Part shown: piece by piece, positions 1 to 64,000 of the stretch | Layout of the letters: each line of letters starts with the position of its first letter | How positions within the stretch are numbered: position 1 is the stretch's first letter | Assembly: GCA_903828515.1 (NCBI GenBank) | Contig: CAIKMD010000002.1 | Coordinates: forward strand, 744,001 to 808,000 | Source of the DNA: an uncultured Rhodospirillales bacterium | Lineage (GTDB): Bacteria > Pseudomonadota > Alphaproteobacteria > ATCC43930 > CGMCC-115725 | Direction: 5' to 3' | DNA length: 64,000 nt | The notes under the pieces: model-generated | The model's input: the letters and a program-made list of their open reading frames with translations, nothing else | Told to the model about the DNA's origin: nothing | Databases searched by the model: none | Made by a program: the position numbers and the translations under genes

Positions 1-780
1 TGCGGATTCGGCACCGGATTGCCGTCCATCGCCAGCACGGTGAAGCGGTGATGCGGCAACGCGATCATCGCATCCGCCGTCGCGCTCGCGTTCAGCAGGC
101 GGAACAGCACGCGCTGCCCCCTCTTGACCCGGATCGGTGCACTGTGACCCAGCGCCTTGCCGTTGAACGAGGCGGATTTGTAGGTCACTTCCATCCCGTT
201 ATCGGCCGGCGGACCCTTGCGGATATCCTGTAGGCTGACGAATTGTGGTTCCCAATGATGCATCGCGATCGTCACTTCGCGGTCATAGCGCGCGGGGTCG
301 CTGACCGGATCGACGATGAAGAACCCGTATTGCCCGCCATAGAGGCTCTTGGTCAGGTCGCGCCCCGCCATCGCGTGGGTGTGATACCAGCGGGTACCGG
401 CGGGCCCGGCGACGAAGCTGACCGTTTGAGTGGCGCCCGCGTCGACCATGGGCGAGCCTTCTTCCATCGCGCCGTCGGCCTCGGCCGGAACATGCAGTCC
501 GTGCCAATGCACGATGTCGTCGCCGCGGCTTTTGTTGGCGATCTCGATGGTGACGGTTTTGCCGTCGCGGACCCGCAAGAGCGGACCGGGCACGGTGCCG
601 TTATAGCCGACCGTTCGGATGACGCGGCCGGGCGCGATTTCGAGCGACAGCGGCGCGATGGTCAGGCGGAAATCGGGCTTCGGCCGGCGTTCCTGGGCGA
701 AGGCAGGTCCCGCCAGCGGCAAACTCGCAGCACCGGCCAGAAATAGCCGCCGATCGAGATGAGGTCCCGGCCGTCGCATC
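1..780 (-). CDS. Multicopper oxidase, Tat-exported, 5' portion only (runs off left window edge)
   Basis: Absent from the ORF track because no stop lies in the window. Minus-strand translation from ATG at 780: MRRPGPHLDRRLFLAGAASLPLAGPAFAQ... with twin-Arg signal, then ...NGTVPGPLLRVRDGKTVTIEIAN...DIVHWHGLHVPAEADG...AGTRWYHTHAMAG...YGGQYGFFIV (type 1 Cu-oxidase HWHG and HTH motifs). Confidence 0.9.
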
Positions 781-857
781 GTTTCGCTCCCCTGCCGAAT
801 ACGCTATCGGAGGGATGCCGGACAGGCAACCCATGGCCTAAACTAGAGCCTCGAACA

Positions 858-2186
858 ATGAACGGGACCGCCATGCTCTGGCTGCAATTCGCCGTCGTCT
901 TTCTGCTGATCCTGCTCAACGGGTTCTTCACCCTCGCCGAGATGGCGGTCGTCTCCGCGCGGCGCGTGCGCCTGCAACGCGCGGCCGATCTCGGGAGTGT
1001 GGGGGCGCGGATCGCGCTCGACCTGAAACAGGATTCGGGACGGTTCTTTTCGACGGTGCAGATCGGCATCACGGTGATCGGCGTGCTGGCCAGCGTGTTC
1101 GGCGGCGCCGCTTTCGCGCATGAGGTCGAGAGCCTGCTCGCGCCCTATACGGCTTACGCGGAATCGATGAGCTATGTGCTGGTGGTTATCGCGATTTCCT
1201 ATCTGACGCTGATCCTCGGCGAACTGGTGCCGAAGCGCGTCGCGCTGAACCGGCCCGAGGCGATCGCGATCCGCCTCGCCTGGCTGATCCGGGTGATGGC
1301 CCAGGTCGCGGCGCCCGTCGCGTGGTTCCTGTCGTTTTCGAGCAATCTCGTGCTGCGGCTGGTGCCCGGACGCGCGACCGAGCCGGGGCCCGTGACGGAA
1401 GAAGAAATCACCATCATGTTGCGTGAGGCGCAGGCGGCGGGGCAGGTTCATCCCGCCGAGACCGCGATCGTGCAGATGGCCCTGCGCCTCGGGGATCGCC
1501 GCGTCAACGCGGTGATGACGCCGCGCACCCAGGTCGAATGGCTCGACCTGTCCGAAAGCGACGACGAGATTCGCGCGGCGATCCGCAACAGTTCCTATTC
1601 GCGCTTTCCGGTCTTCGACGGCGGTCCGGCGCAGGTCGCGGGCGTCGTCCACGTGCGCGATCTCGCGCTCGAGGTGATGAGCGGACAGCCGTTCAATCTC
1701 AAGCGTCAACTGCGGCCGGCGCTTTACATCCCCGAAACCGCCACGGCGTTGCGCGCGCTCGAAGTCTTCCGCAAATCGGGCGATCCGATGGCGCTGGTGG
1801 TCGACGAGTTCGGCGACTTTCAGGGACTGGTCACGCTCGACGACGTCATGCAGTCCCTGGTCGGCGAGATCGCCGAGCAGGGCGAGGCGCCGAACCCGAG
1901 CGTCGAGCGTCGCGAGGACGGCTCGATGGTGATCGACGGCATGACCGCGCTCGATTCGGTCAAGGACCTGACCGGGCTCGCGACGCTCCCCGGCGAAGAC
2001 GACGCGGATTTCCATACGCTGGGCGGTTACCTGATGGCGCGGATGAACCGCATCCCGGCCGTCGGCAACAAGGTCGCGGTGGCGGGGTTCGAGTTCGAAG
2101 TCCTCGGCATGGACGGCCGCCGCGTCGACAAGGTCCTGATCGTGCCGCCGCCGAAGCCCGAGGCCGAGGAAGAGCAGGACGGGTGA
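858..2186 (+). CDS. Hemolysin-family / CorC-HlyC-type CNNM + CBS domain transporter-associated protein
   Basis: ORF 759..2186 re-started at ATG 858 (MNGTAMLWLQFAVVFLLILLNGFFTLAEMAVVSARRVRLQ); DUF21 transmembrane region, CBS pair (VMTPRTQVEWLDL...RFPVFDGG), C-terminal CorC_HlyC domain. Confidence 0.9.
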   Translation: MNGTAMLWLQFAVVFLLILLNGFFTLAEMAVVSARRVRLQRAADLGSVGARIALDLKQDSGRFFSTVQIGITVIGVLASVFGGAAFAHEVESLLAPYTAYAESMSYVLVVIAISYLTLILGELVPKRVALNRPEAIAIRLAWLIRVMAQVAAPVAWFLSFSSNLVLRLVPGRATEPGPVTEEEITIMLREAQAAGQVHPAETAIVQMALRLGDRRVNAVMTPRTQVEWLDLSESDDEIRAAIRNSSYSRFPVFDGGPAQVAGVVHVRDLALEVMSGQPFNLKRQLRPALYIPETATALRALEVFRKSGDPMALVVDEFGDFQGLVTLDDVMQSLVGEIAEQGEAPNPSVERREDGSMVIDGMTALDSVKDLTGLATLPGEDDADFHTLGGYLMARMNRIPAVGNKVAVAGFEFEVLGMDGRRVDKVLIVPPPKPEAEEEQDG

Positions 2187-2190
2187 GTGT

Positions 2191-2322
2191 GCTGGATAAG
2201 CATTGTGCGTCCATTCGACTGCTCGCTATCGCTCGTGCTCAGGGTGAGGTGAGATTTGTAATGCCATCGATAAATTATCCTCAGCCTGAGCTTGTCGAAG
2301 GCCGCACAACATGGATGCAGCG
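2191..2322. repeat. REPIN-like inverted repeat element (copy 1)
   Basis: Left arm gctggataagcattgtgcgtccattcgac...gctcagggtgaggtgag; right arm reverse complement cgctgcatccatgttgtgcggccttcgacaagctcaggctgagga; related to copies near 9.9 and 13.2 kb. Confidence 0.7.
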
Positions 2323-2367
2323 CCAAGCCGACTTGTTCGGCAACCGATCACAGACCATTTAAACACC

Positions 2368-3153
2368 ATGACCAATCAATCCCTCTCTCCGATTTTCCTC
2401 TCGCATGGCGCGCCGACGGCGGCGTTGCAGCCGGGGCCTGCCGGCGCGTTCTGGACGGAGCTGGGCAAGAGCCTCGGCAAGCCCAAAGCCATCCTTTGCA
2501 TCTCGGCGCACTGGAACACGCGCGAGCCGGTGCTAGGCGCGGCGGAGCATCCGAAGACCATCCACGATTTTTACGGGTTTCCCGAGCAGTTCTATCGCCT
2601 GTCCTATCCAGCGCCGGGTGCGCCGGCTTTGGCGCAGCGCGCGAGCGACATATTGGCGGCGGCCGGCATCCCGGCATTGCTCGACAGCGAATACGGCCTC
2701 GATCACGGCGCGTGGGTGCCGTTGAAGTTCCTCTTCCCCGACGCCGATGTCCCGGTCGCACAATTGTCGGTGCAGCCGTTAAGGGACGCGCGCTGGCATT
2801 ACCGGTTGGGCGCGGCGCTCAAACCTTTGCGCGACGAAGGCGTGCTGATCTTCGCCAGCGGCGGCGCCACGCATAATCTGCGCGAATTGAATTTCGCGGG
2901 CGGTCCGCCGGCCGATTGGGCGGTGGCGTTCGACGAGTGGCTCGCCGATGCGCTGAAGGACGGCCGGCGCGACGATCTGCTCGATTGGGAAACCAAGGCG
3001 CCCAATGCGCATCGCGCGCATCCGAGTCCCGAGCATTTCCTGCCGCTGTTCGTCGCGTTGGGCGCGGCGGGTGAGGGCGCGACAGGCGAGCGGCTCTACC
3101 AGGGCATGAGCGTCGGCAGCCTCAGCATGGACGCGTACCGGCTGGCTGTGTAA
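2368..3153 (+). CDS. DODA-type (LigB superfamily) extradiol ring-opening dioxygenase
   Basis: MTNQSLSPIFLSHGAPTAAL...KPKAILCISAHWNT...YGLDHGAWVPLKFLFPDADVPVAQLS...FASGGATHNL, typical YgiD/DODA motifs. Confidence 0.9.
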   Translation: MTNQSLSPIFLSHGAPTAALQPGPAGAFWTELGKSLGKPKAILCISAHWNTREPVLGAAEHPKTIHDFYGFPEQFYRLSYPAPGAPALAQRASDILAAAGIPALLDSEYGLDHGAWVPLKFLFPDADVPVAQLSVQPLRDARWHYRLGAALKPLRDEGVLIFASGGATHNLRELNFAGGPPADWAVAFDEWLADALKDGRRDDLLDWETKAPNAHRAHPSPEHFLPLFVALGAAGEGATGERLYQGMSVGSLSMDAYRLAV

Positions 3154-4537
3154 GCCCCGTGATCGCCGGCGCGCGCTTGGCGCCGGTGAACCAGACTCCC
3201 ATCGCCACGGCGACGGCGTTCATCACGCCCGAGATCACCAGCGCCAGCGCGAGCATCGCGAAGACGTTGTCGATGCCTCCTAAAAACCGGTTGCCGAAGA
3301 AATGGATCGCTGCCCAGCCGCCGATGGCGGCGACGGTGACGCGGATGCCGGCGGCGATCAGCGGCCAGCGCAGACTGCCGGCGCCCTGCGACGCGAAGTA
3401 AAGCGCGAGGCCGAAGCCGAAGAAGCCATAGAACGGGCCGACGATGTGGAGATAGTGAGTGCCGATCGCCTCGGTCAGCGGATCGTCGCTGAAGAGCGCG
3501 ATCCACGCATGCGGGAAGAAAGCGGCGGCGAGGCCGACGGCTTCGCTGAGCAGGCCGGCGAGGACCGCGCCGGTCCAGGCGACGCGCAACGCGCGCTTTC
3601 TCTGCTGGGCGCCGATCGCGGTGCCGACCATGGCGCCGATCGGCGCGCCGAGACCGAAGACCAGCGGCACCAATAGATATTCGAGCCGCGCGCCGACGCC
3701 GTAACCGGCGACCGCCGCCGGGCCGTAGATTCCGGTGAGACCGGTCGCGGTAGCGATCGCGATGTTGGTGGTCACGCTCACCAGCGACGAGATAAACCCA
3801 ACGCGCAGGATCTCGCGTGTCGGCGCCCAGGCGATGCGGGCGGGTTTGACCGACGGCTTCAGCACGCCGCGCCCCGACCACAGATAGGCGGCGAAGATGA
3901 TGCTGCCGATGACGTAATAGGCCGCGATGGCGGCGGCGCCCCCGACGATGCCGAGTTGCGGCAGATCACCCCAGCCGAAGATCAGCATCGGCGACAGCGG
4001 AATGAGGAACACCGCGCCGATCGCCGTGACGCTCGCGGGAAACAGAATATTGCCGGTACCGCGAATGACGGCGGCCAGCGAATTGAACAGCCACAGCGGA
4101 ATGGCGAAGAGGAAGACGAGATTGGAATAGGCCAGCGCCGCGGCAAGCGAACCGTTCTGTCCGCCCATCAGCGCATAGAGCGGGCGTCCGATGGTCAGCG
4201 CGAGAATGGTCGTGATGAGTCCGAGCGCCACTGCGATGGCGGCGGCGTGCCAGACGAGGACGTTGGCGTCGTCGCGCTTTCCCGCGCCAAGCGTGCGCGA
4301 GACGGCTGACATGATGCCGCCGCCCATCGCGCCGGCCGAGATCATCTGAATCAGCATGACGATCGGGAACACCACGGCCATGCCGGCGAGTGCGTCGGTG
4401 CCGAGCTTCGAAATGAAATAGGTTTCGATCAGGCCGATCGACGCCTGCACCACCATGACGATGGTGTTGGGGATGGCGAGGCGCAAAAGCGTCGCGCCGA
4501 TCGGGCCTTCGAGCAGGCGGGTGGTCCGGGGGTCCAT
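3122..4537 (-). CDS. MATE family efflux transporter
   Basis: MDPRTTRLLEGPIGATLLRLAIPNTIVMVVQASIGLIETYFISKLGTDALAGMAVVFPIVMLIQMISAGAMGGGIMSAVSRTLGAGK; 12-TM MatE pattern; start set at ATG 4537. Confidence 0.92.
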   Translation of the reverse strand: MDPRTTRLLEGPIGATLLRLAIPNTIVMVVQASIGLIETYFISKLGTDALAGMAVVFPIVMLIQMISAGAMGGGIMSAVSRTLGAGKRDDANVLVWHAAAIAVALGLITTILALTIGRPLYALMGGQNGSLAAALAYSNLVFLFAIPLWLFNSLAAVIRGTGNILFPASVTAIGAVFLIPLSPMLIFGWGDLPQLGIVGGAAAIAAYYVIGSIIFAAYLWSGRGVLKPSVKPARIAWAPTREILRVGFISSLVSVTTNIAIATATGLTGIYGPAAVAGYGVGARLEYLLVPLVFGLGAPIGAMVGTAIGAQQRKRALRVAWTGAVLAGLLSEAVGLAAAFFPHAWIALFSDDPLTEAIGTHYLHIVGPFYGFFGFGLALYFASQGAGSLRWPLIAAGIRVTVAAIGGWAAIHFFGNRFLGGIDNVFAMLALALVISGVMNAVAVAMGVWFTGAKRAPAITGLTQPAGTRPC

Positions 4538-4572
4538 GGCCGACAAGTCCTCTTGAACGACGAACGAGGTAT

Positions 4573-4605
4573 GTGTATATACACCCTTACGAACCGTGCG
4601 TATAC
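4573..4605. promoter_or_regulatory. Candidate MarR-family operator: two palindromic half-sites in the divergent MATE/marR intergenic region
   Basis: Perfect palindrome GTGTATATACAC (4573-4584) and a second GTATAC-centred imperfect palindrome (gtgcgtatacacgc, core 4600-4605), centres about 24 bp apart. Confidence 0.6.
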
Positions 4606-4625
4606 ACGCAATAGCGATGGAAGCC

Positions 4626-5081
4626 ATGCACGAAAAGCCGATCTCGACCTCAGGCCCGGTCCTGTCCCTCGACCCAAGCGATTGTAATTGCAATGCTTTG
4701 CAGCAGGCGGCGCGGCAGGTGAACCAGCTTTACGGACGCCATATGGCGAAGGAAGGGCTGCGAACCGGGCAGTATTCGATTCTCGCCAAGCTCAACCGTT
4801 TGGGACCGATGCCGATCACCGAACTGGCGTCGATCCTGGCGATGGACCGCACGACGATGAGCCGCGCGGTGCAGCCCTTGAAGCGCGACAAGCTGATCGC
4901 GATCGGCGCCGGCGAGGATGGACGCACCCGCCTCGTCCGGCTGACGGCGGCGGGCGAGGCGCGGGTCGCGTCGGCCTCGGCGCGCTGGCGCGAAGCACAG
5001 AAGGAATTCGAACAGGCGTTGGGCCCCGGGGTAGCGGCCCAATTGCGCGAGACGCTGAGCCGCGTCGTCGCGCTGGGATAA
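4626..5081 (+). CDS. MarR family winged-helix transcriptional regulator
   Basis: ORF 4596..5081; LRTGQYSILAKLNRLGPMPITELASILAMDRTTMSRAVQPLKRDKLIAIGAGEDGRTRLVRLTAAGEA. Start may be 4596 or 4626. Confidence 0.92.
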   Translation: MHEKPISTSGPVLSLDPSDCNCNALQQAARQVNQLYGRHMAKEGLRTGQYSILAKLNRLGPMPITELASILAMDRTTMSRAVQPLKRDKLIAIGAGEDGRTRLVRLTAAGEARVASASARWREAQKEFEQALGPGVAAQLRETLSRVVALG

Positions 5082-5128
5082 CCCAACCGATCCGCCCATT
5101 ACCCGTTCTTTTCGGTCAGGAGGTCGAC

Positions 5129-6316
5129 ATGCACGCCACCGTGGCGAAGGCCCATCACACTCTTTCACGCGGCGCGATGACGCTCTACAGCTTCTTTGCG
5201 GTCATTTTCGTCACCGCCGGCAGCGCGGCGCCGACGCCGCTCTATCGGCTCTATCAGCAGTCGATGGATCTGACGCCGCTGCTGATCACCGTCGTCTTCG
5301 CGATCTATTCGTTCAGCCTGCTCGCCACGCTGCTGACGGTCGGCGGGCTGTCGGATTATCTCGGGCGGCGTCCGGTCATTCTCGCCGCCCTGTTGTTGAA
5401 TATCGTCGCGCTGGTCCTCTTCGCGACCGCCGAAAGCATCGGACAGTTGATTGTCGCCCGCGCGATCCAGGGCATCGCCGTCGGCAGCGCGATGACAGCC
5501 ATGGGTGCCGCCATTCTCGACACCGATCGCGCGCGCGGCGCGCTGCTCAACAGCGTCACCATCTTTCTCGGTCTGACCTTCGGCGCGCTCGGTTCGGGCG
5601 TGTTGGTCACGTATGCACCGCACCCGTTGCATCTGGTCTACACGTTGCTGCTGGTTGCCACCGCGGTTTTCGCTGTGATGCTCTGGGCGATGCCCGAGAC
5701 GATTTCGGGCAAGGCCGGCGCGCTCGCTTCGCTCAAGCCGCATATGAGCGTGCCGAGCCAGTCGAAACGGGTTCTCTTGCGGCTGACGCCGGCGAATGTC
5801 GCCGTCTGGGCGCTGGGCGCGTTTTATCTTTCGCTGATGCCGAACGTGGTGGCGACGACGATGCAGATCGCGTCGCCGCTCATCGGCGGGATCGTCGTCG
5901 CGACGCTGATGGGCACCGCCGCCATCACGGTACCCGCCCTCAAGGAGTGGCTGCCGCGTCGTCTCGTTCTGACCGGCACGAGCGCCTTGTCCCTGGGCGT
6001 CGCGGTCTCGCTGCTCGGCATCGCGCAGCACCAGGTTGGCGCGCTGCTGGCCGGAACGGTTATCGCCGGGTTCGGCTTGGGCGCCAATTTCTCGGGCACG
6101 TTGCGGTCGCTGCTGCCGACGGCCAAGCCGGACCAGCGCGCGGGTCTGCTCGCCGCGTTCTATGTCGAGTGTTATCTCGCCTTCAGCCTGCCGGCGATCG
6201 TCGCGGGGCTCGCGGTGCCCTATGCCGGATTGACGATGACGGCTTACGTTTACGGCGTCGCGGTCATCGTCCTGGTCGCGATTTCGCTGATCGCGTCGCT
6301 CTGGAGCGATGAGTAA
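5129..6316 (+). CDS. MFS transporter
   Basis: Start ATG 5129 preceded by caggaggt RBS; MHATVAKAHHTLSRGAMTLYSFFAVIFVTAGSAAPTPLYRLYQQ...GGLSDYLGRRPVILAALLLN. Confidence 0.9.
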   Translation: MHATVAKAHHTLSRGAMTLYSFFAVIFVTAGSAAPTPLYRLYQQSMDLTPLLITVVFAIYSFSLLATLLTVGGLSDYLGRRPVILAALLLNIVALVLFATAESIGQLIVARAIQGIAVGSAMTAMGAAILDTDRARGALLNSVTIFLGLTFGALGSGVLVTYAPHPLHLVYTLLLVATAVFAVMLWAMPETISGKAGALASLKPHMSVPSQSKRVLLRLTPANVAVWALGAFYLSLMPNVVATTMQIASPLIGGIVVATLMGTAAITVPALKEWLPRRLVLTGTSALSLGVAVSLLGIAQHQVGALLAGTVIAGFGLGANFSGTLRSLLPTAKPDQRAGLLAAFYVECYLAFSLPAIVAGLAVPYAGLTMTAYVYGVAVIVLVAISLIASLWSDE

Positions 6317-6331
6317 GCAATCCCGAAACGC

Positions 6332-6361
6332 CAATGGCCGGGCTTGAAGGCCCGGCCATTG
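6332..6361. terminator. Bidirectional hairpin terminator between convergent MFS and grxD genes
   Basis: Perfect 12-bp stem caatggccgggc-ttgaag-gcccggccattg. Confidence 0.75.
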
Positions 6362-6388
6362 TCTAACGGATCGCGATAGGGAAGGCGA

Positions 6389-6730
<342 letters not shown>

Positions 6731-6755
6731 GATCGATCCTTTGCCTTGAAGTGAG

Positions 6756-6992
6756 TCAGTCTTGAGGCGCCGAAGTCTGGAGGGCCAGTGCGTGCAATTC
6801 GTTGCCCATCCGGCCCTGTAATGCTTGGTAGACGAGCTGGTGCTGCTGGACGCGGGTCTTGCCCTTGAAGACGCGGGACACGACGGTCGCGGCATAGTGG
6901 TCGCCATCGCCGCGCAGATCGTCGATCCGTACCTCGGCATCGGGCAACCCGGCCTTGATCAACCGCTCGATTTCGCCTGCTTCGATTGCCAT
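6756..6992 (-). CDS. bolA: BolA family protein
   Basis: [73 protein letters not shown]; adjacent to grxD. Confidence 0.95.
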
Positions 6993-7012
6993 CCGAGTCC
7001 TTCGCCGGAGAC

Positions 7013-9195
<2,183 letters not shown>

Positions 9196-9199
<4 letters not shown>

Positions 9200-9885
9200 G
9201 ACAGCGCCTCCACCAGGCCTTTGAAGAACGGCACGCCGTCGAGCGAGCCTTGTAGCGGATGCGTCGCATCCTCGGGATGCGGCATCAGGCCGAGCACGGT
9301 CTTGGTCTCGTTGAAGATACCGGCGATCGCGCGCGCCGAGCCGTTGGCGTTATGCGCGTCGTCGAGCTTGCCGTCGGGCGCGCAATAGCGGAAGGCGACG
9401 CGGCCTTCGCCCTCGAGCCGGTCGAGCGTGTTCTTGTCGGCGAAGTAATTGCCGTCGTGGTGCGCGACCGGCACGTTGATGACCTGCCCCGCGTTGTAGC
9501 CGGCGGTGAACATGCTCTGGCTGGTCTCGACCCGCAGGCTGACGTTCATGCAATGAAACTTGAGCGTGCGGTTTGCCAAGAGCGCGCCGGGCAGCAGTCC
9601 CGCCTCGGTGATGATCTGAAACCCGTTGCAGATGCCGAGCACCGGCGTGCCGGCTGCGGCGCGCGCCTTCACCTCGCGCATGATCGGCGAATGCGCCGCC
9701 ATCGCGCCGCAGCGCAGATAATCGCCATAAGAGAACCCGCCGGGAATGACGATGAGATCGGCTTTGGGCAATTCCGAGTCGCGATGCCAGACCTTCAGCG
9801 GCTTCTTGCCCGACGCGCGATGGAGCGCATCGAACACATCCTGTTCGCGATTGGATCCGGGAAAGACGACGATGGCGGATTGCAT
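9196..9885 (-). CDS. purQ: Phosphoribosylformylglycinamidine synthase subunit PurQ
   Basis: [21 protein letters not shown]...[18 protein letters not shown]...[10 protein letters not shown]; 4-bp overlap with purL. Confidence 0.98.
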
Positions 9886-9898
9886 GGATTAGCCTAGT

Positions 9899-9965
9899 CG
9901 CTGCATCGACATCCTGCGTCCTTCGACAGGCTCAGGATGAGGAAAGACCGTATATGGCATTGAGT
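9899..9965. repeat. REP-like element (copy 2) in purS-purQ gap
   Basis: cgctgcatcgacatcctgcgtccttcgacaggctcaggatgaggaaagaccgtatatggcatt; about 28 bp identical (inverted) to the right arm of the 13.2 kb element. Confidence 0.7.
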
Positions 9966-9984
9966 AGCCGCGAAGAAAACCGCT

Positions 9985-10227
9985 TCAGCCGACCAGTTCA
10001 ACGCGATAACTCTCGATCACCGTGTTGGCGAGGAGCTTCTGGCACATCTGTTCCAGCGCGGCTCGGGCCTTGGCAGGATCGCGCTCGCTGATATCGAGAT
10101 CGATCACCTTGCCCTGGCGGACTTCGCCGATGCCGGAAAATCCCAGATTGCCAAGCGCATGGCCGATGGCCTTGCCTTGCGGGTCGAGCACGCCTTCCTT
10201 GGGCATGACGAAAACACGGGCCTTCAT
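9985..10227 (-). CDS. purS: Phosphoribosylformylglycinamidine synthase subunit PurS
   Basis: [46 protein letters not shown]; start ATG 10227. Confidence 0.96.
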
Positions 10228-10988
10228 TGGACGGTCTCGGTCCCTTTGGCGTCGCCCGGCGCGCCTTCGGGGAGAATGCCGAGACGGCGCGCAACCTCTT
10301 GATATGCCTCCTCGACGCGGCCGAGATCGCGGCGGAAACGGTCCTTGTCGAGCTTCTCGTTGGTCTTCAGGTCCCACAAACGGCAATTATCGGGGCTGAT
10401 TTCGTCGGCCAGCACGAGTCGCATGCTGTCGTTCTCATACACCCGGCCGAATTCGAGCTTGAAATCGACCAGCTTGATGCCGATACCGAGGAAAAGACCG
10501 GTCAGGAAGTCGTTGATCCGGAGCGACATCTGCATGATGTCGTCGAGATCCTGCGTTGTGGCCCAGCCGAAGCAGGTGATGTGCTCTTCCGAGACCATCG
10601 GATCGCCGAGTTCATCTTTCTTGTAGTAATACTCGACGATCGAGCGCGGGAGGGCTCCGCCTTCTTCCATCCCGAAACGCTTGGCGAGCGAGCCGGCGAT
10701 GATATTGCGGACGACGACCTCGATCGGAATAATCTCAACCTGACGAACGAGTTGCTCGCGCATATTCAAGCGGCGAATGAAATGAGTCGGAATTCCGATC
10801 TCGGCCAGGCGCATCATCAGATATTCGCTGATGCGGTTGTTGAGCACGCCCTTGCCGGTGATCGTGCCCTTTTTCTGGTTGTTGAAGGCGGTGGCGTCGT
10901 CCTTGAAGTATTGGACGAGCGTGCCCGGTTCCGGACCCTCGAACATCACCTTGGCCTTGCCTTCATAGATCTGTTTGCGTCGGCTCAT
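10224..10988 (-). CDS. purC: Phosphoribosylaminoimidazole-succinocarboxamide synthase
   Basis: [61 protein letters not shown]...[17 protein letters not shown]. Confidence 0.98.
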
Positions 10989-11045
10989 CGGGCGACCTCG
11001 CGGGGGCAAAAGGGTGATCCGCGCTCTATAGCAAGCACGGCGAAG

Positions 11046-11804
11046 TCAGGCCAGAACATCCCGCCACGCGGAGGGCTGCGGCCGATGCGCGCGGAAGCGG
11101 AAAATCGGTTTCGTACCGAGTCGCTCGGCCGAAGGCAGGGCGATTAGCGAACTCGATACGGTGGCGAAGCCGCGGCCGGTGTCGAACTGCATGGCGTCGT
11201 GCGGATCGCCGCCCGACTCGCGGTTGTCGTCGAGCAGCAGGTTTTCCCAGCTCGCCCAATCGTCGCGGCTGGGATCGGGCGGTGTCGCGGCCGAGAAGAG
11301 GGGCCGGTATTTCTTGAGCCGCGCCGTGTCCATGTCGTCGAGATCGCCGGCGGCGATCATGCCGAGCCCGGCGCGCAGCTTCGTCGATTCGATCGGCAAC
11401 GTGCCGGTCGGATCGGCATGGCGCAGCCAGAACGCGTCGCGATTATCGGCAATGATGAGATTGAAGGTGCGATAGGCGCGCGGATCGAGCGCAGCCAATG
11501 CCTCGGCGGCCGTGTGGGCGTCGGCATGATCGAGCGCCTCGAGCACCAGTTCGCCGCGCGAGCGCTGGCCCGGCGCCGGTCCCAATGACCCGTGCCGGTT
11601 GAGGATGCCGGCGACCACGCCGAAATCGTTGATTCCGAGCCAGGAGCCGCCGGCCAGCTCGTCCATCCCGGCGACGATGTCGGGCCGGTCGGGCCAATGC
11701 CGCGCCGGCGGGAGCCAGGGCCGGTCGATCATCTCGTCGCGGTTGGCGCCGATCAGGACCGGCCAGTCGTGGCCCGGCCGGCGCAGAATGACGAAGGTGC
11801 ACAT
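11046..11804 (-). CDS. NRDE (TANGO2-like) family protein
   Basis: MCTFVILRRPGHDWPVLIGANRDEMIDRPWLPP...GGSWLGINDFGVVAGILNRHG; NRDE motif. Confidence 0.9.
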   Translation of the reverse strand: MCTFVILRRPGHDWPVLIGANRDEMIDRPWLPPARHWPDRPDIVAGMDELAGGSWLGINDFGVVAGILNRHGSLGPAPGQRSRGELVLEALDHADAHTAAEALAALDPRAYRTFNLIIADNRDAFWLRHADPTGTLPIESTKLRAGLGMIAAGDLDDMDTARLKKYRPLFSAATPPDPSRDDWASWENLLLDDNRESGGDPHDAMQFDTGRGFATVSSSLIALPSAERLGTKPIFRFRAHRPQPSAWRDVLA

Positions 11805-11852
11805 GACCGTGGTTATGGGCTATCTAAGGGAAACGGCAAGGGATGGAGTGTC

Positions 11853-12167
11853 ATGTCCGGATTCGACGAACGCGAAAAAGGTTTCGAGCGCAAATTCGAG
11901 AACGACCAGGAACTTCAGTTCAAGGTCAAGGCACGGCGTAATCATCTGCTCGGCCTGTGGGCGGCCGGCAAGCTCGGTCTGACCGGCGACGCCGCTGAAG
12001 CTTACGCGGTCAAGATCGTCGACCCGTCAAGCCATCTGCATGGCGACGCGGAAACCGTGACCAAGATCGCGGCCGACTTCAAAGCCAAGTCGTTGTCGGC
12101 CGACGAGGGGCCGATCCGCCTCGAACTCGAACGCTGCGCCGCGGAGGCGCGCAAACAACTGGGGTGA
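11853..12167 (+). CDS. DUF1476 / zeta-type ATPase inhibitor family protein
   Basis: MSGFDEREKGFERKFENDQELQFKVKARRNHLLGLWAAGKLGLTGDAAEAYAVKIV; start ATG 11853. Confidence 0.93.
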   Translation: MSGFDEREKGFERKFENDQELQFKVKARRNHLLGLWAAGKLGLTGDAAEAYAVKIVDPSSHLHGDAETVTKIAADFKAKSLSADEGPIRLELERCAAEARKQLG

Positions 12168-12171
12168 CGCG

Positions 12172-13203
12172 ATGAGGGGGATTCGTTTCGCGGCCCTTCT
12201 GTTCGGGCTCGCACTGGCGTCGCCGGCAGGGGCCGGAATTCCGATCACCATCGGTGTCGCGCCGGTCGTGCCGGTGGCCTCGACCTATATCGCGATGGAT
12301 AAAGGCTGGCTCGCCGATGCCGGTTTCGACGTGAAGATCGAGGAAGTCGATTCCGCCACCAAGTTCATCGCCTTCCTCGCCACCGGTCAGATCCAGGTTC
12401 TTCATGGCGGCATCGGCGCGGTCTATTACAACGCGATCGCGCAAGGCCTGCCGATCACCATGGTGCTCGATTCCGGTTCGACGCCGGTCTATCAGGATCT
12501 TCTGGTCCGCACCGACCTGAAGGACCAGATCAAGAAGATCGAGGATTTGAAGGGCCGCAAGATCGGCTTCGTTTCGCAAGCCGGCGTTCCCGTCTATAGC
12601 GTCGGCAAGCTGCTCGAAACGGTCAAGCTCACCATCAAGGACATCGACGACAAGTACATGCCGTTCCCCGACATGGCGACGGGGTTCGCGAACAAGGCGA
12701 TCGACCTGGTGCTGGCCGTGCCGCCGTGGGGTGAATTGATCAGCGACCGCCAGCTCGGCGTGCGCTGGCTCGACCCCTCGACGAAGATCGGCCCGCAACC
12801 GATGGAACTGGTCGTCTATACCGTCAACACCGACTGGGCCAAGGCGAATGCCGAAGCCGCGCAGAAGCTGTTCACGATCCTGGCGCGCGGCGGCCGCGAG
12901 TACTGTCAGGCCTATCATCACGGGCCCAATCGCGCCGAGGTCTCGGCCATGCTGGTCAAGCACAAGGTCGTCAACGACGCGGTCTTGCTCGAACGCATGT
13001 CGTGGCAGGCACGCGACGTCAGCGGCCGCCTGAACCTCGAAAGCCTCGACGATCAGCAGGAATGGTTTCACCGCTTCGGCATGCTCAAGGACATCGCACC
13101 GCGGGCAAAGCTGAGCGACGCGCGTTACGCCGAGGCTGCGAACAAGGAACTGGGGCCGTTCAAGTTGATCAACACGGACAGCAAGATCGAGGGTTGCCGG
13201 TAG
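12172..13203 (+). CDS. NitT/TauT-like ABC transporter substrate-binding protein
   Basis: Signal peptide MRGIRFAALLFGLALASPAGAG; VAPVVPVASTYIAMDKGWLADAGFDVKIEEVDSATKFIAFLATGQIQVLHGGIGAVYYN. Confidence 0.85.
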   Translation: MRGIRFAALLFGLALASPAGAGIPITIGVAPVVPVASTYIAMDKGWLADAGFDVKIEEVDSATKFIAFLATGQIQVLHGGIGAVYYNAIAQGLPITMVLDSGSTPVYQDLLVRTDLKDQIKKIEDLKGRKIGFVSQAGVPVYSVGKLLETVKLTIKDIDDKYMPFPDMATGFANKAIDLVLAVPPWGELISDRQLGVRWLDPSTKIGPQPMELVVYTVNTDWAKANAEAAQKLFTILARGGREYCQAYHHGPNRAEVSAMLVKHKVVNDAVLLERMSWQARDVSGRLNLESLDDQQEWFHRFGMLKDIAPRAKLSDARYAEAANKELGPFKLINTDSKIEGCR

Positions 13204-13210
13204 AGCTTGT

Positions 13211-13337
13211 TATCGCGCTGCATCGGCAGCGTGGGTCTCTCGACAAGCTCGAGGTGAGTTGTATGTGGCCTTTAAGGCCGTAAAGAAGATCTCCTCGTCC
13301 TGAGCGAAATCGAAGGACGCAGGATGTCGATGCAGCG
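13211..13337. repeat. REPIN-like inverted repeat element (copy 3)
   Basis: Left arm cgctgcatcggcagcgtgggtctctcgacaagctcgaggtgag; right arm reverse complement cgctgcatcgacatcctgcgtccttcgatttcgctcaggacgagga. Confidence 0.7.
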
Positions 13338-13350
13338 TTCTACCGGCTGA

Positions 13351-13394
13351 GCCTTGCCGAACACGCGCTGGAAAATCGTATCGACGTGTTTTAG
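13351..13394 (-). pseudogene. Duplicated, displaced purB 3'-terminal fragment
   Basis: gccttgccgaacacgcgctggaaaatcgt is identical (29 bp) to 14145-14173 inside purB; minus-strand translation YCLKHVDTIFQRVFGKA versus PurB C-terminus YHLKHVDTIFQRVFGKA-stop. Confidence 0.8.
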
Positions 13395-13413
13395 GCAGTA
13401 AGTTTTAGATACT

Positions 13414-14121
13414 CTAATTTTGAGTGGTTTTGGATGCCCACACTCGACGGGTCGCGCCATTCACCGTTTCCACGGTTACATTGCTGGATACATAAAACGT
13501 GGCCGCGTGCCTTTTTCGGGTAACGGTTCGCAGTTGCTTGGTCGCGACCTTGCCCGTGTAACTAAATTCCAGTTGTTCTCCGTCTTCCAATGAGGGCTGT
13601 CCCAGTTGGTGGACTAATGCATTTCGGCTGAGCCCGAGCCAAGTTCTTCTGTCGAGCGATACCGGCTGAAATTTGGCGTCCAGTTTTGGGCAGCTTGCTG
13701 TTTCGACGCTGACGTTCTCAATTGAAGCCGCGACGATAGTATCGACGGTGTGTCGTGGGCCGCCGAATTCGCCGCTCGAAATAATCCAGACGCGCTGAAA
13801 CCCGACCTTCGTCTGAAGCGTATAACACAGCCAATATATATGCTCGGAGGCGTCGCCCTGTTCTCCAATGGATCCCGTTCGCACGACTTCGCGCACACGA
13901 TCAAGTGACGTTTTTTCCAAGGTTATTTTGAGTATGCCGAGACGAAGGTAGGAGACAGGCATTCGCGCCAGCGTGGACGGCACTTGAGCTGACAGACGTG
14001 GCGCAGGAGGCGGGGGTAAGGCGTCGTCCGCTTGGGCGGGTTTGACGGAAGCCATCGATAGCCATGCGGCCGAGATCAACGTCGCGGACCGGAGATATTT
14101 AGCGGTGGTTCGCGGCAGCAT
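13414..14121 (-). CDS. Hypothetical secreted/exported protein (insert between purB and its duplicated tail)
   Basis: 235-aa ORF with N-terminal signal-like segment MLPRTTAKYLRSATLISAAWLSMASVKPAQADD; lower GC by eye than neighbours. Confidence 0.65.
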   Translation of the reverse strand: MLPRTTAKYLRSATLISAAWLSMASVKPAQADDALPPPPAPRLSAQVPSTLARMPVSYLRLGILKITLEKTSLDRVREVVRTGSIGEQGDASEHIYWLCYTLQTKVGFQRVWIISSGEFGGPRHTVDTIVAASIENVSVETASCPKLDAKFQPVSLDRRTWLGLSRNALVHQLGQPSLEDGEQLEFSYTGKVATKQLRTVTRKRHAATFYVSSNVTVETVNGATRRVWASKTTQN

Positions 14122-14140
14122 CTGATTGGATATTGAGATA

Positions 14141-15439
14141 TTAGGCCTTGCCGAACACGCGCTGGAAAATCGTGTCGACGTGCTTCAAATGGTATTCGTC
14201 GTCGAACAGCGCGTCGATCTCGGTGGGCTTCATCGATTTCGCGATCTCGGCATCGGCCTTGAGCAAGGCGGGGAAGTTGCCCTTGCCGTGCCAGACCTGC
14301 ATCGCGTTGCGCTGGACCGCGCGATAGGCGTCTTCGCGGCTCATGCCCGCCTGGGTCAGCGCCAGCAGCACGCGCTGGGAGTTATGCAGGCCACCGAGCT
14401 TGTCCATGTTGGCTTTCATCGCTTCGGGATAGACGAGCATCCGGTCGATCACGCCCGTCATGCGCCCGAGCGCGAAATCCAAAGCGATGGTGGCGTCGGG
14501 ACCGATCACGCGTTCGACCGAGGAATGCGAAATGTCACGCTCATGCCACAGCGCCACGTTTTCGAGCGCCGGCACGACATTGCCGCGCACCAGGCGGGCA
14601 AGGCCGGTGATGTTTTCCGACAGGACCGGGTTGCGCTTATGCGGCATCGCCGACGAGCCTTTTTGCTCGGGCGCGAAATATTCCTCGACCTCGCGCACTT
14701 CGGTGCGTTGCAGATGACGAATTTCCGTCGCCAGGCGCTCGACCGAACTCGCGATCACCCCGAGCGTCGCGAAGAACTGTGCGTGGCGGTCGCGCGGGAT
14801 GATCTGAGTCGAGACCGGCTCGGGCGTGAGGCCGAGTTTCCTGGCGACATAGTCTTCGATCGCCGGCGGCACGTTGGCGAAGGTGCCGACCGCGCCGGAC
14901 ACGGCACAGGTCGAGATGTCGGCGCGCGCGGCTTCGAGCCGGACGCGGTTGCGCGCGAACTCGGCATAGAACCCGGCGAGCTTCACACCGAAAGTTGTCG
15001 GCTCGGCATGGATGCCGTGGCTGCGGCCGATGGTGATCGTGGTCTTGAATTCGCGCGCGCGCCGTTCGAGCACTTTCAACAGCGCGTCGATATCGGCGAG
15101 CAGGATGTCGGAGGCCTGCTGAAGCTGCACGGCAAGGCAGGTATCGAGCACATCCGACGAGGTCATGCCCTGGTGGAGAAACCGCGCCTCGGGACCGATA
15201 TGTTCGGCGAGGTTGGTGAGGAAGGCGACCACGTCGTGGTGAATCTCGCGCTCGATCGCGTCGATGCGTTCGACCTCGAACTTGCCTTTTTCGCGGATCG
15301 CCTTGGCGGCGCTTGCCGGAATGATGCCGGCCTCGGCGAGCGCGTCGCAGGCCAATGCTTCGATTTCGAACCAGATGCGGAACCGGTTTTCCGGCTCCCA
15401 AATGGCGGCCATTTTCGGCCGGCTGTAACGGGGGATCAT
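14141..15439 (-). CDS. purB: Adenylosuccinate lyase
   Basis: MIPRYSRPKMAAIWEPENRFRIWFEIEALACDALAEAG...SSAMPHKRNPVLSENITGLARL signature. Confidence 0.98.
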   Translation of the reverse strand: MIPRYSRPKMAAIWEPENRFRIWFEIEALACDALAEAGIIPASAAKAIREKGKFEVERIDAIEREIHHDVVAFLTNLAEHIGPEARFLHQGMTSSDVLDTCLAVQLQQASDILLADIDALLKVLERRAREFKTTITIGRSHGIHAEPTTFGVKLAGFYAEFARNRVRLEAARADISTCAVSGAVGTFANVPPAIEDYVARKLGLTPEPVSTQIIPRDRHAQFFATLGVIASSVERLATEIRHLQRTEVREVEEYFAPEQKGSSAMPHKRNPVLSENITGLARLVRGNVVPALENVALWHERDISHSSVERVIGPDATIALDFALGRMTGVIDRMLVYPEAMKANMDKLGGLHNSQRVLLALTQAGMSREDAYRAVQRNAMQVWHGKGNFPALLKADAEIAKSMKPTEIDALFDDEYHLKHVDTIFQRVFGKA

Positions 15440-15483
15440 GGCGACGGCTTAACCCGTCCGCGCGGCGGACGCAAGGCGCGGGG

Positions 15484-16188
15484 TTACTGACCCGATCGCT
15501 CGACCTGCTGGCTCGCGGTCACGGCCGGCTTGGCCGACGCCTGGTTGTACTGCTTGAGGACGAAGGTGACGGGCGTGCCGTCTTCGCTGGTCTGAAATCC
15601 GACGACCGTGTTGTCGGTGCCGATCCAGACAATCTGGTGCTTGTCGTCGTCGATGAAGAATTGATGGACCTGCATCATGCGGCCGCCGAACGCGATGTTT
15701 TGCTCGCCGGTGTCGGTCACTTTGACGGTCGTGACCTTGCCGGTCTTGGTGCCCATCATGAGGTCGGTGTTGAGGATCGTCGGCGTCCACGGGTTGGAGG
15801 GATGGACGCGCGCCGGCGCGGTGACCGTGCCGAGCGGCCCGGTCACGACGAAACTGTCGGCCTGGGCCTGGCCGGTGACGTTCATCTTCTTGCCGTTGTC
15901 GTCGGTCGCGCCCTCGAAGCCGACGAAGCGATCCTTCTGCCAATGCTCGACGCGGCTGGCGTCCTGGTGAAACATCGAGATGCCGAGGACTTTGACGGCG
16001 ATGTGAAGCTGGGTCTGAACGTCGGTTTTGTCGCCGTCCTGGGTCACGGTATTGGTATAGGTACCGATGTTGCCATAGGTCGGATGCTGGACGTCGTATT
16101 GATACACGTGCTGTTCCGCCCACGCCGGCCCGGTTGCGAGCAGAACGATGACGGATATACCGGCCGCATAGGCGTCAAAACGGTTCAT
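15484..16188 (-). CDS. Exported DUF6134-like hypothetical protein
   Basis: Signal peptide MNRFDAYAAGISVIVLLATGPAWAEQ; YQYDVQHPTYGNIGTYTNTVTQDGDKTDVQTQLHIAVKVLGISMFHQDASRVEHW. Confidence 0.7.
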   Translation of the reverse strand: MNRFDAYAAGISVIVLLATGPAWAEQHVYQYDVQHPTYGNIGTYTNTVTQDGDKTDVQTQLHIAVKVLGISMFHQDASRVEHWQKDRFVGFEGATDDNGKKMNVTGQAQADSFVVTGPLGTVTAPARVHPSNPWTPTILNTDLMMGTKTGKVTTVKVTDTGEQNIAFGGRMMQVHQFFIDDDKHQIVWIGTDNTVVGFQTSEDGTPVTFVLKQYNQASAKPAVTASQQVERSGQ

Positions 16189-16291
16189 GGGTGGTCCGGC
16201 CTGAGAACGGTGAGGGATGTAGGCCTATTCCCGCGTGATTTTCAAGTGGACGCCGATTCTCGCCCCGATCGTGGCTTTTGCAGGATGGCGA

Positions 16292-18820
16292 TCAGCCGGC
16301 GGGCGCGTCGATCCCCACGGTCGCGAGCATCGCGGCCAGTTGCGTCGATCCGTAAGGTTTGCCGAGAAACCCGATTCCGGTTTCGTTTTTCAGCGGCCCC
16401 TGGGCGATGCCGCTGCCATAACCGCTGACGATGACGATCGGCAGTTTCGCGGCGATGCCGCGTAACGTCAGCGCCAGCTCGTCGCCTTTTTGATCGGGCA
16501 GGCCGACATCGATGAGCGCCGCCTGGATGGAGTCCGGCGCGGCGCGGAATTTGTCGGTTGCCTCGCGCGCCGAGCCGGCTTCCTCGACGCGAAAGCCAAG
16601 CAGCTCGAGCGCATCGACGGCAACCATCCGGACCAGTTCGTCATCCTCGACGACGAGGATCGTGGGAACGTTGGCATCCATCTTGAGCATCTCGCTGATT
16701 TTCTTGGCCAGGATGGCGAAGGTAAAAGGTTTGGCGACGAGTTGCACGCCGGCATCGAGCCGTCCGTCATGCACGATCGCGCTTTTGGCGTAACCCGACG
16801 TGAACAGGATTTTCAAATGCGGATGCCGGCGATGGGCTTCGTCGGCGAGTTGCTTGCCGTTCATCCCGCCGGGCAGGCCGACATCGCTGAAGAGTAGCGC
16901 AATTTCGGGCTCGCGGTCCAAAATTTCGAGCGCGGCGCGCCCCGTGGAGGCCTCGATCACGCGATAGCCGAGTTCGCGGACAATGTCGGTCGAGTGCGAA
17001 CGAACGTCGTTGTCGTCGTCGACGACCAGAATCGTTTCCGCGCGGTCGCGGGCCGGCGCTCGTTCCGGCACGGCGGCCGGCAATTCCGTCTCGGGTTCCA
17101 CCTCGTTGGGCAGTTCCTGTCCCGCGAACCGGGGCAGGTAGATCTTCACGGTGGTCCCCGCTTCGGGCGTGCTGACGATTTTCGCGTGGCCGCCGGACTG
17201 TTTCACGAAACCATAGACCTGCGACAGGCCGAGCCCGGTGCCTTGTCCGGTGTCCTTGGTGGTGAAGAACGGATCGAAGGCCTGCGCGATGACTTCCTTG
17301 GTCATGCCGATCCCGGTATCGGCGATCGCGATCAGGACATAGCTGCCCGGCGTCACTTCGGATTCCTGGTTGGCATAGGCGCGGTCGAGATCGACATTCG
17401 ATGTCGCGATGGTCAGGGTGCCGCCATCCGGCATCGCATCGCGCGCATTGATCGCGAGATTGAGGATCGCGCTTTCGAGTTGATTGGGGTCGGCGAAGGT
17501 GCGCCATAAATCGCCGTTAAGCACCGCTTCGATGGCGATCTGTTCGCCCAGGGCCCGGCCGAGCAGATCGGACATGCCGGACACCAGTTTGTTGGCATCG
17601 AGCACTTTCGGGTCGAGCGGTTGGTGGCGGGAAAAGGCGAGCAGGCGCTGGGTGAGCGACGCAGCATGTTGTGCGCCGCGCGTCGCCGCCTCGGCGAGTT
17701 TTCGCAATTGCGGCAGGTCGGTTGCGGTCGCCCCGAGCCGGCGCTGCATGGTTTCGAGATTGCCGAGAATAACCGTCAGGAGATTGTTGAAGTCATGCGC
17801 GATGCCGCCGGTCAGGTGCCCGACCGCTTCCATTTTTTGCGCCTGGCGCATGCGTTCCTCGATCTCGCGAAACTCGGTCACGTCCGCGACGATGCCGGCG
17901 ATGCGAACCGGCTTGCCCAATTCGTAATAGGTGCGTCCCTTGACCTGCAGCCAGCGGATCGCGCCGTCGCTGGACCGGCGAATGCGTTTTTCGAATTCGA
18001 TCGCGCCGCTTGTCGAGGCTTGCGCGAAAGCCTTGGCGACGGCGGCGCGATCTTCGGGCAGAAACTGATCCAGCGTAGTTTCGAGATGCCATGCCGGCAG
18101 CAAGCGCGTATGGCCGAAAATCCGGTCGTGCGGCACCGAGCGTCGGACCAGCCGCGTCGCCAGGTCGAGATCCCAGCTCGCCATGCCGGCGGCATCGAGC
18201 GCGAGTTGCAGGCTGCCTTCGGCACGGCGGCGTTCCTCGATCTCCTTGCCGAGCAGGATATTGGCGGCGGCAAGCTCGTGCGTGCGCCGCCGGCTATGGG
18301 TGAGGTCGGTCACCACGCAGCAGACGACGCGCGGGGTTTCCTCGTCGACCTTTAGATCGATGAGGGAAATATTCACCGGCACGGCGGCGATGCCGGCGCC
18401 ATGCAGGACGAACTCGCCGGATGCGCCGGTATTAAGGCCGCGCGCCAGCAGCTGCAAGAACGTGCCGATTTCGGCATCGCCAAAAAAGCGGGTGATCGTA
18501 TGACCGATGATATTTTCGCGCTCGATCCCGATGATGGTGGCGAAACACTGATTGCAATAGAGGACGGTTCCGTCGCCGCTCAGGGTGACGGCGCCTTCCT
18601 GCATCTGCTCGATGAGAACCCGATAGGGCCGGTCGGCGTTCTGGAGGGTGTAGACCTGCTGACCCGAGGGGCCGCCGACGACCACCGCATCGACCTCGCC
18701 GTTGCGAATGGCGTCGATGGTTTCCTCGGCTTCGCGCAACCGCGCCGCCAGTTCGCTGACGCTTAAGCCTTCGAGCCCGGCCTGCTCGGGATCGTTTTTC
18801 GACTCAAACGGCGCGGTCAT
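16292..18820 (-). CDS. PAS-domain hybrid sensor histidine kinase with two C-terminal receiver domains (Kai-operon associated)
   Basis: ORF 16292..19036 re-started at ATG 18820 (ATGA overlap with kaiB); ...[25 protein letters not shown] (HisKA), [18 protein letters not shown] (HATPase), [11 protein letters not shown]...[15 protein letters not shown] and [11 protein letters not shown]...[14 protein letters not shown] (REC x2). Confidence 0.92.
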
Positions 18821-19146
18821 GGCGGCGAACGACTGCTTTTCGCGACCGGGGCGATGTTCAGGCCGGCGAGCACCCGATCTTCGTTCGAGAGATCGCCGAT
18901 GATGCGACGCAACGGCTCGGGCAAGATTTTGACCAGGGTTGGCGTCGCGATGACCTGCAGGTCGCGGGTCGATTCCGGGTTTTGATAAACGTCGATCACT
19001 TCCAGGTCGTACCGGCCCTGGAGGTTTTCTTCGCAAATCCGGCGCATGTTTTCGATGGCGCGCGTCGACCGCGGTGTCGAGCCGGTGACGAACAGCCGTA
19101 GCCTGTAATACTCCGCCGGATGCCCGGACAGGCTTGGATCATCCAT
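18817..19146 (-). CDS. kaiB: KaiB-family circadian clock protein (second copy)
   Basis: YRLRLFVTGSTPRSTRAIENMRRICEENLQGRYDLEVIDVYQNPESTRDLQVIATPTLVKILPEPLRRIIGDLSNEDRVLAGL. Confidence 0.93.
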   Translation of the reverse strand: MDDPSLSGHPAEYYRLRLFVTGSTPRSTRAIENMRRICEENLQGRYDLEVIDVYQNPESTRDLQVIATPTLVKILPEPLRRIIGDLSNEDRVLAGLNIAPVAKSSRSPP

Positions 19147-19478
19147 TATATCGTTTCCGATCGCTTCGGTCGAATATCCAGTCCAACGATAACGCGCTCG
19201 GTATCCGAAAGGTTGCCGATGATGCGCTTGAGCGGCTGGGGCAGGCGGCGCACCAGGGTGGGGACGGCGACGATCTGATCGCCGGCGGCCAATTGCGGCG
19301 TGACGAGGAGATCGATCACCTCGATCGTGTAACGGCCGGCCAGGTGGTCCTCGCAGATCTGCCTGAGGTTGGCGATCGCCGCGAGCGATTTCGGCGTCTG
19401 GCCCGCGACGTAGAGGCGCAAGGCGTATTCGCCGATATCGAGGTCGCTGGTCGCCAATTCTTTCTGGATGTCGCTCAT
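19146..19478 (-). CDS. kaiB: KaiB-family circadian clock protein (first copy)
   Basis: [85 protein letters not shown]. Confidence 0.93.
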
Positions 19479-21178
19479 AACCGCTTTCCCCGGCTGGTTG
19501 CCATGGATGCGCGATCGGCGTTGAGCGTCGTCTCGCGCGTTTGCTCCTGGTCGATGAGGGTGGCGACTTCGGCTTCTTCGGCGTCGATCGCGGCGCGCAG
19601 TTCGGCGATCTGGCGTTCGGTCATCGCCCGCTTGCGGTCCAGTTCGCGCCGACGGCGTTCCGTCGCCTGCTGGCGCTCCAGCGCCGCTTCCCGCTCGCGC
19701 GCTTCCTGCGCGAGGCGGGCGGTCCCGGTCAGCACGCCATCGGGGCCGATATAAGCGTCGATCATTTCGATGCCGTTATTCGTCAGCCGGTATTCGCGCA
19801 ATTGCTTCGAGTGATTCATGCCGCGCGATTTGAGCAGGTAGAGAACCCGATTGCGTTCGCCGTTTGCCTCGAGGTCGCGCAGCGTGATCCACGTGTCCAT
19901 CAGCGAGGAGACGCTGCGCTCGGTCTCGTCGAGTTGATCGCCGCTGCCCGACAGGCTGCTGAAGAGCGCGGTGATGCCTTTGGTCTTGCAGATATCAGCG
20001 AGCCGCACGAGCGTCGCGTGAATTTCGCTTGAGGGTCCGCGAAAGGCTGAGATCGGATCGACCACGATGATGCTCGGCTTGAAGTTCTCGATGTCGCGGT
20101 TCATCCGCGCGAGATGCATCTCGAACCCGTAGAGGCTGGGCCGCGCCGCCTCGAAGCGCAGCAGGCCCGATTGACGGTGGCGGGCGAGGTCGATGCCGAC
20201 CGAGCGCATGTTGCGCACGACCTGATCCGGCGATTCCTCGAACGCGAAATAGAGGCTGTGCTCGCCGCGATTGCACGCGGCGTCGACGAAGGAAGCGCCG
20301 AAGGTCGATTTGCCGGTCCCCGCGAGGCCGGAGATGAGTACGCTCGAACCGCGATAGTAGCCGCCGAGGCCGAGCATCGCATCGAGGCTCGGCACGCCGG
20401 TCGGCACCGGCTCTTGCGATATGTGATGCCCCAGCCCGGCCGAGGTGATCGGCATGACGCTGATCCCCTCGTCGTCGATGAGGAAGGGATATTCGTTGGT
20501 GCCGTGTGCCGAGCCGCGATATTTGATGACGCGCAGGCGGCGTGTGGTGACCTGTTCCTGCACCCGGTTGTCGAGCAGGATGACGCAGTCGGAGACGTAT
20601 TCCTCGATCCCGTATCGCGTGAGCTGACCATCGCCGCGTTCGGCGGTGATGATGGCGGTGACGCCCTTGTCCTTGAGCCAGGCGAAGAGCCGGCGCAGTT
20701 CGGCGCGCAGCAGCATCGTGTCGGTGAGGCCGGCGAACAGGGCCTCGATCGTATCGAGCACCACCCGCTTGGCGCCGACCGTGTCGATTGCGTGGCCAAG
20801 CCGGACGAACAGACCTTCCAGATCGTAGTCGCCGCTCTCTTCGATTTCGGAGCGTTCGATGCGGACGTAATCGATCGCGAGTTTTTTGGCGGCGATCAGG
20901 CCATCGACGTCGTAGCCGAGCGAGGCGACGTTGTCGGCCAGATCACCGGCACGTTCCTCGAAACTCATGAAGACGCCATGCTCGTCGAAACGGCTCGCCC
21001 CGTTGACCAGGAAGGTCATCGCGAAAAGCGTCTTGCCGCAGCCGGCCGCGCCGCACAGCAGGGTAGGGCGGCCGCTGGGCAGTCCGCCCAGGGTGAGATC
21101 GTCGAGGCCGCCGATCCCCGTCGGGGTTTTGGGCAGCATATGGCTCTCGCGTTCTTCGGGCGCGTTGTCGCTATTCAT
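19475..21178 (-). CDS. kaiC: KaiC-family circadian clock ATPase
   Basis: Duplicated RecA-like ATPase with two Walker A motifs ([36 protein letters not shown]); [25 protein letters not shown] start; 567 aa. Confidence 0.96.
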
Positions 21179-21348
21179 CGGTTGATACCTGAGTGGTGTC
21201 GCGCAAGCGGGCGAGGCGACCGAGAGGAGAAGGCGATGTGCAGGACATGGATCGACATGAATGAAGTGCGTGTAAGCCGGACACTGAAAATTTGTACTTT
21301 TATTTTTGCGTTTTCAAGCGACGGAGATAGGGCGATTTTGAGACAAAA

Positions 21349-21391
21349 AAGGGGCGGAGCATGTTGGATCAGCCAACACGTTCCGCCCCTT
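21349..21391 (-). terminator. Intrinsic terminator downstream of the minus-strand stress-protein gene, upstream of kaiC
   Basis: Minus strand: aaggggcggaacgtgttgg-ctgat-ccaacatgctccgccccttttttgtctc; near-perfect stem followed by T-run. Confidence 0.85.
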
Positions 21392-21445
21392 TGAAGTCCG
21401 CGCGGCATTGGCCTGACTTAAGGCCGAGAGCCCCACGTTTCGCGA

Positions 21446-22054
21446 TTACTGACCCGAGAGAAACCGCTTGCGCTCGATCTCGATGTCTTCCGCCGAATAG
21501 GGCGGCGCATCGGGATTGAATTCGCGCCAGCCGGATTCACGATAGAACTTGCTGCGCTCGGTCAGGTTGACCGCGCGCCGACCGAGGATCTGTTCCGCCG
21601 CCACGATATGTTTCTCGTCGGCCTTCGCGGTCACGACCGAACCGCCGCGCCGCACGCCTTCGGCATAGAAATCGGCATCCTCGCGCTTGAGACCGGCCGC
21701 GACGAAGGTGCCCGAGATGCCGCCCGCCGCGGCACCGACCGCGCCGCCGACAGCGGCGCCAGCCGCGGCGGCGACGAGCCACCCGGCCGCGACCACCGGG
21801 CCGACGCCCGGAATGGCGAGCATGCCCAACCCGGCGAGAACGCCGACAGCACCACCGACGACGCCACCGCCAGCAGCGCCAGCGCCAGCACCCGCGCCGG
21901 CGTCGGTCGTTGCGATCGTTTTCTGTTTGCCGTCGATGTTATTCGCAACGAAGCTGATATCCCGCGCCGGGATGCCCGTCGATTCGAGATCGCGTACTGC
22001 TTGCGCGGCGTCTTCATAGCGGTCGTAGAGACCCGTAACCGTTTGCGTGGTCAT
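21446..22054 (-). CDS. General stress protein-like, Gly/Ala-rich membrane-spanning segment (GSP17M-type N-terminus)
   Basis: MTTQTVTGLYDRYEDAAQAVRDLESTGIPARDISFVANN...AGAGAGAAGGGVVGGAVGVLAGLGMLAIPGVGPVVAAG. Confidence 0.8.
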   Translation of the reverse strand: MTTQTVTGLYDRYEDAAQAVRDLESTGIPARDISFVANNIDGKQKTIATTDAGAGAGAGAAGGGVVGGAVGVLAGLGMLAIPGVGPVVAAGWLVAAAAGAAVGGAVGAAAGGISGTFVAAGLKREDADFYAEGVRRGGSVVTAKADEKHIVAAEQILGRRAVNLTERSKFYRESGWREFNPDAPPYSAEDIEIERKRFLSGQ

Positions 22055-22088
22055 GATCGAACCTTTCAAGGGGGTGCGTGTATGGTGG

Positions 22089-22403
22089 TTATTGGGTGAC
22101 GATGTTGCCCTGGTAATCGAGAGCAACGGCCGTCTGCTCGCCGCCCTTCGTCGCGGTGCCGCGCCAGATCGACCGATCATCCTGATGAAGCGGCGAGACG
22201 TTGCTGTAGCCGAAGGATTCCAGGCGCTTCTTCGCCTCGGCCTCGGTGAAGCTGTTCTTGCCGGCGACGGGTGCCGCCGTGGTCTTCGATTCGGCGTTCG
22301 ACGTCGAGACCGCCGGCGGCGTGGTCGAATTCGATTGCGCGAGAGACGGCGACACACTGGCGGCGAAGACCGCGAAGGCGGCGACGGGTATCAAACGATT
22401 CAT
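22089..22403 (-). CDS. Small exported hypothetical protein (PepSY-like fold possible)
   Basis: Signal peptide MNRLIPVAAFAVFAASVSPSLAQ; NSFTEAEAKKRLESFGYSNVSPLHQDDRSIWRGTATKGGEQTAVALDYQGNIVTQ. Confidence 0.7.
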   Translation of the reverse strand: MNRLIPVAAFAVFAASVSPSLAQSNSTTPPAVSTSNAESKTTAAPVAGKNSFTEAEAKKRLESFGYSNVSPLHQDDRSIWRGTATKGGEQTAVALDYQGNIVTQ

Positions 22404-22473
22404 TCTACTCTCCATGAGGCTGGACCAACCCAACCCTCACGGAGCGATAAGGTTGCATGTTTTATGCGCGGCC

Positions 22474-22731
22474 TTATCGCGTCGCGCGACGTACCCGTGG
22501 CGCGCGCGCACGAGCGCGCGTCGGACGCGGAGTCGAAGCGAGCGAGCGGCGGAGCAGGAAGTCGCCGATGACGCCGAGGCCGAAAGCCACGAGGAGGGTC
22601 AATACTGGATTATCGCGAATCTGATCGCCGGCGCGCGTGCGTGCGGCATTTTGGATGTCGGAGAAATGATCGGCAAGAACGGGGAGCGCGCGCTTGACGC
22701 TGTCGATCGATACGTCGTCGATGATGCTCAT
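22474..22731 (-). CDS. Small single-TM hypothetical protein with Arg-rich tail
   Basis: MSIIDDVSIDSVKRALPVLADHFSDIQNAARTRAGDQIRDNPVLTLLVAFGLGVIGDFLLRRSLASTPRPTRARARAPRVRRATR. Confidence 0.6.
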   Translation of the reverse strand: MSIIDDVSIDSVKRALPVLADHFSDIQNAARTRAGDQIRDNPVLTLLVAFGLGVIGDFLLRRSLASTPRPTRARARAPRVRRATR

Positions 22732-23032
22732 GACCGGTTGTCCTTTGCGGGTCGTGTGTTGCTCGATACAGACCAAGTCGACCGGCGGGTGAAAGGTTCC
22801 GTCACGGTCGGAGAAACAGAAAGACCGAGCCAATCAAGTCGCGGCGCCGTGCCATCACGGAACTCGATGCGGCGGGAGTGGCGTGAAAGAGGCGCGGTCC
22901 AAACAGAAACGCGGCGCCTTTCACGGTTTTAATGTCTTCGTCCCAATAATGTCCTGAAATTCGGGGGCTGATCCGGTTGTCGCCGATCAACGAATTTCGC
23001 TACCATCGTCCGCTGACGTCGAAGGTTACGCC

Positions 23033-25057
23033 ATGCGCGCCGATGTGGTCTTTCGACGGTCAATGACAGGTTCAGTGTTGGCAAATTCCGAGATCGGCAA
23101 GATCGTCCCGGTTGATAGCCCCATTGGGGTTGACGAACGTTATCGCCTTCTCGTCGAGGCGGTGACCGATTACGCCATCTATATGCTCGATCTCGACGGG
23201 ACCATCAGGAGCTGGAATCCCGGCGCCCGGCGGTTCAAGGGCTATGAAGCGGACGAAATCATCGGGCAGCATTTCTCACGGTTCTATACCGACGAAGACC
23301 GGCAGTCGGGATTGCCGGCGCGCGCATTGGCGACGGCGCTTCGCGACAGCCGGTTCGAAGGCGAGGGATGGCGCGTCCGCAAGGACGGAACCCGGTTCTG
23401 GGCCAACGTCGTCATCGACCTGATCCGCGACCGCGCGGGAAAGCCTTTGGGATTTGCGAAGGTCACGCGCGACCTGACCGAGCACAAGGCCGCTGAAGAA
23501 GCGCTCCGGCGCAGCGACGAGCAGTTCCGGCTTCTGGTTCAAAGCGTCACGGACTATTCGCTCTATATGCTGGGGCCGGACGGCCGGGTCGCGAGCTGGA
23601 ACGCGGGCGCCGAACGAATCAAGGGTTACAGGGCCGACGAGATCATCGGCGCGCATTTCTCCCAGTTCTATACCGACGAGGATCGCGAGAACGGCCTGCC
23701 TCGGTTGGCGCTGGAAACGGCCGCAAGCGAGGGACGGTACGAAAAGGAAGGCTGGCGGGTTCGCAAGGACGGCACGCGCTTCTGGGCCAACGTGGTCATC
23801 GACGCGATCAAGAATTCCGCCGGCACGCTGATCGGCTTCGCCAAGATCACGCGCGACATCACCGAACGCCGGGATAATCAGATCGCGCTCGAGAAGGCAC
23901 GCGAGGCGTTGTTTCAGTCGCAAAAGATGGATGCCATCGGACAATTGACCGGCGGCGTCGCGCACGACTTCAATAATCTGCTGACGGCGATCCTCGGCAG
24001 TCTCGAACTGGCGCGCCGTCGGGTTGCCGGCGATCCGGCGCTCACGCGACTCATCGACAATGCGACGCGCGGCGCCGAGCGGGGATCGGCGCTGACCCAG
24101 CGCATGTTGGCCTTCGCGCGGCGCCAGGACCTCAAATTCGAGTCCGTCGATATTCCCAGCCTCATGCATGGGATGACCGAACTTCTGGAGCGGTCGCTCG
24201 GGCCGACGATCGCGATCGAAACACGCTTTCCGCTCGGCCTCAAACGTGTGAACGCTGACGCCAATCAGCTTGAAATGGCCGTGCTCAATCTCGTCGTCAA
24301 CGCGCGCGATGCGATGCCGAATGGCGGACCGATCATCATGGCGGCGCGAACCGAAAAGGTTTTGCCGGGGCACGATAGGCTGGGGCCCGGCGAGTATGTT
24401 TGCCTTTCCATCGCGGATTCCGGCGAGGGGATGAGCGATGAAACCCTCGCGCGGGCGATGGAACCTTTCTTCACGACCAAGGGGCTCGGCAAGGGCACCG
24501 GCCTGGGATTATCGATGGTACATGGACTGGCCGAACAGTCGGGCGGCGGGCTCGTGCTGAAAAGCCGAAAAGGGGAGGGCACGACCGCCGAGATTTATCT
24601 CCCCATCGCGCTCCAGGTGACTGTGCCCGATGTCGTGTCGGCCGAAGCGCAGGTCCAGATGCTGGGAAGGATGCTCACGGTGCTTGTCGTCGACGATGAC
24701 AGTCTTGTCCTGACGAATCTGTCGGTCATGCTGGAAGACCTGGGCCATACGGTCATCGAGGCCGGTTCGGCGCGTGAAGCGTTATCCGAACTTCGCGGCC
24801 AAAGCGGCATCGACCTCGTGATTACCGACTATGCCATGCCGAACGTGACGGGCTTGCAGCTCATCAAGGACATCGAGGCCGAGTGGCCGGAGATGCCGGT
24901 CATCCTGGCGACCGGCTATGCGGAGTTGCCGCCGGAAACCAGTGTTGCGCTGCCGAGGCTGCCGAAACCCTATCTTCAGCAGGACATCGTGCGGGTGGTC
25001 AACGATACGATAAACGCCCGTCCAAGGCGCGACGCACGGTCGCCGGCACCGACCTGA
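23033..25057 (+). CDS. PAS-PAS hybrid sensor histidine kinase with C-terminal receiver domain
   Basis: Two near-duplicate PAS/PAC modules (DYAIYMLDLDGTIRSWNPGARRFKGY... and DYSLYMLGPDGRVASWNAGAERIKGY...), [57 protein letters not shown]...LVITDYAMP. Confidence 0.92.
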   Translation: MRADVVFRRSMTGSVLANSEIGKIVPVDSPIGVDERYRLLVEAVTDYAIYMLDLDGTIRSWNPGARRFKGYEADEIIGQHFSRFYTDEDRQSGLPARALATALRDSRFEGEGWRVRKDGTRFWANVVIDLIRDRAGKPLGFAKVTRDLTEHKAAEEALRRSDEQFRLLVQSVTDYSLYMLGPDGRVASWNAGAERIKGYRADEIIGAHFSQFYTDEDRENGLPRLALETAASEGRYEKEGWRVRKDGTRFWANVVIDAIKNSAGTLIGFAKITRDITERRDNQIALEKAREALFQSQKMDAIGQLTGGVAHDFNNLLTAILGSLELARRRVAGDPALTRLIDNATRGAERGSALTQRMLAFARRQDLKFESVDIPSLMHGMTELLERSLGPTIAIETRFPLGLKRVNADANQLEMAVLNLVVNARDAMPNGGPIIMAARTEKVLPGHDRLGPGEYVCLSIADSGEGMSDETLARAMEPFFTTKGLGKGTGLGLSMVHGLAEQSGGGLVLKSRKGEGTTAEIYLPIALQVTVPDVVSAEAQVQMLGRMLTVLVVDDDSLVLTNLSVMLEDLGHTVIEAGSAREALSELRGQSGIDLVITDYAMPNVTGLQLIKDIEAEWPEMPVILATGYAELPPETSVALPRLPKPYLQQDIVRVVNDTINARPRRDARSPAPT

Positions 25058-25072
25058 CGGCCGCGCGCGGGA

Positions 25073-25276
25073 TCATCGATCGTTCGTCCCCGAATTGATC
25101 GCTTCAACCGGTTCCGAATCTGGTGATTCGCGTGTCACCTTCTCTTCGAGCTGTGACGCGATGGCCTCGAGTTCGCTGGCCACCGCCGGGTTCGAATTGA
25201 GGACTTTCGAGGCGAGCCGGCGCGCACGATTGGCCTGGTCGCGATAAAAAGCGGCCTCGGTCGAATTCAGCGCCAT
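25073..25276 (-). CDS. Small hypothetical protein
   Basis: MALNSTEAAFYRDQANRARRLASKVLNSNPAVASELEAIASQLEEKVTRESPDSEPVEAINSGTNDR; amphipathic helical composition. Confidence 0.55.
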   Translation of the reverse strand: MALNSTEAAFYRDQANRARRLASKVLNSNPAVASELEAIASQLEEKVTRESPDSEPVEAINSGTNDR

Positions 25277-25376
25277 TTCTTGTCCCCCGTTCGTCCGATT
25301 AATGTCCTGCGCAATCCGCATTGTGGCCACACTCGATCACCACGTCTCATTCAGGTGAAACGACGCTGTGTGAGCC

Positions 25377-25574
25377 ATGAGCGAACTTTCCGACGAGGCA
25401 GTATTTCTATTCGTGAATGCGGCGAAAATAAGGTCCTTGAGCCGTCAATGCGCGTATCCGATTCGCGAGGAGTTTCTGATCCTCGCGCGCGAATTTGAAT
25501 CGCATGCCACCGGACTTGATGCGCAAGCGAGGCGGATCAATGTCCATCGGGTGCCGTCCGCCCTACGTCACTAG
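25377..25574 (+). CDS. Possible small hypothetical protein
   Basis: MSELSDEAVFLFVNAAKIRSLSRQCAYPIREEFLILAREFESHATGLDAQARRINVHRVPSALRH; divergent from 25073..25276 gene, followed by a hairpin. Confidence 0.4.
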   Translation: MSELSDEAVFLFVNAAKIRSLSRQCAYPIREEFLILAREFESHATGLDAQARRINVHRVPSALRH

Positions 25575-25586
25575 CGGGCGGGAGCG

Positions 25587-25618
25587 GACTCGTCCGGCAC
25601 ACAGGCACCGGACGAGTC
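25587..25618 (+). terminator. Hairpin, probable terminator
   Basis: Perfect 11-bp inverted repeat gactcgtccgg ... ccggacgagtc. Confidence 0.6.
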
Positions 25619-25685
25619 TCGCCATTTTGCTTGCGAATTAGCGACTAAATCTATTATTAATTGTGCTTCGAACATTGAGGTTCGC

Positions 25686-26801
25686 ATGCACATTGCCGCC
25701 TCCAAGGCCGTCCGATTGTCCCGTCTGTGCGCGACAATCATACCGGCGCTGATCGCCCTCAGCGGCTGCGCCGCGATTTTTCAGAATTCTTCCGAAGCCC
25801 TCATCCGCGATCCAGGGGACATCTTTTATGGCCCGCCGAAACCGGTCAGCGAGGTCGCGAGCCGATATTGGGAATACGCGACGATTGCCAGTCTTGCGTA
25901 TCCGAATGACGGGCTGATGGACAAGTCGGCCTGCGCGGAGGCGTTTGTTCCCGGCGTGAAGAGCGCGACTCTCGTCCTGCCGTCCGGCGGCGACGTTCAG
26001 AGTCTCGCGGACGCGAACTACTCCGCCATCGTTGATGCGCTCGAAAACCGCGAGGGATGGCGCAAATGGGATGGGTTCCCCAACCCATCGCTGGAAGCCA
26101 CGATGGAAGCGATCGATCTCTTCGCATCGGTCTGGGAACGCCGGACGAATGATCGCACGACCGTCGTCGTCGCCTTCAAAGGGACGAATCCGCGCAAGCG
26201 ATTCGATTGGCTGGCGAATTTTCGCTGGCTCTGGATGTGGCTGCCGGGTTACGCCGACCAATACGACATGGTCGTCCGCGACTTCGAACCGGCTTTCATC
26301 GCGGAATACAAAAAGCGCGAAGCCGACGTACCGGCCGGCAAGAAAAAAATCATCTACGCCGCAGGGCACTCGCTCGGCGGCGGCCTTGCCCATCAATTCG
26401 CTTACGCGTTGCCGCTCGACGACGCGGTGCCACGGATCAGCCGCGTCTACGCTTTCGATTCGTCGCCGGTGACCGGTTATTACTCGGTGCCCAAGGAAAC
26501 GCGCGAGACCAATGCGCATGGCGAGCCCGATGAAAAGCATGGCATGGAGATCGGGCGTATCTTCGAGAAGGGCGAGATTCTTTCATACCTGCGCGGGCTG
26601 ATCGGACTCGTCTATGTACCGTCCGATGCGGATCCCGCGATCGCGGGGGTGCGCTTCAATCTGTTCCCGTCGCTCAATCCCATCGCGTCGCACAACATGG
26701 ACGAACTGGCCTGCAAGCTTTACGAGAAAGCCTCGGGCGCGGGAACGCCACGCCATTTCGATCCCGAGGGCGAACGCGTGCAGGGAAATTCGACGTTCTA
26801 A
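25686..26801 (+). CDS. Lipase-like (class 3 / alpha-beta hydrolase) lipoprotein
   Basis: Lipobox LIALSGCAAI; nucleophile elbow IYAAGHSLGGGLAHQFAYAL; VVVAFKGTNPRKRFDW. Confidence 0.8.
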   Translation: MHIAASKAVRLSRLCATIIPALIALSGCAAIFQNSSEALIRDPGDIFYGPPKPVSEVASRYWEYATIASLAYPNDGLMDKSACAEAFVPGVKSATLVLPSGGDVQSLADANYSAIVDALENREGWRKWDGFPNPSLEATMEAIDLFASVWERRTNDRTTVVVAFKGTNPRKRFDWLANFRWLWMWLPGYADQYDMVVRDFEPAFIAEYKKREADVPAGKKKIIYAAGHSLGGGLAHQFAYALPLDDAVPRISRVYAFDSSPVTGYYSVPKETRETNAHGEPDEKHGMEIGRIFEKGEILSYLRGLIGLVYVPSDADPAIAGVRFNLFPSLNPIASHNMDELACKLYEKASGAGTPRHFDPEGERVQGNSTF

Positions 26802-26833
26802 AGCGTGTCGCTGCGCGCGACGTTCGCCGAGAC

Positions 26834-27532
26834 CTATAACAGCCCCAAACTCTTGAAGCTCGAATGCCGTCCGCGTCCGACGATGAGATGATCGTGCAGC
26901 GCGATGTTGACGGTCTTCAATGCTTCGCGGACCGCGCGGGTCATCTCGATATCGGCGCGTGACGGGGTCGTGTCGCCGCTGGGATGATTGTGAACGAGCA
27001 AAACAGCTGAGGCGTTGAGTTCCAGCGCGCGCTTCACCACCTCGCGCGGATAGACCGGGGTCTGGTCGACCGTGCCCGTCTGCTGGCGCTCGTCCGCCAT
27101 CAGCACGTTCTTGCGGTCGAGGAACAGCAGGCGGAACTCCTCGACCGGCCCGAATCCCATGCGCGCGGTGCAATAGTCGAGCAGCGCTTGCCAGCTTGAG
27201 AGGACCGGCTTGTCGCGCATCTCGCCCTTGAGCAGGCGCGACGCGGCCTCGCGCACGGCGAGCAATGACGCGACCGTGCGATCGCTCAGATCGGCATCGC
27301 GCAAGGCTTCGCGGCCCGCCGAGAGCACGGCGGCGAAACTGCCGAAGCGCTCGATCAGTTGCTTGGCGAGCGGCTTGGTGTCGCCGCGCGGATTTGTCGA
27401 ATAGAGCAGGAACTCGAGCACTTCGTAATCGGGCAGCGCCTCGGTGCCGGCGTCGAGCAGCCGCGTGCGCAGGCGATCGCGGTGGCCGAGATAGTGCGGC
27501 TCGTCGGATTTGGGTTTCTGCGCGTCAGCCAT
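26834..27532 (-). CDS. radC: RadC family JAB-domain protein
   Basis: HYLGHRDRLRTRLLDAG...LLVHNHPSGDTTPSRADIEMTRAVREALKTVNIALHDHLIVG; start ATG 27532. Confidence 0.95.
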   Translation of the reverse strand: MADAQKPKSDEPHYLGHRDRLRTRLLDAGTEALPDYEVLEFLLYSTNPRGDTKPLAKQLIERFGSFAAVLSAGREALRDADLSDRTVASLLAVREAASRLLKGEMRDKPVLSSWQALLDYCTARMGFGPVEEFRLLFLDRKNVLMADERQQTGTVDQTPVYPREVVKRALELNASAVLLVHNHPSGDTTPSRADIEMTRAVREALKTVNIALHDHLIVGRGRHSSFKSLGLL

Positions 27533-27655
27533 GACGGCCACGATGTTACCGCAGCGACCGTGTCTCGTGCAGCCCTTTGGGTACGTCCCGGAAGCGGATA
27601 TAATGGGAGCGTCACGAGGGCAGGGGCTCGGGATGATCAAGGCTTGGGGACGAGC

Positions 27656-30037
27656 GTGCGTGTGAGAGGCGTGGTCTTGCTCGTCCTGCTGGCGCTCCCT
27701 GCCGGCGGAGCGGCACGGGCCGACGACCCCGCCGTGAGAAACCGCTGCGAGAACCTCGATATCGGCGCCTGCACGGCGCTCATCCGAGCCGGCGACATGA
27801 CGCCGCATAACCTGGCAATCGCCTACTTCAATCGGGGCTTCGCGCATTATCAGGGCCGCGATTACAACAACGCCATCGTCGACCTCGACCAGGCCGTTCA
27901 TCTCGATCCGGCCAATGCCGGGGCATTCCATTGGCTCGGCGCGGCCTATGGCGCGGCAGGAGACCTCGAACACGCGCTCCCGAATCTCGTCAGGGCGAGC
28001 GAACTCGACCCGAAGGCCACCGCGACCCTGGATCTGCTCGGCACCGCCTATATCGACAAGGAAGATTACGCACGGGCGATCGCGAGTTTTTCGCGCTCGA
28101 TCGCGCTTAATCCACGGGAGGCGCCGGCTTTCAACGGGCTTGGTCTCGCCTATGAACGCCAGGCGAAGGACGCCGACGCCATCGCGAATTTCGAGAAAGC
28201 CGTCGCGCTCGATCCGCGGTACACCGACGCGCTCTACCACCTCGGCAACCTCTACGCTCACCTGTTCGCGGGCCCCGATCTTGACCGCGCCATCGCGAAT
28301 TTCCGCAAGGCGATCGCGATCGCGCCGCAACATCGCGACGCGCTGATCGGGCTCGGATCGGCTTTGGATCAAAAAGGGGAATACGAGCCGGCTATCGCCG
28401 CCTATAAAAAGGCGATCGCGCTCGACCCCAAGGATTTTCAGACCATCAACGGGCTGGGGCTCGTTTACGCCGATAGCGGAAAGAACGACCTGGCGATCGC
28501 GACGTTTCGGCAGGCGATTGCGATTTCACCCGACTATGGGGCGGCGCATTACAATCTCGCCATCGCCTATGCGCGGCATCGCGATTACGCGCGCGCCATC
28601 GCGAGTTTCCGCAAGGCGCTCGATCTCAGCACGGTCTATGCCTTCGCGTCGGATGACTTGTTCGAGGTCTATCGCCGGAACGGCGACGAGGCGCGTGCCG
28701 CGGACGATTTTGCGAAACTCGGACCGGCCCATGCCGCCGCGGTCTTCGATCGCTTGGGTGCGATCCACAATTTCAACGGAGAGCCCGACGCGGCGATCGC
28801 GGATTTCAACCGCGCGCTCGCGCTCGATCCGAACAACGCCCGGGCTTATGCCGGCGTCGGCGACGCTCACGCTCATATGGGCGACCACCTGCGCGCCATC
28901 GCCGATTACAAAAAGTCGATCGCACTCGATGCGAGCCAGGCGATGACATTCTATGATCTCGGCAACGCCTATGCCGCGATCGGCGATTTCAACGCGGCCG
29001 TCGCTGCCTATGGCAAGGCCAATGAACTCGATCCCAGCGACGCCAGTTTTTTCATGCTCCGGGGCGACGCCCATGCGGCTTTGCGCGCCTATCGGCCCGC
29101 TCTGGTCGATTACGCGCGCGGTATCTGGGTGTTCTCGGACGAGGTCAGGCAACAAACCGGGCCGGTCCCGGTTTACCTGGGTCTTGTCGTGGTGATGTTC
29201 GCGGCATGGTATCGTTTCCGCCGCTCTTTCTCGGGCGCCGTGCTCAAGGTGCAGCTTCGGGCGGCGCTCACCGCGTTGCGCGCGGTGGCGGCCGGCGCGC
29301 CGCGACTGGTGCTTGGCGGGTTGTTGCCGCTCGTGATCGCCGTCGCCGCAACCGCGTGGAGCGACGCCTATGATCCCGACTGGGATGCGATGTGGCATGC
29401 GGCGGGCGTTTCTCCCGAACTGATTCCCGCCCGCGCCAGCACGATCGTGGCGGGGCTGTGTTACCAGTTTTTTGCCGTGCAGGCGCATCGTGCGGCGAGC
29501 GGCGCGGCATTGACCTGGCGCGGCCTGGCCTCCGCCTATGGCTGGTTCCTGGTTTACGGAACGATGCCGGTCGTCGTCAGCTATCTCGGTCCGATGCTGA
29601 GCGGCGTCCTCGTCACCTCGGACCGGCTCATTCTCGGCGTGCCGTTCTGGGCGTTCGGCTCGTGCCTGCGCGTCGTCATTTGCATGGTCGCCGTCAGCGC
29701 CGTCGCGCGTTGTGTTCTGATGCTACCCGCCGCCGCGATCGGCCACGCGGTGTCGCCATTGCGCGCGTTGCGAATGCTGCGCGGCGATGCCTGGCGCTTG
29801 AACACGGTGGTCGCGGGCTTTGCCGTGTTCGGCGTCGGATTGAAATGGGCGCTGGAGCAGGGCGCAACGCGATTGCCCGAAACCTGGCGTGCCATCGGCG
29901 ACGCGACGGCCGTGCAGGTCTCGCTTTATCTGGCGACCGCGCTGATCGCCGCTGCCTTGACCTTGTTTTACCGCGAGCGCGTCGCGGCAACGACGGACGA
30001 AAGCATCCACCGCACCGCGAGCCCGGCTTTGGCTTAG
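27656..30037 (+). CDS. Tetratricopeptide-repeat protein with C-terminal transmembrane region
   Basis: ORF 27359..30037, probable GTG start 27656 followed by signal peptide VRGVVLLVLLALPAGGAARA; many 34-aa TPR units (e.g. AIANFEKAVALDPRYTDALYHLGNLY), then several hydrophobic helices from about residue 500. Confidence 0.82.
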   Translation: MRVRGVVLLVLLALPAGGAARADDPAVRNRCENLDIGACTALIRAGDMTPHNLAIAYFNRGFAHYQGRDYNNAIVDLDQAVHLDPANAGAFHWLGAAYGAAGDLEHALPNLVRASELDPKATATLDLLGTAYIDKEDYARAIASFSRSIALNPREAPAFNGLGLAYERQAKDADAIANFEKAVALDPRYTDALYHLGNLYAHLFAGPDLDRAIANFRKAIAIAPQHRDALIGLGSALDQKGEYEPAIAAYKKAIALDPKDFQTINGLGLVYADSGKNDLAIATFRQAIAISPDYGAAHYNLAIAYARHRDYARAIASFRKALDLSTVYAFASDDLFEVYRRNGDEARAADDFAKLGPAHAAAVFDRLGAIHNFNGEPDAAIADFNRALALDPNNARAYAGVGDAHAHMGDHLRAIADYKKSIALDASQAMTFYDLGNAYAAIGDFNAAVAAYGKANELDPSDASFFMLRGDAHAALRAYRPALVDYARGIWVFSDEVRQQTGPVPVYLGLVVVMFAAWYRFRRSFSGAVLKVQLRAALTALRAVAAGAPRLVLGGLLPLVIAVAATAWSDAYDPDWDAMWHAAGVSPELIPARASTIVAGLCYQFFAVQAHRAASGAALTWRGLASAYGWFLVYGTMPVVVSYLGPMLSGVLVTSDRLILGVPFWAFGSCLRVVICMVAVSAVARCVLMLPAAAIGHAVSPLRALRMLRGDAWRLNTVVAGFAVFGVGLKWALEQGATRLPETWRAIGDATAVQVSLYLATALIAAALTLFYRERVAATTDESIHRTASPALA

Positions 30038-30867
30038 ACGTAAGGCGGCTGGGTATAACCCTTGGGCGAGAGCGTGAAGATCTCGTGGCCCGTGGCGGTG
30101 ACGCCGATCGAGTGCTCGAACTGCGCCGAGAGGGACTTGTCGCGGGTGACCGCGGTCCAGCCGTCGGACAGCACCTTCACGTCGAAGGCGCCGGCATTGA
30201 TCATCGGCTCGATGGTGAAGAACATGCCTTCGCGCAGTTTGGCGCCATGGCCCGGCGTGCCGTAATGGACGATCGACGGCGCGTCGTGGAACACGCGGCC
30301 AAGGCCGTGGCCGCAGAAATCGCGCACGATCGAATAGCGATGGCTTTCGGCGAAGACCTGAATCGCGTGGCCGATATCGCCGAGCGTGGCGCCGGGCTTC
30401 ACCACCGCGATGCCGCGCATCATCGCCTCGTAGGTGACCTCGACCAGTTTGCGCGCCTTGACCGGCACGCGGTCGCCGACGAGGAACATGCGGCTGGTAT
30501 CGCCGTGCCAGCCGTCGACGATCACGGTGATGTCGAGATTGACGATGTCGCCTTCCTCGAGCTTGCGCTCGCCGGGAATACCGTGACAGACGACGTGGTT
30601 GATCGACGTGCAGATCGAGCGCGGGAAGCCGCGATAATTGAGCGGGGCTGGGATCGCGCCGTGCTCGACGATGAAGCCGTGGCACAGCCGGTCGAGCTTG
30701 TCGGTGGTGACGCCCGGAACGACATAAGGGGTGATGAAGTCGAGCACTTCCGCGCCCAGTCTGCCGGCTTTGCGCATGCCCTCGAAATCGGCGGCGGTGT
30801 GGATCTTGATCCGCCGTTCCTCGGGACCGAGACGCTCCTCGACGGGGGCGGTTTGGGGTTGGTTCAT
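30034..30867 (-). CDS. map: Type I methionine aminopeptidase
   Basis: RIKIHTAADFEGMRKAGRLGAEVLDFITPYVVPGVTTDKLDRLCHGFI...SINHVVCHGIPGER...DITVIVDGWHGDTSRMF...GHGLGRVFHD. Confidence 0.97.
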   Translation of the reverse strand: MNQPQTAPVEERLGPEERRIKIHTAADFEGMRKAGRLGAEVLDFITPYVVPGVTTDKLDRLCHGFIVEHGAIPAPLNYRGFPRSICTSINHVVCHGIPGERKLEEGDIVNLDITVIVDGWHGDTSRMFLVGDRVPVKARKLVEVTYEAMMRGIAVVKPGATLGDIGHAIQVFAESHRYSIVRDFCGHGLGRVFHDAPSIVHYGTPGHGAKLREGMFFTIEPMINAGAFDVKVLSDGWTAVTRDKSLSAQFEHSIGVTATGHEIFTLSPKGYTQPPYV

Positions 30868-30982
30868 GGGGGTGTTCGTATTCCTTTTGCGGGCGGGCGG
30901 CAAGCATCCCCATTGCGGGAGCCCGGCGTCGCGCCGTAATTTGGTTGCTTCATGTGGTGACGCAAAATCGGGAGAGAAGAGC

Positions 30983-31732
30983 GTGAGCGCCGAAAAAGAC
31001 GTCACCGCCTGTATCCTTATCATCGGCAACGAAATCCTTTCGGGCCGGACCCAGGATTTGAACCTGGCCTATATCGCGAAGGGTCTTGGGGAGGTGGGAG
31101 TCACGCTGAAGGAAGCGCGCGTCATTCCCGATATCGAGGCGACGATCATCGCCGTCGTCAACGAGCTGCGCGCCAAATACGATTACCTCTTCACCACGGG
31201 CGGGATTGGCCCGACCCATGACGACATCACCTCGGAATGCATCGCCAAGGCGTTCGGCGTGCCATGGACGGTTCACCCCGACGCGCACAAGCACTTCCTC
31301 AATTTCTACGCACCGGGTGAATTGAACGAGGCGCGGATGCGGATGGCGCACACGCCCGAGGGCGCGACGCTCGTCTACAACCCGGTGTCGCGGGCGCCGG
31401 GTTTCCGGATGGGCAACGTCTATACCTTCGCCGGCATTCCGCGCGTGATGCAGGGCATGTTCGACGGCATTCGGGGCGAGCTGAAGGGTGGCAAGCCGAT
31501 GCAGTCGCGCACCGTCGGCACCTCGCTGGCCGAAGGCGTGCTCGCCAAGGGCCTTGGCGAGATTCAAAGCCGCTACGACGATGTCGAGATCGGCTCCTAT
31601 CCGATCATGCGGCGCGGCACATTCGGGGTGAACCTCGTGCTGCGCGGACGCGATGAGGCGCGGCTGGCGGTGGCGGCGAAGGAAGTCGCGGCGATGGTGC
31701 GCGCGCTGGGCGATACGCCCGTCGAAGAATAG
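30983..31732 (+). CDS. Molybdopterin-binding / CinA-N-terminal (MoCF) domain protein
   Basis: GTG start 30983; VTACILIIGNEILSGRTQDLNLAYIAKGLGEVGVTLKEARVIPD...YLFTTGGIGPTHDDITSECIAKAFG. Confidence 0.92.
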   Translation: MSAEKDVTACILIIGNEILSGRTQDLNLAYIAKGLGEVGVTLKEARVIPDIEATIIAVVNELRAKYDYLFTTGGIGPTHDDITSECIAKAFGVPWTVHPDAHKHFLNFYAPGELNEARMRMAHTPEGATLVYNPVSRAPGFRMGNVYTFAGIPRVMQGMFDGIRGELKGGKPMQSRTVGTSLAEGVLAKGLGEIQSRYDDVEIGSYPIMRRGTFGVNLVLRGRDEARLAVAAKEVAAMVRALGDTPVEE

Positions 31733-31735
31733 CGC

Positions 31736-32659
31736 TTACGAACGCGGTACGATCTTGATCGCGTCGTCCGCCGGCACGCAGTAGGTTTTTGCGATCCGAG
31801 AATTCGCGGCCAGCGCATTGGCGACGCGGTCGAGCACCACGGTCTTTCCAGCGATCTCGGCCACCGGCGCCCGATGCCCGGCGGAGGCGAGCAGCGGGAC
31901 ATCCTGTTGCGCCGCGCGGATGATCTCGGGGGCGACCGTATAATTCCGTCCGCGCCGCACCGAGGCCGCGACGATGACGCCGATGACTTTGCCGTCGCCG
32001 TCGAACATCGGCCCACCGCTCATGCCCTGAATCGTGTCGAGATCGGCCGGATAGCGGCCGATCTCGGCCCAGGCCACGACCGGCCCCACGCCCGATAGAT
32101 GTCCGGCCAACCGCATCCGGGCGCGGCCCATGACCCGATCCGCTGTGGCGCCGAGCCGTCCATGCGGATAACCGAACGAGAAGCCGGTCTGGTCCTCGCG
32201 CAACGGTTCGTCCGAGATCTGAAGATCGGCCTCCGGTGCTGCCCTGGTCTGGATCACCGCTAGATCAGCATCGGGATGCAAGTAGCTGATTTTTGCAGAA
32301 ATATTATGACCGTTCACAGACAGAGTGAGGCGGTCGCATTCGTCGTTGGCGACGTGGCGCGCGGTCAGCCACACGCCGTCGGCGACCGGGAACGAGGTAC
32401 CGATCTCGATCATGTTCGACGGTATGTCCTCGACGTCGACGCTGAACAACGGATCGCCGGGGCCGGCGGCGGGCAACGGACGGCCGACCCGCTCGGGCGA
32501 CGGTTCCGGCGCAACCGACGACGGCGGCGTTTGCGATTCGTCCGGAAGCGGACGGCGCCCGACCGAAGGGTCGAAGGTCACCGATGAAAATTGTCCGGAT
32601 ATCGCCGCGAACAAACCGAACAGCACGAGCGCGATGACGATGCGGTCGAGGCGAGTCAT
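31736..32659 (-). CDS. Membrane-anchored trypsin-like serine protease
   Basis: N-terminal TM; catalytic triad candidates VWLTARHVANDECD (His), HPDADLAVIQT (Asp), TIQGMSGGPMFDGDGKVIGV (Ser). Confidence 0.85.
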   Translation of the reverse strand: MTRLDRIVIALVLFGLFAAISGQFSSVTFDPSVGRRPLPDESQTPPSSVAPEPSPERVGRPLPAAGPGDPLFSVDVEDIPSNMIEIGTSFPVADGVWLTARHVANDECDRLTLSVNGHNISAKISYLHPDADLAVIQTRAAPEADLQISDEPLREDQTGFSFGYPHGRLGATADRVMGRARMRLAGHLSGVGPVVAWAEIGRYPADLDTIQGMSGGPMFDGDGKVIGVIVAASVRRGRNYTVAPEIIRAAQQDVPLLASAGHRAPVAEIAGKTVVLDRVANALAANSRIAKTYCVPADDAIKIVPRS

Positions 32660-32673
32660 CGATCGTTATCCGA

Positions 32674-33087
32674 TCAGCCCGACATCGCCGCCGCGTTGAG
32701 GAGTCCGGCAACGATCTGTCCGGTGGCGAGGATGAGCGCCGGACCGGCCTCGCCGCGCTCGATCGAACGCGGCAGGTCGCGAATGAGAACGGCGACGACC
32801 GCGAAGGCGATGAGTTGAAGGATCACCGTGACGACGCCCCAGAGTACGATGTCGGGTACGCTCACGCTGTGCGCCATCATCGCGGCTAGCGGAATGCCGA
32901 GCGCCAACATCTCACCGGCGAGGACGATTGCCGCGGCGATATTGCCGGAACGAATGAGTTGAATTTCGCGATAGGGCGTCACGGCAACGTAGATCGCGAG
33001 GCCGGCGAAGAACAGGCCGGTCGTCGTCGCCAGATGGACGAGCAGGACAGGAAATCCGGCGAGGACGCTGTACCAAGCTGCAATCAC
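32674..33087 (-). CDS. DUF350 membrane protein
   Basis: GTG start 33087; IAAWYSVLAGFPVLLVHLATTTGLFFAGLAIYVAVTPYREIQLIRSGNIAAAIVLAGEMLALGIPLAAMMAHSVS; four TM pattern. Confidence 0.8.
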   Translation of the reverse strand: MIAAWYSVLAGFPVLLVHLATTTGLFFAGLAIYVAVTPYREIQLIRSGNIAAAIVLAGEMLALGIPLAAMMAHSVSVPDIVLWGVVTVILQLIAFAVVAVLIRDLPRSIERGEAGPALILATGQIVAGLLNAAAMSG

Positions 33088-33213
33088 AAAAACCTCCACC
33101 GGACCGGTCGTAACCCTATCATCGGCAGGACGGCGCGACAACGCGGCCCCGAGTCGTGTTCGCCGAGGGCGAGGGGATGCAGAGCGGCGCGTTGTCCTGT
33201 ATGATCCGGCCCC

Positions 33214-33945
33214 ATGTCGGCACCACCCAAATACAAGCGCGTGCTCCTGAAGCTCAGCGGCGAAGCGCTGATGGGGAATCAGGGCTATGGCCTCGATCCC
33301 GAAATGATCGCGCAGATCGCCGGCGAGGTTCAATCGGTTCACGCGCTGGGCGTGCAGGTCGCGCTGGTTGTCGGCGGCGGCAACATCTTTCGCGGCCTTG
33401 CCGGCACCGCCGGCGGCATGGAACGCGCGACCGGCGACTACATGGGGATGCTGGCGACGATCATCAACGCGCTGGCGATGCAGAGCGCGCTCGAGCGTCT
33501 CGGCGTGCAGACGCGGGTGATGTCGGCGATCCCGATGCAGACCGTGTGCGAGCCCTATATCCGCCGCCGCGCGATCCGTCACATGGAGAAAGGCCGCGCG
33601 GTGATTTTCGCCGCTGGCACCGGCAATCCGTTCTTCACCACCGATACGGCGGCGGCGCTGCGCGCCTCCGAAACCGAGTGCGAAGCCTTGCTGAAGGCGA
33701 CCAAGGTCGACGGCGTCTACAGCGCCGATCCGAAGAAGGATCCGACTGCCGAGCGCTACGACCGTCTCAACTACATGGAAGTGCTGACGCGCGACCTCCA
33801 GGTCATGGACGCGGCGGCGATTTCACTGGCGCGTGAGAACCGGATTCCGATCTTGGTCTTCTCGATCTACGACAAGGGTGGTTTTGCCGATGTCGTTTCC
33901 GGCAAGGGACGCTTCACCATCGTTACCGAAGAAGGGATGCCATGA
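33214..33945 (+). CDS. pyrH: UMP kinase
   Basis: [34 protein letters not shown]...[10 protein letters not shown]...[20 protein letters not shown]. Confidence 0.98.
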
Positions 33946-34502
33946 GCGAAGACAAGATCGTTTCCGATCTGCGCCGTCGCATGGAAGGTGCCATCGACGT
34001 GCTCAGGAAGGAATTCGCCGGTCTGCGGACCGGGCGAGCCTCGGCCAATCTGCTCGATCCGATTCAGGTCGAGGCCTACGGCAACAAAGTGCCGTTGCAG
34101 CAGGTCGGCTCGGTCAGCGTGCCGGAGCCGCGCCTCCTGCTCGTCCAGGTCTGGGACAAGGCCAACGTGAAGGCGACGGAGAAGGCGATCCGCGACGCGG
34201 GGCTCGGCCTCAATCCGCAAGCCGACGGCCAGACCGTGCGCGTGCCGGTGCCCGATCTCTCCGAGGAGCGTCGCAAGGAACTCACCAAGGTCGCGGCGAA
34301 ATATACCGAACAGGCGCGCGTCTCGGTGCGCAACGTGCGGCGCGACGGGCTCGACCTGCTGAAGAAGCAGGAGAAAGACGGCACGATCTCGCAGGATCAG
34401 CAGCGCAAGCTCGACAAAGAGATTCAGACGTTGACCGATGCGACGATCAAGCGCGTCGACGATCTGCTGGCGTCGAAAGACAGGGAGATACTTCAGGTCT
34501 GA
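33942..34502 (+). CDS. frr: Ribosome recycling factor
   Basis: [54 protein letters not shown]. Confidence 0.98.
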
Positions 34503-35239
34503 TGGTGGAGGAGCTGCGTTCCGCTGCGCCGGCGCCGCCGGCGCATGTCGCGATCATCATGGACGGCAATGGGCGCTGGGCCAAGGCGCGCGGCCTGCCG
34601 CGCATCGCCGGGCATCGCCGCGGCGCCGAAGCCGTGCGCCGCACCATCGAGGCCTCGGTCGAATGCGGCGTGTCGTATCTGACTCTGTTCGGCTTCTCGT
34701 CGGAGAATTGGCGCCGCCCAACCGGCGAGGTCGACGAATTGATGGGATTGCTGCGCGTGTATCTGCGCGGCGAGATCGCCGAATTGCACAGTCAGGGCGT
34801 GCGCGTGCGGATCATCGGTGATCGCGCGCGCCTGGCACCCGACATCGTCACGCTGATCAACAACGCCGAGGCGCTGACCAATGAGAACCGGCGGCTCACC
34901 CTCGTGGTCGCGCTGTCTTATGGCGGGCGCGACGACATCGTCTACGCCGCGCGCCGCATTGCCGAGGAAGTCGCTGCCGGTCGCCTGTCGCCCGAGGCGA
35001 TCGACGAAAATCTGTTCAGCGGCTACCTGCGCACGGCGGGCATTCCCGATCCCGATCTCCTGATCCGTACCAGCGGCGAACAGCGCATCAGCAATTTCCT
35101 GCTCTGGCAATCGGCCTATACCGAACTCGTCTACACCGACACGCTCTGGCCCGACTTCGCCAAGAGCGACCTCGAACAGGCGTTGCGCGATTTCCAGGGC
35201 CGCGAACGCCGTTACGGCGCCTCCGCCGGCTCGGGTTGA
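34502..35239 (+). CDS. uppS: Di-trans,poly-cis-undecaprenyl diphosphate synthase
   Basis: [38 protein letters not shown]...[35 protein letters not shown]. Confidence 0.98.
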
Positions 35240-35303
35240 ACCGGTCATACCGGACGTTTCAAAATCGCCGAGCACGCTGACGCTGCGGATCATCTCCGCC
35301 GCG

Positions 35304-36077
35304 GTGCTGGCGCCGTTGGCGCTCGGGGTGGTCTGGCTCGGCGGTGTCTGGCTGATCGCGATGGTGGCGCTGGCCGCGTCGGGCATGGGATGGGAATGGA
35401 CGCGGCTTTCCGGCGGCGCGGCGCAGGGGCGGGTCGGCGTGCTGGCCGCGCTCATCATCACCGTTCTGCTCGCCGGCATCGTGGCCGTCGGGTCCGGTGC
35501 CGACGCACTTGCGCTCGGAATTGCCCTATTGGGTGGTGTGGCGGTATGGGGCGTCGCGGCGGCGCTCGGCGCGCGCAAGCCGATCTGGACCGGGGCGGGC
35601 ACGATTTGGATCGCGTTGCCGTGCATCGCCTTGCTGTGGATCGACGAAGGCGCGCAGGGCGCGATCCTGCTGTTCTGGCTCTTCGCCGTGGTGTGGGCGA
35701 GCGACATCGGCGCCTATGTTTTCGGCCGAAGCCTCGGCGGCCCACGCCTGGCGCCGCGCTATTCGCCGAACAAAACCTGGTCTGGGGCGGTCGGCGGTCT
35801 TATATGTTCGGGACTTGCGGGTCTCGCGGCGGCCTATCTGGCTGGCGCCCATCCCGGTTTCATTGTCGCGGCCAGCGTCCTTTTGTCGGTCGTGGCCCAG
35901 ATCGGCGATCTCGCCGAGTCTCTCGCCAAGCGCACATTCGGGGTTAAGGACTCGGGGGGAATCATCCCGGGTCATGGCGGATTGCTCGACCGCCTCGATT
36001 CGCTGCTGACCGCGGCGCCGGCTTTGGCGCTGCTGATGGGGGCGATCGGCGGGAGCCCTTTGGAGTGGCATCCCTAG
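35304..36077 (+). CDS. cdsA: Phosphatidate cytidylyltransferase
   Basis: AVVWASDIGAYVFGRSLGGPRLAPRYSPNKTWSGAVGGL...SLAKRTFGVKDSGGIIPGHGGLLDRLDSL; reading frame is open upstream of 35304, so the true start may be earlier. Confidence 0.95.
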   Translation: MLAPLALGVVWLGGVWLIAMVALAASGMGWEWTRLSGGAAQGRVGVLAALIITVLLAGIVAVGSGADALALGIALLGGVAVWGVAAALGARKPIWTGAGTIWIALPCIALLWIDEGAQGAILLFWLFAVVWASDIGAYVFGRSLGGPRLAPRYSPNKTWSGAVGGLICSGLAGLAAAYLAGAHPGFIVAASVLLSVVAQIGDLAESLAKRTFGVKDSGGIIPGHGGLLDRLDSLLTAAPALALLMGAIGGSPLEWHP

Positions 36078-36178
36078 GCTTCCTCTAAGCCCCGGACAAA
36101 TCTAAGCTTTTTTTCATCCCGGCAGGGTCGGTTTTTTTGCTATCCTGCCTCCACGATGGCCTTCAACGGGTTGGTGAT

Positions 36179-37315
36179 ATGGGTTTTCTGACGAGCGGCA
36201 TCGCCTATTACGTGATCTTGTTCCTGGTCGTCCTGACCGTCCTGGTCTTCGTGCACGAACTTGGGCATTACCTGGTGGCGCGGTGGAACGGGGTGCGGAT
36301 CGAGGTGTTCTCGATCGGCTTCGGACCGGAAATCTTCGGCTGGAACGACAAGGCGGGAACGCGCTGGAAGTTCAGCGCGGTGCCGTTGGGCGGTTACGTC
36401 AAGATGTTCGGCGACGCCGATCCGGCGTCGATGCCGTCGAACGATCTGCCGGCGATGACCGAGGAAGAACGCGCGGTATCGTTCCATCACAAGCGCCTGG
36501 GGCAACGCGCCGCGGTTGTCGCGGCCGGACCGATCGCCAATTTCATTTTCGCGATCGTCGTGCTGGCGGCGATGTTCGCCACGGTGGGGCAGCGCTTCAC
36601 GCCGCCCAACGTCGATAAGGTTGTCCCGAACAGCGCCGCCGAAGCGGCCGGCATGAAGGCGGGCGACCGGTTTCTCGCCATCGACGGCTCGAGCGTCGCG
36701 AATTTCGAGGACGTGCAGGGTTTCGTCCGGCTCAATCTCGGCCAGCCGATGCAAATTCGTCTGAAGCGCGGCGACGGCGAGTTGACCGTGGCGGTCACCC
36801 CGACGCTCAGCAAACAGACCGACCGCTTCGGCAACGTCCACGAGTTCGGGGTGCTCGGCGTCGAGAGCCACGAGGTCGAATATGTCCGCCGCAATCCGGC
36901 GAGCGCCCTGATCTACGCGACCGAGGAAACCGCGAGCATCTCGGTCAACACGCTTCAGGCGGTGTGGCAGATGATCATCGGCGCCCGCAGCACCGACGAG
37001 TTGGGTGGTCCGCTGCGCATCGCCCAGATGTCGGGCGAGGTCGCGCAATATGGCTTCGCCGCAGTTCTCGGCTTTATGGCGATTCTCTCGATAAACCTCG
37101 GATTGATCAATCTTTTCCCGATTCCTGTTCTTGACGGCGGACACCTTCTGTTTTATGCCGCTGAGGCCGTTCGCGGCAGGCCTTTGGGTCAGCGTGCGCA
37201 AGAGTACGGGTTCCGATTCGGTCTCGCGCTGGTGCTGACTCTGATGGTCTTTGCGACCTGGAACGACCTCGTTCACCTGAAAGTCGTCGAGTTCCTGAAG
37301 AATCTGGTGACCTGA
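36179..37315 (+). CDS. rseP: Site-2 RIP metalloprotease
   Basis: VLVFVHELGHYLVARWNGVRIEVFSIGFGPEIFGW; PDZ; NLGLINLFPIPVLDGGHLLFYAAEAVRGRPL; start ATG 36179. Confidence 0.97.
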   Translation: MGFLTSGIAYYVILFLVVLTVLVFVHELGHYLVARWNGVRIEVFSIGFGPEIFGWNDKAGTRWKFSAVPLGGYVKMFGDADPASMPSNDLPAMTEEERAVSFHHKRLGQRAAVVAAGPIANFIFAIVVLAAMFATVGQRFTPPNVDKVVPNSAAEAAGMKAGDRFLAIDGSSVANFEDVQGFVRLNLGQPMQIRLKRGDGELTVAVTPTLSKQTDRFGNVHEFGVLGVESHEVEYVRRNPASALIYATEETASISVNTLQAVWQMIIGARSTDELGGPLRIAQMSGEVAQYGFAAVLGFMAILSINLGLINLFPIPVLDGGHLLFYAAEAVRGRPLGQRAQEYGFRFGLALVLTLMVFATWNDLVHLKVVEFLKNLVT

Positions 37316-37345
37316 GAGTTCGATGGGCGGAATGCGGTCTCGGAA

Positions 37346-39685
37346 TTGAGGACGGGACAGGGGGACGGGTTGCGGATTTTGCTCGGTGCGGCACGGTGCC
37401 TCGCCTTAGCGACGGTTGTGATTTGTGCGGCGGTTGCCGTGCGTCCCGCTATGGCCCAGGCTCCCGCGGCCGCCCCGTCGGCGATCGAAGGCGGCTCGAT
37501 TCAGGAAATCCGCATCGAAGGCGCCGAACGCGTCGAGCCCGATACGGTCAAATCCTATCTCCAGATTCAACCCGGCGATCCCTATGACAGCCAGAAGGCC
37601 GATGCCTCGCTGAAGGCGCTGTTCGCCACCGGTCTGTTCTCCGACGTGACGATGCGGCGCGAAGGCGCCTCGCTGATCGTGCATGTGGTGGAAAATCCGG
37701 TCATCAACCGCGTCGCCTTCGAAGGCAACACCAAGCTCACCGACGACAACCTCAATACCGAAGTCCAGCTTCGTCCGCGCCTCGTCTTCACCCGCGAAAA
37801 GGTGCAGGGCGACGTGATGCGCATTCTCGAGATTTATCGCCGCACCGGACATTTTGCCGCGACGGTGCAGCCGAAAATCATCCAGTTGCCGCAGAACCGT
37901 GTCGACCTGGTGTTCGAGATCGACGAAGGCCCGGCCACCGGCATCCGCAGCATCGCTTTCCTCGGCGATCGCGTGTTCAGCGCCAAGCAGCTCAAGGAAG
38001 TGATCTCGACGCGGGAATCGCGCTGGTATCGCTTCCTGAGCAACGACGACAATTACGATCCCGACCGGCTGACCTACGATCGCGAACTGCTGCGAAAATT
38101 CTATCTCTCGCAGGGCTATGCCGATTTTCGTGTGGTTTCGGCGATCGCCGAGCTCACGCCGGACCGCGACGGCTTCATGGTCACGTTCACCGTCGAAGAA
38201 GGCCCACGTTATCATTTCGGCAAGGTCGACATCGCCAACGAACTGAAGGACGTCGATCCGGCGGTCTTGCGCGCGCTGATCACCTTCAAGGCGGGCGACT
38301 GGTACAATGCCGACGCCGTCGATCAATCGATCACGGCGATCACCGACGCACTCGGCAACCGCGGTTATGCCTTCGTTCAGGCGACTCCCCAGGTGCGGCG
38401 CAACGCCGACACGAAAACCATCGACGTGTCCTTCGAGATCAAGGAAGGCCCCGAGGTCTATGTCGAGCGCATCGAGATCACCGGCAATCTGCGCACGCAG
38501 GACAGGGTCGTCCGCCGCGAATTCCGGCTGGTCGAAGGCGACGCGTTCAATTCGACCAAGCTGCACCGCTCGGAACAGCGCATCAACAATCTGAGCTTCT
38601 TCAAAAAGGTCGATATCACCAACGATCCGGGCAGCGCGCCGGACAAGACGGTGATTCACGTCAACGTCCAGGAACAGTCGACCGGCGAATTCCAGGTCGG
38701 CGTCGGCTATTCGACGACGGACGGGCCCTTGGCCAATATCGGTGTGCACGAGCGCAACCTGCTGGGCCAGGGCAAGGATTTGCGCCTCGACACCACGGTC
38801 GCCTATCGCACGCAGCAGATCGACCTCAGCTACACGCAGCCCTATTTCTTGGATCGCGAGATGGCCGCGGGCTTCGATCTGTTCGCGTTGCAGCGTAACA
38901 ATCAGGCCTTCGCCGGCTACGACCAGGTGTCTTATGGCGGCGCGTTGCGCGCGGGCTATCAGTTCAACGAGGCACTCCGTCAGACCCTGAGCTACACGCT
39001 GCGCGAAGACGTCGTGAAGAACGTGCAGCCGGGAACCTCGGTCTATATCGCCGATCAGGCCGGCTCGCGGCTTGCGTCCATCGTTGGTCAGGTCCTCCTC
39101 TACGACAAGCGCAACTCTCCGCTGAAGGCCACCTCGGGATATTTCGGTCAGATATCGGACGATCTCGCGGGTCTTGGCGGGTCGGTCAAATTCTTCCGTA
39201 CCGCCGTGAGCGGCGGTTACTACTATCCCTTCGCGCCGAATTGGACCGGCAGCGTGACCGGCGAGGCCGGCTTCATCCACGGTTACGATGGCGACAAGGT
39301 TCGGATCGAAGACCGCTATTTCATCGGCGGCGACAATATGCGCGGCTTCGCCAGCGGCGGCGTCGGCCCGCGCGATCTCATCGCCAATAACGCGCTCGGT
39401 GGAAACATGTATTGGCTGGGCTCGGTGCAGATCTCCATGCCGCTCGGCTTGCCCAAGGAATTCGGCGTCACCGGCCATGCCTTCACCGATTTCGGCAGCG
39501 ACTGGAAAGTCGACGATGTCGGTGCCGGCATCGCGGATTCGCATGCGGTCCGCGCCTCGCTCGGTTACGGCTTCTCGTGGGATTCGCCGCTCGGGCCGCT
39601 GCGCATCGACTTCGCCGATCCGATCCTGCGCAAGAACTACGACAAGAAGGAATTTTTCCGCGTCGGCTTCGGATCGAAGTTCTAG
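37346..39685 (+). CDS. bamA: Outer membrane protein assembly factor BamA
   Basis: Five POTRA-like repeats (IQEIRIEGAERVEPDTVKSYLQIQPGDPYD...) plus C-terminal barrel ending VGFGSKF. Confidence 0.97.
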   Translation: MRTGQGDGLRILLGAARCLALATVVICAAVAVRPAMAQAPAAAPSAIEGGSIQEIRIEGAERVEPDTVKSYLQIQPGDPYDSQKADASLKALFATGLFSDVTMRREGASLIVHVVENPVINRVAFEGNTKLTDDNLNTEVQLRPRLVFTREKVQGDVMRILEIYRRTGHFAATVQPKIIQLPQNRVDLVFEIDEGPATGIRSIAFLGDRVFSAKQLKEVISTRESRWYRFLSNDDNYDPDRLTYDRELLRKFYLSQGYADFRVVSAIAELTPDRDGFMVTFTVEEGPRYHFGKVDIANELKDVDPAVLRALITFKAGDWYNADAVDQSITAITDALGNRGYAFVQATPQVRRNADTKTIDVSFEIKEGPEVYVERIEITGNLRTQDRVVRREFRLVEGDAFNSTKLHRSEQRINNLSFFKKVDITNDPGSAPDKTVIHVNVQEQSTGEFQVGVGYSTTDGPLANIGVHERNLLGQGKDLRLDTTVAYRTQQIDLSYTQPYFLDREMAAGFDLFALQRNNQAFAGYDQVSYGGALRAGYQFNEALRQTLSYTLREDVVKNVQPGTSVYIADQAGSRLASIVGQVLLYDKRNSPLKATSGYFGQISDDLAGLGGSVKFFRTAVSGGYYYPFAPNWTGSVTGEAGFIHGYDGDKVRIEDRYFIGGDNMRGFASGGVGPRDLIANNALGGNMYWLGSVQISMPLGLPKEFGVTGHAFTDFGSDWKVDDVGAGIADSHAVRASLGYGFSWDSPLGPLRIDFADPILRKNYDKKEFFRVGFGSKF

Positions 39686-40348
39686 ATGTTCGCCGTGCGG
39701 CCCATCGGCTTTTGGGCGTTGATGGCGCTGGCCGGGCTTGGCGCGATACCGGCCATGGCCCAACAGGCGGTCTCGCCGGCGGTTCCTCCCGTCATCGTCA
39801 TCGTCGATGTGCAGCAGATCCTGCGCGACAGTCTCGTCGCCAAGGATGTGCAGTCGCAAATGTCGCAGCGCACCGACCGCTACACCAAGGAAGTCGCCGC
39901 GCAGGAGAACGATCTCCAGCACACCCAGGAAGATCTCGAAAAGCAGCGCACCGTGCTGTCGCCCGAGGCTTTCAACACCAAGATGCGGGACTTCCAGCAG
40001 CGCTATGACGCGCTCGACCAGGGCGTGCAGGCGACGCGCCAGTCGCTGCAGAAAGCCTATAACGATGCGATGAGCAAGGTCGAGAATACGGCGTTGCAGA
40101 TCATCGCCGATGTCGCGGCCGAGCGTAAGGCGAACCTGGTGATCTCGAAAGCCGCGGTGCTCTTCGAGGAGCCGGCTTTCGACATCACCCAGGACGTCAT
40201 TCATCGCCTCGACGCGAAACTTCCCGCCGTGTCGCTGAACCTGCCCGTGACGCCACCGCCGCCCGCGAAATCCCTGCCCGCGCTGGGGCCGCGCACGAAT
40301 GCGCCGCTCGTACCGGCGCCCGGCCTTTCGCCCGCGCCGAAAAAATAG
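39686..40348 (+). CDS. skp: OmpH/Skp family periplasmic chaperone
   Basis: Signal peptide; VIVIVDVQQILRDSLVAKDVQSQMSQRTDRYTKEVAAQENDLQHTQEDLEKQRTVLSPEAF. Confidence 0.92.
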   Translation: MFAVRPIGFWALMALAGLGAIPAMAQQAVSPAVPPVIVIVDVQQILRDSLVAKDVQSQMSQRTDRYTKEVAAQENDLQHTQEDLEKQRTVLSPEAFNTKMRDFQQRYDALDQGVQATRQSLQKAYNDAMSKVENTALQIIADVAAERKANLVISKAAVLFEEPAFDITQDVIHRLDAKLPAVSLNLPVTPPPPAKSLPALGPRTNAPLVPAPGLSPAPKK

Positions 40349-40350
40349 TC

Positions 40351-41385
40351 ATGGCCGACCCGCGCTTCTTCTCTGTCGCCGGGCCTTTCAGCGTGGCCGA
40401 CGTCGCCGCGCGCATCGGTGCCGAGATCGCGGGAGCCGGTGATGCCACGCGGCTCATGCGCGATGTCGCGCCGCTCGAGACGGCGTCCGCCGACGATCTT
40501 TCGTTTCTGGACAATCCGCGTTATCTCGAAACGTTCCAGAAAACCAAGGCCGGTGCGATCGTCGTCAATCGCAAGCTCGCGGAAGCGGCGCCGCCTGGTG
40601 CGACGCTGCTGCTCACCGAGCAACCCTATCGGGCCTACGCGTTCGCGGCGCAGATGTTCTATCCGGAAAAGCCGCCGGTTCCGGGCATCGCGCCCAGCGC
40701 GGTGATCGACCCAAGCGCAATGGTGGGTGAGGGCGTGGGTATCGGCGCGCATGTGGTGATCGGTGCGCGTGCCGTGATCGGCAAGCGTTGCGAGATTGCC
40801 GCCAACGCGGTGATCGGCGCGTCGGTTGTTCTTGGCGACGATGTCAGGGTCGGCGCCAACGCCAGCATCAGCCATGCGGTGATCGGATCGCGCGTTCGCA
40901 TCTATCCCGGCGTGCGCATCGGTCAGGACGGATTCGGTTTCGCGCCCGACCCGCACGCGCCGATCAAGGTGCCGCAGCTCGGCCGCGTCCTCATCGGCGA
41001 CGATGTCGAGGTCGGCGCCAATACGACGATCGATCGCGGAGCCGGTCCCGATACCGTGATTGGTTCGGGCACGATGATCGATAACCTCGTCCAGATCGCG
41101 CATAACGTGCACATCGGCAAGGGCTGCATCCTGGTGGCGCAGGTCGGCGTCTCGGGCAGCACGCGGTTCGAAGACTATGTCGTCGTCGGCGGTCAGGCCG
41201 GCTTCACCGGCCATCTGACGATCGGCAAGGGGGCACGGATCGGCGCGCAGTCCGGCGTCTTGCGCGACGTCGATCCCGGTGCGATCCTGTTGGGGTCGCC
41301 GGCGTGGCCGATCCGGGAATACCATTACGTCATGGCCTTCGTCCGCCGGCTTGCCGCCAAAAAGAAAGTTGCCGACCGTGGATAA
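40351..41385 (+). CDS. lpxD: UDP-3-O-(3-hydroxyacyl)glucosamine N-acyltransferase
   Basis: Hexapeptide repeats; GVRIGQDGFGFAPDPHAPIKVPQLGRVLIGDDVEVGANTTIDRGAGPDTVIGSGTMIDNLVQIAHNV. Confidence 0.97.
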   Translation: MADPRFFSVAGPFSVADVAARIGAEIAGAGDATRLMRDVAPLETASADDLSFLDNPRYLETFQKTKAGAIVVNRKLAEAAPPGATLLLTEQPYRAYAFAAQMFYPEKPPVPGIAPSAVIDPSAMVGEGVGIGAHVVIGARAVIGKRCEIAANAVIGASVVLGDDVRVGANASISHAVIGSRVRIYPGVRIGQDGFGFAPDPHAPIKVPQLGRVLIGDDVEVGANTTIDRGAGPDTVIGSGTMIDNLVQIAHNVHIGKGCILVAQVGVSGSTRFEDYVVVGGQAGFTGHLTIGKGARIGAQSGVLRDVDPGAILLGSPAWPIREYHYVMAFVRRLAAKKKVADRG

Positions 41386-41863
41386 TACCGGAGTGCCCGA
41401 AACGGTGGGCGTCATCGACCGCGAGCAGATCATGAAAATGATCCCGCATCGCGATCCCTTCCTGCTGATCGACAAGGTCGTCGACGTAGTGAAGGGCCAG
41501 AGTGCCGTCGGTGTTCTCGGGGTGACGCCGGAACTCTATTTCTTCAAGGGTCATTTTCCGCGCTGGCCGGTCATGCCCGGCGTGCTGATCATCGAGGCGA
41601 TGGCGCAGACCGCGGCGGTGCTCGTCGTGCATTCGATCGGCGAGATGGCGGCCGGCAAACTCGTCTATTTCACCAGCATCGACAATGCGCGCTTCCGCAA
41701 GCCGGTCGTGCCGGGCACCACGCTCGAACTGCACGTCGAACGCATCCACAGCCGCGGGCCGGTGTGGAAATTTTCCGGCCGCGCGTTGGTCGATAGCAAG
41801 ATGATGGCCGAAGCGACTTTTGCCGCCATGATCATGGATAACTCGATCGGGACCGATGTCTGA
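41378..41863 (+). CDS. fabZ: 3-hydroxyacyl-ACP dehydratase FabZ
   Basis: GTG start 41378; IMKMIPHRDPFLLIDKVVDV...YFFKGHFPRWPVMPGVLIIEAMAQTAAVL. Confidence 0.97.
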   Translation: MDNTGVPETVGVIDREQIMKMIPHRDPFLLIDKVVDVVKGQSAVGVLGVTPELYFFKGHFPRWPVMPGVLIIEAMAQTAAVLVVHSIGEMAAGKLVYFTSIDNARFRKPVVPGTTLELHVERIHSRGPVWKFSGRALVDSKMMAEATFAAMIMDNSIGTDV

Positions 41864-42659
41864 CATTCATGCCACGTCCGTGATCGAGAAGGGCGCGCGC
41901 ATCGCCGCGTCCGCCAAGATCGGTCCTTTCTGCCATGTCGGTTCGCATGTCGAACTGGGCGAACGCGTCGAACTCGTTTCGCATGTCGCGGTGTCCGGCC
42001 GGACCTCGATCGGTGAGGGCACGCGAATCTTTCCCTTCGCCTCGATCGGTCATCAGCCGCAGGATCTGAAATTCAAGGGCGAGGAATCCCGTCTCGTCAT
42101 CGGCCGCGACAACGTGATCCGCGAGCAGGTGACGATGAACCCCGGCACCGAGGGCGGCGGTCTGCTCACCCAGGTCGGCGATCGTTGCCTCTTCATGGTC
42201 GGCGTTCATGTCGCGCATGATTGCATCATCGGCGACAACGTCATCATGGCCAACAATGCGACGCTCGCGGGCCATGTGAAGATCGGCGACTTTGCGGTAT
42301 TCGGCGGCCTGTCCGCGGTGCATCAATTTGTCCGCATCGGTCCCTATGCGATGGTCGGCGGCGTGACCGGCGTCGAGCGCGATGTCATCCCCTATGGCTC
42401 GGTGCTGGGCGATCGCGCGCGGCTTTCGGGGCTCAACATCGTCGGTATGCAGCGGCGCGGTTTCTCGCGCGACGAGATCAACGCATTGCGCAACGCCTAT
42501 CAGATGCTGTTCGAGGGCGTCGAAGGTACGTTCGCCGAGCGCACGGTCGCAGTGGCCGAGCGGTTCAAAAACATTCGCCCGGTCGATGACGTGCTGAACT
42601 TCATCCGCACCGAATCGCCGCGCGGCCTGACCCAGCCCAAGGCGGGGAATGGCGGGTAA
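41856..42659 (+). CDS. lpxA: Acyl-ACP--UDP-N-acetylglucosamine O-acyltransferase
   Basis: MSDIHATSVIEKGARIAASAKIGPFCHVG...FPFASIGHQPQDLKFKGEESRLVIGRDNVIREQVTMNPGT. Confidence 0.97.
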   Translation: MSDIHATSVIEKGARIAASAKIGPFCHVGSHVELGERVELVSHVAVSGRTSIGEGTRIFPFASIGHQPQDLKFKGEESRLVIGRDNVIREQVTMNPGTEGGGLLTQVGDRCLFMVGVHVAHDCIIGDNVIMANNATLAGHVKIGDFAVFGGLSAVHQFVRIGPYAMVGGVTGVERDVIPYGSVLGDRARLSGLNIVGMQRRGFSRDEINALRNAYQMLFEGVEGTFAERTVAVAERFKNIRPVDDVLNFIRTESPRGLTQPKAGNGG

Positions 42660-43458
42660 GCTCGGCATTCTCGCCGGGTCGGGCGAACTGCCGCGTCGCA
42701 TCATCGAAGCCTGCCGCGACACCGGGCGGCCCTATTTCGTCGTCGCGTTTGAAACCTTCTGCGATCCCGAAACCGTCGTCGATGTGCCGCATGCCTGGGT
42801 CAGGCTCGGCGCGGCCGGCGCCGGCGTCAAGGCGTTGCACGCGAACGGCGTCACGGATGTCGTGATGGCGGGCGGCGTGAGCCGGCCGTCGCTGTGGGCC
42901 TTGCGGCCCGATGCGCGGTCTCTGCGCTTTGCCGTCCGGATCATTCTGCGCTCGATGAAGGATTTCGGCGACGACGCGTTGTTTCGCGCGATCATCGTCG
43001 AACTCGAAGGCCAAGGCCTGCGCGTCGTCGGCGTCGGCTCGATCCTGACCTCGCTTCTGGCGCCCGAGGGCCCGCTCGGCGCTTGTCGGCCCGACGCAAC
43101 AGCCGAAGCGGATATCAGGGCAGGGCTGACCGCTGCCCGTGCCCATGGCGCGCGCGATCTGGGGCAGGCGGTGATTGTCCGTGACGGCGCGGTGCTGGGC
43201 ATGGAAAGCGTCGCCGGCACCGACGCGCTGATTCGCGCTCAGGGCGCGCCGGGTGCGATCCTGGTGAAGATGTCGAAACCGGATCAGGAACGGCGGGTCG
43301 ATCTGCCGACGATCGGTCCGGGGACGATCCGCGAAGCAGCCAAGGCCGGCTTGCGCGGAATCGCGGTCGAGGCGGGCGCGGCTCTGGTGCTCGATCGGCC
43401 CGCGCTGATTGCCGCCGCCGATGCGGCCGGCATGTTCGTCGTCGGGGTCGCGCCGTGA
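42649..43458 (+). CDS. lpxI: UDP-2,3-diacylglucosamine diphosphatase LpxI
   Basis: KLGILAGSGELPRRIIEACRDTGRPYFVVAFE...GVSRPSLWALRPDARSL; between lpxA and lpxB (DUF1009 family). Confidence 0.95.
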   Translation: MAGKLGILAGSGELPRRIIEACRDTGRPYFVVAFETFCDPETVVDVPHAWVRLGAAGAGVKALHANGVTDVVMAGGVSRPSLWALRPDARSLRFAVRIILRSMKDFGDDALFRAIIVELEGQGLRVVGVGSILTSLLAPEGPLGACRPDATAEADIRAGLTAARAHGARDLGQAVIVRDGAVLGMESVAGTDALIRAQGAPGAILVKMSKPDQERRVDLPTIGPGTIREAAKAGLRGIAVEAGAALVLDRPALIAAADAAGMFVVGVAP

Positions 43459-44630
43459 GCGACGCGGCTCCCCTGATCTATCTCATCGCGGGCGAGCCAT
43501 CCGGCGACCTGCTCGGCGGTCGGCTGATGATCGCGCTGAAGGAAAAGCTCGGCAGCCATGTCCGCTTCGCCGGGATTGGCGGCGAGACCATGGCGGCGCA
43601 AGGCCTCGTCAGCCGCGTCGCCTTGACCGAACTCGCGGTCATGGGCGTGTTCGAGATTCTGCCGCGTCTGCGACGCATCCTCGCGATCATGGCCGATACC
43701 GTCGCCGATATTCGCCGCCAGCGTCCGGCCGCGGTCGTCACCATCGACAGTTCGGGTTTCACCTATCGCGTCGCCGAGCGGTTGCGCAAAGCCGGTGATC
43801 CGCCGCCGCTCATCCACTATGTCGCGCCGATGGTATGGGCCTGGCGCGCGCATTACGCCAAGCGCGTCGCCGAGCGGTTCGATCACCTGATGGCGCTTTT
43901 GCCGTTCGAACCGCCTTATTTCACCGCTGAGGGAATCACCTGCGCCTATGTCGGCCATCCGGTCGTCGAAAGCGGCGCCGACAAGGGCGACGGACCGGCG
44001 TTCCGCCGCCGCCATGCGATTCCGCCCGACGCCAAGCTGCTGACGGTTCTCCCCGGCAGCCGGCGCGGCGAGATCAAATACCTGCTGCCGATTTTCCGCG
44101 AGACGGTTCTTGCGCTGTCGCGCCGTCATCCGGGCTTGCGGATCGTGGTGCCGACGGCGGCGACCGTCGCGGACCGGGTCGCGGCGGAGATCGCCACATG
44201 GCCGGTGCCGAGCATCGTGCTGCCGAACGGATCAGAGAAATACGATGCGTTTGCTGCGAGCGATGCGGCGCTCGCCGCCTCGGGCACCGTCGCGCTCGAA
44301 CTGGCGATGGCGAAACTGCCGACGGTGATCGCTTATCGCCTCAACATGCTGACCCATGCCTATATCGACCGCGTGGTGAAAATCGACTACGCCAATTTGA
44401 TCAACGTGATCCTCGATCGCGAGGCGGTGCCGGAGTTCCTGCAATACGAATGCACGCCGGAAAATCTCGGCGCGGCGGTTGGGCGCTTGCTCGATGACAA
44501 GAGCGCGGCCGATGCGCAGATCGCGGCTTATGGCGAAGCGCTTGCCGTTCTGGGCTATGGTGGCCAATCGCCCAGCGCGCGCGCTGCCGACGAGGTATTA
44601 TCGGTGATCGCACGCTCGACAAAGAAATAG
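43455..44630 (+). CDS. lpxB: Lipid-A-disaccharide synthase
   Basis: LIYLIAGEPSGDLLGGRLMIALKEKLGSHVRFAGIGGETMAAQGL...HYVAPMVWAWRAHYAKRVAERFDHLMALLPFEP. Confidence 0.97.
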   Translation: MSDAAPLIYLIAGEPSGDLLGGRLMIALKEKLGSHVRFAGIGGETMAAQGLVSRVALTELAVMGVFEILPRLRRILAIMADTVADIRRQRPAAVVTIDSSGFTYRVAERLRKAGDPPPLIHYVAPMVWAWRAHYAKRVAERFDHLMALLPFEPPYFTAEGITCAYVGHPVVESGADKGDGPAFRRRHAIPPDAKLLTVLPGSRRGEIKYLLPIFRETVLALSRRHPGLRIVVPTAATVADRVAAEIATWPVPSIVLPNGSEKYDAFAASDAALAASGTVALELAMAKLPTVIAYRLNMLTHAYIDRVVKIDYANLINVILDREAVPEFLQYECTPENLGAAVGRLLDDKSAADAQIAAYGEALAVLGYGGQSPSARAADEVLSVIARSTKK

Positions 44631-44640
44631 GGAGAACCGA

Positions 44641-45042
44641 ATGGATACCGGCAAGTTCCGTCTGCTGCATACGATGATCCGGGTGTTCGATCTCGACCGC
44701 TCGATCGATTTCTACACGCGTCTGATGGGCATGAACCTCATCCGCAAACGCGAGGTCGAGGCCGGGCGCTATACCCTCGCTTTCGTCGGCTATGGCGACG
44801 AGGCGAACAGCACGGTGGTCGAACTCACCTATAATTGGGATCAGAAAGAACCCTACGCGCTCGGCGCGGGTTTCGGACATCTGGCGATCGGTGTCAGCGA
44901 CATTCACGGCACCTGCAAAACCCTCGCCGACGAAGGCGTGAAAATTCCGCGCCCGCCCGGCCCGCTGAAATTCGGCACTGTCAACATCGCCTTCATCGAA
45001 GACCCCGACGGCTACAAGATCGAACTGATCGAGCGGCCTTAA
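44641..45042 (+). CDS. gloA: Lactoylglutathione lyase (glyoxalase I)
   Basis: FRLLHTMIRVFDLDRSIDFYTRLMGMNLIRKREVEAGRYTLAFVGYGDE...ELTYNWD. Confidence 0.96.
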   Translation: MDTGKFRLLHTMIRVFDLDRSIDFYTRLMGMNLIRKREVEAGRYTLAFVGYGDEANSTVVELTYNWDQKEPYALGAGFGHLAIGVSDIHGTCKTLADEGVKIPRPPGPLKFGTVNIAFIEDPDGYKIELIERP

Positions 45043-45527
45043 GCCCGGGCGTCGAGGGTCTGGTTCTCGACCCGGATGCGCCAGGTAAGCATCGCGCCGT
45101 TGAGCAGCGAAAACACGATCGCGACGTCGATCTCGTGAAAGACCAGCGGCAGGACCGCGATTTCGGCGATCACCACGGCGTAATTGGGGTGGCGGATGAA
45201 GCGATAGGGACCGCGGCGCACCAGTTGTTCGCCGGGCAGCGTGATGATGCGGGTGGTCCAGTAGCGGCCGAGGCTCGCGAGGGTCCAGACGCGTAACGCC
45301 TCGATCACGACGTATACGGCCAGCCAGGACCAGTTGGGCTCGCCCTGGGCGTAGAACCAGATCGCGATGAGCCAGCCCGCATGAAGCGCCACGATCAACG
45401 GATAATGCGCAGCGCCGCGCTCGACCGCGCCACGCGCCAGAAGGGCTGTGGTGTTGGCGCGGGCGAGGAACAATTCGCCCAGCCGTTCGGCCGCGACGAG
45501 GCCGAGGATGATGGTGACCCAGCTCAT
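45039..45527 (-). CDS. Isoprenylcysteine carboxyl methyltransferase (ICMT)-family protein, candidate BpsB-like polyketide O-methyltransferase
   Basis: ALRVWTLASLGRYWTTRIITLPGEQLVRRGPYRFIRHPNYAVVIAEIAVLPLVF; immediately downstream of the type III PKS. Confidence 0.88.
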   Translation of the reverse strand: MSWVTIILGLVAAERLGELFLARANTTALLARGAVERGAAHYPLIVALHAGWLIAIWFYAQGEPNWSWLAVYVVIEALRVWTLASLGRYWTTRIITLPGEQLVRRGPYRFIRHPNYAVVIAEIAVLPLVFHEIDVAIVFSLLNGAMLTWRIRVENQTLDARA

Positions 45528-45536
45528 GCCCCCGAC

Positions 45537-46592
45537 TCACGCATCAAGGAGTTGAAACCCGGCGGTGAAGCCGGGGCCGAGCGCCGACATCATCATCGGG
45601 CCCTTGGCGCCTTCGCGCAGTTCGCGCTCCAGCACGAACATGACCGTCGCCGCCGACATATTGCCGTAATCCCGCAGGACCCCGCGCGCCGTTGCCAGCG
45701 TGCCCGCCTCGAGGCCGAACGCGTCTTCGAGCGCCTCGATCACCTTGGCGCCGCCGGGATGACAAACGAAATGATCGATGCTCGCGAGATCGCGGTTATT
45801 CTTGGTCAGGAAGTCGCTCGCCGCGCGTTTCAGGTCGCGTCGCACCAAGGCCGGAATATCGCGCGAGAAGATCGCCTTCAATCCGTCCTCGGCGACGTCC
45901 CAGCCCATGATGCCGAGAGATTTCGGCCAGGTGAATTCACCAGCGGCGCCGAATAACGGACCATCGCCTCTACACGACACGACTGCTGCTGCCGCGCCGT
46001 CGCCGAAGAGCGCGGTCGCCACGACATTGCTTTTGGTGAACTCGTCGCGCCGGAACGACAGGGCGCAAAGCTCGACGACGACGAAGAGGATTCGCGAGTC
46101 CGGCGCCACGCGGGCAAGATCGGCCGCGCGGCTCAGGCCGAGTACACCGCCGGCACAGCCGAGGCCGAAGACCGGCAAGCGGCGCAGGTCACGGCGCAGG
46201 CCCATCCGCTCCATCAACATCGCGTCGAGGCTCGGCGTGGCGATACCGGTGGTCGAGACGGCGACAATGGCGTCGATGTCGGCCGGCTCGAGATCGGCAG
46301 CCGCGATCGCCTTGCGCGCGGCTTCCTCGATCAGGTCGAGCGCGTGTTCGAGAAAGAGCGAATTGCGCTCCGCCCAGCCATGCGGATGGTCGTACCAGTC
46401 GAGCGGGACGGTCGAATGGCGCTTGTCGATTCCGGCATTGCCGAACACACCCATCATGCGCTCGAGTTCGGCCACGGGCGCGTGATCGAACCAATGCCAG
46501 GCGCGATCGGCGACGGCACCCTGAGCGAGGGCGTGTTGCGGCACCGCCGTGGCGATTGCGAGCAGATGAGGTTCGGTGGTCACTGGCGGCAA
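45537..46592 (-). CDS. Type III polyketide synthase (chalcone/stilbene synthase family)
   Basis: Cys-His-Asn triad contexts: PVFGLGCAGGVLGLSRAADLA, IDHFVCHPGGAKVIEALEDAF, VLRDYGNMSAATVMFVLER. Confidence 0.93.
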   Translation of the reverse strand: MPPVTTEPHLLAIATAVPQHALAQGAVADRAWHWFDHAPVAELERMMGVFGNAGIDKRHSTVPLDWYDHPHGWAERNSLFLEHALDLIEEAARKAIAAADLEPADIDAIVAVSTTGIATPSLDAMLMERMGLRRDLRRLPVFGLGCAGGVLGLSRAADLARVAPDSRILFVVVELCALSFRRDEFTKSNVVATALFGDGAAAAVVSCRGDGPLFGAAGEFTWPKSLGIMGWDVAEDGLKAIFSRDIPALVRRDLKRAASDFLTKNNRDLASIDHFVCHPGGAKVIEALEDAFGLEAGTLATARGVLRDYGNMSAATVMFVLERELREGAKGPMMMSALGPGFTAGFQLLDA

Positions 46593-46723
46593 TCTCCTCG
46601 CGTCGTTAAAGTGCAGCCTGTCGTCGACGCGTCGCCAAGCTAGACAATTGAGGCTAGACCCACGGCGACAGCCAAAGCTATCAAATATTCGCGTGTGTTA
46701 TTTTTATTGGAACCAAACGAAAG

Positions 46724-47455
46724 ATGGCGCGTTTAACCGATAGTCCCGAGTTCCCCCTGAGCCCGCCGCGTTCGCGCCTCGGCGACCGCCTGCGCGGCTA
46801 TTTCATCGCCGGGATTCTAGTCACCGGCCCGACGATCCTCACGCTTTACCTCACCTGGATCTTCGTCAATTTCGTCGATACGTCGGTCGGGCATATCCTG
46901 CCGCGCGAATACAATCCGCAGACCTATCTGCCGTTCTATGTCCCCGGCATCGGCCTCATCGTCGCCGGCGTCGGCCTGACCCTGATCGGCGCGCTGACCG
47001 CCGGCATGCTCGGCCGCGTGCTGCTGCGCATCTCGGAACGGATCGTCACGCGCATGCCCGTGGTGCGCAGCGTTTACAGCGCGGTGAAGCAGATTTTCGA
47101 GACCGTGCTGGCGAAGAAATCAAACAGCTTTCGCGAAGTCGTGCTGGTGCAATGGCCGCGCGAGGGCATGTGGACCCTGGGGTTCGTGACCGCCGAGGTC
47201 GTCGGTGAGTTGAAGGCGATGACCAGCGAGGACACGATCGCGATCTACATGCCGACGACGCCCAATCCAACCTCGGGCTATCTCATGTTCGTGCCGCGCA
47301 AGGACGTGAAGACGCTCAACATGTCGGTCGAAGACGCGATCAAATACGTGATCTCGACGGGCATCGTCGCCCCATCGCCGTCGTCCGAGATTGTGATCGA
47401 GAGCGACGCGGGCCAGGGTTCGGCCGTCAAAGGGTCATTCGGCGCACATTTTTGA
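46724..47455 (+). CDS. DUF502 membrane protein
   Basis: LRGYFIAGILVTGPTILTLYLTWIFVNFVDTSVGHILP...RMPVVRSVYSAVKQIFETVLAKKSNSFREVVLVQWPREGMWTLGFVT. Confidence 0.92.
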   Translation: MARLTDSPEFPLSPPRSRLGDRLRGYFIAGILVTGPTILTLYLTWIFVNFVDTSVGHILPREYNPQTYLPFYVPGIGLIVAGVGLTLIGALTAGMLGRVLLRISERIVTRMPVVRSVYSAVKQIFETVLAKKSNSFREVVLVQWPREGMWTLGFVTAEVVGELKAMTSEDTIAIYMPTTPNPTSGYLMFVPRKDVKTLNMSVEDAIKYVISTGIVAPSPSSEIVIESDAGQGSAVKGSFGAHF

Positions 47456-47464
47456 GTATCGGGG

Positions 47465-48988
47465 ATGATGAGCTCACGGCAGTTCTTGTCGGGTCTGAGC
47501 GTGGGCATCTCAGTCGTGCTCCTGGCTTGCGCGCTGATCGTCTGGGAACAGGACCCCTTCGATAAATTCGATACGCGGCCCAAAACCGTTTATGGACTCA
47601 GCCGAGTTCAGGACTTTGGTGGGCTTTTGGGTTGGCAAACGAAGGCGGCGCTCACCCGACTTTATCCGCATAACGCCATCGTCGTCGGCACGAGCAAGTT
47701 GCTCGATATCGATCCGAAGGATTTGGCATTCTTCGATTACTTCAATGCGAGCGAGGCCAACGCGAACCTCGATGACATCTCGAATTATCTCGATATCGCT
47801 GCCGACGGCATGAAACTCGTCGTGCTGGGGATCGATTTTCTTCAGTTCAACGACAGCGCTAATCGAGCGCTCGATCGGAATGCCCGGGAACAAGTCAGAT
47901 TGGCTTTCGATCCGGGCGATCCCAATGCCGGGCGAAGCGATTTTTCTCGTCTGAGGGCCCCCGGTTTTCCGGCGAACATCCAGTATTTACTGAACGGTCA
48001 CGCCATACTGCAGGGTTTAGTCCAGTTGGCGCTGCGGCCAGGCGACGATTGCGCGGGGGAGATCGTTCTCTATCCGGGTGGCAATTACAACAAGATCAGC
48101 ATTCTTTCACAACAGCAGAGCGAGGAAACCGATAGCCGAGCGATCGATGAGCGCTCCTACCAAGTGCAATTGGATCACCTGCGCACCGTCAACTACGCCA
48201 ATTTCAAGTATTCGGAAAAAAGCGAAGCGGCACTCAGAATCATCAAGAAAAAGCTCGCGCAAAAAGGCATCGCAATAGTTGCTTTCCTAAACCCGATTAA
48301 CGATCGTGAATTGCCGCTTCTTCGCGATATGGGCCTTAGCCGCGATTACAACCGCTTCATAAAGGCCGTTACCGACATCTTCGGCGATGATGCCAAGATC
48401 CCATTGCAGGATTACGGCGATCCAAAATACTTCTACGATTTCGATGCGATTCATTTCCTGCCGCAAACCGGAGCGGCAGTCGTCAACCGCATGGTAGCCA
48501 GGCATTTCGGCGTGGAATTGCCTACGGGATTCGCGGTATTCGACCGCGTCAATGAATTCGAGCCAATAGCAAGCGGCGCGGAGCCGATGCACGAACCGGC
48601 CCTGGCGTTCGATCACACGATCGACACAGGATGGGTGGCGTCATCGTCGGATGCGCATCCGTGGATCGGCGCGCGACTTCCGACGACGGATGCAATCGAG
48701 AAGATCGTGCTGACCCAGACCGGCTGGCACGGTGGGCAACGAAAGGTGGTTGCCATTGAGACCAGCATGGACGGTCGGGAATGGCAAACCATGACGCCAC
48801 AACCCGTCTGCGTTCCAAGCCCGCGCAACACGCTTTATGTCGACCACGATATTTCGGCGGAATATTGGAGGGTCGCGGCTCAGGACGGGGGCGGGACACC
48901 TTGGCGTGTCGATGAGCTTGCGCTTTACACGCGGCGTGCGCACACGAAAACACTCGAAGATTTTGGCGCGCGTCCGCCGACGCATTAA
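47465..48988 (+). CDS. AlgJ/SGNH-like partner protein with C-terminal discoidin (F5/8-type C)-like domain
   Basis: N-terminal TM, NAIVVGTSKLLDIDPKDLAFFDYFNASEANANLDDISNYLDIA; C-terminal ALAFDHTIDTGWVASSSDAHPWIGARLPTTDAIEKIVLTQTGWHGGQRKVVAIETSMDGREWQTM. Confidence 0.6.
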   Translation: MMSSRQFLSGLSVGISVVLLACALIVWEQDPFDKFDTRPKTVYGLSRVQDFGGLLGWQTKAALTRLYPHNAIVVGTSKLLDIDPKDLAFFDYFNASEANANLDDISNYLDIAADGMKLVVLGIDFLQFNDSANRALDRNAREQVRLAFDPGDPNAGRSDFSRLRAPGFPANIQYLLNGHAILQGLVQLALRPGDDCAGEIVLYPGGNYNKISILSQQQSEETDSRAIDERSYQVQLDHLRTVNYANFKYSEKSEAALRIIKKKLAQKGIAIVAFLNPINDRELPLLRDMGLSRDYNRFIKAVTDIFGDDAKIPLQDYGDPKYFYDFDAIHFLPQTGAAVVNRMVARHFGVELPTGFAVFDRVNEFEPIASGAEPMHEPALAFDHTIDTGWVASSSDAHPWIGARLPTTDAIEKIVLTQTGWHGGQRKVVAIETSMDGREWQTMTPQPVCVPSPRNTLYVDHDISAEYWRVAAQDGGGTPWRVDELALYTRRAHTKTLEDFGARPPTH

Positions 48989-48991
48989 GCG

Positions 48992-50560
48992 ATGCTCTTC
49001 AACTCATACATATTCATCGTCGTCTTCCTGCCGCTGACGCTGGCGGGATTTTTCCTCGCGGGCCGTTTCAGCCATTCCGCAGCCACCACGTGGCTGCTGG
49101 TCATGTCGATCGTGTTTTACGGCTGGACCGGGTTCGCGCTGGTGCCGCTTCTCATCGGTTCGGCGCTGTTCAACTTCAGTGTCGGCGCTTTCATTCAGAC
49201 GAAGAAGGCTAAAGCACAACCAGTCGCCAAGGTCGCGATGATCTTCGGTGTTGGTGCGAACCTGGTGTTGCTCGGCTACTTCAAATATGCCGATTTTCTG
49301 ATCGACAGCGTCAACGCGATCTTTCACGGCAATGTTCGGGCGCTGCATATCGTGCTGCCGCTCGGCATTTCCTTCTTCACCTTTACCCAGATCGCCTATC
49401 TGGTGGATTGCTATAAAAAAGATATACGCGAATACAACCTCATCCATTACCTGCTGTTCGTCAGCTATTTCCCGCATCTAATCGCCGGACCGATCGTTCA
49501 TCACGCCGAGCTGATGCCGCAATTCGCCCGCAAGGCGATCGACCGGATCGACGCGACGAAAATTACTTTGGGTCTTACTGTCTTTCTGATCGGTCTGTTC
49601 AAGAAGACCGTCCTCGCTGACGGGGTCTCCGTCTATGTCGCGCCCGTGTTCGATCCGGCCTTAACCGGCCCGGTGAGCTTCAGCGCCGGGTGGCTGGGCG
49701 CGCTGGCCTACAGCCTGCAAATCTATTTCGATTTCTCCGGCTATACCGACATGGCGATCGGCATATCGGCGATGTTCGGCATTCTGCTTCCGGTCAATTT
49801 CCGGTCGCCGTACAAGGCCGCCAACATCATGGATTTCTGGCGGCGCTGGCACATCACCCTATCCCGATTCCTGCGCGATTACCTCTACATACCACTCGGC
49901 GGCAATCGTGCCGGCAAGGCGCGGCGCTACGCCAATCTGATGATCACGATGGTTTTGGGCGGACTCTGGCACGGCGCGAGCTGGACCTTCGTCGCGTGGG
50001 GTGGGCTGCACGGCCTCTATCTGGTGATCAATCACGGATGGCGATACTGGCGGCATTGGGACGGGGGCAGCGAACGCAAAGGCCTCATTACTCGTGTCGG
50101 CTGTGTCGTACTCACCTACACCGCCGTCGTCTTCGCCTGGGTTCTCTTCCGGGCGGACAGTCTAAGCGCCGCGGGCGAGATCATGCGCGGCATGCTCGGC
50201 TATCATCGATGGCTCAAGCTGATCGTCAACATGCACTTCCTGGAGCATCTGGGTAGTTTGGGGAACGCGCTACACGATTGGATTCTGGCCAGCAGCTCGC
50301 TCGACGTGCGGGATGCTTGGCCCCTGGTGCCCTGGCTCTGGATCGCGATCCTGACGACGATCGTCTGGGCCCTGCCCAACACGATGGAGCTTTTGCGCAA
50401 CCATGACGTGGCCTTGCCGGGACCGTTTCACGAACGGGCGCAGAAATATTTTGTGGCTTGGAGCTTCACCTGGCCGTGGTTGGCCTTCGACATCGTGCTC
50501 GCGTCGGTTTGTATCCTGAATATCTCGAACGTCTCGCCCTTCCTCTATTACCGGTTCTGA
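48992..50560 (+). CDS. MBOAT family O-acyltransferase (AlgI/DltB-like)
   Basis: MLFNSYIFIVVFLPLTLAGFF...PLGISFFTFTQIAYLVDCYKKD...NIMDFWRRWHITLSRFLRDYLYIPLGGNRAGKARRYANLMITMVLGGLWHGASWTFVAWGGLHG. Confidence 0.95.
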   Translation: MLFNSYIFIVVFLPLTLAGFFLAGRFSHSAATTWLLVMSIVFYGWTGFALVPLLIGSALFNFSVGAFIQTKKAKAQPVAKVAMIFGVGANLVLLGYFKYADFLIDSVNAIFHGNVRALHIVLPLGISFFTFTQIAYLVDCYKKDIREYNLIHYLLFVSYFPHLIAGPIVHHAELMPQFARKAIDRIDATKITLGLTVFLIGLFKKTVLADGVSVYVAPVFDPALTGPVSFSAGWLGALAYSLQIYFDFSGYTDMAIGISAMFGILLPVNFRSPYKAANIMDFWRRWHITLSRFLRDYLYIPLGGNRAGKARRYANLMITMVLGGLWHGASWTFVAWGGLHGLYLVINHGWRYWRHWDGGSERKGLITRVGCVVLTYTAVVFAWVLFRADSLSAAGEIMRGMLGYHRWLKLIVNMHFLEHLGSLGNALHDWILASSSLDVRDAWPLVPWLWIAILTTIVWALPNTMELLRNHDVALPGPFHERAQKYFVAWSFTWPWLAFDIVLASVCILNISNVSPFLYYRF

Positions 50561-50577
50561 GGGCGTTGCGGACTGGG

Positions 50578-51588
50578 CTATTTCGCCGGCATCAGCTTGG
50601 CATAGCGCTTGTCGACGAATTGTTCGGGCTTCAGATCGGCCTTCATCAAATTCTGCGATTTGTACCACGCGATCTGATGCGCGAGGTCGTCCAGCACGAC
50701 GCGGCTTTCGCTGTCGAGATAGGGCGTCGCGCGGTCGATCATCGGTGCGGGAATACTGGTGAACTTCGACAACAGCTCGAGCATCGCGGGCGCGTCGGGC
50801 CCGTCCTGGCGCTTGTTGTCGGCGGTGGCGAAGGCCGCGTGGTAGTCATGCGCGCCCTGGCGATAGGCGACGAGGAAGCGCCTGACCATCTCGCCGCGCT
50901 CGTCGGCTGCCTTGGTCGAGGTGAAGGCGACCGCGCCCATCCAGCCCGGCGCGAGATCGCTGATCCAGCCGAGGTTCTTGATCGTGCCGCGATCGAGCAG
51001 CGCCAAGGCCGGCGTCGCCGGCAGGACCGCCATGTCGATCTGGCCGCCGGCCAGCGCGGTGATGACGTTCGGGATCGATTGTAGCGGCCTGATGGTCAGC
51101 GTGCTCATCGCGAATTTGTTCTTTTCGGCGATCAGCCCGACACTGTATTGCAGGCTGGTCCCGACCTGGGTCATGCCGAGAGAATGGCCAGGCAGCGTCG
51201 ACGCGGTCAGCCCGGCATCGAACGCCTTGTTCGAGCCCAACAGCACGAGATTATAAAAACCTTGCCGCTCGATGGACGCGGATGCGATCACCTGGATGCG
51301 ACCCTGACTCGCCAGCGTATAGAACGCCGCGCCGAGACCGGAGACGCCGAAATCGACGTCACCCGAGGCGAGCGCCACCACCATCGGCTCGGCGCTGTCG
51401 AAATAGACCATCTGCGCGTCGAGGCCCTGTTTGGCGAAATAGCCGCGCTCGATCGCGATCGGCACCGGCGCGTAGGACAGGAGCTTGGTGATCGCGATCT
51501 TGATCGGTTCGGCGCGCGTCGGCGAAACGACGCCCAGCGCTAACGCGAGAACGGTGCCGAGGAGAACGGAGCACATGCGGCGTTTCAT
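50578..51588 (-). CDS. NitT/TauT-type ABC substrate-binding protein (paralogue 3 of tandem array)
   Basis: Signal peptide; EPIKIAITKLLSYAPVPIAIERGYFAKQGLDAQMVYFDSAEPMVVALASGDVDFGVSGLGAAFYTLASQG. Confidence 0.88.
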   Translation of the reverse strand: MKRRMCSVLLGTVLALALGVVSPTRAEPIKIAITKLLSYAPVPIAIERGYFAKQGLDAQMVYFDSAEPMVVALASGDVDFGVSGLGAAFYTLASQGRIQVIASASIERQGFYNLVLLGSNKAFDAGLTASTLPGHSLGMTQVGTSLQYSVGLIAEKNKFAMSTLTIRPLQSIPNVITALAGGQIDMAVLPATPALALLDRGTIKNLGWISDLAPGWMGAVAFTSTKAADERGEMVRRFLVAYRQGAHDYHAAFATADNKRQDGPDAPAMLELLSKFTSIPAPMIDRATPYLDSESRVVLDDLAHQIAWYKSQNLMKADLKPEQFVDKRYAKLMPAK

Positions 51589-52595
51589 TTCCCCGCAACC
51601 TTGAGCAGCGCGTAGCGGCTGTCGATCAGGTTGGACGTATCGGCATCGCCCTTCATCAGGTTCTGCGATTTGTACCAGGCGATCTGGTTGGCGACGCCGG
51701 CCGCGTCGATCCGGCCGTCGGCGTCGACATAGGGAATCGCGCGGTCGATCTCGTCGGCCGACACACCGCTGAAATCCGACATCAGCTTGAGCATCGCCGG
51801 CGCGGTCGGCTGATCCTTGCGCACGCCGTCGGGCGTCACGAACGCGTCGTGGAAATCCTTGATGCCTTTGCGATAGGCGATCATGAATTTCTTGACCATG
51901 TCGCCGCGCTCGTTGGCGGCCTTGGTCGAGACGAAGGCGGCGCTGCCGGTGAGGTTCGAGGCGACATCGGCCGACCAGGCGAGCAGCTTGATCTCGCCAT
52001 TCTTGATCGGTCCGAGAATGGGCGCGCCGGGCAGGACCGCGGCATCGACCGAGCCGCCGCTCAGGGCCGAGATCACGTTGCTGTTGGATTGGAGCGGCTT
52101 CACGGTCACGTCGCTCATGCTGAAGCCGTCTTTGATCGCGAGCGCGCCGATCGCATAATGCAGGCTGGTGCCGACCTGAGTGATCGCAATGCTGTGGCCC
52201 TTCAGATCGTGGACCGATTTCAGCCCGGCGTCATAAGCCTTGTTCGAGGCGACGAAAGCGAGGTTGTAGAAACCCGGCGCGTCGCCGCCCGACGATGCGA
52301 CGAGCCGTAACTGGCCCTGACTTGCCAACGTGTAGAAGCCCGCCGACATGCCGGCGACGCCGAACGACGCATCGCCCGAGGCGACGGCGACGGCGATCGG
52401 CTGCGCGCTGTCGAAATAGACCATTTCGACGTCGAGGCCTTCGGCCTTGAAGTAACCGTGTTCGAGAGCGACCGGGACCGCCGGATAGCCGATCAGTTTC
52501 GAGATCGCGACCTTGACCGTCTCGGCGCGTGCGGGCGCGGTCAGAGTCAGTGCGAGCGCAGCGGCAAGCATGCTCCGCGACGTGATTCCAGGCAT
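51585..52595 (-). CDS. NitT/TauT-type ABC substrate-binding protein (paralogue 2)
   Basis: ETVKVAISKLIGYPAVPVALEHGYFKAEGLDVEMVYFDSAQPIAVAVASGDASFGVAGMSAGFYTLASQGQLRL; 4-bp overlap with paralogue 3. Confidence 0.88.
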   Translation of the reverse strand: MPGITSRSMLAAALALTLTAPARAETVKVAISKLIGYPAVPVALEHGYFKAEGLDVEMVYFDSAQPIAVAVASGDASFGVAGMSAGFYTLASQGQLRLVASSGGDAPGFYNLAFVASNKAYDAGLKSVHDLKGHSIAITQVGTSLHYAIGALAIKDGFSMSDVTVKPLQSNSNVISALSGGSVDAAVLPGAPILGPIKNGEIKLLAWSADVASNLTGSAAFVSTKAANERGDMVKKFMIAYRKGIKDFHDAFVTPDGVRKDQPTAPAMLKLMSDFSGVSADEIDRAIPYVDADGRIDAAGVANQIAWYKSQNLMKGDADTSNLIDSRYALLKVAGK

Positions 52596-52614
52596 CGTCG
52601 TCCTCCCCGTTTTA

Positions 52615-53619
52615 TTATTTTCCCGCGTGAAGCGGGATCGCGTAGCGGCTGTCGATCAACTGGTCGGCCTTGACCTCGCCCTTCATGAGGCCCTGGCTGG
52701 CGTACCAGGTAATCTGACGGCCGATATCGGTGCTGTCGAGCCGCCCTTGCGCATCGAGATAGGGTGTCGCGCGGTCGAGATCTTCGGTCGAGACGCCGGT
52801 GAAATTCGACAGGAGGGTGAGCATGGCGGGCGCGGTAGGTCCGTTCTGGCGCTTCTCGCCGGGCCCGGTGAAGGCGTCGTGATAATCCTGAGTACCGTGG
52901 CGATAGGCGAGGAGGAAGCGTTTCACCAGGTCGCTGCGATCATTCGCCGTCTTGGTCGAGGTGAAGGCGGCGCTGCCGGTCCAGCCCGGCGCCAGATCGC
53001 CGACCCAGCCGAGCACCTTGATCGTGCCCTTTTGAATGAGCGGCAGCGCGGGGGTGGCGGGCAGGATGCCGACATCGATGGTGCCGCCGGTCAAGGCCGA
53101 GATCACGTTGCTGTTCGATTGCAGCGGCTTCATGTTGAGCGACTTGAAATCGAAATTGTATTTATCGGCGACGAGGCCGGCGCTGTAGTGGAGGCTGGTG
53201 CCGACCTGGGTCACGCCGATCGAATGGCCGGGCAGGTTTTTGGCTTCCTTCAATCCGCCTTCGAAGGCCTTGATCGATTCAAGAAAGACCAGATTGTAGA
53301 AACCCGGCTGCTCGCCTGACGAGCCGGCGAGGAGACGCAACTGGCCCTGGCCGGCCAGCGTGTAGAACCCTGCGCTCAGGCCCGAGATGCCGAAATCGAT
53401 ATCGCCCGAGGTGACGGCGACCGCGATCGGTTGCGCGCTGTCGAAGAACACCATCTCGGCATCGATGCCCTGGGCCTTGAAATAACCGCGCTCGATCGCG
53501 ATGGGCGTCGCCGGATAAGAGGCGAGCTTCGACAGCCCGACCTTGATCGTCTCGGCTTGCGCCGGCCCCATGAGTGCCAAGGCGACGACGCCGGCAAGTG
53601 CAACAACACCCGATTTCAT
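52615..53619 (-). CDS. NitT/TauT-type ABC substrate-binding protein (paralogue 1)
   Basis: MKSGVVALAGVVALALMGPAQAETIKVGLSKLASYPATPIAIERGYFKAQGIDAEMVFFDSAQPIAVAVTSGDIDFGISGLSAGFYTLAGQG. Confidence 0.88.
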   Translation of the reverse strand: MKSGVVALAGVVALALMGPAQAETIKVGLSKLASYPATPIAIERGYFKAQGIDAEMVFFDSAQPIAVAVTSGDIDFGISGLSAGFYTLAGQGQLRLLAGSSGEQPGFYNLVFLESIKAFEGGLKEAKNLPGHSIGVTQVGTSLHYSAGLVADKYNFDFKSLNMKPLQSNSNVISALTGGTIDVGILPATPALPLIQKGTIKVLGWVGDLAPGWTGSAAFTSTKTANDRSDLVKRFLLAYRHGTQDYHDAFTGPGEKRQNGPTAPAMLTLLSNFTGVSTEDLDRATPYLDAQGRLDSTDIGRQITWYASQGLMKGEVKADQLIDSRYAIPLHAGK

Positions 53620-53642
53620 CGATCTTTCCTCCGGAACGGAAC

Positions 53643-55724
53643 TCAACCCGATCTGATGTAGCGCACGGCGTGGTCGCGGCCAAACAGATAAAGCAGCGTG
53701 CGCAGCGCCTCGCCGCGCGGGCTGGCGAGCGTCGGATCGCGGGTCAGGATCAGCTTGGTGTCTTCGCGCGCCGTCGCCAGAAGATCGCTGTGGACCGCGA
53801 GATCGGCGAGGCGCAATTCGGGCATGCCGCTCTGGCGCGTGCCGAGCACTTCGCCCGCGCCGCGCAGGCGCAAATCTTCTTCGGCGATGCGGAACCCGTC
53901 GTCACTGTCGCGCAATATCTTCAAACGCGCTGTGGCGGTCGCGCTGAGCGGGGCGGTATAGACCAACAGGCAGGTCGAGGCGGCGTCGCTGCGGCCGATG
54001 CGCCCACGCAGCTGATGCAACTGAGCAAGGCCGAAGCGTTCGGCATGTTCGACCACCATGATCGTGGCGGCGGGTACGTCGACACCAACCTCGACCACCG
54101 TGGTCGCGACCAGAAGGTCGATCGCGCCATTGGCGAAGGCGGCCATCGCAACGTCGCGCTCGGCGCCTTTCATCTTGCCGTGGACGAGACCGACGCGGGC
54201 GCCGAAAATTTTCTTCAACGCCTCGAAACGCTCGGTCGCGGCGGCAAGGTCGCTGAGTTCCGATTCATCGACCAGCGGGCAGATCCAGTAGATCTTGGTG
54301 CCGCTGTCGAGCGCGCGTTTGACCGCCTGGATGACATCGGGCAGACGGTCGGCGGGCAGGGTGCGCGTCGTAATCGGCTTGCGGCCCGCCGGCTTCTCGG
54401 TCAGGTGCGAGGAATCGAGATCGCCATAGGCCGTGAGCATCAGGGTGCGCGGGATCGGCGTCGCGGTCATGACGAGAATATCGACACCGTCGCCTTTCTC
54501 GGCGAGGGCCATGCGCTGTTCGACGCCGAAGCGGTGTTGCTCGTCGATCACGGCAAGCGCCAGATCCTTGAACACGACATCGTCGGAAAAGAGCGCGTGG
54601 GTCCCGACCGCGATGCCGATCTGGCCTGCGGCGAGGCGTTCGAGGATGGCGGCGCGCGGCTTGCCCTTCTCGCGTCCGGTGAGCAGCGCGATCTCGACGC
54701 CCGAGCCTTGGGCAAGCTTGGTCAGCGTCGCGTAATGCTGGCGCGCGAGAATTTCGGTCGGCGCCATCAGCGCGGCCTGCGCGCCGGCCTCGACCGCGTC
54801 GAGCATCGCGGCGAGGCCGACCACGGTCTTGCCGCTGCCGACATCGCCCTGCAGCAGACGCATCATGCGCGAGGGCTGCGCCATGTCGTGTGCGATCTCG
54901 TCGATCGACCGGCGCTGCGACGGGGTGAGGCTGAAGGGGAGACCCGCGAAGACCTTGGCGCGCAGCGTGCCGGGCGCGGTGACGGATCGACCCGCGACGC
55001 GTTTGACGTGTTCGCGCATCAGGCCAAGCGCCAACTGGTTGGCCAGCAGTTCGTCATAGGCGAGGCGCATGCGCGGCTTGGTCGTCGGCTCGAAGTCTTC
55101 GGCGCGCTCGGGCGTGTGCGCGGCTTCGAGGCTGGCGCGCCACGACGTCCAGCCTTCGCGCTGTTGGTAAGCGGGGTCGAGCCATTCCGGCAGGTCGCGC
55201 ACGCGGGTCAGCGCGCTTTCGACCGCCTTGCCCATGATCCGCAGGCTCAACCCGGCGGTCAGGCCATAGACCGGCTCGACCGGCTTCATCTTCGCCGCGT
55301 CCTCGGGCGAGAAGATATGGTCGGGATGGGTGATCTGGACGACGTTGTTGTAGTGCTCGATCTTGCCGCTGATGACGCGCGTCGCGCCGACCGGCAGGAG
55401 CTTTTCGAGGTAGTCGCCCTTCACATGGAAGAACACGAGGAACAGGGTGCCGGTCTCGTCGCGGCATTTGACCCGGTAGGGCTGGCGCGGGTTGTTCGGA
55501 ATTTGGTGCGCCTCGATCGTGACCGTCATGGTCGCGATCACGCCGTCCGGGGCATCGGCGATTTTGGGCGCAAAGCTGCGGTCGATCAGCCCGGCCGGCA
55601 AATGCCACAACAGGTCGACGACCAGCGGCAGGCCCAGTGTCTCGAACAATTTGGCAAGCCGCGGCCCCACGCCCTTCAAGGACGTGACCGGCGCGAAGAG
55701 CGGGTTTAGGATATCGGGACGCAA
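53643..55724 (-). CDS. recG: ATP-dependent DNA helicase RecG
   Basis: LLQGDVGSGKTVVGLAAMLDAVEAGAQAALMAPTEILARQHY...VIDEQHRFGVEQRMAL...TATPIPRTLMLTAYGDLD...QLHQLRGRIGRSD. Confidence 0.97.
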   Translation of the reverse strand: MRPDILNPLFAPVTSLKGVGPRLAKLFETLGLPLVVDLLWHLPAGLIDRSFAPKIADAPDGVIATMTVTIEAHQIPNNPRQPYRVKCRDETGTLFLVFFHVKGDYLEKLLPVGATRVISGKIEHYNNVVQITHPDHIFSPEDAAKMKPVEPVYGLTAGLSLRIMGKAVESALTRVRDLPEWLDPAYQQREGWTSWRASLEAAHTPERAEDFEPTTKPRMRLAYDELLANQLALGLMREHVKRVAGRSVTAPGTLRAKVFAGLPFSLTPSQRRSIDEIAHDMAQPSRMMRLLQGDVGSGKTVVGLAAMLDAVEAGAQAALMAPTEILARQHYATLTKLAQGSGVEIALLTGREKGKPRAAILERLAAGQIGIAVGTHALFSDDVVFKDLALAVIDEQHRFGVEQRMALAEKGDGVDILVMTATPIPRTLMLTAYGDLDSSHLTEKPAGRKPITTRTLPADRLPDVIQAVKRALDSGTKIYWICPLVDESELSDLAAATERFEALKKIFGARVGLVHGKMKGAERDVAMAAFANGAIDLLVATTVVEVGVDVPAATIMVVEHAERFGLAQLHQLRGRIGRSDAASTCLLVYTAPLSATATARLKILRDSDDGFRIAEEDLRLRGAGEVLGTRQSGMPELRLADLAVHSDLLATAREDTKLILTRDPTLASPRGEALRTLLYLFGRDHAVRYIRSG

Positions 55725-55754
55725 GGTCCCCTTCTAACAAGAGGAAGCGAGCCC

Positions 55755-56894
55755 GTGAAGCGCAGCGACCGCAAAATCCTCACCACCCATGTCGGCAGCC
55801 TGCCGCAGCTCATTCCGCTCGACAAGGACGCGTCCGATTACGCGGCGAAACTCCCCGCTTCGGTCGCCGTCGTGGTCGAGAGGCAGCGCGGGCTCGGCCT
55901 CGATCTCATCAACGAGGGCGAATACACCAAAGGCGGCGACTGGCTGAGCTATCTCGAAGACCGCTTCGGCGGCTTCGAGCCGCGCCCACCCAAGGAAGGG
56001 GTGCATCTTCTGGCGCGCGGCAAGGACCGCGAGGAATTCGCCGAGTTCTATCGCTACGCGGTCGAGAGCAACACGCTGTTCTATGCACCCGGCGGGCTGA
56101 TCAACAAGATGCGGCCGAGCTGGGTCGCGACGGCGCCGATCACCTATCAGGGCAAGGCCGCGCTCGATCGCGAGATCGAGATATTCGGAGGCCATGTGCG
56201 GCCGGGCGAGGACGCGTTCATCACCAGCACCGCGCCCGCGAGCCTGGAGCCCTATCGCGAGAACGAGTTCTACAAGACGCCGGAAGAATTCCTTTATGCG
56301 ATCGCGGAGGCGATGCGGGTCGAATACCGCGCGATCGTCGATGCCGGGTTCGTGCTGCAGGTCGACGATGCATGGTTGCCCGCTTTATGGGATCGCATTG
56401 GGATGCAGATGGGATTGGCGGCGTTCAAGCAGCGCTGCGAAATCCGCGTCGAGGCGTTGAACCACGCGCTCGCCGGAATCCCCGAGGACCGCATTCGCTA
56501 TCACCTGTGCTGGGGAAGCTGGCATGGGCCGCACGCCTACGACCTCGAGATGAAATACGTTGTCGACCTGATGCTGAAAGTAAAGGCGCAGGCCTATTCC
56601 TTCGAGGCCGCCAATGCGCGCCACGAGCACGAATACGCGGTGTGGGAGAGCGTAAAACTACCGCCGGGCAAGATCGTCATCCCCGGCGTCATTACCCATT
56701 CGACGGATACGATCGAGCATCCGGAACTGGTGGCGCAACGGATCGCGCGGTTCGCCGCTTTGGTCGGCAAGGAGAACGTGATCGCCGGCGCCGATTGCGG
56801 CTTCGGTGGCCGCTCACACCCGCAGATCGCCTGGGCCAAGCTCAAAGCGCTGACCGAAGGTGCGGCCCTGGCGTCGAAGAATTTGTTTCGCTGA
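55755..56894 (+). CDS. Cobalamin-independent methionine synthase II / MetE-C-terminal-like protein
   Basis: ILTTHVGSLPQL...IRYHLCWGSWHGPHAYDLEMKY...VIPGVITHSTDTIEHPELVAQRI...NVIAGADCGFGGRSHPQIAWAKLKALTEGA (zinc ligand pattern). Confidence 0.9.
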   Translation: MKRSDRKILTTHVGSLPQLIPLDKDASDYAAKLPASVAVVVERQRGLGLDLINEGEYTKGGDWLSYLEDRFGGFEPRPPKEGVHLLARGKDREEFAEFYRYAVESNTLFYAPGGLINKMRPSWVATAPITYQGKAALDREIEIFGGHVRPGEDAFITSTAPASLEPYRENEFYKTPEEFLYAIAEAMRVEYRAIVDAGFVLQVDDAWLPALWDRIGMQMGLAAFKQRCEIRVEALNHALAGIPEDRIRYHLCWGSWHGPHAYDLEMKYVVDLMLKVKAQAYSFEAANARHEHEYAVWESVKLPPGKIVIPGVITHSTDTIEHPELVAQRIARFAALVGKENVIAGADCGFGGRSHPQIAWAKLKALTEGAALASKNLFR

Positions 56895-56904
56895 CGGACG
56901 ACGG

Positions 56905-57297
56905 TCAAACGATCGAAGCGGCGACCGATCCGTAATAGTCGCGGATTTCCGAGCCGAAAGCGTGGTCGCCCATGTCGGGCCACGCTTGCGCCGCATCGAA
57001 GCTCGGTGCGTTCTTCAGCGTCTCTTCGGGAATGCCGACGACGTAGGCGTCGCGCTGGCGATCGTATTTCATCATCGCCCACGGCATCGCAAACAGCCGG
57101 CCGCCCACGCCGAGGAAACTGCCGTAATTGAGCACGGCATAGTCGACCTGGCCGGTGACCTTGTCGATCATCACGTCTTCGATATGGCCGAGATTGTCGC
57201 CGTTCGGGTTCTCGACCCGCCGGCCGGCTACCTTGTCCGATGAAATGAGACGCGGCGTCTCTTTCGCGACCGGGGCCGCTTCTACGTTTGTCGCCAT
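56905..57297 (-). CDS. PRC-barrel domain protein
   Basis: RLISSDKVAGRRVENPNGDNLGHIEDVMIDKVTGQVDYAVLNYGSFLGVGGRLFAMPWAMMKYD. Confidence 0.92.
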   Translation of the reverse strand: MATNVEAAPVAKETPRLISSDKVAGRRVENPNGDNLGHIEDVMIDKVTGQVDYAVLNYGSFLGVGGRLFAMPWAMMKYDRQRDAYVVGIPEETLKNAPSFDAAQAWPDMGDHAFGSEIRDYYGSVAASIV

Positions 57298-57382
57298 GGC
57301 AATCTCCTCGCGCGATGCGTTCGGGAGCGTAGGCGGACAAACACCGGCGGCGACAGGCTCGGAAACTACCTAATGAAGAAAA

Positions 57383-58354
57383 TCACATCCGCAACAAACG
57401 CTTCGCATTCCCACTGAGGATCTTTTCCTTGTCCGTCGCGTTCAGCGTGAGCGCGTTGATCCAGTCGGTGCCGGGCGGGTTGTCGACGAACGGGTAATCG
57501 ATCGAGAACATGATGCGATCGATGCCGAGTTCGGTGATGCAGCATTGCAGCGCCGGGTCGGAGAAGAAGCCGCTCGTCGTGATGTAGAAATGCTCGCAGA
57601 AGATGTCGCGGAAGGATTTCGACGCCGTCTTGTTGACGCCGCGGCTCAAGGCCTGGTTGATGCGCCACAGGAAGAACGGCAATCCCTCGCCGAGATGGCC
57701 GAGGACGATCTGCAGTTTCGGGTATTTGTCGAACACACCCGACAGCACCATGCGGATGCCCTGCGTCGCGGTCTCGACGGTGAAGCCCCAGCCGGCCGAG
57801 GCGAGGGTCGGGTAGTCCTTGAGGTAGTCCTTGTAATAGAGATCGACGACGGCCTTCTGCGGATAGGCCGGGTGGATGTAGATCGGCACGTCCAGGGCCT
57901 GCGCGCGCTCGAAGATCGGCCAGAAGCGCTTGTCGTCGTGAAACACGCCGTTGGTCAGGCCGTGGATCATCGCGCCCTTGAAGCCGTATTTGGTGACCGT
58001 CCGCTCCAACTCGTCAGCGGCGGCCTTGGGATCGGGGGTGGGGCAGACCGAGAAGGCGGAAAACCGCTTCGGGTTGGCCTGGCACGCTTCATAAAGGCGG
58101 TCATTGGCGCGTTTGGCCAGCGCGACCGCGGTCTCGGGGTCCATCTTCTGTACCGACGGCGCGCCGTGCGACAGGACCTGAATATCGATCCCGGCCTCGT
58201 CCATTTCCTTGAGGCGCAACGCGCCGAGATCGCCCAGGCGGTCGCCGATATGGGACGGACGACTCGCGGCCGCGTCCTCGGGGGCAAAGAGCGACTTCAC
58301 CTCGGCATCGAGGTAGTGCTCTTCGAGCGCGATCACGAGCGGCTTTTGGGCCAT
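57383..58354 (-). CDS. Amidohydrolase 2 family protein (ACMSD-like)
   Basis: PLVIALEEHYLDAEVKSLF...RLKEMDEAGIDIQVLSHGAPSVQKMDPETAVALAKRANDRLYEACQANPKRFSAFSVCPTPDPKAAADEL...IMFSIDYPFVDN. Confidence 0.92.
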   Translation of the reverse strand: MAQKPLVIALEEHYLDAEVKSLFAPEDAAASRPSHIGDRLGDLGALRLKEMDEAGIDIQVLSHGAPSVQKMDPETAVALAKRANDRLYEACQANPKRFSAFSVCPTPDPKAAADELERTVTKYGFKGAMIHGLTNGVFHDDKRFWPIFERAQALDVPIYIHPAYPQKAVVDLYYKDYLKDYPTLASAGWGFTVETATQGIRMVLSGVFDKYPKLQIVLGHLGEGLPFFLWRINQALSRGVNKTASKSFRDIFCEHFYITTSGFFSDPALQCCITELGIDRIMFSIDYPFVDNPPGTDWINALTLNATDKEKILSGNAKRLLRM

Positions 58355-58437
58355 GCATTCCTCCACTGCGTATTTGATGGTGTTTCTAACAGGCGGAGGG
58401 CTTGATCGCAATTCGATGGCGAGACACATTGATCCCC

Positions 58438-58707
58438 ATGAACGATGCGCAGGAGATCAGGCGTAAGCGCCTGCTCTATCAAAGCGGGCATCGCGGAACC
58501 AAGGAGAGCGATCTCCTCTTGGGCGCGTTCGCGTCCGCGCATGTCCACAGTTTCACCCCCGAACAACTCGATCGTTACGAGGCGATCCTCGACGAGAGCG
58601 ATCCCGACCTGTTCGACTGGCTGACCCTCCGGCACGAGCCGCCGGCCGAGAAAATGACCGACGTGCTGCGCCTGCTGCTCGATTTCCGGTATCAGCGGCC
58701 GAGTTGA
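58438..58707 (+). CDS. sdhE: FAD assembly factor SdhE
   Basis: MNDAQEIRRKRLLYQSGHRGTKESDLLLGAFASAHVHSFTPEQLDRYEAILDESDPDLFDWL; RGxxE motif. Confidence 0.95.
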   Translation: MNDAQEIRRKRLLYQSGHRGTKESDLLLGAFASAHVHSFTPEQLDRYEAILDESDPDLFDWLTLRHEPPAEKMTDVLRLLLDFRYQRPS

Positions 58708-58719
58708 TGCAGCGTATGC

Positions 58720-61700
58720 ATGGCTGATCTCGACACCCAGTTCGCCAAACCCGGCCGCGTCGAAATCGCGGGGACGCCGGAGGGGCATGACGCGTATCTC
58801 CTCGGCGGCCTCGTCGAACGTAATGCGGTCAAGACGCTGCTCATCGTCTGCCGCGACGACGGACGCATGGCGCGCACCCAACAGGCGCTGCAGTTCTTCT
58901 ATCCCGATATCGAGACGTTGAGCTTTCCGGCCTGGGACTGTCTGCCCTATGACCGCGTTTCGCCCAATGCCGAGATCACCAGCCGGCGCATCGATTGCCT
59001 GACTCATCTTGCCGAGGCAAGGGAGGGCAGCCGCATCGTGCTCACGACCGTCAACGCCGCGGTGCAGCGCGTGCCGCCCAAGAACCTGTTCGAGGGGCGG
59101 GTGCTGCGCGTCGGCGTCGGCGGCACCATGCCGGTCGACCGGCTCATCTCGTTCCTGTCGCGCAACGGCTACACGCGGACCGACACGGTGCGCGAGGCGG
59201 GCGAGTTCGCGGTGCGCGGCGGCATCATCGATCTCTATCCCTCGGGCGGGGCCACACCGATCCGGCTCGATTTCTTCGGCGACAACATCGACAACATGCG
59301 CCGGTTCGACGCGCTGACCCAACGCAGCACCGGGCCGATCGACAGCCTGACGCTCAAACCGGTGAGCGAAATCCTGCTGGATGAGACCGCGATCGAGCGC
59401 TTCCGCTCGCGCTATCGCGAACAGTTCGGCACCGTCGCCAACGACGATCCGCTTTACGAAGCGGTGAGCGCTGGCCATCGCTATATCGGCATGGAGCATT
59501 GGCTCCCGCTTTATTACGAGACGCTCGAAACCCTGTTCGATTACCTGCCGGGCGCGGCGGTCGCGCTCGATCATCAGGTCGACGGGGTGCGGGCCGATCG
59601 GCTCGAAACCATCGCGGATTTTTATGCGGCCCGCCGCGAGGCGGGCGCGGTCAAGGCCGGCGTCGTCTATCGCGCGGTGAAGCCCGAGCAGTTGTTCCTC
59701 GACGAAAAGGAATGGACGCGCCTATTGGCCGGCCGCGCGGTCGCCCAATTGTCGCCGTTTGCCAGTACGGGCGCGGTCGATGGCGGCGGTGGACCGGCGA
59801 TCGATTTCGCCGCCGCGCGCTCGGACCCGGCCCGCAATCTCTTCGACGTGGTGCGCGAGCGGTTCGCCGAGGAAGCGCAATCCGGCAAGCGTCTGCTGAT
59901 CGCGAGCTACAGCACCGGTTCGGGCGAGCGTATTGGTACGTTGCTGAAAGAACACGGCGGCGGCGAGACGCGCGGCGTCGAGTTCTGGAGCGATTTTCGC
60001 GCGCTGCCCGCGAACGTCATCGGCCTTGCCGTGCTGGCGATCGAACGGGGCTATCGCTTCGACAATGTCGTGCTGGTCACCGAGCAGGACATCCTCGGCG
60101 ACCGTCTGGCGCGGCCGGCGCGGCGACGGACCAACTACGACGATTTCGTCTCCGAGGTGTCGTCCCTGGCGCCGGGCGATCTCGTCGTCCATGCCGAGCA
60201 CGGTATCGGCCGCTATGACGGGCTGGTCACGCTCGAAGTCGCCGGTGCGCCGCATGACTGTCTCCGCGTGCTCTATGCGAGCGACGACAAGCTCTTCGTC
60301 CCGGTCGAAAATATCGAGGTGCTGTCGCGCTACGGCTCGGAAGAGTCGGCGGTGCAGCTTGATCGCCTTGGCGCCGCGTCGTGGCAGTCGCGCAAGGCCA
60401 AGGTCAAGAAACGCATCAAGGACATCGCCGATCAGTTGATCGCGGTGGCCGCCGAACGGCAATTGCGCGACGGCGAGGTGATGGCGCCGCCTGAAGGCCT
60501 CTACGACGAATTCGCTGCGCGCTTCCCCTATCCCGAAACCGACGACCAGGACCGCGCGATTCTCGAAACCCTCGAAGACATGGCGTCGGGTCGGCCGATG
60601 GATCGGCTGATCTGCGGCGATGTCGGCTTCGGCAAGACCGAAGTCGCGATGCGCGCGGCTTTCGTCGCCGCGATGGGCGGCAATCAGGTCGCTATCGTGG
60701 TGCCGACAACGCTCCTGGCGCGCCAGCATTTCCGCACCGTCAAGGAACGCTTCGCCGGATTGCCGCTGCGTGTCGAACAATTATCGCGGCTGGTGACGGC
60801 GAAGGACGCGGCCAAGGTCAAGGCCGACATGGCCGAGGGCAAGGTCGATATCGTGGTCGGCACGCATTCGATCTTGGCCAAGGGCATCGCCTTCAAGAAT
60901 CTCGGCCTGCTCGTGGTCGACGAGGAACAGCATTTCGGCGTCGGGCAGAAGGAACGCCTGAAGCAGTTGAAGTCGAACGTCCATGTCTTGACCCTGACCG
61001 CCACGCCGATCCCGCGCACGATGCAGTTGGCGTTGTCGGGCGTGCGCGAGATGAGTGTGATCGCGACGCCACCAGTCGATCGCCTGGCCGTGCGCACCTT
61101 CGTGCTGCCGCATGACGGCGTGGTCATCCGCGAGGCGATCCTGCGCGAGCTGCATCGCGGCGGGCAGTGTTTCTATGTCGCGCCGCGAATCAGCGATCTC
61201 GACGCGCTGCAGGCCGATCTGAAGGAACTGGTGCCCGAGGCCAAGGTGGTAATGGCGCACGGCCAGATGGCGCCGACCACGCTCGAAAACGTCATGACCG
61301 CGTTCGACGATCATGCCTACGACATTCTGCTCTCGACCAACATCATCGAAAGCGGCCTCGACATTCCGGGCGCCAATACGATGATCGTCCATCGCGCCGA
61401 CATGTTCGGCCTGTCGCAGCTCTATCAGCTGCGCGGCCGGATCGGGCGCGGCAAGATCCGGGCTTATGCCTATCTGACGCTGCCGGCCGGCAAGATGATG
61501 ACCGAGACGGCGCAGCGCCGCCTCGAAGTGATGCAGACGCTCGACACGCTCGGCGCCGGTTTCTCGCTGGCGAGCCACGATCTCGACATTCGCGGCGCCG
61601 GCAATCTCCTGGGCGAGGAACAGTCGGGCCATGTCCGCGAGGTCGGCATCGAACTTTATCAACATCTGCTCGAAGAGGCGGTTGTCGCCGCGCGCAGCGG

Positions 61701-62208
61701 CGGCGCGGACGCGGCCGCAGCGCAGGAAGACTGGACGCCGCAGATCACCATCGGTACCTCGGTCATGATCCCCGAAACCTATGTCGCCGACCTGCCGGTG
61801 CGCTTGGGCCTCTATCGCCGCATCGCGTCCTTGATCGACCGGCGCGAGATCGACTCCTTCGCCGCTGAACTGATCGACCGGTTCGGTCCATTGCCGCCGG
61901 AGGTCGACAATCTCCTCGAGATCATCGCGATCAAGCGGCTCTGCCGCGACGCCGGGGTCGAGAAGGTCGATGCGGGACCGAAGGGCGCGTCCATCGCCTT
62001 CCGGGGCAATCGCTTCGCCAACCCGGCGGGCCTCGTCGCGTTTCTCCAGGAAAACTCGCAGACCGCGAAGGTCCGTCCCGATCAGCGCATCGTCATCATG
62101 CGCGACTGGGACGACGCCCATGATCGTTTACGCGGCGTCGGTGCGATCCTCAAACGTCTCGCCGCCATTGCTGCGGCCCCACCGGCCGCGTTCGCGAAAG
62201 CGAAGTAA
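58720..62208 (+). CDS. mfd: Transcription-repair coupling factor
   Basis: 1162 aa; LEVAGAPHDCLRVLYASDDKLFVPVENIEVLSRYG...RLICGDVGFGKTEVAMRAAFVAAMGGNQVAIVVPTTLLARQHF...VVDEEQHFGVGQKERLK. Confidence 0.98.
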   Translation: MADLDTQFAKPGRVEIAGTPEGHDAYLLGGLVERNAVKTLLIVCRDDGRMARTQQALQFFYPDIETLSFPAWDCLPYDRVSPNAEITSRRIDCLTHLAEAREGSRIVLTTVNAAVQRVPPKNLFEGRVLRVGVGGTMPVDRLISFLSRNGYTRTDTVREAGEFAVRGGIIDLYPSGGATPIRLDFFGDNIDNMRRFDALTQRSTGPIDSLTLKPVSEILLDETAIERFRSRYREQFGTVANDDPLYEAVSAGHRYIGMEHWLPLYYETLETLFDYLPGAAVALDHQVDGVRADRLETIADFYAARREAGAVKAGVVYRAVKPEQLFLDEKEWTRLLAGRAVAQLSPFASTGAVDGGGGPAIDFAAARSDPARNLFDVVRERFAEEAQSGKRLLIASYSTGSGERIGTLLKEHGGGETRGVEFWSDFRALPANVIGLAVLAIERGYRFDNVVLVTEQDILGDRLARPARRRTNYDDFVSEVSSLAPGDLVVHAEHGIGRYDGLVTLEVAGAPHDCLRVLYASDDKLFVPVENIEVLSRYGSEESAVQLDRLGAASWQSRKAKVKKRIKDIADQLIAVAAERQLRDGEVMAPPEGLYDEFAARFPYPETDDQDRAILETLEDMASGRPMDRLICGDVGFGKTEVAMRAAFVAAMGGNQVAIVVPTTLLARQHFRTVKERFAGLPLRVEQLSRLVTAKDAAKVKADMAEGKVDIVVGTHSILAKGIAFKNLGLLVVDEEQHFGVGQKERLKQLKSNVHVLTLTATPIPRTMQLALSGVREMSVIATPPVDRLAVRTFVLPHDGVVIREAILRELHRGGQCFYVAPRISDLDALQADLKELVPEAKVVMAHGQMAPTTLENVMTAFDDHAYDILLSTNIIESGLDIPGANTMIVHRADMFGLSQLYQLRGRIGRGKIRAYAYLTLPAGKMMTETAQRRLEVMQTLDTLGAGFSLASHDLDIRGAGNLLGEEQSGHVREVGIELYQHLLEEAVVAARSGGADAAAAQEDWTPQITIGTSVMIPETYVADLPVRLGLYRRIASLIDRREIDSFAAELIDRFGPLPPEVDNLLEIIAIKRLCRDAGVEKVDAGPKGASIAFRGNRFANPAGLVAFLQENSQTAKVRPDQRIVIMRDWDDAHDRLRGVGAILKRLAAIAAAPPAAFAKAK

Positions 62209-62254
62209 GCTGTTCGACGCATTCGCCTAGGTCTTGAGTAGAACATCGGGAGGG

Positions 62255-64000
62255 ATGACGATGACCGGAACACGACAATGGCTGGTCTTGTGTGTCGTGT
62301 TGATGGGCACGTTCATGGCGGTGCTCGACGTCGCCATCGTCAACGTCGCCATCCCGTCGATCCACAACGATCTTCACGCCAGTTTCGGCGAGGTCGAGTT
62401 CATCGTCTCGGCCTACACCATCACCTATGCCTGTCTTCTCGTCACCGGCGGCCGGCTTGGCGACAATTACGGTCGACGCCTCCTGTTCATCCTCGGGCTG
62501 TTGCTCTTCGCCGTGGCGTCGGCGGGATGCGGGCTGGCGCCGACCACGAATGCGTTGATCGTGGCGCGCGCCATTCAGGGTGTCGGCGGCGCGATGATGT
62601 ATCCGCAGGTTCTCGCCATCATCCAGATCACCTTTACGGGCACCGAACGTGCCAAGGCGCTCGGCGTCTTCGGCTCGGTGATCGGCATCGCGGCGATTGC
62701 GGGCCAACTCATCGGCGGTTCGATTCTGGCCCTCGATATCTGGGGCCTGGAATGGCGACCGATCTTCCTGGTCAACGTGCCGATTGCCCTGGCGACGATC
62801 GTCGCCGCGATCCTGATCCTGCCCAAGGATACGGACAACAAACCGGTCGGGCTCGACTGGGGCGGCGTGGCGTTGATGACGCCGGCGATGCTGCTGCTCG
62901 TCGTGCCCTTGCTCGAAGGGCACGAGGAAGGCTGGCCGCTCTGGCTGGTGGCGTGCTTTATCGCGTCATTCCCGATGTTCGCCCTGTTCATCTGGTACGA
63001 GCGCCGCGTCGCCCGGAAGGGCGGACGGCCTTTGGTCCGGCTTGAGCTTTTCGCCAATAAAAGCTTTTCGGTCGGCACGATGATCGCCGGCCTGTTCATG
63101 GGCTCCTATGCCGGGTATCTGATTATTCTCGCCATCTATCTCCAGATCGGGCTGGGCTTCTCGCCGTTACGATCCGGCCTGACCTATACGCCGTCGGCGA
63201 TCGGCTTCTTCATTACCTCGCTGATTGCGCCGCGGCTCGTTCCGCTGCTCGGGCGCTATGTACTGTCGATCGGATATGTGCTGGCCGGCGCGGGGCTTCT
63301 CGCGACGGCGACCGCCGCGTTCGCGGCCGGCACGCATCTCCACGGTTTCGAGCTGGTGCCGTCGTTGTTCGTCATCGGCATCGGCATGGGGCTGGGCATG
63401 AGTCCGCTGGTCGGCACCGTGATCGCTGGTCTCCCGCCGTCGGAAGCCGGTTCCGGCGCGGGTATCGTCACGACCACGTTGCAGGTCGGCTCGACCCTGG
63501 GCATCGCGTTGATCAGCTTGCTGTTCTTCACGTTGCTCGGCGACGGCAAGCCCGGCGTGGACTATTCCGATGCCTTCGCGATGGCGTTGCCGGTCTGCGC
63601 GGCGTTGCTGTTCTTCGCCGCCTATCTGGTTCGCCGCCTGCCGCGCATGCCGTTCGAGGCGAGCAACGCCCTGATCGAGCGTCTGCCGGGGTGGAGCGCC
63701 GGTTTTGCCTATTCGATGTTCCTGATGACCGGCGGTCGGCTCGGCGATTCACTGATTCAGGACGTTGCGTCGCGCGTCGCGGAACGCCGCCTGAGATTGG
63801 CGCGCGAAGCACCGCAGGCACCCGGTGATTTTCTCGCCTATCAGTTTCACAACGCCGGTGAGGATATCGGCTGGCTGCGTTATCTCATGCGCGAAGCCCT
63901 GGTCTATGGCGACCGGCCGGTGCCGCTCGAGGCCGGACGCCAACCGGCGATCGATGCCCAGATCGACGAGGTCCGTCATCGACAGGCGACCGGCCTACTC
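62255..64000 (+). CDS. DHA2/EmrB-type MFS drug transporter (3' end beyond window)
   Basis: MTMTGTRQWLVLCVVLMGTFMAVLDVAIVNVAIPSIHNDLHASFGEVEFIVSAYTITYACLLVTGGRLGDNYGRR; open to window edge, absent from ORF track because no stop. Confidence 0.93.
   Translation, partial: MTMTGTRQWLVLCVVLMGTFMAVLDVAIVNVAIPSIHNDLHASFGEVEFIVSAYTITYACLLVTGGRLGDNYGRRLLFILGLLLFAVASAGCGLAPTTNALIVARAIQGVGGAMMYPQVLAIIQITFTGTERAKALGVFGSVIGIAAIAGQLIGGSILALDIWGLEWRPIFLVNVPIALATIVAAILILPKDTDNKPVGLDWGGVALMTPAMLLLVVPLLEGHEEGWPLWLVACFIASFPMFALFIWYERRVARKGGRPLVRLELFANKSFSVGTMIAGLFMGSYAGYLIILAIYLQIGLGFSPLRSGLTYTPSAIGFFITSLIAPRLVPLLGRYVLSIGYVLAGAGLLATATAAFAAGTHLHGFELVPSLFVIGIGMGLGMSPLVGTVIAGLPPSEAGSGAGIVTTTLQVGSTLGIALISLLFFTLLGDGKPGVDYSDAFAMALPVCAALLFFAAYLVRRLPRMPFEASNALIERLPGWSAGFAYSMFLMTGGRLGDSLIQDVASRVAERRLRLAREAPQAPGDFLAYQFHNAGEDIGWLRYLMREALVYGDRPVPLEAGRQPAIDAQIDEVRHRQATGLL

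Follow-up and report, generated by a model that had tools for sequence, protein, structure and literature searches.

Organization of the locus

The window, a 64,000-nucleotide stretch of DNA from an uncultured Rhodospirillales bacterium, carries two adjacent genes on its plus strand. The first, P0001 (47465..48988 including the stop; coding 47465..48985), opens with ATG, closes with TAA and encodes 507 amino acids; the second, P0002 (48992..50560 including the stop; coding 48992..50557), follows after a gap of 3 nt and encodes a 522-residue MBOAT O-acyltransferase (PF03062). Both open reading frames are present as described in the first-pass annotation of this DNA, which had also pointed to a membrane anchor and a VVGTSK motif in P0001: hydropathy analysis places a single N-terminal membrane span at residues ~6-28, and the GTSK of the motif comprises residues 75-78. 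The signal anchor and a predicted periplasmic SGNH/DltD-like acyltransferase domain, recognized from conserved residues, AlphaFold modeling and fold searching, together occupy 47465..48529. They are followed on the same strand by an F5/8 type C (discoidin, galactose-binding-like) domain at 48530..48985 (PF00754, residues 373-476).

The pair is flanked by genes for a DUF502 protein and for NMT1-like ABC substrate-binding proteins and, in agreement with the annotation, is not adjoined by any polysaccharide synthesis gene. The NMT1-like proteins are encoded by three tandem paralogs on the minus strand (50581-53646) with no adjacent permease or ATPase; a genome of the same genus, G001, has four (L192). 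On the far side of DUF502, at 45042-46592 of the minus strand, lie a type III polyketide synthase (PKS) of the chalcone synthase family and an isoprenylcysteine-methyltransferase (ICMT)-like gene, a combination that we take to resemble alkylresorcinol/alkylpyrone gene pairs and that much of the family retains next to DUF502.

P0001 contains a DltD-like SGNH domain

In a Pfam scan, the domain between the anchor and the tail of P0001 had no match, and the models for DltD (PF04914), PatB (DUF459) and the AlgX family did not match P0001 at E-values up to 10. A search of genome contigs for close relatives of P0001 found none, after which the partners of its relatives were reached through the MBOAT alignment. 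Homologues of P0001 were taken as the genes adjoining related MBOATs, and were aligned with it in a first set of 9 and then a set of 42. Identity to P0001 in the SGNH domain is low among these relatives (16-23%). Across the 43 aligned sequences, P0001 included, G75, S77 and H330 are nevertheless invariant (43/43), and position 327 is Asp in 36 and Glu in 6 (Asp or Glu in 42/43); S77, D327 and H330 are the catalytic triad that we propose from this alignment.

A PDB sequence search with P0001 or its family profile returned no significant match. The AlphaFold model of P0001 is confident over most of residues 1-355, some loops excepted, and when this model was used for a fold search of the PDB the best 12 matches were all DltD (E-values of 2.1e-5 to 3e-4), with TM-scores of just 0.31-0.42, partly since the 130-residue tail of P0001 is unmodeled. 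The SGNH-like fold anticipated in the annotation is thus borne out by the predicted structure. Its suggested likeness to AlgJ and AlgX is not: the catalytic residues of AlgX are D174, H176 and S269 (PMC4148444), and circular permutation, which puts Asp/His ahead of Ser, characterizes both the AlgX and the DHHW family (PMC9487903). In P0001 the order is instead the canonical one, S77 lying ahead of D327/H330 with the DxxH last, and the P0001 model matches DltD. We therefore rejected P0001 as a member of the AlgJ/AlgX group.

When the 43 alignment members were scanned against Pfam, three matched DUF1574 and two weakly matched Lipase_GDSL_2; for DUF1574, a 2022 review listed no known activity (PMC9487903). 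P0001 thus falls within a wide range of SGNH partners encoded beside MBOATs, most of them unnamed, and is the one such protein in its genome. Partner types shared with Bradyrhizobium loci suggest an alphaproteobacterial source for the window. We know of no characterized member of its SGNH subgroup.

P0002 carries an acyl-shuttle motif at its own C-terminus

P0002 matches PF03062 with an E-value of 4e-36. Its relation to DltB is evident both in sequence (E 7e-31) and in predicted fold (E 2.8e-13), although its score of 174 bits falls short of the DltB equivalog cut-off of 375. It is the one MBOAT of its genome. Its C-terminal sequence, FLYYRF, fits the FxYxxF acyl-shuttle motif with Y519 as the tyrosine, and H327, F517, Y519 and F522 are invariant in 37 homologues. 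Of the 140 MBOAT ORFs in the loci, 136 terminate in the motif; the four that do not include P0002 itself, clipped where its locus stops. The P0002 model (pLDDT 86.5) has extra C-terminal helices at residues 445-460 and 494-510, beyond which the model is of low confidence; extra helices and an end of this kind have been described for MBOATs that lack a DltX partner (PMC12148441).

SGNH and MBOAT genes form a conserved pair

The SGNH-MBOAT pair is a conserved module. The first set of pairs was found through the MBOAT; in samples that started from the SGNH homologue, counted in loci with only ~1.5 kb of flank, a same-strand MBOAT was adjacent to 20 of the 24 homologues from the class and 16 of the 24 from the phylum (~75% together). 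This adjacency spans phyla, and there were no opposite-strand pairs among 100 paired homologues (0/100); these counts include a few overlapping loci and use ORF-based gene calls. Within the same 100 pairs the MBOAT gene comes first in 95 and the SGNH gene in 5, the latter, rare order being common to P0001/P0002 and four others, among them a pair from the same family (L051). Conservation of the two genes together, the PF03062 match, the conserved Ser/His and the DltD fold all uphold the annotation's proposal of an acylation pair.

Polysaccharide esterases are numerous among the SGNH proteins that bear carbohydrate-binding modules (PMC9487903), and P0001 might by that token remove acyl groups, its proximity to an MBOAT being incidental. 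We judge this highly improbable: same-strand adjacency to an MBOAT recurs across phyla, P0001 is membrane-anchored with DltD as its nearest fold, and the shuttle motif of P0002 needs an enzyme to receive the acyl group.

The F5/8 tail of P0001

The match of PF00754 to P0001 exceeds the curated cut-off of 28.2 bits both with the whole protein (32.7 bits, E 9e-8) and with the tail alone (36.0 bits, E 8.8e-9), as expected from the annotation's discoidin-type C-terminus. Residues 374-507 have an AlphaFold pLDDT below 50; tail homologues are absent from the input alignment, and the tail was modeled without confidence because the aligned homologues all lack such a tail. A jelly-roll fold is suggested for it by the Pfam match.

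This is the one PF00754 domain in its genome. Pfam scans of the 43 alignment members and of further long-tailed ones detected no other F5/8 domain, and when every ORF of every locus was searched by phmmer with the P0001 tail, the tail itself was the one significant match. The tail was seen in none of ~120 sampled SGNH homologues other than P0001, in samples that comprise a single genome for each species, taken evenly from the larger groups, and that may miss rare F5/8-tailed partners. When tail homologues were sought in 289 genomes of the class, one further match appeared, a marginal one (E 9.7e-4, G002).

Tails of other kinds occur. SGNH partners from Paenibacillus (L080, L082, L084 and L113) have C-terminal tails of ~143 residues. 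Four aligned Paenibacillus sequences match Cu_amine_oxidN1, an instance of such an enzyme with another type of accessory tail. Unclassified tails of ~160-190 residues are found on the SGNH homologues of L083 and L087; in the latter, from Paramagnetospirillum kuznetsovii (6972-10150), one MBOAT is followed by two SGNH homologues with tails of ~165 residues that have no Pfam match. Open frames of ~950 residues in two further loci (L230:1181-4027 and L231:2009-4906) end in an SGNH domain of the P0001 group, and that of L230 opens with an AMP-binding enzyme domain, reminiscent of a fusion between an acyl-activating enzyme and the transferase.

Besides sugars, discoidin domains can have lipids and proteins as ligands, and the Cu_amine_oxidN1 tails of the Paenibacillus partners make such tails look like exchangeable accessories. 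Both observations would suit a pair that acylates as proposed and an F5/8 domain that tethers the enzyme to some other surface component or to the membrane, which is possible but, in our estimation, somewhat doubtful. The precedent of AlgX points the other way, its C-terminal module being thought to help bind the polymer that is acylated (PMC4148444).

The same precedent divides the annotation's remark that a built-in discoidin module is unusual. A carbohydrate-binding tail on an SGNH partner is not new in itself, as AlgX has one; the F5/8 kind of module is what stands out among the ~120 homologues, and in the literature covered its presence on a non-permuted SGNH partner, seen in a single genome, appears to be new. 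The full texts covered, which leave most subscription journals outside, held nothing relevant on an MBOAT together with a discoidin or CBM32 domain.

Probable insertion of the pair between conserved genes

In G001 the block that flanks the pair is present in the same order, beginning with lpxI, lpxB, a glyoxalase-like gene, the ICMT-like gene, the type III PKS and DUF502 and continuing with the NMT1-like binding proteins, recG, a metE-like gene, an amidohydrolase and mfd, and no pair separates DUF502 from the binding proteins. Nine other genomes have recG directly after DUF502. Between the two congeners, identity of the flanking genes is 54-84%; G001 has its own pair placed elsewhere, with an MBOAT 44% identical to P0002. 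Synteny thus delimits an inferred inserted segment of 47456..50577, for which no flanking direct repeats of at least 14 nt were found.

The lower GC content ascribed to the accompanying gene was confirmed: P0001 has a GC of 0.558 versus 0.638 +/- 0.026 (mean of 47 gene calls in the window) and a GC3 of 0.655 versus 0.80 +/- 0.05, and P0002 has a GC of 0.578 but a near-normal GC3 of 0.774. Synteny and the lower GC of both genes therefore support insertion of the pair in the lineage of the window, in keeping with the acquisition that the annotation had suggested.

Candidate acceptors

An XrtA/PEP-CTERM exopolysaccharide cluster is encoded in the same genome, unlinked to the pair (contig C9, L241 3483-13906), and comprises an export protein, a chain-length determinant, a tyrosine kinase, exosortase A, a deacetylase and glycosyltransferases. 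The XrtA polymer is a possible acceptor and is named here as a candidate. The pair of L051, which shares both family and SGNH-MBOAT order with P0001/P0002, is set among Wzz/kinase, glycosyltransferase and FkbH-like genes; the same-genus pair (L043) adjoins asparagine synthase and housekeeping genes.

With no exopolysaccharide gene next to the pair, and with PatA/PatB as the best-studied Gram-negative pair that uses the same relay (PMC12148441), the substrate could instead be peptidoglycan or a lipid-linked or periplasmic glycan, the F5/8 domain binding that polymer. We regard this as unlikely, given that P0001 does not match the PatB (DUF459) model in Pfam and that the L051 pair lies in the polysaccharide gene context described above. 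For peptidoglycan there is the further objection that the usual ligands of F5/8 domains are galactose-type or other glycans, not peptidoglycan.

Proposed mechanism

We conclude that P0001 and P0002 very probably constitute an MBOAT-SGNH acylation module, which would relay acyl groups to an envelope or exported polysaccharide. Counting against it are the absence of a polysaccharide gene next to the pair, the low SGNH identity among relatives, the poorly modeled tail and the rarity of this gene order. The relay and its direction are proposed by analogy with studied homologues. PatA, a Gram-negative MBOAT, auto-acetylates the tyrosine of its C-terminal FxYxxF, and PatB can use the acetylated peptide as a donor, passing the acetyl to a peptidoglycan mimetic, a relay that was extended to other MBOAT-SGNH pairs in the same study (PMC12148441). 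Taken with the FLYYRF terminus of P0002 and the invariant residues, these findings make a relay from H327 through Y519 and S77 to a polymer hydroxyl the best-supported explanation. P0002 would take up an acyl group at the cytoplasmic side, most likely acetyl from acetyl-CoA, and H327 would load it onto Y519 in the C-terminal tail. Exposed to the periplasm, this tail would pass the acyl group to S77 of membrane-anchored P0001, whose putative S77-D327-H330 triad would transfer it to a hydroxyl of the polysaccharide, with the F5/8 domain presumably assisting in binding the acceptor. Acetyl is suggested as the group because the motif sits on the MBOAT itself, an arrangement linked to acyl-CoA donors (PMC12148441).

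More tentatively, the pair may represent an undescribed subtype of MBOAT-SGNH system, in which the fused F5/8 domain sets the acceptor and the two genes were acquired as a self-contained cassette, the polysaccharide genes being elsewhere. Many polymers of the bacterial surface are modified by MBOAT-SGNH pairs, only a minority of which have a known acceptor, and a recognizable sugar-binding-type domain on the partner offers a direct handle for finding one. Such a subtype would also illustrate the targeting of a mobile pair to a polymer encoded elsewhere in the genome.

Comparison with known systems

One close parallel is DltB/DltD, which with DltX serves the D-alanylation of teichoic acid. P0002 is homologous to DltB in sequence and fold, the nearest solved structures to P0001 are those of DltD, Ser precedes Asp/His in both, and the FxYxxF motif is common to the two systems. 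The motif is on DltX in the Dlt system, however, and on the C-terminus of P0002 itself here; P0002 falls below the DltB equivalog cut-off, P0001 has no Pfam DltD match and bears an F5/8 tail, and the gene context is Gram-negative. PatA/PatB, which O-acetylates peptidoglycan, shares the Gram-negative setting and an MBOAT with a C-terminal FxYxxF beside a membrane-anchored SGNH protein, but P0001 differs in its F5/8 tail and its want of a DUF459 match, and no Ape1 gene is adjacent. AlgI/AlgJ/AlgX, the alginate O-acetylation system, likewise combines an MBOAT with SGNH partners, and the SGNH domain of AlgX precedes a carbohydrate-binding module; unlike P0001, AlgJ and AlgX are circularly permuted, and alginate genes are absent near the pair. 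The unnamed SGNH partners beside MBOATs have the same domain, conserved residues and adjacency as P0001, and differ from it in the absence of an F5/8 tail from the sampled homologues and in a gene order that mostly places the MBOAT first.
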